A stretch of 41,107 nt of DNA, from contig QHSQ01000109.1 in NCBI GenBank assembly GCA_003221615.1, forward strand, positions 1 through 41,107, given 5' to 3'. The notes under the pieces are model-generated. The model saw only the letters and a list, made by a program, of their open reading frames with translations. It was not told the DNA's origin and did not search any database. Positions 1 through 41,107 of this stretch are shown here, one piece after another; positions within the stretch are counted from its first letter, which is position 1; every line of letters starts with the position of its first letter. Position numbers and translations under genes: made by a program. The DNA comes from Candidatus Rokuibacteriota bacterium. Lineage in GTDB: Bacteria > Methylomirabilota > Methylomirabilia > Rokubacteriales > CSP1-6.

Positions 1-12
1 AAGGAGCCGCCA

Positions 13-1287
13 ATGACGAAGAGAACAGAGAGAGGGCAGCGAAGGCAAGCGGAGAATGGGGCGGGCCCGACGCTGGCGCATCTGGTGGAGCCGATGCTCG
101 CCGGGATGTCGACCACGCGCCAGCACTTGCTCGCGTGGGTCCATGCGCACGGGCTGGCCGCGCTGGACGAACTGTTTCGCGAGGAGGCGGTGGCGCTGGC
201 GGGCCCCAAGGGTCGGCATCAACCGCAACGCACCCATCATCACTGGGGGACGGCGGCGACGGAGCTCACCTTCGGGGGCCGGCGCGTGCAGGTCCGCCGC
301 CCCCGCGTGCGGCGGAGGGCCGGCGGAGAAGCGACGTTGCCCTCGGTCGCGACGTTTCGCACCCGGGACCCGCTGACCGCGCGGATGATGCAGCAGTTGC
401 TCGCCGGGGTGTCGATGCGCCACTACGAAGGCAGTCTCGAGGCGCGGCCGAGCGGGCGGCCCACCCGGGGCAGTAGCAAGAGCGCCGTCAGTCGGACCGT
501 GGTGCGGCGGACCCGGCAGCGGCTGCAGGAGTACCTTGCGCGGCGGCTGGACGGGCTCGAGATGGTGGCGCTGTTCATGGACGGCGTCGTGGTGGCGCAC
601 CAGACGGCGATCGTCGTCCTGGGGATCACGCGCGACGGCGGCAAGGTCCCGCTGGGCTTGCGGCTGGGCTCGACGGAGAATGCCGTGGTCTGCACCGAGC
701 TGCTGCAGGACCTGCTCGCCCGCGGGCTCACGCTCGACGGGCGCGTGCTGTGGGTGATTGACGACGGCAAGGGGCTGCGCAAGGCGCTGGGCGATGTCTT
801 CGGCGACGCCGCGGTCATTCAACGCTGCCAGCTCCACAAGGCGCGTAACCTCGACGCCCTCATCCCGCAGCCACGCCAGGCCTACGTCCGGACGAGCCTG
901 CGGCGGGCGTATCGGGCGCCCAGTGCGGCGGCGGCGCGGCGGCAGCTGACGGCGCTGGCGACGTGGCTGGAGCGGAACGGTCATGCCGATGCCGCCGCCA
1001 GTATGCGGGAGGGGCTGGAGGAAACGCTGACGGTGCTGAAGCTGGGGCTGCCCCCGACGCTGCGGCGCTTCTTCGCAACGACGAACTGCATCGAGAATCT
1101 GATCGGCACGGTGCGGCACGTCACGCGGAACATCAAGCGCTGGCGCAATGGTGATATGCGGCGGCGGTGGATCGGGCTCGGTCTGCTGCGCGCCGCGGAG
1201 CGCTTCCGGCGCATCAAGCGGCACGGAGAGCTGGACGGGCTCGTGACCGCGCTCGGCGCCGCGAATCTCTTGGAGCGCGCCGCGTGA
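13..1287 (+). CDS. IS256-family (Mutator-type) transposase
   Basis: DDE transposase that would catalyse cut-and-copy movement of its own insertion sequence. The 424-residue length is normal for IS256. Catalytic candidates are D190 in FMDGVVV, D250/D251 in VIDDGKGLRKAL, and E361 in NCIENLIGTVRHVTRNIKRW, the family's C-terminal E motif; the CQLHK motif between them is also typical. The ATG is preceded by AAGGAGCCGCCA at the window's first bases, a good ribosome site. The reading frame is intact, so the element may still be functional, but the left inverted repeat lies outside the window and I could not define the right one. Related transposase fragments occur at about 4.8, 25.2 and 26.6 kb. Confidence 0.93.
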   Translation: MTKRTERGQRRQAENGAGPTLAHLVEPMLAGMSTTRQHLLAWVHAHGLAALDELFREEAVALAGPKGRHQPQRTHHHWGTAATELTFGGRRVQVRRPRVRRRAGGEATLPSVATFRTRDPLTARMMQQLLAGVSMRHYEGSLEARPSGRPTRGSSKSAVSRTVVRRTRQRLQEYLARRLDGLEMVALFMDGVVVAHQTAIVVLGITRDGGKVPLGLRLGSTENAVVCTELLQDLLARGLTLDGRVLWVIDDGKGLRKALGDVFGDAAVIQRCQLHKARNLDALIPQPRQAYVRTSLRRAYRAPSAAAARRQLTALATWLERNGHADAAASMREGLEETLTVLKLGLPPTLRRFFATTNCIENLIGTVRHVTRNIKRWRNGDMRRRWIGLGLLRAAERFRRIKRHGELDGLVTALGAANLLERAA

Positions 1288-1290
1288 GTC

Positions 1291-1614
1291 AGCGTGGCCA
1301 CCGCAGGGAAAACCGAGGGCCACACTTGGCTCCGGATCGATCTTCTCGAGGGGGGCCGCTATGTCGGTACTCTCCTCCGCGCCGTGAACTGAGGGTATGA
1401 TGCCCTGCCGTCGCGCTCAGCCAAGTTCAACAGCGAGCGGGACAACTCCAACGATGAAGGCGGCGTCGCGAAAGGTGCCGAGTGGCTCACCGAATTCTGG
1501 ACGAAGGGCCGGACGCGCGCGTGGGTGCTCGGACAGACGCCGTTCCTGCACGCGTACGGTCATTACGTCGAGGCGCGGGCCGTCCGCGGCATGTGGGGAC
1601 GCCCGAGCCTCTGA
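1291..1614 (+). pseudogene. Unrecognised gene remnant behind the transposase
   Basis: The frame of the transposase continues past its stop and encodes a protein-like stretch (GHTWLRIDLLEGGRYVGTLL) that ends at an in-frame TGA at 1390-1392. The same frame then runs 73 codons to a TGA at 1612, with a well-composed tail (EWLTEFWTKGRTRAWVLGQ, then HAYGHYVEARAVRG). It has no start codon or ribosome site of its own. It could be the 3' part of a gene interrupted by the insertion sequence. I do not recognise the family, and part of the first segment may belong to the insertion sequence end. Confidence 0.4.
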
Positions 1615-1635
1615 TCGCGTCGTTCCGACGACCGC

Positions 1636-3264
1636 TCAGCGATCCAGCCAGGCCGCCATGAGACGGCCGCCGTAGTCGTACCCGAGATTCGGACCGTAGT
1701 TCTTGAGCGCCGGATCCCAGACCGCCGGCACGACGGCGGAGTAGGCTTCGGCGCGATACACCATCTTGGCGAGATAGCGCTGAATCTCGAAGATCAGGTC
1801 GCGCCGCTTCGCGGGATCCTGTACCCGCCGCTGACGCAGGAGCATGTCGGTGAGCGGCGGGTCGTTCACCTTCATGTTGTTGCGCGGACTCTCCGGCAGG
1901 AAGGCGCTCGCTAGGAAGCTGTCGGGATCGAGGAACGGGGTCGAGGGCCCCCAGACGATGCCTTCGTATTTCCCGAGGGGCACCGTCGCGATGTAGGCGC
2001 CGTATTCGCGCTGATTGAGCTTCGCCTCGATGCCGATCTCCTTCAGGTCCTTGGCCACGACCTGGGCCCCGTCGACCAGCGCCGTCTCGCCGAAGCTGTG
2101 GAAATCGATGACCGTCGAAAATCCCTTCGGGTATCCGGCTTGAGCGAGGAGCCGGCGGGCTTCGGCGGGATCGTGCTGGTAGTAGCGCGCGCCCTCTCCG
2201 AGCTGATCGATCGGGAGAGACCACTCCTTGAGTGCTATCGGCAGCCCCGGCGGATTGAACACTGCCGCGCCGTCGGCAACGGCCTCGACGAGAGCCTGGC
2301 GGTTCAGGGCCATGGAGAGGGCTCGTCTCACTCGCACGTCGTTGAACGGAGGTCGATCACTGCGCATGGTGACCCCCATGCGCACGTTCGAGGGCAGGTC
2401 CAGGGTTCGCAGCCCCGGGCGATGCTTCGCGAGCTGATCCTTGAATTGATTCCAGTCTGGCCGATTGACGACCCCCATGAACTCCGGGCCCAGGTCGTAC
2501 TTCTTCGCGAGAAACGCCGCCATCCGCGAGGCCTGATCCTCGTCGACCACCAGCTCGACTCGATCGATGTAGGGGAGCCCGGGCACGAAGTAGTGCGGGT
2601 TCCGCACCAGCGTCATCCCGATATTGGGCCGATAGCTATCCAGCATCCACGGACCGGTGCCGACCGTGGCCTCCCACTTCTTGAGGTCCCCAAACTTCTC
2701 CACCACCTCGCGAGCGACGATTGCGCCGGTCATCGGATTGGCGACGACGTCCGGGAACCACACATAGGGTTCCTTGAGCGTGACCTTGACCGTGTGGCGA
2801 TCCGTCGCCTCGACCCGCTCGACGGCACCGAGCAAGTAGTTCTGGGGATTGCCGATCAGGTTCCGGAAGCGATCCATGGAGTACACGACGTCGTCGGCGG
2901 TAAGCTCACGTCCGTTGGTCGGCGGTTTCGGGTGCCACCGCACTCCCTTGCGCAACCGAAAGACGTATGTGGTCTCGTTGGGCTGGCTCCAGGACTCGGC
3001 CAGGTCGCCCTCCAGGACGAAGCTGCCCGGTTGCACCGACGGTCCGGCCCTGTGCTTGAGGAGCCGGCTATGCGTGAAGCTGTAGACGACCTGGGTCTTG
3101 AAGGCCACGACGAGGTAAGGATCGAAGTGCGGCGGGTCCCAGACGCGAAGCGTCAGGGTTCCTCCGCGCTTGGGCGTCTGGGCGCGAACCGCGGAGGGCT
3201 CCAGCATCGCTCCCGCGAAGGCCAGTCCGCTCAGGGCCAGGAGATCACGACGAGCGAAGTCCAT
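1636..3264 (-). CDS. ABC transporter substrate-binding protein, peptide/nickel type (SBP_bac_5)
   Basis: Extracytoplasmic binding protein of the DppA/OppA family, which captures peptides, nickel chelates or other solutes for an ABC importer. It has 542 residues, normal for the family. The N-terminus MDFARRDLLALSGLAFAG carries a twin-arginine motif and a cleavage region near AVRAQ, so Tat export is likely. The family's entry motif follows (KRGGTLTLRVWDPPHFDPYL), then AESWSQ, TYVFRLRKGVRWH and the RRLLAQAGYP segment near the C-terminus. I chose the ATG at 3264 because GAGGAGG stands 5 bases upstream; the open frame extends further but without a signal peptide. No permease or ATPase gene lies beside it, so its transporter partners and substrate are unknown. 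Confidence 0.93.
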   Translation of the reverse strand: MDFARRDLLALSGLAFAGAMLEPSAVRAQTPKRGGTLTLRVWDPPHFDPYLVVAFKTQVVYSFTHSRLLKHRAGPSVQPGSFVLEGDLAESWSQPNETTYVFRLRKGVRWHPKPPTNGRELTADDVVYSMDRFRNLIGNPQNYLLGAVERVEATDRHTVKVTLKEPYVWFPDVVANPMTGAIVAREVVEKFGDLKKWEATVGTGPWMLDSYRPNIGMTLVRNPHYFVPGLPYIDRVELVVDEDQASRMAAFLAKKYDLGPEFMGVVNRPDWNQFKDQLAKHRPGLRTLDLPSNVRMGVTMRSDRPPFNDVRVRRALSMALNRQALVEAVADGAAVFNPPGLPIALKEWSLPIDQLGEGARYYQHDPAEARRLLAQAGYPKGFSTVIDFHSFGETALVDGAQVVAKDLKEIGIEAKLNQREYGAYIATVPLGKYEGIVWGPSTPFLDPDSFLASAFLPESPRNNMKVNDPPLTDMLLRQRRVQDPAKRRDLIFEIQRYLAKMVYRAEAYSAVVPAVWDPALKNYGPNLGYDYGGRLMAAWLDR

Positions 3265-3744
3265 AGGCGCCTCCTCGCGACGTTCTCTTCCCTTGGCTTC
3301 CCGCCGGAGAATGACCCGGGTCGAGGTCGGCGTCAACTGGGGCGCGAGGTTCAGGCTCGGCGCCGTGGGTATGCCGCTAACCCCTTTCGTTTGCCCAGAC
3401 TCGCCGTGAGCTTGTACTCCGATCAGGCTGACGCGCTCGACGAAGCAGTCCGAGAACCAGCTAGTGGGGGATATCCGAAGCCAAGTCGGTCGCTGATCGT
3501 CCAGACTGCAGTCGAGCGACTGCGCGAAGACCTGAGTGGCCGAACCAGGACTGGCCCATTCGACGTCGGGCGCCTTGAACGAGTCGGACGACGTTCTGGC
3601 GAAGGACAAGCACCCGGCCGGCTGGCGCGCGAACTTCTACCCGACCGGGCTCAACGACCCGGTGGTCGCGTCCGCGTATGAGCCGAGCGTCCCCGCTTGA
3701 AGGCGTATTCTTGAGTGGAGAACCCGCCACCGGGGGAGGACATC
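3265..3744. other. Intergenic stretch with repeat copy and an orphan coding-like tail
   Basis: About 480 bases between a leftward and a rightward gene. It holds one copy of the dispersed repeat (3374-3400) and, at 3536-3700 on the plus strand, a 54-codon open stretch without a convincing start whose end (KHPAGWRANFYPTGLNDPVV) has protein-like composition. The latter may be a relic of an unrecognised gene. I found no terminator or clear promoter. Confidence 0.4.
3374..3400 (+). repeat. Dispersed repeat, copy A
   Basis: CCGCTAACCCCTTTCGTTT followed by GCCCAGAC. It matches copy B at 7259-7285 with two differences in 27 bases, and shares the CCCTTTCGTTTGCCC core with copy C at 36387. Unlike copy B, it has no upstream complementary arm, so it cannot form the hairpin seen there. 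Confidence 0.7.
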
Positions 3745-4209
3745 ATGCCCAGTGAACACGACAAGATCGATTCCCAGAAAGTCATAGGCAGCCTCAATAC
3801 CATTCTAGAGCTCGAGCTCGCGGGCGTGGTCCGCTATCTGCATTACTCGCTGATGGTCTTCGGCCACGCGCGTATTCCGATCATCGGCTGGATGCGCAAC
3901 CAGGCCACGGAGGGTATGAACCATGCGGCGATGGCCGGCGAACACGTGACGTCGCTCGGCGGCCATCCGTCGCTCAACATCGGCAAGCTGGTCGAGTCCC
4001 ACAAACACGACATCACCCAGATCCTGGGTGAAGCGCTGGATCACGAGCGCGCAACCCTTCGCGAGTACTACAATCTGCTCGCGCTCGTAGTGGACAAGAG
4101 CGTGTGGCTCGAAGAATACGCCCGGGAGCAGATCACCCTCGAGGAGCAGCACATCGCGGAGGTCGATAAGATGATGCGCAAGCCCGGCGCGCTGCACCCC
4201 ACCGGGTGA
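3745..4209 (+). CDS. Bacterioferritin-like protein (ferritin-like di-iron four-helix bundle)
   Basis: Predicted cytoplasmic iron-oxidising/storage protein of 154 residues, the usual bacterioferritin length. Likely di-iron ligands are E24 (ELAGVVRY, helix A), E56 and H60 (TEGMNHA, helix B), E101 (LDHERATLREY, helix C) and E133/H136 (LEEQH, helix D). The first pair reads ExxxH, not the canonical ExxH, which I believe is a subfamily trait but did not verify. M58 lies close to the position of the haem-ligand methionine of classical bacterioferritins. ATG at 3745 is preceded by GGGGGAGGA. It appears monocistronic; no bacterioferritin-associated ferredoxin gene is adjacent. Confidence 0.88.
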   Translation: MPSEHDKIDSQKVIGSLNTILELELAGVVRYLHYSLMVFGHARIPIIGWMRNQATEGMNHAAMAGEHVTSLGGHPSLNIGKLVESHKHDITQILGEALDHERATLREYYNLLALVVDKSVWLEEYAREQITLEEQHIAEVDKMMRKPGALHPTG

Positions 4210-4298
4210 TGTCGGGGAGGACCCCGCCGCGGTGCTCGTGTGGCTGCGGACAACTGCGACGGCGGGCGACGGCGGCGTGCGCGGATGCCGAGCGCACG

Positions 4299-4364
4299 CG
4301 CGGTGTCGCGTGGCTCGAGCCGCGGCTACAGGCCAAGATCAGCTACTCCGAGATGATGCACCGG
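4299..4364 (+). pseudogene. Possible C-terminal scrap of an ATP-dependent DNA ligase
   Basis: Twenty-odd codons reading GVAWLEPRLQAKISYSEMM resemble the final OB-fold strand region of LigD-type ATP-dependent ligases (pattern W-x-x-P-x-L-x-x-x-[IV]-x-[FY]-[ST]-E). Nothing ligase-like precedes or follows, so it would be a relic inside the decayed 4.2-5.05 kb region. The match is short and by eye. Confidence 0.3.
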
Positions 4365-4392
4365 GTGGAGCACGGAGAAGCCTTCGAGTACG

Positions 4393-4752
4393 ATGACACG
4401 AGCCTTCGACGCTTCCGGTGCAGGGCAGGCGGCGGCGCAGTCCGGGCTCAACGTCGGTGATCTGGCGCCGGCGTTCGAGCTCGACAACCAGGATGGACAG
4501 CTCGTGCGGTCCGCCGACCTGCTGGCCCACGGCACACTGCTGATTACGTTCTTCCGTGGGCACTGGTGACCCTACTGCATGGTAGAGCTGGAAGCTCTGC
4601 AAGCGGTATGGCCGCAGCTTCGAACGCTGGGCGCCTCGCTCGTCGCGATCTCTCCGCACTCTTTGCGGCAGGACTTCTCGTGGCGATCGCATGGCAGTCC
4701 GATACCGCGAGGCGTTCATCCGGGCGCCGGCAGGATGCCATTGGTCGCGTAG
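4393..4752 (+). pseudogene. Truncated peroxiredoxin-like (AhpC/TSA) gene with TGA at the active-site Cys: possible selenoprotein relic
   Basis: The frame from ATG 4393 gives a clear redoxin N-terminus: GDLAPAFELDNQDGQLV, then ADLLAHGTLLITFFRGHW, then an in-frame TGA (4567-4569), then PYCMVELEALQAVWPQLRTL and GASLVAISP. In relatives the motif is GxWCPYC, so TGA falls exactly on the peroxidatic cysteine (codon 59). A 7-bp hairpin begins 12 bases after it (see next entry). Both facts fit selenocysteine. However, similarity ends near 4675, the frame closes at a TAG at 4750 after only about 119 codons (family about 180-220), and a MerR scrap overlaps the end on the other strand. I therefore call it a truncated gene: either a decayed selenoprotein or a cysteine gene hit by a TGC-to-TGA mutation. 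Confidence 0.65.
4582..4600 (+). promoter_or_regulatory. SECIS-like hairpin after the in-frame TGA
   Basis: GTAGAGC (4582-4588), loop TGGAA (4589-4593), GCTCTGC (4594-4600) form seven pairs including one G-U. The loop starts 19 bases after the TGA and has G as its second base. Bacterial SECIS elements are short hairpins with a guanine among the first two loop bases, at about this distance from the UGA. The stem also encodes the ordinary family sequence VELEAL, so chance pairing is possible. Confidence 0.4.
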
Positions 4753-4805
4753 AGCCGCAGCGCCTTGCGGCTGACACCGCTGCGCGCGGAGAGCTCGCCG
4801 ATGAG
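4716..4805 (-). pseudogene. MerR-family regulator, N-terminal scrap
   Basis: The minus strand reads LIGELSARSGVSRKALRLY then ATNGILPAPG and stops at TGA. This is the typical first helix-turn-helix of MerR regulators (IGELA-x-x-[ST]GV-x-x-x-x-[IL]R-x-Y-E-x-x-G-[IL]-[LI]-P). About 29 of some 130 residues remain, with no start codon or RBS visible and a broken downstream frame. It is dead and lies among other scraps. Confidence 0.65.
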
Positions 4806-4819
4806 CAAGCCGTACCACG

Positions 4820-5006
4820 AACACGATTGAGCGGTTCCACGAGGAATTTCGGCGCCGCGTGAAGACGCAAGGCTCGCTGCCGAGCGAAGACGCGGCGCTG
4901 GTCCTGCTCTTCATCCTCGTGGCCGGCGGGCTCTCAAGTTGCGCCGGATCGATGGCTGGCAGAAGATGGCCACAGTGCTCAACCAGCATAGCAATGGCGG
5001 CATGAG
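4820..5006 (+). pseudogene. IS256-type transposase, C-terminal fragment
   Basis: NTIERFHEEFRRRVKTQG then LPSEDAALVLLFILVA matches the C-terminal part of IS256-family transposases around and after the catalytic Glu (NTIER). A frameshift near 4928 moves the continuing similarity (LKLRRIDGWQKMATVLNQH) to another frame. The rest of the transposase is absent. It is a decayed insertion of a subtype different from the intact copy at 13-1287, whose end reads quite differently. Confidence 0.75.
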
Positions 5007-5087
5007 AGCCGAACACGCGCGAGGAACGCCCATACGATCCGCAGCGAGCGATGAAGGTAGTCGCCGACGCGAACAAGCGGGGGCGCA

Positions 5088-6059
5088 GTGCGCTTAATCG
5101 TCTTCTTTCTTGCCGCCGCTCTTGTGCTGACCTCGATGGATCCGGCTCATTCGCAGCCGCCGAAGGCGATTCCCCGGATCGGCGTGCTGTGGGAGTCGAC
5201 GATCGCGCCACGAGCGGAGGCGTTTCGAGAGGGCTTGCGAGAACTCGGCTACAAAGAGGGCCGGGACATCGTCATCGAAACGCGCACCGCGGAGGGACGA
5301 TCAGGCGGGATGAGCGCGCTCGCGGCCGAGCTGGTCCAGCGAAACGTGGACGTCATTCTGACGGCCGGGACGACGACGACTCAAGCGGCCAAGCGCGCTA
5401 CGAGCACGATCCCTGTGATCATGACATTTGTGTCAGATCCCGTTGAGGCCGGCTTCGTGGCCAGCCTCGCCCGCCCGGGCGGGAATATAACGGGCTTGAC
5501 CAACCTGGCCCCGGAGCTGAGCGGGAAGTGGCTGGAGTTCCTCAAGCAGATTGCGCCCAAGGCTTCACGGGTGGGAGTCCTCATGAATCCCACCACACGC
5601 GCTCACCGAGTTCTCCTGACAGAGATGATCGGCGCGGCGAAGACATTGGCGCTCGAGCTTCAGTCCGTGGACGTTCGCGACGCCCACGCGCTCGAGGGCG
5701 CCCTGGCCAGGTTGAAGAAGGCGCGCCCCGACGCGTTGGTCGTGCTGCTCCCGAGAGCCTCCGGAGATCAACAAAAGCGCATCCTCGAATTCGCCGCCAT
5801 GCAACGGATTCCGGCCATCTATCACTGGCGGGAATTCGTAGACGCCGGCGGTCTCGCGTACTACGGGGCGAGCATCCAAGAGATGTACCGCCTCGCCGCC
5901 ACCTACGTCGACAAGATCCTCAAGGGTGCTAAGCCCGGCGATCTTCCGGTCGAGCAACCCACGAAGTTCGACTTCGTCATCAATCTGAAGACCGCCAAGG
6001 CGCTCGGCCTGACGATCCCGCCGTCGGTGCTGGTGCGGGCCGATCAAATCATTGAATGA
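5088..6059 (+). CDS. ABC transporter substrate-binding protein, TrpX/ABC_sub_bind type
   Basis: Exported periplasmic binding protein of the ABC_sub_bind (PF04392-like) family, 323 residues. The signal peptide is MRLIVFFLAAALVLTSMDPAHS with cleavage near HSQPP. Family hallmarks follow: PRIGVLWES, FREGLRELGY, AAELVQRNVDVILTAGTTTT, IPVIMTFVSDPV, GFVASLARPGGNITGLTNL, and the terminal FVINLKTAKALGL then PPSVLVRADQIIE. Members are usually orphan binding proteins whose ligand is unknown; some bind tryptophan. The GTG at 5088 is chosen because the signal peptide begins there; GCGGGGGC upstream is only a weak ribosome site. It follows the scrap region directly and has no transporter genes beside it. 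Confidence 0.92.
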   Translation: MRLIVFFLAAALVLTSMDPAHSQPPKAIPRIGVLWESTIAPRAEAFREGLRELGYKEGRDIVIETRTAEGRSGGMSALAAELVQRNVDVILTAGTTTTQAAKRATSTIPVIMTFVSDPVEAGFVASLARPGGNITGLTNLAPELSGKWLEFLKQIAPKASRVGVLMNPTTRAHRVLLTEMIGAAKTLALELQSVDVRDAHALEGALARLKKARPDALVVLLPRASGDQQKRILEFAAMQRIPAIYHWREFVDAGGLAYYGASIQEMYRLAATYVDKILKGAKPGDLPVEQPTKFDFVINLKTAKALGLTIPPSVLVRADQIIE

Positions 6060-6158
6060 CCGGAAGTCGCGCCACACTATTTCCACTGCCGCCGCCCTGT
6101 CAAACCTCGCCTACGGCTGCACCCCGATTTATCTCCAGCGCTGTGGACTTGGCGCCCT

Positions 6159-7112
6159 TCAGGCCCACTTCAGCCGCGCCAGGATCGCGCGTCCCATCAC
6201 CCAGTCCTTGTCCTCCTCGGAGAGGAAATCGAGCGTCTCGATGAAATGCGTGACGCGCTGGCGATAGGTCGCCTTGGCAAACGAGCCGGTCATGTCGGTG
6301 CCCCAATAGCAGCGCTCGCGGCCGAACGCCTCGAACACGCGCTTGAGGTAGGGCTGCACATCGCGGAACGGATATGGCTCTGACGACAGCGCCGGCGAAG
6401 CCGACATCTTGCACGACACGTTCGGATACTTGGCGAGCGCGACCGTCTGCGCGATCGCGTCGTCGAGCTGGTTGTTCGCCTTGATGGCGGGCCCAGCGTT
6501 CATGTGGTCTATGATCATCGTTAGGCCGGGATGGCGTTCCGCGATCGGCGCGAAGGCGGCGCTTCGGCCGGGCGCGAGAAACATGATCGGCAGCCCCGCC
6601 TTCTCGGCCGCCGGCCAGACCCAGTTTGCGGTGCCGTCGGTCAGCCACGCGGCCTGCGGGCCGAGGAAGGTGAGCCGGATCCCGAGCATACCTGGCTGCT
6701 CCCTCCATTTTGGCAGCCGCGCGGCCGACTCGGGCTTCTCGAGTGGAATGCGCCCCATCACGGCGAAGCGCTGCGGATAGCGCTGCGCCGCCTCGAGCCC
6801 GTAGTCGTTGCGGTCGCCCGGCCACGACGGCGGCACCACCACGACGCGGTCAACGCCGGCCTCGTCCATCAGCGGCACCAGCTTCTCGATGGTGAACGGC
6901 TCGGGCAGCTGCGGCTGACGGCCGGGCACCCACGGCCAGTCCGGCGACTCCGCCTTCCACAGGTGGACCTGCGCATCGACGATCGTGCGCTTGCGTGTGT
7001 TCATCTGCGCCTTCGCGGTTCGCGCGCCCTGGGCCGCGAGCAAAACGCCCGCGCCGATGGTGCCGTTGATGAAATCGCGCCGTGACAGCATGCCCGGACC
7101 CGTCAGCCCCAT
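6159..7112 (-). CDS. Tat-exported amidohydrolase (Amidohydro_2 TIM barrel)
   Basis: Metal-dependent hydrolase of the amidohydrolase-2 group (lactonases, decarboxylases), 317 residues. Near the N-terminus MLSRRDFINGTIGAGVLLAA is a twin-arginine signal, so the enzyme is probably periplasmic. The barrel opens with IVDAQVHLWKAESPDWPW, where the usual metal-binding HxH is QxH, and closes with CYWGTDMTGSFAK, which holds the conserved Asp. IIDHMNAGP gives another likely metal or catalytic His. I chose ATG at 7112 with GAAGGGGG upstream; a TTG at 7136 in frame is less likely. It stands alone and converges with the binding-protein gene ending at 6059. The substrate cannot be told. Confidence 0.88.
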   Translation of the reverse strand: MGLTGPGMLSRRDFINGTIGAGVLLAAQGARTAKAQMNTRKRTIVDAQVHLWKAESPDWPWVPGRQPQLPEPFTIEKLVPLMDEAGVDRVVVVPPSWPGDRNDYGLEAAQRYPQRFAVMGRIPLEKPESAARLPKWREQPGMLGIRLTFLGPQAAWLTDGTANWVWPAAEKAGLPIMFLAPGRSAAFAPIAERHPGLTMIIDHMNAGPAIKANNQLDDAIAQTVALAKYPNVSCKMSASPALSSEPYPFRDVQPYLKRVFEAFGRERCYWGTDMTGSFAKATYRQRVTHFIETLDFLSEEDKDWVMGRAILARLKWA

Positions 7113-7238
7113 TGGTTTGCCCCCTTCGGTCCGCAAACTTGAGCACGTCGGATGCGGACGAGCGGGGAGTCTATCGGAAGACCTCTATGGGTACCAGTGC
7201 CCAGGCCAAGGGCATTCCCCGCAACAATGAAGAGACGA

Positions 7239-7277
7239 GGGGTTAGCGGACGCAAGCGCCGCTAACCCCTTTCGTTT
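7239..7277 (+). terminator. Perfect hairpin with T-rich tail (terminator-like), part of repeat copy B
   Basis: GGGGTTAGCGG (7239-7249), loop ACGCAAGCG, then CCGCTAACCCC (7259-7269) pair perfectly over 11 bases and are followed by TTTCGTTT. By shape it is an intrinsic terminator for rightward transcription. It lies between two divergently oriented genes (starts at 7112 and 7404), so no gene ends into it. Its right arm is the dispersed repeat also found at 3374. It may shield the haem-protein gene from upstream transcription, or be part of a mobile repeat. Confidence 0.6.
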
Positions 7278-7294
7278 ACCCAGATTTCACCCAG
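7259..7294 (+). repeat. Dispersed repeat, copy B
   Basis: CCGCTAACCCCTTTCGTTT, then ACCCAGATTTCACCCAGGA. The first 27 bases match copy A (3374-3400) with two differences. The second half (TTCACCCAGGA) matches copy C (36387-36419). Confidence 0.7.
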
Positions 7295-7403
7295 GATTTG
7301 CTGGATGCGGACCCTGGCAACTATGATTGTGCCGCACGCCCGTCGGCGCTAGACGGCGCGAGGGCTGGGATCTAGCTGAGCGTGCTGGCGAAGAAGGAGT
7401 GAC

Positions 7404-8807
7404 ATGAAACTCGATACTCAACTGCTGTCGACGCTAGCGGTCCTCGGTTTCTTCGTCGGTTGCTCCGTTTCCAACGTTGATACCCCGTCCTCGGTCGATC
7501 CGTCGTCCGCAGCCCGGGATCCTGGGGTGCGCGGCGGAGCCGGGGGCGCAGGTGCGCCCATCGCGGGACTGACCAAGACTGAGCTTGCGGTTTTCAGCGC
7601 TGGCAAGGACGACTTCGCGGAAGAGGAAGAGGTCGCCGACGGCCTCGGACCGACGATGAACCTCGGCAGCTGCGGCGGTTGCCATCTCCATCCGGCACTC
7701 GGTGGAACCAGCCCGCCGGTGAATCCTCAGATTGCATTTGCCAACAAGAAGGGCGCGGCTAATACCGTTCCATCATTCATCACGCTGAACGGGCCCGTAC
7801 GCGAGGCGAGGTTCGTGAGGAATCCTGACGGAACGCCGGACGGCGGCGTCCACGACCTGTTCACCATTGCCGGTCGGGCGGACGCGCCGGGCTGCAAGCT
7901 CGCGCAGCCGGATTTCGAGCAGGAGCTCGCACGCCGCAACCTGATCTTCAGGATTCCCACTCCGGTCTTTGGCGCAGGCCTGATCGAACAGATCCCGGAC
8001 AAGATGATCCTTGCCAACCAGGCCAATGACGCCCCCATGAAGAGATCGTTCAGGATTCACGGTCGGCCGAATATCGTCCTCGCCGGCCATACGATCTCCG
8101 GCCAGGCGAACAACAACGGCAATGACGGCACGGTCGCCCGTTTTGGCTGGAAGGCCCAGAACAAGTCTCTCCTGCTGTTCTCCGGCGAGGCGTACAACGT
8201 CGAGATGGGTATCACCAACGAGCTCTTTCAGACCGAGCGGGACGAAACCCCGGCTTGCCAGTTCGATACTGTTCCCAACGACGTGACCAAGACTGACGGC
8301 AAGCAGCCCCTCGATGCGATCAGTGCGATCGAAAAGTTTGCCTTCTTCGCGCGCTTCCTCGCAGCACCGACGCCTTCGCCCGATAGGCCAGGGGGGGCCG
8401 AGTCCATTGGAAGAGGGCGCAACCTGTTCAGCAGCACCGGATGCGCGCTCTGTCATACGCCCACGCTCAATACAGGCAATGCTGCGGTCGCCGCACTACG
8501 CAATAAAGCCGTGAATCTCTTCTCCGATCTCCTGGTCCACGACATGGGCCCGGGGCTCGCCGATGGGGTCACTCAGGGACAGGCGGGCCCCAGAGAGTTC
8601 CGGACCGCCCCGCTGTGGGGGCTGGGGCAACGGCTTTTCTTCCTGCATGATGGACGAACGTCGAACTTGCTGGAGGCGATTCGGGCGCACAAGAGCGGGA
8701 GCGTCTTTACCCGTGACGCCTCTGAGGCGAATGCAGTGATCGGGAACTTCAACCAGCTCCCGGAAAACCAGAAGCAGGACGTTCTCAACTTTCTGCGGTC
8801 GCTGTAG
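7404..8807 (+). CDS. Di-haem cytochrome c peroxidase-like lipoprotein (DUF1111 / DHOR family)
   Basis: Putative di-haem thiol oxidoreductase/peroxidase of the DUF1111 family, 467 residues. The N-terminus TLAVLGFFVGC ends in a lipobox-like Cys20, so it is probably a lipid-anchored periplasmic protein. Two c-type haem sites are seen: C90-GGC-H94 (GSCGGCHLHPAL) and C347-ALC-H351 (STGCALCHTPTL). Family motifs are GTVARFGWKAQ, FSGEAYNVEMGITNELF, FRTAPLWGLGQRLFFLHDGR and NLLEAIRAH. The ATG at 7404 has GAAGGAGTGAC upstream. The gene is flanked by a hairpin on its 5' side and no operon partner. Members of this family often sit with iron or imelysin genes; none is here. Its redox partner is unknown. 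Confidence 0.93.
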   Translation: MKLDTQLLSTLAVLGFFVGCSVSNVDTPSSVDPSSAARDPGVRGGAGGAGAPIAGLTKTELAVFSAGKDDFAEEEEVADGLGPTMNLGSCGGCHLHPALGGTSPPVNPQIAFANKKGAANTVPSFITLNGPVREARFVRNPDGTPDGGVHDLFTIAGRADAPGCKLAQPDFEQELARRNLIFRIPTPVFGAGLIEQIPDKMILANQANDAPMKRSFRIHGRPNIVLAGHTISGQANNNGNDGTVARFGWKAQNKSLLLFSGEAYNVEMGITNELFQTERDETPACQFDTVPNDVTKTDGKQPLDAISAIEKFAFFARFLAAPTPSPDRPGGAESIGRGRNLFSSTGCALCHTPTLNTGNAAVAALRNKAVNLFSDLLVHDMGPGLADGVTQGQAGPREFRTAPLWGLGQRLFFLHDGRTSNLLEAIRAHKSGSVFTRDASEANAVIGNFNQLPENQKQDVLNFLRSL

Positions 8808-9018
8808 CCTCCGAACCGACGAGTCGGGGGTGCAGACGCGGCAGAATGCACCTCGCTGTCGCGGCCCAAATTCGGATTGATCAGCCGCCGCCTCCTGCTT
8901 CAGTGGAGAAGGACGGTGATCATCGAGCCCGGATTCTGTCCGGACTGGATTCTGGCCGGATCAGAACCGCACTGATCAACGACCTGCCCGCGCCGGACGG
9001 CGTGTGGCGAAGGACAGG

Positions 9019-10422
9019 CTAGACGGAGCTCTCCGCCGAGCTCCTCACGCGACCGTGGGTCGGCGAGGAGCTCGGAGCGGCGGCAGGATCGGTGACGAGG
9101 GCGCAGAGCGCAGCCGCCACCGCCAGGGAGATGCCGCCGATGACCAGGGCGGCGAGCCGGTTGTCGCCGCCGAGGAGGCGCACCAGCGAACTCTCATTGG
9201 TGAGGAAGTTCTCCATGAGCGGGCCGAAGACGAGCGCAGCCAGGATCTCCGGGATGACGATGAAGAAGTTGAAGATGCCCATGTAGATGCCGGTCTTCCC
9301 GGGTGGAAGGGCGCCCGCCAGGATGGAATAGGGCATGGAGAGGACGCTGGCCCAGGCCACGCCCACGCCCACCATAGACACGAGCAGCAGGTACTTGTTG
9401 GTGACGAAGGCGACCGAGACCAGACCGACCGCGCCCGTGAGCAGGCAGAGTCCGTGGGTGAGCCGGCGGCCCAGCCGCTCGGCCACGACCGGAAGCGCGA
9501 AGGAGAAGGCGAAGCAGACCGCAGAGTACATCGCGAAGCAGTTACCACCCCAGGCGATCCCCTGCTCGTAGGCCTGAGTCCCGGGTGTCCCGCCGAAGAT
9601 ATTCCGGGCCACGGCCACGCCGAAGTAGAGCCACATGCAGAAGAGGCCCAGCCAGGTGAAGATTTGGACCCAGGCAAGACGCCGCATTGTCTGAGGCATC
9701 GCCATCATGTCGCGAAAGATCTCGGACGCGGCGGCAGCGATGCCGGCTTTCTCAGCCTTCATCCGCGTGAAGGTCTCCAGGTCGTCAGGCGGGTACTCAG
9801 TGGTCGTGAAGATAGTCCAGAGTACGGCGGCGAGGTAGGCAAACGCGCCCGTGTAGAAGGCAAGCGTCACCGCGAGGGGGATGGTCGCACCGCTACCGCC
9901 GACAGGAAGGACACTGTTCAGGAGCCAGGGGAGCATGGAGGCGATGACCGCGCCCAGTCCGATGAAGAGGGCCTGCATGGCGAAACCGCGCGTGCGTTGC
10001 TCGGGGGGGAGGAGGTCGGCGACGAAGGCACGGAAAGGCTCCATGCTGATGTTGATGGAGGCGTCCATCACCCAAAGCAGCCCTGCCGCCATCCACAGCG
10101 CCGACGAATTGGGCATGGCAATGAGCGCAAAGGAGGCCAGTAGCGCGCCCGTGAGGAAGTAGGGGCGACGCCGACCCAGCCGGTTCCAGGTGTTGTCGCT
10201 CAGATGGCCGATGATGGGCTGGACGACAAGCCCGGTCAGCGGCGCGGCGAGCCAGAGAATGGGGATCTGGTGGGCGTCGGCGCCGAGGTACTCGTAGATG
10301 GCGCTCACGTTGGCCATCTGCAGCGCCCAGCCGAACTGGATGCCCAGGAAGCCGAAGCTCATGTTCCAGATCTGCCAGAAGCTCAGGTGCGATCTCTGGA
10401 CGCCTCTGGCGCTTCCATTCAT
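9019..10422 (-). CDS. SLC45-type MFS sugar transporter
   Basis: Inner-membrane major facilitator protein, 467 residues with about 12 hydrophobic helices. The start SFWQIWNMSFGFLGIQFGWA and the loop GHLSDNTWNRLGRRRPYFL (a G-x-x-x-D-x-x-x-R-x-G-R-R-R-P loop 2-3 motif) are typical of the bacterial maltose/sucrose:proton symporters related to SLC45. ATG at 10422 follows AGAGGAGGGC. The gene begins 36 bases after the stop of the exported GH13 enzyme and is surely co-transcribed with it. This suggests uptake of the disaccharide that the enzyme makes or leaves, such as maltose or trehalose. The last 20-odd residues are a low-complexity Ser/Ala tail. Confidence 0.9.
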   Translation of the reverse strand: MNGSARGVQRSHLSFWQIWNMSFGFLGIQFGWALQMANVSAIYEYLGADAHQIPILWLAAPLTGLVVQPIIGHLSDNTWNRLGRRRPYFLTGALLASFALIAMPNSSALWMAAGLLWVMDASINISMEPFRAFVADLLPPEQRTRGFAMQALFIGLGAVIASMLPWLLNSVLPVGGSGATIPLAVTLAFYTGAFAYLAAVLWTIFTTTEYPPDDLETFTRMKAEKAGIAAAASEIFRDMMAMPQTMRRLAWVQIFTWLGLFCMWLYFGVAVARNIFGGTPGTQAYEQGIAWGGNCFAMYSAVCFAFSFALPVVAERLGRRLTHGLCLLTGAVGLVSVAFVTNKYLLLVSMVGVGVAWASVLSMPYSILAGALPPGKTGIYMGIFNFFIVIPEILAALVFGPLMENFLTNESSLVRLLGGDNRLAALVIGGISLAVAAALCALVTDPAAAPSSSPTHGRVRSSAESSV

Positions 10423-10458
10423 GAGCGGCCCTCCTCTAGGCGTCTTGGACATCGTCAA

Positions 10459-12666
10459 CTACTTGATGAGCAGAACCTGTCCTTCATGGGGACCGATTGC
10501 GACATGCAGCCGCCGATCTGTACCCAGCGTACCGAGCGCCTTCTCTTCGAGAAGGTCCGTGATCACGCCGCCGGGCGGCGCGGTCTTGATGGCCACCGTC
10601 TCGTCAACGATCGTGCGGCCGAAATTCGTGGCCGTGACCTGAGTGCCCCTGCCGTCGGGGAGCCGGTGGACCATGACGACGAGGCCCTTGGCCTTCACCG
10701 CCGGGATGTCGATCTGCTCGCTCTCATTGATGCGGTATTCGGCGCGCACGCGCAGCATCTTCTTCAGCTGCGAGACGAATGATCCGGGGCGCGTGAGCTG
10801 CTCGGGAAGCGTGCCGTAGAGCGCCTGGGCGCGGGGCAGATCGGCGCTCGATTTGACCGCGCCAGGGTTCGCGTCGAGCAGATCGTAGGAGCCTCGGTTG
10901 ATCCAGCGCGTGTCACCGTCGGCGAGCAGAGTCTTCACGGACTCGGCCGGTAGAGTCAGGGCACCCACGAGATCCCAGCCGGACAGGGCAAAGATCCCCG
11001 GCTGCATGGCGTTATACATGGCCACGAGCAGGTGGGCGCGCTGGATGTCCCGCCGCTGCGCCTCAGTGAGGCGGCCGACGTCGCGAATCCCGAGGGCGGC
11101 GGCGGCCACGGTGGCGGTGGTGCATGCGACGCCATTGGCGGCCTCCAGGTTGTAGGGCGCGGACGGGCCGAGGAGGCGGCTGAGCATCTCGGCTCGGATG
11201 ATCTCGCGCAGCTCGCTGCCCTTCATCGTCTTGCCGCGGAACGTGAAGGTGGCGTCCTTGTGGCGGGTCCAGAAGTGCACCAGCTCGAGGGTGAGCTCGT
11301 CGTGGTTCTGGAGCGCGTGGATGAGGCCTGCCGGATCTATCTGGTAGGTCTTCTGGAGCCCGAGCATGAGGCGCAAGAATTCGGCATCACCGGTGACGAG
11401 GGCGTGATGGTAGGCGGGGCGCGTCACGAAGTCGTAGGAGAGATCGGCGCCACCGTGGGACATGGCCTTGATGTCGTCGAGGGTGAGGTTGAGCTCCTGG
11501 AAGGTGAAGCCACCGAGCTTGCGGACCATGCCGGCGATGAGTTGGTTGGAGGTGACCGACAGCGGATGCCCCTCGGACCAGGCCCGGTTGTTGTTGGCAC
11601 CGACCTCGATACCGAGGAAGCCATTGGCGTCGAGCCGCAGCATGCGTTCTCCCAGCGTGCCCAGGGAGTGGAGTGCGTCCCCGATGACCAGCCGCTGCGC
11701 GGCGAACGTGGGATCCAGCCAGTTGAAGGTGGGCTGCCCTCCTTTAAAGTAGTGGAGGTAGACCCAGCGGCGCTTTCTGCCGTCGACCCCGGCAATGCCC
11801 TCGGTGGCCGACCAGTCGGTCTCCTTGATGTTCTTCTCGTAGAAGATCGTGCGCGGGAGCTGCCCGACGATGTAGCCGCGCGCCTTGAGCTCGTCCACCG
11901 CCTCGGGTTTCAGGTTGACTGCGTCGTTCCCGGTCGGTACGGGCGGGAGCACGTTCCAGTCCTTCGACTGGATTTCCACCATGTGATAGAGGCCCGGGTA
12001 GTCGCCGTAGCCGCGCTCCGCGAGCCGGAAGTCGGCCCCCTTGCCGCTGTGGCCTGGAACAATGTCGCCGATGGCCACGGCGCCGTTGTCGCGCGCGCGC
12101 CGGACCATCGACTTGTACTCCTCTTCGCTGCCGAAGCGAGGGTCGATCTCGGTGCTGATGCGATCGAAGTTGCCATCGATGGTAGGGGTGTACTCGCGCC
12201 CGCGGATGCCCCCGGCACGCTTCATGGGACCGGTGTGCACCCCCTTGACCCCGATCTCCTTGAAGAGGCTCCAGAGCTCCGGATCACCCAGGCTGCGCAG
12301 CACCGACTCGTCTGGCCGAGTGATGTGAGAGGGCGGGTAAGCCGTGAACCACACCGACGCCAGCGCCGAGGCGGCACGCGGCTGCGGGTTGGCGTATGGA
12401 TGTTGCCAGAGCTGCCCCTGGCCCGAATAACGCCGCGCTGTCAGCTCCGCCTGGTGGAGCATCGAGCGGTCCACCAGCCAGCGGATGTAGCTGTCGCCGG
12501 AGGCGGCCTCCGGGGCCGCGGCCGACGGCGCCGCTCGAGGGGGCGCAGCGACGCCGCCCGGGGCGGGCCCGAGGGAACCGGTGGAAGGCGCCGACTGGCA
12601 GCCCAGCCCGAGCACACCCAGCAGGGTGGCCAGGCTCAGAAGGACGTGGCGCGCTCGAGTGGCCAT
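10459..12666 (-). CDS. Exported GH13 enzyme, trehalose synthase / maltose glucosyltransferase-like
   Basis: Alpha-amylase-superfamily (GH13) protein of 735 residues related to trehalose synthase (maltose-trehalose isomerisation). Catalytic residues are in place: nucleophile D346 ([11 protein letters not shown]), acid/base E391 (TFQELNLTL) and transition-state Asp D456 ([11 protein letters not shown]); [16 protein letters not shown] is conserved region I. A signal with possible lipobox precedes it ([12 protein letters not shown], Cys about residue 23), then a Pro/Ala-rich linker, so the enzyme should be anchored outside the cytoplasm, unlike ordinary TreS. A C-terminal beta domain ends at GQVLLIK. 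The start is uncertain between ATG 12666 and in-frame ATG 12684; neither has a strong ribosome site. First gene of an operon with the SLC45-type transporter. Confidence 0.88.
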
Positions 12667-12721
12667 GGTGACTCTGAGTGTCATCGTAGAGCACGAATGC
12701 AAAAAGAGTAGCCGTACGCCA

Positions 12722-12748
12722 AAAGGGGCCGAGTGATTCGGCCCCTTT
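12722..12748 (-). terminator. Terminator-like hairpin upstream of the GH13 gene
   Basis: AAAGGGGCCGA, loop GTGAT, TCGGCCCCTTT gives 11 perfect pairs. Read leftward the stem is followed by a short T run (CCCCTTTTGG). It lies 5' of the GH13 gene, so it may end leftward transcription coming from the copper island side, or act as an upstream leader structure of the GH13 operon. I see no leftward gene directly behind it. Confidence 0.55.
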
Positions 12749-12996
12749 GCGCATTGGGTTCCAACCGCGCCTTGGGCTAGGCACCCAAGACTCGGATGAG
12801 CGGCTGAAGTGTCAGGCCGGAGGTCACTCTCCTGCGCCTCGTGGCCTCGAACGGACCGCGCCGCCGCCGGCCGGCTGCCGCGACGGGCGCGGCTCTCGAT
12901 CCGCACCGGCGGCTTAGCGCTCGCGCGACGGTGAGACGCGGGAAGTTGACGGTCACCCTGTACGGCCTCTAGGGCAGCGTGCGTGGTACGATCGCG

Positions 12997-13257
12997 ATGA
13001 TGTCATGGCGTAGCGGACTGATCATAGTTGCGTTGCTCATGTGGGCCGTCACCGGTCCCGTCGGCATGGCCTTCGACGGGTGCGCGCTGTCCTGCGATGA
13101 GCCGTGCGCCCTCACCACCGCGTCGATCAGTGCGCCGCCGACCGTACCGGTTATCGCAACTGTCGCCGGTACCGCTCCGGAACCCCTGCGGCGCCGCCCG
13201 ATCCGAACTGCTTCCTCGCTCGAGCCTCCTCCCAGAGCCTCCGTTTTCTCCGCGTAG
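12997..13257 (+). CDS. Small exported Cys-containing protein of the copper island (first copy)
   Basis: About 86 residues: a hydrophobic signal ([20 protein letters not shown]), then [15 protein letters not shown] with three closely spaced cysteines, a Ser/Pro/Val linker, and the tail [12 protein letters not shown]. The layout of signal, Cys patch and Pro-rich end recurs in the proteins at 19659 and, without the Cys, 36475. Small secreted proteins with Pro-Pro tails often precede Cus/Czc pumps; a role as periplasmic copper-binding peptide is inference. ATG 12997 or the next ATG may start it; there is no clear RBS. TTGACG at 12945 with a possible -10 at 12970 (19-bp spacer) is a weak candidate for a MerR-type promoter. 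Confidence 0.65.
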
Positions 13258-13341
13258 CTCGTAGTCTGTCCGTTCGCTGATTTCGCTGGAGAGAGGACCA
13301 CCCAACGCGTTCGTTTGCGTGTCGGGTGATGTCGGAGGCTC

Positions 13342-16515
<3,174 letters not shown>

Positions 16516-16541
16516 ACGCAATGACAGGAGGAAGACAACCG

Positions 16542-16949
16542 ATGACGCGTCTGACCGCAATGGTGACAGCGTTCGCGTTCGTGTTCGGAGCCGGGGCCGC
16601 AGGCTGGGCCGCGGAGAAGACGTTAGCCACTCAGAAGACCAAGGACGTCGTCGTGACACTGAAGAGTGAAGCCGGCCAGTGGAAGCAGGGCAAGAACGAC
16701 TTCGCCCTGGAGTTCACGTCGGCCAAGGAGAAGCAACCTGTCGATGTCGGCAAGGTGACGCTGAATACCAGCATGACGATGTCCGGGATGGCCCCGATGA
16801 TCGCCGGCGCGACCCTGAAGCCCGACAAGACGCCCGGCCGCTACGTCGGCACGATCGAGTTTCCCGACACGGGCACGCGCCAGGTGACGGTCGCCTGGGA
16901 TGGGCCGGCCGGCAAGGGCTCGACGAAGTTCTCGGTTCCGGTCCGTTAG
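16542..16949 (+). CDS. FixH/YtkA-like exported protein in the efflux operon
   Basis: 135 residues: signal peptide [23 protein letters not shown], then one beta-sandwich domain with the FixH/YtkA-type pattern ([21 protein letters not shown], then [41 protein letters not shown]). The Met cluster MTMSGMAPM in the middle may bind Cu(I). ATG 16542 has AGGAGGAAG upstream, preferable to the in-frame ATG at 16521. It lies 26 bases after the RND gene and 4 before the channel gene, so it is part of that operon. A periplasmic metallochaperone role is inference. Confidence 0.82.
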
Positions 16950-16953
16950 CGCC

Positions 16954-18252
16954 ATGCCTGGGCTACGCGGAACGCTCGCGTCGCTCGTCGTTGTGGCGAC
17001 CCTGGCCGCCACCGGCATCGCTCAGGCCCAGCCCGGCGCCGAGGTCACGGTGGACGAGCTCGTCGCCCGTGCGCTCGCCGACAGCCCCGATCTCCGCGCT
17101 GCACGCGCAGAGATCGAGGCGTCCATCGGGCGCTTGCAGCAAGCGGGCTTGCGTCCGAACCCGATGCTCGAGCTGGGCGGCCAGAAGGCACTGAGCCCAG
17201 ACAACAACGTCACGATCGGGCTCACCGTCCCGCTCGATCTCAACGGCCGAAAGGAAGGCCGTGTCGGCGTCGCGGAGCGCGAGCTGCAGATGAAGCGGGC
17301 ACAGGTCCGTGACCGGGAGCGGCGCCTGGCCGCCGACGTCCGCATGAAGGCGGGGGAGGTGTTGGCGGCCCGACGCGGCCTGGCCGTCACCGACGATCTG
17401 TTGACCGTGAACCGCGCCGCACTCCGTCTCGTTCAGAATCGCGTGCGCGAGGGCGCGACGCCGGAGCTCGACGAAAACCTCATGCTGGTCGAGGTGAATC
17501 GCCTCGATGCGACGCGACAGATGCTCGCGAGCCGTGTTGACATCGCGTCGCTCCAGCTGAGAGCGCTCGCCGGGATGGCTCCCGACGCGCCGCTTGCTCT
17601 GCGCGGCGACCTCGCCTCGGCCGTGCCGATACCGCCGGCGGACGAGGCAGCACGTCAGGCCCTGACGAACCGGCCCGATCTCGACGCGGCCCGCGCCGAC
17701 GTCGCGATGGGCGCGGCCAAGATTCGCAAGGAGCAGGCCGAAGGCCGATGGGACGCCAGCGTCAACGTCGGGTATCAGCGGCAGGACTTCGGTTTCGACC
17801 TGAACGGCGTGACGAACACGGGTGCTACCCGCCCGATCCAGGACGTGTTCCATTACTTCGGTGCCGGCGTGAGCATCGTGCTGCCGGTGCGAAACCGCAA
17901 TCAGGGCAACATCGCCGCGGCGGCGGCGGAGGCGCAGGCGGCCGAGCGGCGGCTTCAGTTCGCGGAGCTGGCCGTGCGCCAGGAGGTGGCCGCAGCGCTC
18001 GCGCAGTACGAGGCTGCGCGTCGCTCGCTCGGAATCTACGAGCGCGGCGTGCGCGACGTGGCCACGCGCAACCTCAGCGTGGTGCGGCAGACGTACGGGC
18101 TGGGACGCGGCTCGCTGCTCGACGTGATTGCCGAGCAGCGGCGGTATATCGACATCGAGAACGGCTACACGGATGTGCTGCGGCAGGTGTACGACGCCCG
18201 GGTCGAGATCGATCGCGTCACCGGGGTGATGACGCCGGCGGCGGGGAGATGA
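16954..18252 (+). CDS. TolC-family outer membrane efflux channel (CusC/CzcC type)
   Basis: 432 residues with signal peptide (MPGLRGTLASLVVVATLAAT, cleavage near AQAQP). Two outer-membrane efflux protein repeats follow, each with long amphipathic helices: the first begins VTVDELVARALADSPDLRAA, the second near TNRPDLDAARADVAMGAAKI; the conserved ends are GRKEGRVGVAERELQ and GRGSLLDVIAEQRRYI. It would form the outer-membrane exit duct for the RND pump. The start codon ATG 16954 lies 4 bases after the preceding stop, and the following adaptor gene begins 3 bases after its end, so translation is probably coupled. Confidence 0.93.
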   Translation: MPGLRGTLASLVVVATLAATGIAQAQPGAEVTVDELVARALADSPDLRAARAEIEASIGRLQQAGLRPNPMLELGGQKALSPDNNVTIGLTVPLDLNGRKEGRVGVAERELQMKRAQVRDRERRLAADVRMKAGEVLAARRGLAVTDDLLTVNRAALRLVQNRVREGATPELDENLMLVEVNRLDATRQMLASRVDIASLQLRALAGMAPDAPLALRGDLASAVPIPPADEAARQALTNRPDLDAARADVAMGAAKIRKEQAEGRWDASVNVGYQRQDFGFDLNGVTNTGATRPIQDVFHYFGAGVSIVLPVRNRNQGNIAAAAAEAQAAERRLQFAELAVRQEVAAALAQYEAARRSLGIYERGVRDVATRNLSVVRQTYGLGRGSLLDVIAEQRRYIDIENGYTDVLRQVYDARVEIDRVTGVMTPAAGR

Positions 18253-18255
18253 GCG

Positions 18256-19596
18256 ATGGAAGGCGATGATGATGTGATCGACGACCACAGCGCTCGAGGC
18301 CGCCGTGGACGCATACGCCGATCCGTCGGCCTGGCTGCCGGTGCCGTTGCGCTGCTGATCGTCGGCGCCGTGGGAGGCGTCGTCTGGAGCGAGCGACACG
18401 GCGGTGTGCGCGCGCGGCCAGCCGCAGACAGCCGTGACGCTCAAACTCCGGCTGCTTCGCCGGACAATCGGCCCATGCCTGGAATGCCGGGCATGCCCGC
18501 GCCATCCGGTCAGGCGGCGGCGGATAAGACCGACGAAGCCGTCGAAGTCTCGTTGACCCCGGAGGCTGTCGAACGCGCGGGAATCAAGATCGCCGAGGCG
18601 AAGGCTGAGTCGTCGGTCTCGGGCGTCACCGTCCCCGGGACCGTGATGTCCAACGCGTACCGCGACACGAAGGTGAACGCGCTCGTCGGCGGTATCGTGC
18701 GACAGGTGATGGTGGAGCTCGGCGCGGAGGTTCACCGAGGCACGCCGCTGGCCGTGATCTTCAGCTCCGAACTGGCGGATGCGCAGATGAAGTATCTCTC
18801 GATGCGCGCGATGCTGGAGGCTGACCATCAGAAGCTCGAGCGGACACAGAAGCTGGTGGCGCTCGGCTCCGCGAGCCGACAGGAGCTGGAAGAGGTAACG
18901 GCCGTCCACACCGGCCATGAGACCGAAGTGGCCGCGGCGCGACAGCGGCTACTGCTGCTCGGCCTTTCATCGGAGCGCGTTGCCAGCCTGGAGGGCGCAT
19001 CACATGTCGTTTCGGAAATCACGGTGATGTCGCCGGCTGACGGCTTGGTCATCGCGCGTTCGGTGAATCCCGGGCAGGTCATCAACGCCGGCCAGGAGCT
19101 GTTCGTCGTCACCGACCTGAGTACCGTCTGGATCATCGGCGATCTCTACGAGCGCGATTTCTCGCGCGTTCGCGTCGGCTCCCCGGTCACAATCACTCTC
19201 CCGTCCATGCCCGACCGCTCGGTGACGGGGCGCGTGGCCTATATCGACCCCCGAGTGGATCCAGCGACACGGACGGCGAAGGTGCGGGTCGAAGTGCCGA
19301 ACCGCGGCGGCGACCTTCGCCTCGGCATGTTTGTCACTATGAGCATCCGGACCGGCACGACGGAGCGGATCACGGTCGTGCCCCGCGCCGCCGTGCAGAC
19401 AATCGGCGACCGCTCGGTCGTCTACGTCCCGGCTGAAGGGGAGGAAGGCAAGTTCGTCGAGCGCGCGGTGAAGGTCGGGCCACCGGCCGGGGAATTCGTG
19501 CCGATTCTGAACGGGCTCAAGCCCGGTGACAAAGTGGTGACCGATGGAAGCTTCTACCTTCGCGCCGAAGCCGCGCGAACGCGGTCCGGCGGATGA
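18256..19596 (+). CDS. cusB-like: RND periplasmic adaptor (membrane fusion protein, CusB type)
   Basis: 446 residues linking pump and channel in the periplasm. One N-terminal transmembrane anchor (RSVGLAAGAVALLIVGAVGG), a short linker with the Met-rich run MPGMPGMP that may bind Cu or Ag, a barrel-sandwich half (VNALVGGIVRQVMVELGAEV), a helical hairpin (about residues 175-240), the second half (ITVMSPADGLVIARSVNPGQ), a beta-barrel (VWIIGDLYERDFSRVRVGSP) and a membrane-proximal domain (VPRAAVQTIGDRSVVYVP). The order pump, FixH-like, channel, adaptor is a single rightward operon; GGGGAGATGAGCG supplies the ribosome site. Confidence 0.94.
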   Translation: MEGDDDVIDDHSARGRRGRIRRSVGLAAGAVALLIVGAVGGVVWSERHGGVRARPAADSRDAQTPAASPDNRPMPGMPGMPAPSGQAAADKTDEAVEVSLTPEAVERAGIKIAEAKAESSVSGVTVPGTVMSNAYRDTKVNALVGGIVRQVMVELGAEVHRGTPLAVIFSSELADAQMKYLSMRAMLEADHQKLERTQKLVALGSASRQELEEVTAVHTGHETEVAAARQRLLLLGLSSERVASLEGASHVVSEITVMSPADGLVIARSVNPGQVINAGQELFVVTDLSTVWIIGDLYERDFSRVRVGSPVTITLPSMPDRSVTGRVAYIDPRVDPATRTAKVRVEVPNRGGDLRLGMFVTMSIRTGTTERITVVPRAAVQTIGDRSVVYVPAEGEEGKFVERAVKVGPPAGEFVPILNGLKPGDKVVTDGSFYLRAEAARTRSGG

Positions 19597-19619
19597 GGCA
19601 AATGCGCGCGATCGAATCG

Positions 19620-19646
19620 TTGACGCGAGTTTCGGCGTCTTATACT
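19620..19646 (+). promoter_or_regulatory. Sigma-70-like promoter before the second small peptide
   Basis: TTGACG at 19620-19625 and TATACT at 19641-19646, both near consensus, with a rather short 15-base spacer; start ATG lies 12 bases further. It suggests that the small-peptide gene can be expressed apart from the pump operon. Confidence 0.45.
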
Positions 19647-19658
19647 GAGAATAGTTCT

Positions 19659-19922
19659 ATGAATCGGCGGGGTATCGTTGTCGCGCTGGTGCTGATCGCG
19701 TTGGTGCTCCTGGTGCCGATCGCGATGGCGTACGCAGGCTGTCCCATGATGGGGACGAGCTGCGGCGGTCCGTGTGGGGTTTCCTGTGCGGCCGTCTCGC
19801 CCGGCGCGTCGCTCGCACCGGTGCCGAGCGTCCTCGTTTCCTTCGTTTCCGAGGTCCAGCATCACGCCAACGTTTTCGCCGCGTTCGAGCCTCCTCCTAA
19901 ATCTCCCTACCGCTCCGCGTAG
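19659..19922 (+). CDS. Small exported Cys-containing protein of the copper island (second copy)
   Basis: 87 residues: MNRRGIVVALVLIALVLLVP signal, then YAGCPMMGTSCGGPCGVSCA with four cysteines and two methionines, a hydrophobic linker and the tail FEPPPKSPYRSA. Layout and tail match the protein at 12997, and the beginning (MNRRG) matches the one at 36475 (MNRRRQG). Cys/Met content and position suggest Cu(I) or Ag binding in the periplasm, which is inference. Probable promoter at 19620. No strong ribosome site; the ATG sits close to the predicted transcription start. Confidence 0.7.
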   Translation: MNRRGIVVALVLIALVLLVPIAMAYAGCPMMGTSCGGPCGVSCAAVSPGASLAPVPSVLVSFVSEVQHHANVFAAFEPPPKSPYRSA

Positions 19923-20026
19923 TCGCTTCAAAGCGTCGCTACACGACACGATCGTTGACCGCGGCTGATGGCTGTCCGCTGAGGACAGCGCCGGGCTCCT
20001 GCCCGCTGCCGCGAAAGGGGGATTCC

Positions 20027-20572
20027 ATGTATCGGTTCTTTGCTCTGATCGTTGGTACGTCGATGACGTTCGCTGCCTTCGTCGGTACTGGATATGCCGC
20101 GTCCTCCGTGCGGGACGCGCTGAGCGAGCGCTTCAAGCCTTCACGGATCGAAATGGCCCGTGGCTCCGACGAAGGCCACGTCGTTGAGAAGGGTACTGTC
20201 CTCCGCCTGAGGGCGGACGGCATCCCGGCTGGGGTGCTGCGAACGACGCAGCTCAATACCAAGTCTCCACGGTTTCACGTGCATGACTATGCGCGGGTCG
20301 CCGTCGACGAGCGCGGGCGCATGTCCGTCGAGCCGGGCCGCGTAGCGCTGGCCAAGGGGACGCGCATGGTCGTGCTGAATATCAAGACGGACCGAGACCG
20401 CGTCCGGCTGTTTACCCACACGCTCGACCCGGTGCAGCTGTCCGACGGCACGATCGCTCACGGTTGCACCGAGTTCGTTTTCACTGTCGACCCAACCACC
20501 CTGAACCGCTCCGATATCGCGACGGTCACCGCCCGCATCGAGCAGTGGCTTGCCGTCGATTCGGCCAGCTGA
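20027..20572 (+). CDS. Exported protein of unknown function in the copper island
   Basis: 181 residues with a signal peptide (MYRFFALIVGTSMTFAAFVG, cleavage near GYAAS). The mature part has a stretch of beta-rich sequence (VVEKGTVLRLRADGIPAGVL, then PRFHVHDYARVAVDERGR) and ends with GCTEFVFTVDPTTLNRSDIA and a helix (VTARIEQWLAVDS). Only one cysteine is present and there is no metal-binding cluster apart from HVHD. I do not recognise the family. ATG 20027 follows AAAGGGGGATTCC. It is followed 14 bases later by a small membrane protein gene, likely the same transcript. Confidence 0.8.
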   Translation: MYRFFALIVGTSMTFAAFVGTGYAASSVRDALSERFKPSRIEMARGSDEGHVVEKGTVLRLRADGIPAGVLRTTQLNTKSPRFHVHDYARVAVDERGRMSVEPGRVALAKGTRMVVLNIKTDRDRVRLFTHTLDPVQLSDGTIAHGCTEFVFTVDPTTLNRSDIATVTARIEQWLAVDSAS

Positions 20573-20586
20573 GAAGGAGAACAGCA

Positions 20587-20736
20587 ATGATGCACATGAT
20601 GAACGAAAGTTGTGGGCCGCTCATGATCGCTCTCATGGGAGTGGGTTGGCTGCTCGGACTCGGGCTCGTGGGAAGCCTGATCGTGCTGGTGTGGACCGCG
20701 ATCGGACGCCTCCGGAGCACACCGGCCAAGGCCTAG
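20587..20736 (+). CDS. Small single-helix membrane protein
   Basis: 49 residues: Met/His/Cys-containing start (MMHMMNESCGPLM) followed by one hydrophobic helix (GVGWLLGLGLVGSLIVLVWT) and a basic end (IGRLRSTPAKA). ATG 20587 is preceded by GAGAAGGAGAACAGCA, a good ribosome site, 14 bases after the previous stop. Similar short proteins without the C-terminal SHOCT domain are frequent near copper genes. The Met/His/Cys start might bind Cu, but the function is unknown. Confidence 0.7.
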   Translation: MMHMMNESCGPLMIALMGVGWLLGLGLVGSLIVLVWTAIGRLRSTPAKA

Positions 20737-20756
20737 CCGAGGGTCAGGATGGAGGG

Positions 20757-20795
20757 CTCCGAATGGCGCGACCGATCGAGTCGCGCCGTTCGGAG
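20757..20795. terminator. Bidirectional terminator hairpin between convergent genes
   Basis: CTCCGAATGGCGCGAC (20757-20772), loop CGATCGA, GTCGCGCCGTTCGGAG (20780-20795): 16 pairs, one of them G-U. It lies between the small membrane protein gene ending at 20736 and the leftward P-type ATPase gene ending at 20828. There is no long T run on either side, so termination efficiency is uncertain. Confidence 0.65.
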
Positions 20796-20827
20796 CATCT
20801 CATTCTCGTACGTAGCGCTCGACCGCG

Positions 20828-23191
20828 TTACCGGCCCCTTTGAAACCGCACACGGTTCAGAAGCAGCGCATTGGCAGTCACCGTCATCGTCGACGCGCTC
20901 ATCACCAGTGCTGCCCACTCTGGCCGCAGCAGAACGCCCAGAGATGGATAGAGCACGCCACCGGCGATGGGAATCGCGATCAGGTTGTAGATCGCCGCCC
21001 AGAAAAGGTTCTGCTTGATCTTCCCGCGCACCTTGCGCGCAAGCTGAATGGAGCGCGAGACGTCGGCCGGGTCGTTCTTCACCAGCACCACGTCCGCCGT
21101 CTCGACCGCCACGTCGGTACCCGCGCCGATCGCGATCCCCACCATCGCCTGCGCCAGGGCAGGTGCGTCGTTCACGCCGTCACCAACCATGGCGACCTTG
21201 CGCCCGGCTCCTTGAAGCTCCGCGACCTTCCTGGCCTTGTCTGCCGGCAGCACCTCGGCGATCACCTCGTCTATCCCGAGTTGCCGCGCTACCGCTTCCG
21301 CTGTCCGGCGGTTGTCGCCGGTGAGCATGACTGTCTGGATCCCGAGGCCATGGAGAGCGCGCACCGCCTCGCGAGCGCTGTCGCGAATGGGATCGGCTAC
21401 CGCGACCACGCCGGCCATCCTCTTGTCCACCGCGACATACATCGCGGTCTTGCCATCTGACGCGAGCGCCTGTACCTGGCCTTCGAGACCGCCGGTATTG
21501 ATCCCTTCGCGCTCCATCAACCGCCGGCTGCCGATCAGCACACGCCGGCCGTCGACGCGCGCTTCGATACCGTGGCCGGGAACCGAGTCGAACTTCTCGG
21601 GGGCCCGCACCTCGATGCCCCGTCCTGCTGCGCCGGCCACGATCGCCTCGGCGAGGGGATGCTGCGATGGGCGATCGGCGGACGCGGCCAGGCGCAGCAA
21701 CTCCGCCTCGATGAATCCATCAGCCGTGATGACGTCGGTCAGCGCGGGCTTGCCCTGTGTCAGGGTGCCGGTCTTGTCGAAGATCACCGTGTCGATCCCG
21801 GCCGTTTCCTCGAGCGCGGTGGCATTCTTGAACAACACTCCCTCGCGCGCGCCCTTGCCGACGCCGACCGTGATGGCCGTGGGAGTCGCCAGCGCCAGCG
21901 CATCGGGACACGCGATGACGATCGTCGAGACCGCCGCTGTCAACGCGAACAGCAAGCCCTCACCGCCAAAGACGTACCAGGCGACGAAGGCGACGACCCC
22001 AGATCCGAGCGCGACGAAGACAAGGTATTTCCCCGCCCTATCGGCGAGGCGCTGGGCGGGGGCCTTGCTCGCCTGTGCGTTCTGAACCATCTGGACGATC
22101 CGTGATAGCGCGGTGTCCGCCCCCACAGCGGTCGCCGTGAAGTTGAACGCGCCGGTCTGATTGACCGTGCCTCCGATCACCTGCTTGCCTTCGGTCTTGG
22201 CGGCAGGAATAGGCTCGCCTGTGATCATCGACTCATCGACGTGTGACGATCCGGAGACCACCATGCCGTCGACCGGCACGCGGTCGCCGGGCCGAACCAC
22301 GATCTCGTCGCCCACCGCGACCTGGTCGAGCGGAACTTCCGCCTCGACACCGCCGCGCTTCACACGGGCTGTCGCCGGAGCCAGCTTCAACAGCGCCTCG
22401 ACGGCCCTGCCGGTCGCAAAGCGGCTCCGCATCTCCATCCAGTGGCCGGCCAGGCTGAAGGAGGTGAGCATGGCGGCCGCGTCGTAGAAGACCTCGCCCA
22501 TGAACAGAAAGGTCGCCGCCACCGAGTAGAGGTAGGAGACGAGGATGCCGAGGGCGATCAGCGTCATCATGTTCACTTGGCCCAGCCTGAGGGCGCGCCA
22601 GGCACCGGAGATGAAGGGCCAGCCACACCACCACACGACCGGCGTCGCCAGCAAGAAGCCAAACAGCCCCATCGAGAGACCGAACGGCGGCACTCCGGGC
22701 AAGCCGATAGTGGCTCCGAGCGGAGAGAAGATCACCAATGGCAACAAGAGAAGGGCCGAGACGATGAACCGGCGGAGCATGTCTGCGACCATCGCGGCGC
22801 CGTGCCCGGCATGCTCGGCGTGCCCCGCCGCGGCGTGCTCCATGTCGGCGTGCGCTGTCCCAGCGTGCCCCATGCCCGCATGCTCGCTCGTTCCCACTTG
22901 AGGATGCCCGGGCTGTGCCATCGACCCCGGTCGTCGCTGACAGTTGCACGGGTAGCCGCACCGCTGAAACTGCACCTCGAGCCGCTCCGGAGCGGTCACT
23001 GACGGGTCGTAGGTGACGTGCGCCACACCCCGCGTGCGGTCGAGGTGGGCCGCCGCGACACCCGGCAGGCCAAGCAGGCTACGCTCGACGTCCGCGTACT
23101 CGCTGCCGCCGTAGGCGCTCTTGAGGCTCACCTCCGCCACGGCGGACGAAGCCGGGACAGTGGCGTCGTTGTGGCTATCAGTATGCTTCAT
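20828..23191 (-). CDS. Copper/silver-type P1B ATPase, CopB-like, with CPD motif
   Basis: Inner-membrane ATP-driven exporter of 787 residues. In order: an HMA-like domain (about residues 20-85) that lacks the CxxC metal site but ends GYPCNC; a His/Met-rich stretch ([17 protein letters not shown], then HAEHAGHG); helices; actuator motif SMITGEPIP; helix 6 motif C428-P-D430 ([15 protein letters not shown]) in place of CPC or CPH; phosphorylation site D472-KTGT; nucleotide-domain HP (SQHPLAEAI); [10 protein letters not shown]; and last helix [15 protein letters not shown]. His-rich N-terminus and MSxST resemble CopB-type pumps. ATG 23191 follows GAGGGGG. A relic of a MerR regulator lies upstream on the other strand. 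Confidence 0.94.
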
Positions 23192-23286
23192 AGCGCATTA
23201 CCCCCTCGAGTTTAAGAGCGAGCGATCGACGCGCTGGTTGCGCTCAGGATGCGGCGCCCGGCAGGTCAGCGGGACGAGGCGAATCC

Positions 23287-23318
23287 TTGACCTTACCCCC
23301 CGGTGGCCGGGTTACGCT
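23287..23318 (+). promoter_or_regulatory. MerR-type promoter with 20-bp spacer
   Basis: TTGACC (23287-23292), spacer of 20 bases, TACGCT (23313-23318). The spacer carries an imperfect dyad (ACCCCCCGG ... CCGGGT). MerR-family metal regulators act on promoters with such over-long 19-20 bp spacers and central dyads. The start ATG of the MerR relic is only 7 bases past the -10, so the transcript would be nearly leaderless. Confidence 0.6.
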
Positions 23319-23324
23319 CTGGCC

Positions 23325-23530
23325 ATGCGGCAAAATGACCTGGTTATCGGCAACCTCGCGACTCGAGCGGGACGACACGGAAGGCGAGACGCCTCAACGA
23401 AGCGGCCGGCATCCTGCCTGTCGCGCGGCGGACGCCGTCCGGCTACCGGACGTACGACATTGACGCGCTGCAGTTGCTGAATCTCGTCCGCTGCGCCCAG
23501 CCGCTCGGTTTCACGCTCGTTTGCGCATGA
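23325..23530 (+). pseudogene. MerR-family metal regulator, frameshifted and truncated
   Basis: ATG 23325 opens MRQNDLVIGNLATRAG, the typical MerR start. After about residue 22 the similarity jumps frame: LNEAAGILPVARRTPSGYRT then DIDALQLLNLVRCAQPLGFT, which matches the second half of the winged helix (RT-x-SGYR-x-Y ... R-LGF-[ST]L). A TGA at 23528 ends it right after the DNA-binding domain, so dimer helix and metal-binding loop are missing. The segment normally reading VxxxTIRxYExxGL is damaged too. Placed head-to-head with the P-type ATPase, it was probably a CueR/CopR-like regulator. It is very probably non-functional. Confidence 0.78.
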
Positions 23531-23672
23531 CGTAAGGTGAGCGCGCCCTTGTTATATAGCGCCTCGGCGCGACGAGCGACCACCCGCAGTTCACCCTGGA
23601 ATTACCCAGGAAGTTGCTCGCAACGAGAGCCAACGAGCCCCAAAGCCGCGATTTGCGTTGACGGAGTCAGTC

Positions 23673-24608
23673 ATGAGGACATTCAGGTTCGGCGTGAACG
23701 TTCGGACTGCCGCCTCGGCGGAGGAGTGGGCGGGCAAGGCGCGGCAGGTCGAGCGTCTCGGCTATTCGGTTCTGCTCGTGCCCGATCATCTGGCCGAGCT
23801 GCTCGCGCCGTTCCCCGCGCTAGTCGCGGCCGCAGCCGCGACGACGCGCCTGCGTCTCGGCACCGGTGTCCTGAACAACGACTTACGCCATCCCGTGTTG
23901 ACGGCGCGCGAAGCGGCGACGCTGGATGTGCTGAGCGGCGGCCGGCTGGAACTCGGCATCGGCGCCGGGCACATGCGTTCGGAGTACGAGCAAGCGGGAC
24001 TCGCGTTCGATGCCGGCGTGACACGCGTCGAGCGGCTGGCAGAGGCCGTCACCATCGTCAAGCGGCTGCTCAAGGGCGAGACGGTTACGTTCACCGGCCG
24101 GCACTATCGCATCAGCGGTCACGCGATTCATCCGCGGCCAACGCAGCGTCCCCGGCCGCCGATCTTCATCGGAGGCAACGCGCCGCGCCTCCTCACCGTG
24201 GCCGCGCGCGACGCCGACATCGTCGGATTCACCGGTATCGCGTTCCGAGCCGGCGGCGCCGAGCCGGACGTCTCGGATTTTCGCGCGACGGTCGCCGATG
24301 AGCGCCTGCGGCTCGTGCGCGAGGCGGCCGGTGAGCGATTCGACCGGCTCGAGCTGAACGCGCTCGTGCAGCGCGTGATCGTGACTGACAATCGCCGCAA
24401 GGCCGCCCACGAGCTCGCGACGGGACGATGGGCACGGCTGACGCCCGACGATGTCCTAGGCAGCCCGTTCGTGCTCGTCGGAACGGTGGATCAGATGGTC
24501 GACGACCTGCGCGCGCGCCGCGATCGCTGGGGCATCTCGTACGTCATGACCCACGAGCCGTACATGGAGGCGCTTGCGCCGGTCGTCGCGCGGCTAGCGG
24601 GCCGGTGA
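23673..24608 (+). CDS. LLM-class F420-dependent oxidoreductase
   Basis: Bacterial-luciferase-like TIM barrel, 311 residues, cytoplasmic. Family motifs: FRFGVNVRTAASAEEW at strand 1, GYSVLLVPDHLAE at strand 2, RLRLGTGVLNNDLRHPVLTA, LSGGRLELGIGAGHMRSEYE and RPPIFIGGNAPRLL. This set is characteristic of the TIGR03621-type F420 group, although FMN use cannot be excluded from sequence. ATG 23673 is chosen over the TTG at 23658; GACGGAGTC upstream is a modest ribosome site. It stands alone and converges with the DinB-like gene only 3 bases away. Substrate unknown. Confidence 0.9.
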   Translation: MRTFRFGVNVRTAASAEEWAGKARQVERLGYSVLLVPDHLAELLAPFPALVAAAAATTRLRLGTGVLNNDLRHPVLTAREAATLDVLSGGRLELGIGAGHMRSEYEQAGLAFDAGVTRVERLAEAVTIVKRLLKGETVTFTGRHYRISGHAIHPRPTQRPRPPIFIGGNAPRLLTVAARDADIVGFTGIAFRAGGAEPDVSDFRATVADERLRLVREAAGERFDRLELNALVQRVIVTDNRRKAAHELATGRWARLTPDDVLGSPFVLVGTVDQMVDDLRARRDRWGISYVMTHEPYMEALAPVVARLAGR

Positions 24609-24611
24609 GCC

Positions 24612-25010
24612 TCAGCCATTCAAGCGGCTGGTGTACGGCCCGCGATCTCCGCCACAGCGCCTCATCGATTCCCAGCACATCGGAATGACGTACGGTGGGA
24701 AGAAGGCTGAGCCAGAGCTGGAGTAGCACAGACGTGGAAGCAGCGGCATGCGCTCCCAGCCGGTCTGGCGTCTATGACCGCGCCCGATCTCCTCAATGAT
24801 CGTGAAGTACGGGCGATTCGAAATGATCAGATGGTCGAAGCATTGGCCGATGCTCCACTCCGCTTCACCCGGTTTCCAGTTGATTTGTTCAGCGGAGAGC
24901 GGACCGAACGTCCGTTTCGCTTCTTCGGCGACCAGACGCCCCTGCGTCAGCACGACGGAGAGGTCAGCGTCCTGGAGATCGTAGATCATTTTTGTCTGTG
25001 GAGCTGCCAT
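24612..25010 (-). CDS. DinB-family protein, C-terminus probably frameshifted
   Basis: 132 residues. The first two thirds fit the DinB_2 metal-binding four-helix family: LSAEQINWKPGEAEWSIGQC, FDHLIISNRPYFTIIEEIG, with the first metal-ligand His in CFDHL. After ERMPLLPRL the usual helix 4 pattern is lost and the protein ends in a Cys/Ser-rich tail (YSSSGSAFF, then CWESMRRCGGDRG). The other two frames do not restore a convincing match, so it is either divergent or truncated by decay. ATG 25010 is preceded by AGGTGG. These proteins are often thiol-dependent transferases; function is unassigned here. Confidence 0.7.
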   Translation of the reverse strand: MAAPQTKMIYDLQDADLSVVLTQGRLVAEEAKRTFGPLSAEQINWKPGEAEWSIGQCFDHLIISNRPYFTIIEEIGRGHRRQTGWERMPLLPRLCYSSSGSAFFPPYVIPMCWESMRRCGGDRGPYTSRLNG

Positions 25011-25241
25011 AGTGCCACCTGGGTCACGTTGCCGCGCTCGTCTCCTCTGTCGCCGTAGCACGGATTAGAACCCCAGTGCCGAGCGCCACTCCGAGACGCC
25101 ACGACCGTAGGCCGGTGGCTGCGCCTTGTCAATGTCAGACGAGAGTTCAGGGCTCGAATGTGTCGTCGATCGCTTAGCCCCGGGTCGTGATGCGTCGGGG
25201 AGAACGCGAAGAGCCGTTTTCACCAACCCCCGGTGCGCCGC

Positions 25242-25352
25242 TTGAACCACCGGATTCTGAACCTGCTCGACAAGCTGCCGCGGCGGCGGCAGACTGAGGG
25301 CCGACGACTGCTCGCGGCGATTCCCTACGTCGAGTCACGAGGGGAAGCCGAG
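25242..25352 (+). pseudogene. IS256-type transposase, internal fragment
   Basis: HRILNLLDKLPRRRQTEGRR then LLAAIPYVESRGEAE matches the middle of IS256 transposases (pattern H-x-x-x-N-x-L-D-K-[LV]-P-K-R-x-Q ... I-x-Y-A-E-[ST]-R-x-E-A-E), the part following the second catalytic Asp. Nothing transposase-like continues. The surrounding 25011-25422 gap is otherwise featureless to me. Confidence 0.65.
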
Positions 25353-25422
25353 CCCGAACACGGCCGAGAAGAAAGGCCGCCGCCGGAGGTCAAGAACGCC
25401 GCCTGTCGCGAGAGGTGTGGGC

Positions 25423-26523
25423 ATGCAGCTCGCAAAGTTGACCCTAAAGTCGGTCCGCGCGCGCCCCGTCGTGCTGAAGCTCAAGCGCCACGTGGTCGCG
25501 CGCATCGCCGCGATCAGCGACTGGCCGCTCGTCCTCATCGACCTCTTCACTGAGGAAGGCATCGTCGGGCGGAGCTACCTCGAGCCCTATACGCCGAAGA
25601 CGATGCGGTACCTAATCCCTGCGTTGCACGATCTCGGCGAGATGCTGAAGGGGCACCAGGTGACCCCAGCCGAGCTTTACGCAATGGCGCGCAAGTCCCT
25701 CCATTTCGTCGGCTACCAGGGTCTCTCGATGATTGCAGTCTCTGGCCTCGACATGGCGGCCTGGGATGCTCTGGCCAAGGCGGCGGAGATGCCGCTCTGC
25801 ATGCTCCTCGGCGGTTCGGTCGGGCCGGTCAGAGCCTACAACAGCAACGGGCTCTGGCTGAAGGCGCCGGAGGCGGTCGCAGCGGAGGCGGTCGAGCTGC
25901 GCGACGAAGGCGGCTTTACTGGCCTGAAGCTCCGGCTCGGCCGTGCGCTTCTGGCCGACGATCTCGCGACGGTCGCGGCGGTGCGAAAGTCGGTCGGCGA
26001 GGAGATGCAGTTGATGGTCGATTTCAACCAGGGTCTCGATCTCGCCGAAGCCCTTGAGCGCTGCCATGCCATCGACGCTCTTGGTCTGACTTGGATCGAG
26101 GAGCCGATCGTCTACGACAATCTCGATGGCTTCGCCTGTCTCGCCGCCCAGCTCAAGACGCCGATCCAGATCGGCGAGAATTTCTACGGGCCGCGCGATC
26201 TCTACACCGCGCTGCAGAAAAAGGCATGTGACCTCGTCATGCCGGACTTTATGCGGATCGGCGGAGTAACGGGCTGGCTCAAGGCCGCAGCCATCGCCGG
26301 CGTGGCGGGCGTTCCGATCTCGACGCATCTCTATCCCGAGATTGCCGCGCATGTTATGCGGGTAACCGACACCGCGCACTGGCTCGAATGGCAGGACTGG
26401 GCCGATCCAGTCCTGCAGAGACCGTACGAGATCCGCAACGGGATGCTGCATATCCCGGACGTGCCCGGTGTCGGGCTGGAGTGGGACGAGGACGCCGTTG
26501 CCGCCCATCAGATCGAACTTTAG
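25423..26523 (+). CDS. Mandelate racemase-family enolase-superfamily enzyme (KxR variant)
   Basis: 366-residue (beta/alpha)8 enzyme very like Pseudomonas mandelate racemase; functional residues align at a constant +5 offset: K164 to K169, D195 to D200, E221 to E226, E247 to E252, D270 to D275, H297 to H302 and E317 to E322. The exception is K166, the base that handles the S-proton, which is R171 (LKLRLGR). Metal ligands and the His-Asp dyad are therefore intact, while the two-base racemase is altered, so a dehydratase, epimerase or one-sided acid-base reaction is possible. ATG 25423 follows GAGAGGTGTGGGC; a GTG at 25417 is the alternative. Transposase debris lies on both sides, suggesting the gene was carried here. 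Confidence 0.92.
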   Translation: MQLAKLTLKSVRARPVVLKLKRHVVARIAAISDWPLVLIDLFTEEGIVGRSYLEPYTPKTMRYLIPALHDLGEMLKGHQVTPAELYAMARKSLHFVGYQGLSMIAVSGLDMAAWDALAKAAEMPLCMLLGGSVGPVRAYNSNGLWLKAPEAVAAEAVELRDEGGFTGLKLRLGRALLADDLATVAAVRKSVGEEMQLMVDFNQGLDLAEALERCHAIDALGLTWIEEPIVYDNLDGFACLAAQLKTPIQIGENFYGPRDLYTALQKKACDLVMPDFMRIGGVTGWLKAAAIAGVAGVPISTHLYPEIAAHVMRVTDTAHWLEWQDWADPVLQRPYEIRNGMLHIPDVPGVGLEWDEDAVAAHQIEL

Positions 26524-26584
26524 CGACCGCGTCCGATTCGGAAGGGCGGGGCTGCGGCAGCACAACGAGATCTGGAGTCGTGGG

Positions 26585-26719
26585 ATGCTTTCAGGGCTGC
26601 TGATGGCCTACAAGCTCTTGGCCATGGCGCAGGTGCGCTGGCGGCGACTCGACGGTGCGCACCACCTGCCGCTCGTGCGCGCAGGTAGCTCGCGCGAGAC
26701 GCGTGCAGCTGATCGGTGA
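26585..26719 (+). pseudogene. IS256-type transposase, C-terminal tail fragment
   Basis: MLSGLLMAYKLLAMAQVRWR then RLDGAHHLPLVRAGSSR resembles the end of IS256-type transposases (pattern M-x-[FY]-K-L-x-x-x-A-x-x-x-W-R-x-[LV]-[NR]-[GA]-x-x-x-L-x-x-[LV]-x-x-G). It has the same orientation as the internal fragment at 25242, so the two could be ends of one element split by the racemase-family gene. Confidence 0.55.
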
Positions 26720-26744
26720 CGGTTGGGGCGCACGGTGCCGAGCA

Positions 26745-27146
26745 TCATTCTTTCACCGGTGTGAGGATGGGAGCCCCCTTGGCCCTCAGCAGCACCACGA
26801 CGAACCTAGCCGACTCCGTGTTGCTGGCGTTGCGCCCCACGACGTGAACATCGGTAGGACCCTCGTAGAACGTCTGCCCTGCCTTGAGCGTGACGGCAGG
26901 TTGGCCTTTCAACTGCATGACGATCTGGCCTTCGAGCACGTAAACGAACGCATGGGCGTCGTGCCGATGGACTATGTCTCGTGCGCCCGGCGGGTACGAC
27001 ACCTCAAGCATGCGACCCTCTTTGCCCGGGTAGTCCGCGAGATCGATCGCGAACAGTTCCTTCACGTCTGCGGCGTCGGCCGGCACGGCTGCGAGCATCA
27101 AGAGTGCCGCCAGGTAAGCGCGGAAGTACACGTGGGGTTTCTTCAT
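26745..27146 (-). CDS. Exported cupin-domain protein
   Basis: 133 residues: signal peptide MKKPHVYFRAYLAALLMLAA ending near ADAAD, then a single small cupin barrel. Cupin motif 1 is DIVHRHDAHAFVYVLEGQIV (two His and a downstream Glu) and motif 2 is FYEGPTDVHVVGRNAS (His). The likely metal is bound by H, H, E and H. ATG 27146 follows AAAGGAAC. It lies 45 bases downstream of the NmrA-like reductase gene, probably the same transcript. Catalytic or binding role unknown. Confidence 0.87.
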   Translation of the reverse strand: MKKPHVYFRAYLAALLMLAAVPADAADVKELFAIDLADYPGKEGRMLEVSYPPGARDIVHRHDAHAFVYVLEGQIVMQLKGQPAVTLKAGQTFYEGPTDVHVVGRNASNTESARFVVVLLRAKGAPILTPVKE

Positions 27147-27191
27147 GTTGTTCCTTTCAGGATCGTAGTCGGGCTTACCTCGGATGCAGGA

Positions 27192-27947
27192 TCAGGCTCT
27201 TGCCTGAGAGCGGCAGAGCCATTCGGCGAGACCGATGCGGCCGAGGCGCGCTTCGCCCAACGGCACGAGCGAGCGCTCTTCGACCCGGCCGCCGAAGTAT
27301 CGGGCCTCGGGGTCACTGACGACCGCACGCGGGTCGCCGAGCGCCTTCAGATAGCGGGCGACGATTTCGTTGAACGGTGCTCGTTCCGGGCCGGCGATCT
27401 CAACGATGCCGTTTCGTGGCGCCGCGAGCGCCACATCGGCGACGATGGCAGCAACGTCGTCCGCCGCGATCGGTTGGAACAGGCCGGGCGACAGCCTGAC
27501 CATGTTTCCATCCGTACTTGAAGCGGCGATGCCTCCGAGGAATTCCAAGAACTGGGTCGAGCGGATGATGGTGTAAGGGATGCCGGAGGTCTTGATCAGT
27601 TTCTCTTGGGCGATCTTGGCGCGGAAATAGCCATTCTCGGGCGTCCGATCGGTGCCGACGATGGAGAGCGCGACATGGTGCCGGACGCCGGCTGCGGCCT
27701 CCGCCGCGAGAAGGTTGCGGCCAGAGGTCTCGAAGAATTCCAGCACCGCTTTGTCTTCAAATGAAGGCGAGTTGGCGAGGTCGATCACCACCTGCGTGCC
27801 GGCCATGGCCTCTTTGAGGCCCTCGCGGGTGATGGTGTTGACGCCGGTATTGGGCGAGGCGGCGACGACCTCGTGGCCGCCCTGGCGCAGAATGGCGACG
27901 GTCTTCGAGCCGATCAGGCCGGTGCCGCCGATAACGACGATCTTCAT
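27192..27947 (-). CDS. NmrA-like NAD(P)-binding protein (atypical SDR)
   Basis: 251 residues, cytoplasmic. Rossmann fold with the glycine motif MKIVVIGGTGLIGSKTVAIL, then VVIDLANSPSFED, LLAAEAAAGVRHHVALSIVG and YTIIRSTQFLEFLGGIA, characteristic of NmrA/TMR-like atypical short-chain dehydrogenases that sense or use NAD(P). The GxxGxxG motif is intact, while no catalytic YxxxK is evident (GYFRAKIAQEKL has Y-x-x-x-K: Y and K are present). ATG 27947 follows AGGAGG at ideal distance. First gene of a two-gene operon with the exported cupin. Confidence 0.9.
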   Translation of the reverse strand: MKIVVIGGTGLIGSKTVAILRQGGHEVVAASPNTGVNTITREGLKEAMAGTQVVIDLANSPSFEDKAVLEFFETSGRNLLAAEAAAGVRHHVALSIVGTDRTPENGYFRAKIAQEKLIKTSGIPYTIIRSTQFLEFLGGIAASSTDGNMVRLSPGLFQPIAADDVAAIVADVALAAPRNGIVEIAGPERAPFNEIVARYLKALGDPRAVVSDPEARYFGGRVEERSLVPLGEARLGRIGLAEWLCRSQARA

Positions 27948-28497
27948 TGCAAACCTCCTAGTTCGTAGGCCGCAAGCTGGGATTTGTGATGGTTGTGCGG
28001 CAAGCTGCCGTCAGCGAGTGTGGTCAACCACGAGGGAGACGGAGAGCGACTTTTCCACAGCAGGACCCTGTCGGTGACGACCAGGCGTTCAAGCCAGATT
28101 CACCCGAGCCTTAGCGCTCAGCAAGCACCAACCTGAGAGGCCGAGGTGCACGCTCGGCGGAAGGGTATCACCTGGAGGGCCGTCTCGCCAGCCGTGTCGG
28201 ACGGCGAGTGCTTCAGCGAGACCGGAGTGCCTTCGAATTTCTGGCCGACCTAGGTCAGGACGTCGAGATCACTCTGCGCGGCAGGTTACTTGCCCTTACT
28301 GCTATGATTCCGGGCGATGGCCTGGCCATCACGGTCGGTGCGACCTATCGAGGAGGCGCCGAAATGCCTAGGTCGCGGACGTGCGAATGCTCTCCGTCCT
28401 CCAGAAGGCCGATGCCGTTGCTCGGCTAGTGAGACGGTGACTCCGCGGCCAACGGGCCGGGGCCGTCACGCGGCGGTCTAGCGCCGGAGGAGGGAGC
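27948..28497. other. Intergenic stretch, possible antitoxin-type scrap
   Basis: About 550 bases between divergent genes. Near 28215-28290 the plus strand reads RSAFEFLADLGQDVEITLRG, which resembles the end of XRE-type small helix-turn-helix proteins (ALGQDVEI...). No start, no RBS and no partner gene are seen, so at most it is a relic. Nothing else is recognisable, apart from GGAGGAGGGAGC immediately before 28498. Confidence 0.3.
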
Positions 28498-29229
28498 ATG
28501 GGTCGGATACCGTTTGACGAGCGTGTGGCCAACGAGCTCCTGCGCTACGCCCGCATGGTGGTCGCGCGCGGCTACATCCACAATTCCCTCGGCAACATCG
28601 CCGTCCGCGTTCCTCATCCGGGCTTCCCTCACGGGGTTGCGTACACGAAGCACGCCGAGGTGTCGCTGGAGGAGATGACCATCGACAACGTCGTCGTCAC
28701 CGACATCCCGACGTCGACGCTGCTCCACGGGACCGTGCCGACGAGCGTCGGGCACAACCTGAACCGCGAGATCCTCCGCCTCCGCGCCGACATCAACGCC
28801 GTGATCCACGCCCATCACGACGAGACCATTGCCTTCTTCGCTGCCGGCGCCAAGGAGCTGCGCGTCCTCTCGCTCGAGTTCCCGTACGTCATGGCGATGC
28901 CGCCGCACATCGTGCCGTCCCATCTCGACGTGGAGAACGACGTGGGTCCGATCGCCGACTTCATCGCTCACACCAACTCGCTCGTCATGGAACATCACGG
29001 ACTGACGACCCTCGGGCGCTCTCTCTCCGAGGCGTACCATCGCCTCAACACGCTCACGTCTGAGATACGCCGCAACATCCTGGTCGAGCGGCTTGCCGCC
29101 ATCCGGGGTGCCGACGTCCACTTCCTCGCCCAGGACGCGGTGGACTGGATGTACCGCTATGCGGAGAGTGTCATCTACCCGTCACGGGACTCGATCCGCC
29201 GGCCGGAGGGCGGTGCCCGCCTGGCCTGA
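28498..29229 (+). CDS. Class II aldolase/adducin-family protein
   Basis: 243 residues, cytoplasmic zinc enzyme family that cleaves or epimerises phosphosugars or related aldols. NSLGNIAVRVP is the N-terminal substrate loop (usual pattern SGNxSxR), NAVIHAHHDETIAFFAAG carries the first zinc histidines (HAHH) and LVMEHHGLTTLGRSLSEAY the third. The early acidic residue near the first His pair, expected as catalytic Glu/Asp, is in DINAVIHAHHDE. ATG 28498 follows GGAGGAGGGAGC. It converges with the sugar-type ABC operon ending at 29265, and the two may serve one pathway, but this is inference. Confidence 0.9.
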   Translation: MGRIPFDERVANELLRYARMVVARGYIHNSLGNIAVRVPHPGFPHGVAYTKHAEVSLEEMTIDNVVVTDIPTSTLLHGTVPTSVGHNLNREILRLRADINAVIHAHHDETIAFFAAGAKELRVLSLEFPYVMAMPPHIVPSHLDVENDVGPIADFIAHTNSLVMEHHGLTTLGRSLSEAYHRLNTLTSEIRRNILVERLAAIRGADVHFLAQDAVDWMYRYAESVIYPSRDSIRRPEGGARLA

Positions 29230-29264
29230 GCGGCCGCGGGAGGATAGTCCACGGGTTCGTAGCT

Positions 29265-30044
29265 TCACCGAGGCAGCGTCATGCCCGTGATGTGCCCCAC
29301 GATGTCGGCGTGATTCGTCTCGCTCGCCAGCCGGTGAGCCACCAGTCGCCCCGCGCGCAGGACCCAGATCCGGTCGGCCACGGCGAGGATCTGAGGAATG
29401 TTGTGGCTTACAATGAGCACGCACAAGTTCGAGTCGCGGAGCCTCCGGATGACGTCCATGACGCGTTCGCTTTCCCGGACTCCCAGCGCGGCCGTCGGCT
29501 CATCCATGATGATGGTCCGCGCCCCCCAGGCCATCGCGCGCGCGATGCTGACTCCCTGGCGCTGGCCACCTGAGAGCTGCCGGACTTCCGTCGAAGGATT
29601 CACGTTGGTGATCCCGAAGCCCGCCAGCACCTCTCGGGCGCGCCGGCGCATCGCGCGGCGATCGAGCATGGAGCCCTGCCACCACGGACGGCAGATCTCC
29701 CGCCCCAGGAAGATGTTCATGGCGACGTCGAAGTATTCCACGAGGCCGAGTTCCTGATAGACCGTCTCGATGCCGGCTAGTCGCGCGTCCAGGGGACTCG
29801 CGAAGCTCATGGGTTTATCGTCGACTCGGATCTCGCCGGCGTCGGGCTGGTATACACCGGACAGGCACTTGATCAACGTCGACTTGCCGGCTCCGTTCTC
29901 TCCCACCAGCGCCGTGACTTCGCCGGCCAGGGCCCAGAGCGACACGTCGTCGAGAGCGGTCACGCCTCCGAAGTGCTTCGTGAGGGAGACTGCGTCGAGG
30001 ACGGGCTGACGGATCGGTCGGGGTGTGGCCGCCCCGGTCGTCAC
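29265..30044 (-). CDS. Sugar-type ABC transporter ATP-binding protein (single domain)
   Basis: 259-residue ATPase of the ribose/xylose/fructose (CUT2) class with one cassette, as in FrcA; RbsA has two. Walker A is GENGAGKST, Q-loop VYQELGLVEYFDV, signature LSGGQRQGVSIARA, Walker B TIIMDEPTAALG and the switch His IVSHN. Start GTG 30044 sits just inside the 3' end of the preceding isomerase gene (stop 30047-30049); a TTG at 30050 would overlap it. Last gene of the leftward operon 35382-29265; it powers the permease encoded at 30969. Confidence 0.92.
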   Translation of the reverse strand: MTTGAATPRPIRQPVLDAVSLTKHFGGVTALDDVSLWALAGEVTALVGENGAGKSTLIKCLSGVYQPDAGEIRVDDKPMSFASPLDARLAGIETVYQELGLVEYFDVAMNIFLGREICRPWWQGSMLDRRAMRRRAREVLAGFGITNVNPSTEVRQLSGGQRQGVSIARAMAWGARTIIMDEPTAALGVRESERVMDVIRRLRDSNLCVLIVSHNIPQILAVADRIWVLRAGRLVAHRLASETNHADIVGHITGMTLPR

Positions 30045-30046
30045 AG

Positions 30047-30946
30047 TCAACCGGCCTCCAGGCTGGCGCGCCACACGTCTGCGAAACCATCGCGACCGGC
30101 TCTGAGTAGGTCCCGGGGCGGCCACTTCCAGAGAGAGTCCGCGTAGGCGGTGCCGAGGATGCCGTCGTCGGAGAAGATCTCGAGCTCGTACCATCCCGAA
30201 AACCGGGAGTCGCGAACAGCTTGCAAGATGGCCGTCAGGTCCATGTCACCGCGGCCCGGGAGCGTGCGGTCACCCCATCCGCGAGCAGCGGACAAGCGAT
30301 CGTTCACCTGGACTCCGACGATGCTCTCTCCGTGGGCCCGGATGTCCGTCAACGCCTGCTGGGAGTCCCAGAAGTGCCAGGTGTCGATCAGGACATCGAT
30401 GTTCGGGACCCCGATGTCAGCGATCAGGGCGCGCGCCTCGGGAATCGTCGAGGCGAGACTCCCGCCGGGCCCCGGCCGGATGACCTCCAGCGCCAGGCGA
30501 ACGTTCACCTCTCCCGCCACGTAGGCCGCCTCGCGCAAGGCCTCCACCACCAGGGACCGCGCCGCGGCCACGCCGACGTCGCGAGGAGGGCCAGCCAGGC
30601 ACGCCACGGCGAGCGGCTTGAACCTGGCCAGACGCCGGATCCCGGCCTTGAGGCGGGCCAACCGCTCCCGAGGATCCCTCGGCTCGGAGAACAGGACGTC
30701 GCCGTAGATGACGCCGGGGACATTCGGAAAGCAGAAGGTGGCGGTGAGCCCACTCTTTTGAAAGCTCGCGAGCGTCTCGTCGTCGCTCCCCTCGGGAAGC
30801 TTGTACTCCCAGAGGCCGATCCCGTCGATATCGAGCGCACGGTAGTTCGCCAGATCCTCGGCGAATGTCGAGTGATAGGTCGTGCACGCGCTGACCGCGA
30901 ACCGCGGCAAGCTGCCGCCGACACCGTCGCTCCGTTGCGTGGGCAT
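30047..30946 (-). CDS. Sugar phosphate isomerase/epimerase-like TIM-barrel protein
   Basis: 299 residues of the AP-endonuclease-2 (IolE/xylose-isomerase-like) barrel family. Landmarks are FAVSACTTYHSTFAEDLANY (strand 1), GIGLWEYKLPEG, VRLALEVIRPG (metal Glu), DVLIDTWHFWDSQQ (Asp and His ligands), GVQVNDRLSAARGWGDRTLP and WYELEIFSDDG (last Glu). The four-residue metal site (E, D, H, E) looks complete. Starts at ATG 30946 or the adjacent GTG 30949 after AAAGGAAG. Situated between permease and ATPase, it probably isomerises or epimerises the imported compound or its oxidised form. Confidence 0.9.
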   Translation of the reverse strand: MPTQRSDGVGGSLPRFAVSACTTYHSTFAEDLANYRALDIDGIGLWEYKLPEGSDDETLASFQKSGLTATFCFPNVPGVIYGDVLFSEPRDPRERLARLKAGIRRLARFKPLAVACLAGPPRDVGVAAARSLVVEALREAAYVAGEVNVRLALEVIRPGPGGSLASTIPEARALIADIGVPNIDVLIDTWHFWDSQQALTDIRAHGESIVGVQVNDRLSAARGWGDRTLPGRGDMDLTAILQAVRDSRFSGWYELEIFSDDGILGTAYADSLWKWPPRDLLRAGRDGFADVWRASLEAG

Positions 30947-30968
30947 CACGTCTTCCTTTCAGCGGCCG

Positions 30969-31937
30969 CTATGCCCGCCGCGCTCGGAGCTGCGCGGCGG
31001 CGACGGCGATGATCAGGGCAAGTCCGTTGAAGACCGGCTGGACCCACGAGGGCGCGCCGAGCTGCTGGACGCCGTTCACCAGCACGACGAGCAGCAGCAG
31101 CGCCGTCGCCGTCCCGGCCACGTTGAACTTGCCCGGTACGATGAGCGTCGATCCCAGGAAGATGGCCGCGAACGACGGCAGCAAGAGCTCGATGCCGGCT
31201 TCCGGACTGGCGGCCGCGATGTTTGCGGTATAAAGGATGCCGGCCAGTCCCGCCAGGACGCTCGAGATCACCAGGGCCGCCCAGGTCAGGGGGCCCGTCG
31301 CCACCCCGGCCATGCGTGCAGCCTGCTTGTTGCCGCCGTTCGCGTACATGTGCTGACCGACGGCGCGCAGGTGGAACATGAACGCCACCGCCGCGATCAG
31401 TACCAGCATCACGTAGACGGACACCTGGACTTGGAACCACCGGGTTTGTCCAATGGCGATCAGGTCCCGCGGCATACCGAAGAGTACTTTGCCGCCGGTG
31501 ACCCACAACGTCAGTCCTGATAGGACGGTGCCCGTGCCGAGTGTCGCAATGAAGGACATGATGCCGATCTTCACGACGAGGAAACCGTTGATGACTCCGA
31601 CGAGGGCGGCCGTGACCATCCCCGCCAGCGCGGCCGCGATCGCGGGCCACCCGTGGTCGATCGAGAGCCAGGCGACGAGCGCGCCGACGAAGCCCGAGAG
31701 AAACCCGATCGAGAGATCGAATTCACCGTTGATGGCGGCAAACAGCAGGCCCAGGGCTGCGATGGCGAGGAAGCTCTGTGACACGAGCATGGTCCTGAAA
31801 TTCAGGACGGTTGGAAAGGTCTCCGGGAGCAGCAGGCTGAAGACAATAAGCAAGAGGACGAGGATATACAGGCCTGCGAAGCGATACAGGCCCGGGATCC
31901 GGATGTTCCTGAGACGGGTCGAGGTGCCGACGCTCAC
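30969..31937 (-). CDS. Sugar-type ABC transporter permease (RbsC-like)
   Basis: 322 residues, about 8-10 hydrophobic helices, inner membrane. Typical CUT2 permease: LAIAALGLLFAAINGEFDLSI (the conserved GGIDLS-like helix), GVINGFLVVKIGIMSFIATL (INGxLVxxxxxxxFIATLG) and YANGGNKQAARMAGV (GGNxxAARLAGI loop that contacts the ATPase). Start GTG 31937 overlaps the TGA of the dehydrogenase gene (GTGA), so translation is coupled. It works with the binding protein at 33020 and the ATPase at 29265. Confidence 0.93.
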   Translation of the reverse strand: MSVGTSTRLRNIRIPGLYRFAGLYILVLLLIVFSLLLPETFPTVLNFRTMLVSQSFLAIAALGLLFAAINGEFDLSIGFLSGFVGALVAWLSIDHGWPAIAAALAGMVTAALVGVINGFLVVKIGIMSFIATLGTGTVLSGLTLWVTGGKVLFGMPRDLIAIGQTRWFQVQVSVYVMLVLIAAVAFMFHLRAVGQHMYANGGNKQAARMAGVATGPLTWAALVISSVLAGLAGILYTANIAAASPEAGIELLLPSFAAIFLGSTLIVPGKFNVAGTATALLLLVVLVNGVQQLGAPSWVQPVFNGLALIIAVAAAQLRARRA

Positions 31938-33010
31938 GCGTCTCTGACGGCGTGATTGACCTCGACGAGCACCTTCAGCTCGCCCCGGCCGGGATCGATG
32001 AGTGCCTCGAATCCACCCGCCACGATCTCATCGCGCGGCGTGCGCGAGGTCACCACGCGCTCGACCGGATATCTTCCGGCCGCGATCAGCGCGACCGTGC
32101 GGTCCCAAGCCTCCTGGGTATAGCCCAGCGACCCTACGACGGAGACGGGCTTGCGGGTGACGGATCGGATGTCGATCTCCATCGGTCCGGGATGGACCGA
32201 CGGCACACTCACGACCCCGCCCGGGCGAACGGATTCGATGCACAGGTTGACCGTGCCTGCCTTCCCTGCACAGTCGATGGCGATGTCGACGCCCATGCCG
32301 TTGGTCAGATCTCTGATCTGCGTGACTTGCTGTGCGCGCTCGCCCTCGAGATTCGCGACGGCACCCAGCTGGAGGGCGATCGCCGCCCGCTTGGGATTCG
32401 GCTCGACCACGTAGATCCGGGCCGCCCCGGCCACCCGCGACGCCAGGATGGCCAGCGAACCGATCGGCCCGCAGCCGACGATCAGGACGGTATCGCCTGG
32501 GGCGACACCGCCGCGCAGAACCGCATTGAGAGAAACGGCCGCCGGTTCGACCACGGCTCCCTGCTCATCGGTGAGCGAGCCTAGCCTGGTGACCTGATAC
32601 GACTGCACCATGGCCAGGTCTCCGAATCCTCCCCATCGATCTGAGATCCCCAGCCAGGCCTTCTGAGGACAGAGGATAAAGTCGCCTCGCAGGCAGAGCG
32701 GACACGCTCCGCAGTAGTGCAGCGGCATCACCGCGACGCGGTCGCCCGGCCGCACGTTCGCAATCGCCGAGCCCACCGCGACCACATTCGCCGAGAACTC
32801 GTGTCCCAGGATCAGCGGCTTGCAGGCTCCGGTCAGCGGATGCGGCTGATCGGGCACGCTCCCGACTGGCCCCACGTATTCCTTGACGTCGGTGCCGCAC
32901 AGGCCACCCCACCGAGGGGCCACGAGGATCTCGGATGGGCCGGGCTTACCTGGCTCGGGGACCTCGTCGATCCGAATATCGTGCAATCCGTGAACGCGTA
33001 CCGCCCGCAT
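31934..33010 (-). CDS. Zinc-dependent alcohol/polyol dehydrogenase (MDR family)
   Basis: 358 residues, medium-chain dehydrogenase. Catalytic zinc site C38 (GLCGTDVKEY) with LGHEFSANVVAVG; complete four-Cys structural zinc loop YCGACPLCLRGDFILC; AVVEPAAVSLNAVLRGG; and NAD(P)-binding VLIVGCGPIGSLAILAS followed by YVVEPNPKR, where Glu after strand 2 favours NAD+. This is the sorbitol/butanediol/threonine dehydrogenase branch. ATG 33010 lies 9 bases after the binding-protein stop, with GGAGGCGC as ribosome site. Within this operon, it probably oxidises an imported polyol or sugar derivative. Confidence 0.92.
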   Translation of the reverse strand: MRAVRVHGLHDIRIDEVPEPGKPGPSEILVAPRWGGLCGTDVKEYVGPVGSVPDQPHPLTGACKPLILGHEFSANVVAVGSAIANVRPGDRVAVMPLHYCGACPLCLRGDFILCPQKAWLGISDRWGGFGDLAMVQSYQVTRLGSLTDEQGAVVEPAAVSLNAVLRGGVAPGDTVLIVGCGPIGSLAILASRVAGAARIYVVEPNPKRAAIALQLGAVANLEGERAQQVTQIRDLTNGMGVDIAIDCAGKAGTVNLCIESVRPGGVVSVPSVHPGPMEIDIRSVTRKPVSVVGSLGYTQEAWDRTVALIAAGRYPVERVVTSRTPRDEIVAGGFEALIDPGRGELKVLVEVNHAVRDA

Positions 33011-33019
33011 GCGCGCCTC

Positions 33020-34162
33020 CTACTTGCCCCAGAATTTTCGCCATTCGGCCTTGTAATCGAAGGGGCCGGTATAGCCGACACCCGGCGTCGTCACTCCGGC
33101 GTAGTTCTCCTGCGTGATCAGCTGCACGGGCACCTTGTTGCCGGCGCGAGGATGGCGGTTGAGGGCTCGGTTCAGCTCATCGATGGCTGCCCAACCCGAC
33201 GCTTCGGAAGCGGCGCCCACGCAGGCCCACTCCACGTCGCGCACGGCCACGCGTGCGACCTCGTCGGGTACGCAGTCGAACGAGATCAGCCTGACCTTCT
33301 TCTCGAACTGCGGGCCGAGCTGCTTCACCCCCTGGACGACGTACACCGCGTACGCGCCGATGTCGATCATGATGTAGTTGACGTCCGGGAAGCGTTGCAG
33401 CAGCGCCTGCGTTCGCTGCGGCATCGTCTGTGAGACCTCGGCGCTCGTATAGGTTTCGGCGGCGGCCACCTTGCAGTCGGCACACTCCTTCAGCACCGCC
33501 TGCACGCCGGCGTCGCGTTGCTGGACCGTGCGATTGACGGGGTTGAGGAAGAGGAGCGCATTGACCTTCGTGGCCGAGGCCCGCCCATCGGCCACCATCC
33601 AGCTTCCGACCTTCCGACCTTCCAGCAAGTCGTCCATGCCCGCGTCGGCAAACACCTGGTCCGGGTTGCTCCCCGGTTCGTTTCCAGCCATCGTGGACAC
33701 GACGGGGATCCCGCGATCATGGGCATCCCTCATGGCGTCTCCCACCACCCGCTGATCCATCGCCACCAGGACGATGCCGTCGAACTTCTGCGTGAGGACA
33801 GTCCGGAACGCGGCCAGCCGGCCCTGGTTCGTGCCCTGGCCATCGAACTCGACGGTACTCCAGCCGACCGCGGCGGCGGCCTCCTTGACCCCGCGCGCCT
33901 GCAGCTGAGCGCCAGTGCTCCGAGCGGTGGCCAGAATCGCGGCGATCCGCAAGCCGGGCTTGAACGGCGGCGCCGGCGCCGAGGGGCGGACGTCGGCGAA
34001 GGTTGGCGGCTTCATGGACGCCTGAACCAGCTCCTGCGCCTTCTTCAAGTAATCCGGGGACGGCGCCTGCGCCTCGCTGCTCCACGAAGTGGCGGCGAGG
34101 CCGAGGGCACAGAGAAGGAGTGCGAGTCTCCGGGTTGACCTTATCATCGGGCGAGTCCTCAT
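33020..34162 (-). CDS. Sugar-type ABC transporter substrate-binding protein (Peripla_BP_4)
   Basis: 380 residues with signal peptide (RSTRRLALLLCALGLAA, cleavage near SEAQAPS). Type I binding fold: RIAAILATARSTGAQLQARG, KEAAAAVGWSTVEFDGQG, FDGIVLVAMDQRVVGDAM, GIPVVSTMAGNEPGSNPDQV, and VNYIMIDIGAYAVYVVQGV. ATG 34162 overlaps the TGA of the LVIVD gene by ATGA, showing coupling; a second ATG at 34147 is possible. It delivers the ligand to the permease encoded two genes downstream. The sequence does not identify the ligand; gene neighbours point to a sugar or polyol derivative. Confidence 0.93.
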   Translation of the reverse strand: MRTRPMIRSTRRLALLLCALGLAATSWSSEAQAPSPDYLKKAQELVQASMKPPTFADVRPSAPAPPFKPGLRIAAILATARSTGAQLQARGVKEAAAAVGWSTVEFDGQGTNQGRLAAFRTVLTQKFDGIVLVAMDQRVVGDAMRDAHDRGIPVVSTMAGNEPGSNPDQVFADAGMDDLLEGRKVGSWMVADGRASATKVNALLFLNPVNRTVQQRDAGVQAVLKECADCKVAAAETYTSAEVSQTMPQRTQALLQRFPDVNYIMIDIGAYAVYVVQGVKQLGPQFEKKVRLISFDCVPDEVARVAVRDVEWACVGAASEASGWAAIDELNRALNRHPRAGNKVPVQLITQENYAGVTTPGVGYTGPFDYKAEWRKFWGK

Positions 34163-35382
34163 GGCCGGCCGTGCCACTTCGCGATATAGAGACCGGTGTT
34201 CTTTTCGGTGAAGTAGACGACGCCTCGAGCATCCACCAGCACGTCCTCGACCTGCGTTATCAGCGTGCGCGGTAGTGGTCCGATTCGCGACGGCGGGTCC
34301 TTCGGAATCATGTAGGCGATCTCGGCGACATGGTGTGGATCGCGGAGGTCGAACACCCGCAGGCCGGCGTTGAAATAGGTCAGGAAGCACAGCGTCTCGT
34401 CCTGGAAGAGCTGCGGGTTACCCGCCCCGATGTGCTGGTTGTGGGGACCGAAGCGTCCCCCTCGGGCGCAGAACGAATCGTACGCGGCGCCGCGCGGAGG
34501 CCGTGGGGTCGGAAAGAGGCTGATCATCCGAGGCGACGTCGGATCGGTGACGTCGACGAGCCCCGCGTAGTTGACCGGCTCGTCGCAACCTTCCTCCAGC
34601 GCCTCCGAGTTCAGCACGACGAGACTTCGCCCGGGTAGGGGCACGGCCGAATGCGCGGCGATTCGGGTTCCAAGCGGAGGACGAACGCTGAGCTGACCAA
34701 CGAGGCTCGGCCGCTCGGGGACCGTCACGTCGACGATGACGAGCCCGTGGCCGCCGTACGGAAGATAGGCGAGATTTCCCACCCGTATCGATGGTCCGTG
34801 TATTCCGAAAGGCGGATCGCCGGCAGGGTGCCGTCCCGGCGCCTGATCCGGCATGCTGAACCGCCCGAGCTCGCGAGGAGCCGTCGGCTCGCTCACATTC
34901 ACGAGCATGAGGATGAGTCCCACCTGTCCTGCCACCCGAGCGCTCAGGTGAAGGATCCCGAGATCGTCGAAGCCGTTGCGGTGTGTCCCTCGATCTCCGG
35001 TCTTGAAGTGACTCAGCTGTCTGGGATTCGCCGGATCCGCGATGTCCCAGATGAACACGCCCTCGCTGAACGGCGCTCTGGACTCTCCGCCCCAGTCGGG
35101 CGGGACGGGTTCGAGCGACGTCGCCAGCAGGTCGCCCCGCAGCGTGACTTGAAGCGTCCATGTGCTGGGAGGCCCGGGAATGAAGCGAATGTGTTGCGGC
35201 GAGGCAGGATCGGTGACGTCGAGGACCGACCAACCGCTGTGCCAGAGATGACTCACGTAGAGAAAGTGCCGACGAGCCTTGACCGTCAATGCAAGCTTGA
35301 ATCCGGGCCGCCCGTCGAGGCCGTGATAGGCAATGGCCTCGAGCGGTCCCTCGGCAGCAGCGAGCCAGTTCGTGGTGGCCAC
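34159..35382 (-). CDS. LVIVD-repeat beta-propeller-like protein
   Basis: 407 residues made of repeats with the LVIVD signature: WSVLDVTDPASPQHIRFIPG, VFIWDIADPANPRQLSHFKTG, LMLVNVSEPTAPRELGRFSM, LVIVDVTVPERPSLVGQLSV, AGLVDVTDPTSPRMISLFPT and LRVFDLRDPHHVAEIAYMIP. Such proteins form propellers, usually outside the cell, but no signal peptide is seen here from the GTG at 35382 (GGAGAGCC upstream). First gene of the leftward operon and translationally coupled to the binding protein, which is unusual and suggests a linked role, perhaps as a lactonase-like or binding propeller. Function unproven. Confidence 0.88.
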   Translation of the reverse strand: MATTNWLAAAEGPLEAIAYHGLDGRPGFKLALTVKARRHFLYVSHLWHSGWSVLDVTDPASPQHIRFIPGPPSTWTLQVTLRGDLLATSLEPVPPDWGGESRAPFSEGVFIWDIADPANPRQLSHFKTGDRGTHRNGFDDLGILHLSARVAGQVGLILMLVNVSEPTAPRELGRFSMPDQAPGRHPAGDPPFGIHGPSIRVGNLAYLPYGGHGLVIVDVTVPERPSLVGQLSVRPPLGTRIAAHSAVPLPGRSLVVLNSEALEEGCDEPVNYAGLVDVTDPTSPRMISLFPTPRPPRGAAYDSFCARGGRFGPHNQHIGAGNPQLFQDETLCFLTYFNAGLRVFDLRDPHHVAEIAYMIPKDPPSRIGPLPRTLITQVEDVLVDARGVVYFTEKNTGLYIAKWHGRP

Positions 35383-35518
35383 CGTTCGGCTCTCCGTTCT
35401 CGGACCCCTAGCGATGTTCGATGCGCGATCGATGCTCGGCGGGGAGGATGGCTCGCGGGTCGCGGCTGTGTCAAGGTCCCAGGGCGAGCCTGAGCCTTGT
35501 CGGCGCTATCATCTCGCC

Positions 35519-35800
35519 ATGGCGTGGCGTGCCAAGTGTTACGAGTGCGGACAGGAAGTGCCGATCACTCGACCGCTTTACGCGAAACAGTCCTTGATGG
35601 AGGATGGCGATCTTGGGCTGGCCATCGCGACCTACGAGGCCCATCCGCGCAGACCGACGGACACCCGTGCGTGCTCCGCCGTCAGTACAACGGTTCCGCA
35701 GTATCAGATGCGCAAGGCCCACTCGACCACGCCCGGTGAGGATCCGCCGCAAGTGGCTCCCCGAAGCACCCTGCCTCGACGGACAAAGAAGGGGAAGTGA
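35519..35800 (+). CDS. Small hypothetical protein with one CxxC
   Basis: 93 residues; begins MAWRAKCYECGQEVPITRPL with a CxxC knuckle, and ends in a basic tail (STLPRRTKKGK). Only one further Cys follows (RACSAV), so a full zinc ribbon is not evident. No recognisable family. No good RBS is seen before ATG 35519. It ends 1 base before the convergent gene at 35802. It could be a false reading frame, but composition and basic end look real. Confidence 0.4.
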   Translation: MAWRAKCYECGQEVPITRPLYAKQSLMEDGDLGLAIATYEAHPRRPTDTRACSAVSTTVPQYQMRKAHSTTPGEDPPQVAPRSTLPRRTKKGK

Positions 35801-35801
35801 G

Positions 35802-36164
35802 TTACTTCAGCGGGGTGATCTTGCCCTCTCGCGTAAGGGTCACGACGACCACATAGCGTGTGTCGTCAAGCTCGAACGACAGACGCCTCTTCGGCGGGTA
35901 GCTCGTCATCTCAATCTGAGAATAGAGCACGCCTCGCGCGTCAAAGTTCGCTCGCATCCAACCCGGGACGGCTACGTCGGGCTGCTGGAGGATCCCGGTC
36001 ACGATCTGCCGGATCTTCTCGTAGTGCATCGGATTCAACTGCTGGAGCGCCTCAAGTGCGCCGGGTTTGTCCAGATCCACCACCCGGCTCAGCGTCAAGT
36101 CGCCCGCAGCAGCTATGCCCGTCCAGAAAATGACCAGGGCCGCGAGGGTAAGTGACTTGGACAC
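35802..36164 (-). CDS. Exported hypothetical protein
   Basis: 120 residues: signal peptide (VSKSLTLAALVIFWTGIAAA, read from GTG) followed by LTLSRVVDLDKPGALEALQQ and NPMHYEKIRQIVTGILQQP, then a beta-rich end (YPPKRRLSFELDDTRYVVVV, TLTREGKI). GTG 36164 has GGAGGCGGAG upstream, and a longer frame lacks the signal. I do not know the function; I recall similar short exported proteins from soil metagenome genomes, without known role. Confidence 0.75.
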   Translation of the reverse strand: MSKSLTLAALVIFWTGIAAAGDLTLSRVVDLDKPGALEALQQLNPMHYEKIRQIVTGILQQPDVAVPGWMRANFDARGVLYSQIEMTSYPPKRRLSFELDDTRYVVVVTLTREGKITPLK

Positions 36165-36386
36165 TGGCTCCGCCTCCCACTGAAAGCCCAGCATCAGCCG
36201 ATCCGCCACGTGAGCCAGATCTTGAGCTGGACTGGACGGTGACCATGCTTCCTGCGGGCATCGCCCTGACGGCAGGAGAGGCCAGTGGCCTGCTTGATGC
36301 GTGGGCGTCCAGCCCGAGGAAAGTCTACGCCTGTTTGCGAGTCATCCGCCAGCGGCCGTCAGAAAGCACGGCATCCGACAGATGAG

Positions 36387-36419
36387 TCCCTTTCGTTTGC
36401 CCCAGACTTCACCCAGGAA
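36387..36419 (+). repeat. Dispersed repeat, copy C
   Basis: TCCCTTTCGTTTGCCCCAGA followed by CTTCACCCAGGAA. Shares CCCTTTCGTTTGCCC with copy A and the TTCACCCAGGA end with copy B, but lacks the CCGCTAAC part that forms the hairpin arm in B. Confidence 0.7.
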
Positions 36420-36474
36420 TCGGGCAAATCCAGTGTTGTTGTCGCGACGCAGAGAATACGGTAGCGTCCGGACT

Positions 36475-36774
36475 ATGAATCGGCGTCGGCAAGGCGTTGC
36501 GCTGGCCCTGCTGGCCGTGCTGGTCCTGCTGGGGACGCTCGCGCATGGCAGCCCGCCGGATCCGACGTGGATCGGCGGCCTGTGGGACGATGCCGATTTC
36601 GCCGACGCGGTCAACCTCGTCACCTCGGCCCTCAGCACGGTCGAATCGCTGTTCTTGTCGGAGGTCCGGCCATCGTGGTGGTACGTCTCCCCAGCGGTCG
36701 CCGAGACGGAGAGGGCCCGCTCGATCAGGCTCCGCTCACCCGACAGCCGCGCTCCCCCGCTGAAACTCGCGTAG
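36475..36774 (+). CDS. Small exported protein resembling the copper-island peptides
   Basis: 99 residues: signal MNRRRQGVALALLAVLVLLG (compare MNRRG at 19659), a hydrophilic middle with DPTWIGGLWDDADFADAVNL, and the tail SPDSRAPPLKLA. It has the same plan (MNRR signal, short domain, RxPP tail) as the peptides at 12997 and 19659 but no cysteines; two Trp-Asp-rich stretches replace them. Function unknown. It lies in front of an exported cupin. No clear ribosome site, as with its relatives. Confidence 0.6.
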   Translation: MNRRRQGVALALLAVLVLLGTLAHGSPPDPTWIGGLWDDADFADAVNLVTSALSTVESLFLSEVRPSWWYVSPAVAETERARSIRLRSPDSRAPPLKLA

Positions 36775-36849
36775 TCGTTCTTTCCCCGCGCGGCGGTCCA
36801 CCGCCGGCGCACCACGACGCTCCACGTCCGAAGCTGCGAACGCTACGCT

Positions 36850-37278
36850 ATGGTAGAGGAACGGACCGTGCTCAAGAGCATCGCGTTGTATGCCGCGCTA
36901 ATCACGCTCGGGGTGGTGCTGTCCCCGATCCTCGAGCCATCGTCGGCGCCGGCCCAGGTCTCGCCGTTCAAGCGCACGATCCTGCAGCGCGCCGATGTTC
37001 CCGGCACCAACCTGGAGCTCATCATCGCCACGGTCGACATCGCCCCCGGCGCCAGGGCCGGCCGGCACACGCATCCGGGCCTGACCATGGCGTACGTCGT
37101 CGACGGCGACTTCTGGCTGCATATGGACGGCCAGCCCGAACAGATCCTTCACGTGGGCGAGTCCACGTCGAATCCCGACCGCACCATCCACGACGAAGGC
37201 GCCCTCGACAAGCCGGTCAGGCCGCACGCTGTGTACGTGGTAGAGAAGGGCAAGCCGCTCGCCGCGCCGGCCCAATAG
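36850..37278 (+). CDS. Exported cupin-domain protein
   Basis: 142 residues: signal or anchor (LKSIALYAALITLGVVLSPI) then a cupin barrel. Motif 1 is GARAGRHTHPGLTMAYVVDG (H-x-H and following residues) and motif 2 is RTIHDEGALDKPVRPHAVYV, giving the usual His/Glu metal set with H-x-H and a later His. Related to periplasmic cupins that bind a metal of unknown role. It is not close in sequence to the other exported cupin at 26745. The ATG at 36850 has no strong ribosome site. Confidence 0.85.
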   Translation: MVEERTVLKSIALYAALITLGVVLSPILEPSSAPAQVSPFKRTILQRADVPGTNLELIIATVDIAPGARAGRHTHPGLTMAYVVDGDFWLHMDGQPEQILHVGESTSNPDRTIHDEGALDKPVRPHAVYVVEKGKPLAAPAQ

Positions 37279-37360
37279 TTGTCGACGGCTCCGGCGACGA
37301 CCCGCCAATCAACGCAGTCCGGCCAGCAAATAAGATCGGCATGGGCTTAGAATCTACCCC

Positions 37361-38545
37361 ATGACAGTTTCCAGGGGTCGCGAGTTCCTCAGCATTCCGG
37401 GGCCCACGAACATTCCCGACGCCGTGCTCGCCGCGATGCATCGACCGGCCATCGACATCTACGCCGGCGACATGATCGCTGTCACGCACAGCCTTCTCGA
37501 GGATCTGCCGAAGATCTTCCGGACGACGGGGCGCACCTACATCTACGCCGCGAACGGCCACGGCGGCTGGGAGGCCGCGCTCACCAACGTGTTGTCGAGA
37601 GGCGAGACCGTGCTGGTGCTCGAGAGCGGCCTGTTCGCGCTCGGGTGGGGCGACATGGCGCGGATGATGGGCGTCAAAGTTGAAGTCTTGAAGGGTAATC
37701 CGCGGCGCGCCGTCGATCCCGCGGCGCTTGCGCAGCGCCTCGCCGCCGATACCGCGCGCGAGATCAAGGCCATTCTCGTCGTCCAGATCGATACCGCGTC
37801 GGGCGTGGTGAACGATCTCGCGGCGATCCATCGCGCGATCGCGTCCGTCGTGCACCCCGCGCTGCTGATGGTGGATTGCGTCGCGTCGCTTGGCTGCATG
37901 CCATTCGCGATGGATGAGTGGGGCATCGACGTCGCGATGGCGGGCTCGCAGAAGGGGCTGATGACGCCCCCCGGTCTCGCGTTCGTCGCCGCCAACGAGC
38001 GCGCACACGGCGCGCATCAGCGCGCGGACCTGCGCACGCGCTACTGGGATTGGACGTTCCGCAACGGCGAAGCGCACTACCAGAAGTACGGAGGCACGCC
38101 GCCGCAGCACCTGCTCTTCGGCTTGCGCAAGGCGCTCGATATGCTCTTCGAGGAAGGCCTCGACGCGGCGATCCGCCGCCACGCGCTGCTCGCGGAGGCG
38201 ACGCGCCACGCCGTGAGCCGGTGGGCGGAGGCGGACGCGGTCGCGTTCAACATCGTCCGCCCCGAGGAGCGCGCCAACTCGGTGACCACGGTGCTCGTGC
38301 AGGGCCGCGAGCCGAGCGCGCTCAGCGACTATTGTCGCGAGAAGTGCGGCGTCGTCCTCGGCCGCGGGATTGGTGAGCTGCAGGGCCGCGCTTTCCGGAT
38401 CGCCCACATGGGACACGTCAACGCGCCGATGGTATTCGGCGTGCTCGGTGCGATCGAGATGGCGCTCGGCGCGCTGGGCATCCCCCACGGACGCGGCGGC
38501 CTCCAGGCCGCCGTGGAATATCTTGGACGCGAGGTGCGCCCCTAG
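37361..38545 (+). CDS. Class V aminotransferase, serine-glyoxylate type
   Basis: 394-residue PLP enzyme of the AGXT/SgaA branch, cytoplasmic. Start REFLSIPGPTNIPDAVLAAM is diagnostic; NGHGGWEAALTNVLSRG binds the cofactor phosphate; LLMVDCVASLGCMPFAMDEW holds the cofactor Asp; and MAGSQKGLMTPPGLAFV has the Schiff-base Lys K198. The end KCGVVLGRGIGELQGRAFRI with RIAHMGH is also typical. Probably transfers an amino group from serine or alanine to glyoxylate. ATG at 37361 without a strong RBS. It is followed 31 bases on by an alpha/beta hydrolase gene, likely the same transcript. Confidence 0.93.
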   Translation: MTVSRGREFLSIPGPTNIPDAVLAAMHRPAIDIYAGDMIAVTHSLLEDLPKIFRTTGRTYIYAANGHGGWEAALTNVLSRGETVLVLESGLFALGWGDMARMMGVKVEVLKGNPRRAVDPAALAQRLAADTAREIKAILVVQIDTASGVVNDLAAIHRAIASVVHPALLMVDCVASLGCMPFAMDEWGIDVAMAGSQKGLMTPPGLAFVAANERAHGAHQRADLRTRYWDWTFRNGEAHYQKYGGTPPQHLLFGLRKALDMLFEEGLDAAIRRHALLAEATRHAVSRWAEADAVAFNIVRPEERANSVTTVLVQGREPSALSDYCREKCGVVLGRGIGELQGRAFRIAHMGHVNAPMVFGVLGAIEMALGALGIPHGRGGLQAAVEYLGREVRP

Positions 38546-38576
38546 CGTCTGACGCGGGGGGCAAAAGGAGACTGCC

Positions 38577-39320
38577 GTGCCGTTCTATGAAAAGGGTGAC
38601 GTCCGCATCCGCTACGAGATGGTCGGCTCGGGCTTCCCACTGCTCGTCACTCCCGGTGGGGGCTTGAACTCCCGCGTGAGCAACTGGCCTAACGCGGTGT
38701 TCAACGCGATGGAAGTGTTCAGGGGCAACTTCCGGTGCATCACGATGGATCAGCGCAATGCGAACGGCGGCGAGTCCACGGGACCGATTCCTGCCAGCGA
38801 CCCCTGGGGCGCCTTCGCGGACGACCAGCTGGGGCTGATGGACCACCTCGGCGCGCAGAAGTTCTTCTATATGGGCTACTGCATCGGCGGACCGTTCGGG
38901 CTCAAGCTCATCGAGCGGGCCCCCCAGCGCGTCGTGGCCGCGGTACTGTGCCAGCCAGTCGGGCATCGGCCGGAGAATCCCGACGTCATGTACAACTCCG
39001 GGCGCGATGTCTGGGGCCCCGAGCTGCGGGCCCGGCGGCCCGAGATCACTGTGGAGAGCATCGAGGCCTATCTGCACAACCTGTATCGCCTACGCCCGGA
39101 CTTCGTGTACACCGTGTCGCGTGAGTTCGTCCGGTCCTGCCAGACGCCGCTCCTCGTGATGCCGGACGACACTCCGGCGCACCCCTATCAGACGTCCGTG
39201 GACATTGCCACGCTCGCGCCGAAGGCGCAGTCAACGGTATTTCCCTGGCGAGAGCCGAAGGACTTGCTCGAGAAGACGATCGACCAGGTGCGCGCCTTCC
39301 TGAGATCGCACCAGCCATAA
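38577..39320 (+). CDS. Alpha/beta hydrolase with cysteine nucleophile
   Basis: 247 residues. LLVTPGGGLNSRVSNW forms the oxyanion region; the nucleophile elbow is MGYCIGGPFG with C102 instead of Ser, as in dienelactone hydrolases; the acid is D197 or D198 (LVMPDDTPAHP). No His in the usual C-terminal place (TVFPWREPKDL); H202 in the PAHPY segment lies close to the acid and may substitute. The usual esterase triad is therefore atypical and catalysis is uncertain. GTG 38577 has AAAAGGAGACTGCC upstream. Located 31 bases behind the aminotransferase. Confidence 0.88.
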   Translation: MPFYEKGDVRIRYEMVGSGFPLLVTPGGGLNSRVSNWPNAVFNAMEVFRGNFRCITMDQRNANGGESTGPIPASDPWGAFADDQLGLMDHLGAQKFFYMGYCIGGPFGLKLIERAPQRVVAAVLCQPVGHRPENPDVMYNSGRDVWGPELRARRPEITVESIEAYLHNLYRLRPDFVYTVSREFVRSCQTPLLVMPDDTPAHPYQTSVDIATLAPKAQSTVFPWREPKDLLEKTIDQVRAFLRSHQP

Positions 39321-39327
39321 CCGGTGC

Positions 39328-39480
39328 TTAGTCGCCTCGACGCACCGGAATCGTGAACGTGAACGTCGAGCCCTCGCCCAACTGACTCTTCACCCAAATC
39401 TTCCCGCCGTGGAGTTCCACAAACTTCCGGCATAAGGTGAGCCCCAGTCCTGTGCCGTGGGACTGGGCCACGCGCATGAG
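39328..39480 (-). pseudogene. Sensor histidine kinase, C-terminal remnant
   Basis: About 50 codons read on the minus strand: [20 protein letters not shown], then [19 protein letters not shown] and [10 protein letters not shown] before a TAA. This is the G2 box and terminal beta-strand of the HATPase_c domain. The upstream part of the ATP-binding domain and the phosphorylated His are missing; the sequence before it is unrelated. A dead tail left after deletion, possibly at the junction near 39490. Confidence 0.8.
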
Positions 39481-39550
39481 CGTCACGCGTCGCGGTGGCG
39501 GTGGGAGACTCAGTGCCTGATGGGAGACTCACGCCAGGGGAGGATTCACC

Positions 39551-40312
39551 ATGCAGCGGCGGGATCACCACAATTGGGCGTCGGAAGCGTACGTAGAGGA
39601 ATGGGTAAAGCGGCAGCAGGCTGAGGACCCGAATAGAGCCGAGCGATTCCAGTTAATGTGCGACCTCCTTCCGTTTTCACAGGATGCCACCGTCACTGTC
39701 CTGGACGTGGGTGCGGGGTATGGTCCGATGAGCCGGTTCATCCTCGACCGGTATCCTCACGCGACATGCATTGCGCAGGATGGGTCCGCGCCGATGCTGA
39801 CTCGTGCACGAAGACTCGGCGCCCCGTACGGCGAACGTTTCAAGACGCATTTGTCCGACCTCTTCGCAACGAATTGGCTGCCGACGGAGCTGGGCCCGTT
39901 CGATGCGGCCGTTTCATCCATATGTCTCCACAACCTCCGCGACTTCGCACGCAATAGCGAGATCTATCGCGAGATTCGCGCGCATTTGAAGTCGGGCGGG
40001 GTTTTCCTCAACGAGGATTTGATCAATGCCCCGACCGCCGAGCTGAAGCAGCGATACGACGCCGTCGCAGACGCACGACGCCGGCGCACAGGTACCTCGG
40101 CGGAAGGGCTGCAGGCAATGGTCCACGGCGCCGGCCGGCCTGCGGACCATGCGACAACGGACTCCTTTCCCGCGACCCTGGGCCAACATTTAGCTGCGAT
40201 GAGGGCGGCGGGCTTCAAAAACGTCGATTGCTTCTGGAAAGACCTGCGACGGGCCCTCATCGGCGGATACGTGGATCGGGATGGGTCAGAATCCCTCGGC
40301 TCCATTCAGTAG
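39551..40312 (+). CDS. SAM-dependent class I methyltransferase
   Basis: 253 residues. Motif I is VLDVGAGYGPMSR (SAM glycine loop), followed by DGSAPMLTRAR (motif II-like acidic), GPFDAAVSSICLHNLRD (post-motif) and LKSGGVFLNEDL (post-III). The start is ATG 39551 behind AGGGGAGGATTCACC. Substrate unknown; no methyl acceptor domain is visible. Two near-identical 11-base direct repeats (TGGGAGACTCA, 39502 and 39521) lie just upstream of the gene. Confidence 0.9.
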   Translation: MQRRDHHNWASEAYVEEWVKRQQAEDPNRAERFQLMCDLLPFSQDATVTVLDVGAGYGPMSRFILDRYPHATCIAQDGSAPMLTRARRLGAPYGERFKTHLSDLFATNWLPTELGPFDAAVSSICLHNLRDFARNSEIYREIRAHLKSGGVFLNEDLINAPTAELKQRYDAVADARRRRTGTSAEGLQAMVHGAGRPADHATTDSFPATLGQHLAAMRAAGFKNVDCFWKDLRRALIGGYVDRDGSESLGSIQ

Positions 40313-40394
40313 GGCCACTGAATGTGGCATGCTGTTGCGGTTTGGCGCGTGGGTGTTCATTCGCGGCGAGGTCCTTTCACGAGGAGATCGACCA

Positions 40395-40703
40395 ATGGCT
40401 CAGAAGAAACCGACGGTGTACGAGTTCATTCCCAAGCTGGGGCAACTCCGCGACGACGTGCTGTTCGGCGATGTATGGGAGCATCCCGACCTGAACAAGC
40501 GCGACCGGAGCCTGATCACGGTGGCAATGCTGGCTGCGCTCTACCGGACCGACGAGATGCGCGGCCACATGCAGAGGGCGCTCGATAACGGGGTGACGCA
40601 GACCGAGTTGAAGGGGCTCATCACCCACGTGGCGTTCTATGCCGGCTGGCCCTGCGCGGTGAACGCTGGCCGTATCGCCATCGAGGTGTTCGGACCGAAA
40701 TAG
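40395..40703 (+). CDS. Carboxymuconolactone decarboxylase family protein
   Basis: 102 residues, all-helical CMD domain. It has the pattern KRDRSLITVAMLAALYRTDE, MRGHMQRALDNGVTQTELKG and ITHVAFYAGWPCAVNAGRIA. The single Cys (GWPC) is not part of the CxxC of AhpD, so a peroxidase-reductase role is unlikely; decarboxylase-like or unknown activity. ATG 40395 follows GAGGAGATCGACCA. Standalone small gene; converges with the dehydrogenase gene at 40764. Confidence 0.92.
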   Translation: MAQKKPTVYEFIPKLGQLRDDVLFGDVWEHPDLNKRDRSLITVAMLAALYRTDEMRGHMQRALDNGVTQTELKGLITHVAFYAGWPCAVNAGRIAIEVFGPK

Positions 40704-40763
40704 CGCTGATTCGTCGATCGGGCCACCGGCCATGGTCGTGGACACCGCGGCCTGGCGGCCGGA

Positions 40764-41107
40764 TCAGCCAGTCGGTCCCGTCTCCACAATCGAGCAGATC
40801 TCGCCCACGGTCTTGCCGGCCAGGCCGAGCTGCGCGAGATTCCGTCCCTCCGAACGGAAGTCGCGCCGGAGCATCGTCGAGGTCAGCGTGATGAGGCCGT
40901 CGATGACCGGCGTCGCCACGCCGGCGGCCCGCCCCAGCTCCGACATGACAACGAGCCCGCACGGCACGTCCTCGATCACATACTTGTGCTGTAGCGAGGG
41001 CGGCGTTGGCGTCCACTGGTAGGGTCCCGTGGGCTCATGAGTCAGACGATGGAAGGTCTCGCGGAGCGAGTCGCCGCCGAGTCCGTACGTGTTCAGCAGC
41101 CACTGGT
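40764..41107 (-). CDS. Octopine/nopaline dehydrogenase family protein, C-terminal part (cut by window edge)
   Basis: 114 codons remain and run off the right edge. The domain matches the C-terminal Octopine_DH fold: NTYGLGGDSLRETFHR, then PTPPSLQHKYVIEDVPCG, then LGRAAGVATPVIDGLITLT and LAQLGLAGKTVGEICSI. This family uses NAD(P) to join or split amino acids and keto acids; the N-terminal Rossmann domain would lie outside the window. The stop is a TGA at 40764-40766. Substrate unknown. Confidence 0.85.
   Translation of the reverse strand, partial: QWLLNTYGLGGDSLRETFHRLTHEPTGPYQWTPTPPSLQHKYVIEDVPCGLVVMSELGRAAGVATPVIDGLITLTSTMLRRDFRSEGRNLAQLGLAGKTVGEICSIVETGPTG

Follow-up and report, generated by a model that had tools for sequence, protein, structure and literature searches.

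Bacterial selenoproteins of the peroxiredoxin-like (Prx-like) type with a UxxC motif, in which U is selenocysteine (Sec), have already been published: a passage in PMC1088965 describes them, and rows of a table in PMC13188914 also list UxxC Prx-like selenoproteins (PF00578). The rule for the bacterial SECIS element, as a passage in PMC1088965 states it, calls for a guanosine within a small apical loop. Relict forms are touched on in a passage of PMC1794560, which concerns remnant SECIS-like structures behind Cys codons; the pseudogene mention in PMC5029168 concerns selD, and our limited literature search found no published fragment of a bacterial selenoprotein gene. A Methylomirabilota metagenome-assembled genome with 63 predicted selenoproteins is mentioned in a passage of PMC13188914, which cites another paper for it.

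The locus described here lies in a stretch of 41,107 nucleotides (contig QHSQ01000109.1 of a Candidatus Rokuibacteriota bacterium), hereafter the window. On its forward strand, an open frame reads FFRGHW-TGA-PYCMVELEAL around a single in-frame TGA and ends at TAG (Table 1). A Pfam profile search with the TGA read as a residue matched residues 21-98 of this frame to the AhpC-TSA family (PF00578; 2e-14, 54 bits), in agreement with a sequence-only reading that had noticed an in-frame TGA in a redoxin-like frame. The match covers positions 1-77 of the 124 in the profile, a partial domain, and the best intact relative (locus L027) scores 78 bits over profile positions 1-123. The frame thus combines the PF00578 domain and the UxxC motif of Prx-like selenoproteins with the domain only in part, and its in-frame UGA stands at a redox position and is kept in relatives, as in a bacterial selenoprotein gene.

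Homology to the family is confined to the interior of the frame. The best relative, in a genome from another genus of the family (G009), is intact, with 233 codons counted from the first ATG, and is identical to the window at 197 of 212 bases (93%). In ungapped comparison with this relative, identity at the left edge is 58/60 bases inside and 18/60 just before position 4447, and at the right edge 56/59 inside and 19/60 just after position 4658; the protein match is confined to residues 42-118 of 233. The gene is incomplete, having lost about 47 codons at its N-terminal end and about 115 at its C-terminal end. Similarity had earlier been thought to stop near 4675, which holds for a loss on the 3' side but misses that homology ends on both sides. 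Intact relatives are about 220-233 amino acids long, and the two that were checked stay below every NCBIfam cut-off. When the missing parts were looked for in the window's own genome, the only match over them was a paralogue at 42% identity on contig C474. The intact relative is flanked upstream by a divergent LysR-type gene and downstream by a gene for a sigma-54 activator; the fragment in the window is flanked by pieces of other genes.

Table 1. Features at the selenoprotein-related locus of the window (positions are those of the window)
Feature	Position	Strand	Remarks
Hybrid open frame	4393..4752	+	119 codons including TGA, then TAG; both ends without family homology
Internal fragment of a Sec Prx-like (AhpC/TSA, UxxC) gene	4447..4658	+	Codons 48-117 of L027 (233 codons)
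In-frame TGA, read as an inherited selenocysteine codon	4567..4569	+	Motif W-U-P-Y-C; TGA in relatives
Bacterial SECIS-type hairpin	4582..4600	+	7 bp, loop TGGAA; stem kept in Sec relatives
ATP-dependent DNA ligase gene fragment, C-terminal region	4298..4356	+	78% over 59 bases to G027
merR-family regulator gene fragment, 5' part	4698..4813	-	91% to G019; relative is a 146-aa MerR frame
IS256-type transposase gene fragment, 3' end	4811..5005	+	87% to G016

The relative that matches the DNA ligase piece carries PF01068 and PF04679, and the piece falls in its reading frame. The transposase piece resembles many sites across the family and, judged by eye from its six frames, contains frame shifts; its relative in G016 carries PF00872. 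At the start of the contig (13-1287, + strand) is a full-length-looking IS256-family transposase (NF033543) that by eye belongs to another subgroup than the transposase fragment. Further along, at 13342-19596, are frames that by eye resemble a heavy-metal efflux operon, and the merR piece resembles a merR gene adjoining similar efflux-like frames in locus L149.

Only an internal piece of 212 bases is left, lying among broken pieces of other genes, and so a selenoprotein gene of a known kind has very probably decayed in the window, leaving a dead internal fragment. The statement that this "is, or was, a selenoprotein" therefore holds, with the evidence pointing to "was," given how little of the gene remains. 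Substitution patterns were examined as pN/pS in 349 of the 351 pairs among 27 relatives (those with pS defined and below 0.7; loci L019 and L053-L055 left out). Over 210 bases, the fragment and its best relative differ at 15 and give a value of 0.83; the 349 other pairs have a median of 0.52 and a maximum of 1.1, and a pair of similar divergence (L041-L047) gives 0.88. Since other pairs give values both below and above that of the fragment, this test neither supports nor refutes decay.

An alternative explanation, which we regard as unlikely, is an artifact of assembly or binning, in which an intact Sec gene exists in the real genome and unrelated pieces were misjoined at 4447 and 4658, or the contig is foreign. 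The window is one contig (C245) of a 7.24-Mb draft in 596 contigs, estimated to be 96.5% complete and 8.55% contaminated, which leaves room for such errors. In addition, the fragment is 93% identical to G009, yet the selA-selB region is only 78% identical between the window's own genome (G000) and G009 (79% between the own genome and the same-genus genome G013). This disparity suggests, as far as sequence identity can indicate, that the fragment either was transferred within the family or sits on a foreign contig. However, several misjoins within 0.75 kb would be needed, since the DNA ligase, merR, and IS256 pieces are truncated too, and no intact close copy was found elsewhere in the own genome. 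Farther along the contig, positions 37361-38537 show 93% identity to the same-genus G013 and 85% to G056 of another genus, so that high identity at a single locus is not unusual here and the contig has at least one part close to its own genus.

Far less probable still is that the hybrid frame is a live, shortened selenoprotein, a Sec cassette fused to new ends. The frame is open across both joins except for the TGA, the TGA and hairpin are intact, and pN/pS gives no clear sign of decay, but the AhpC/TSA profile match breaks off at 77 of 124 positions and the surroundings are gene debris. Moreover, the same joined arrangement, or indeed any two of these pieces joined as in the window, was not listed in 57 genomes with eight candidates per genome scored. 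The fragment does retain the UGA, the hairpin, and the active-site region. We give just as little credence to the related conjecture that active site, UGA, and SECIS were transferred together as a 212-base recoding cassette and are now being tried in a new short fusion selenoprotein.

That the fragment derives from a selenoprotein gene is supported by its relatives. In a scan of 57 genomes of the family, 35 had matches at E ≤ 1e-8, and among the matches listed, 59 of 62 contained one TGA (58 of 61 without the window); the other three, two in G050 and one in G023, had no internal stop. In a scan of 95 genomes of the phylum, 28 had matches at E ≤ 1e-12, and one TGA was present in all 31 listed matches including the window (30 of 30 others). 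The counts from both scans record the presence of a TGA and not its place, which was read for L027-L055 but not, for example, for G094; in the 29 family loci read, it stood at the motif W-U-P-[YF]-C every time. The search for Sec or Cys in homologues that had been recommended thus returned TGA in nearly all close matches listed. When the window was used as query against its own genome (E ≤ 1e-3), 10 other matches were found, five with one TGA (on C474, C125, and C47, and two frames on C126) and five without a stop. The idea that all thioredoxin-fold relatives in the genome are Sec frames was accordingly rejected.

Several side observations concern these relatives. Directly behind the intact Sec Prx-like paralogue on C474 (L018) is an OsmC-family frame (PF02566) with its own in-frame TGA (L018:967-969, - strand; AF-U-LMTQ, a UxxT motif) and a predicted hairpin behind it. 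The OsmC-like UxxT motif occurred in 7 of 30 loci scanned, in seven genomes, one of these loci being too short to fold. In locus L048 (G018:C351), the Sec Prx-like frame departs from the family after ...RDFGN and continues, by eye, into an OsmC-like gene tail, as if an internal deletion or a misassembly had fused the two.

The recoding signal has also been preserved. Bacterial SECIS elements have an allowed range of spacing between the UGA and the hairpin. In the window, the hairpin has arms at 4582-4588 and 4594-4600, with G as the second loop base and a gap of 19 bases from the TGA to the loop, in line with the sequence-only reading; it thus has a G in a small apical loop just 3' of the UGA. 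Conservation was examined in the 27 closer Sec relatives (L018 and L027-L052), a set that left out the window and a second group (L019 and L053-L055) with a different predicted hairpin behind the UGA. In these, the 7-pair stem was formed in 97.9% of cells, against a shuffled mean of 95.4%, a value reached by 0 of 500 shuffles, and RNAalifold independently gave the same hairpin, displaced outward-in by one pair. The covariation score was 0.179, against a shuffled mean of 0.125 (0 of 500 shuffles reached it), but covariation is thin: four of the seven stem pairs are invariant, and only one pair varies in both of its bases, a count equalled or exceeded in 474 of 500 shuffles. Pair 17-33 is C-G in 18 relatives, U-A in seven, U-G in one, and unpaired in one.

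The sequence-only reading had also proposed scoring the hairpin with a model and had named a lack of conservation in relatives as a refuting result. A covariance model built from the 27 relatives without the window scored 53.1 bits at 4567-4626 (E 8.1e-11), against 8.7 bits at the next-best place in the window, although much of this score reflects shared coding sequence rather than structure. Genome-wide, with 150 of 9,020 candidates scored, the model found only the window and the paralogue on C474 (81.2 bits), itself a member of the model. As for conservation, a stem of at least 6 pairs was present in 26 of the 27 Sec relatives and in none of 80 Cys homologues (L068-L147, the best 80 of 540 confirmed), a control that is unmatched, with titles that are proteobacterial and so of another phylum, and that was retrieved with two search patterns, one of which demands Cys. 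With the same control, GG in the loop was found in 27/27 against 0/80, and the Ala codon GCT in 27/27 against 3/80. The hairpin in the window exceeds chance.

Genes for Sec incorporation, which the sequence-only reading had asked to be looked for, are all in the window's genome. The tRNA-Sec scores 69.8 bits (Rfam cut-off, 47) and is also called by ARAGORN as tRNA-SeC with anticodon TCA; selB scores 377 bits (cut-off, 242) and selA 587 bits (cut-off, 268), and these three lie together within 5 kb at C263:26277-31016. A selD match scores 334 bits (cut-off, 125), with one in-frame TGA inside it. As these genes are present, close homologues carry TGA, and the hairpin is kept in relatives, neither of the refuting results named by the sequence-only reading was obtained.

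Given the TGA at W-U-P-[YF]-C in family relatives and the Sec genes in the genome, the TGA in the window is, on comparative grounds, an inherited Sec codon and no TGC-to-TGA accident. An ordinary Cys gene struck by a single TGC-to-TGA nonsense mutation, an alternative that had been left standing, has next to no likelihood: Cys homologues at 51-60% identity do exist in proteobacteria (among the best 80 of 540 confirmed) and three of 62 listed family matches have no internal stop, but intact family relatives have TGA at the same codon, for which reason we reject it, and the hairpin is missing from the Cys homologues examined.

Presumably the parent gene worked as its intact relatives should: SelB would have bound the hairpin together with Sec-tRNA, so that the ribosome decoded the UGA as Sec. 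The product would have been a thiol oxidoreductase or peroxidase of the thioredoxin fold, with Sec-Pro-Tyr-Cys as its active site. A rearrangement, perhaps via insertion elements, would then have trimmed the copy to its 212 bases and left it among other broken genes, with no working product from the leftover frame.

In this lineage, what looks like a nonsense codon can in fact stand for Sec, even where the gene copy is dead, and both the relic and its living relatives could be misread by routine annotation. The living UPYC group, with one TGA in each close match listed in the phylum, would repay study more than the relic, and in seven genomes its gene is followed by an OsmC-like frame with a TGA of its own.

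How the locus relates to known systems depends on which residue the TGA replaces. The earlier reading had placed the TGA exactly at the peroxidatic cysteine, which proved wrong. In profile alignments with 2ywn and 2cx3, two peroxiredoxins of solved structure, the TGA falls opposite the Thr/Ser of the classical motif; it is the C of PYC that pairs with the Cys of TxxC/SxxC, which we take to be the peroxidatic Cys. The motif is therefore UxxC and not the TxxU of Sec-containing peroxiredoxin, and the Thr/Ser that classical peroxiredoxins have three residues before the peroxidatic Cys/Sec is replaced here by the TGA codon. Sec-containing peroxiredoxin (TxxU) and the window gene belong to the same Pfam family, but the window gene has U at the place of Thr and Cys at the place of U. 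A TxxU paralogue (L020) is present in the window's own genome. It is one of two adjacent thioredoxin-fold frames at G000:C126:13265-14337 (L020 and L023), both with an in-frame TGA: the TxxU peroxiredoxin (AAFTPTUTKEL; PF00578) and a putative thioredoxin-like frame (WATWUPDC).

At the protein level, the proteobacterial Cys homologues are 51-60% identical to most of the intact Sec relative, but all 80 have Cys for Sec and all 80 lack a 6-bp stem at this place. Closest are the published UxxC Prx-like selenoproteins. From these the window copy differs in being a fragment; it resembles them in its AhpC/TSA domain, in the Sec of UxxC, and in a hairpin whose small apical loop contains a G.
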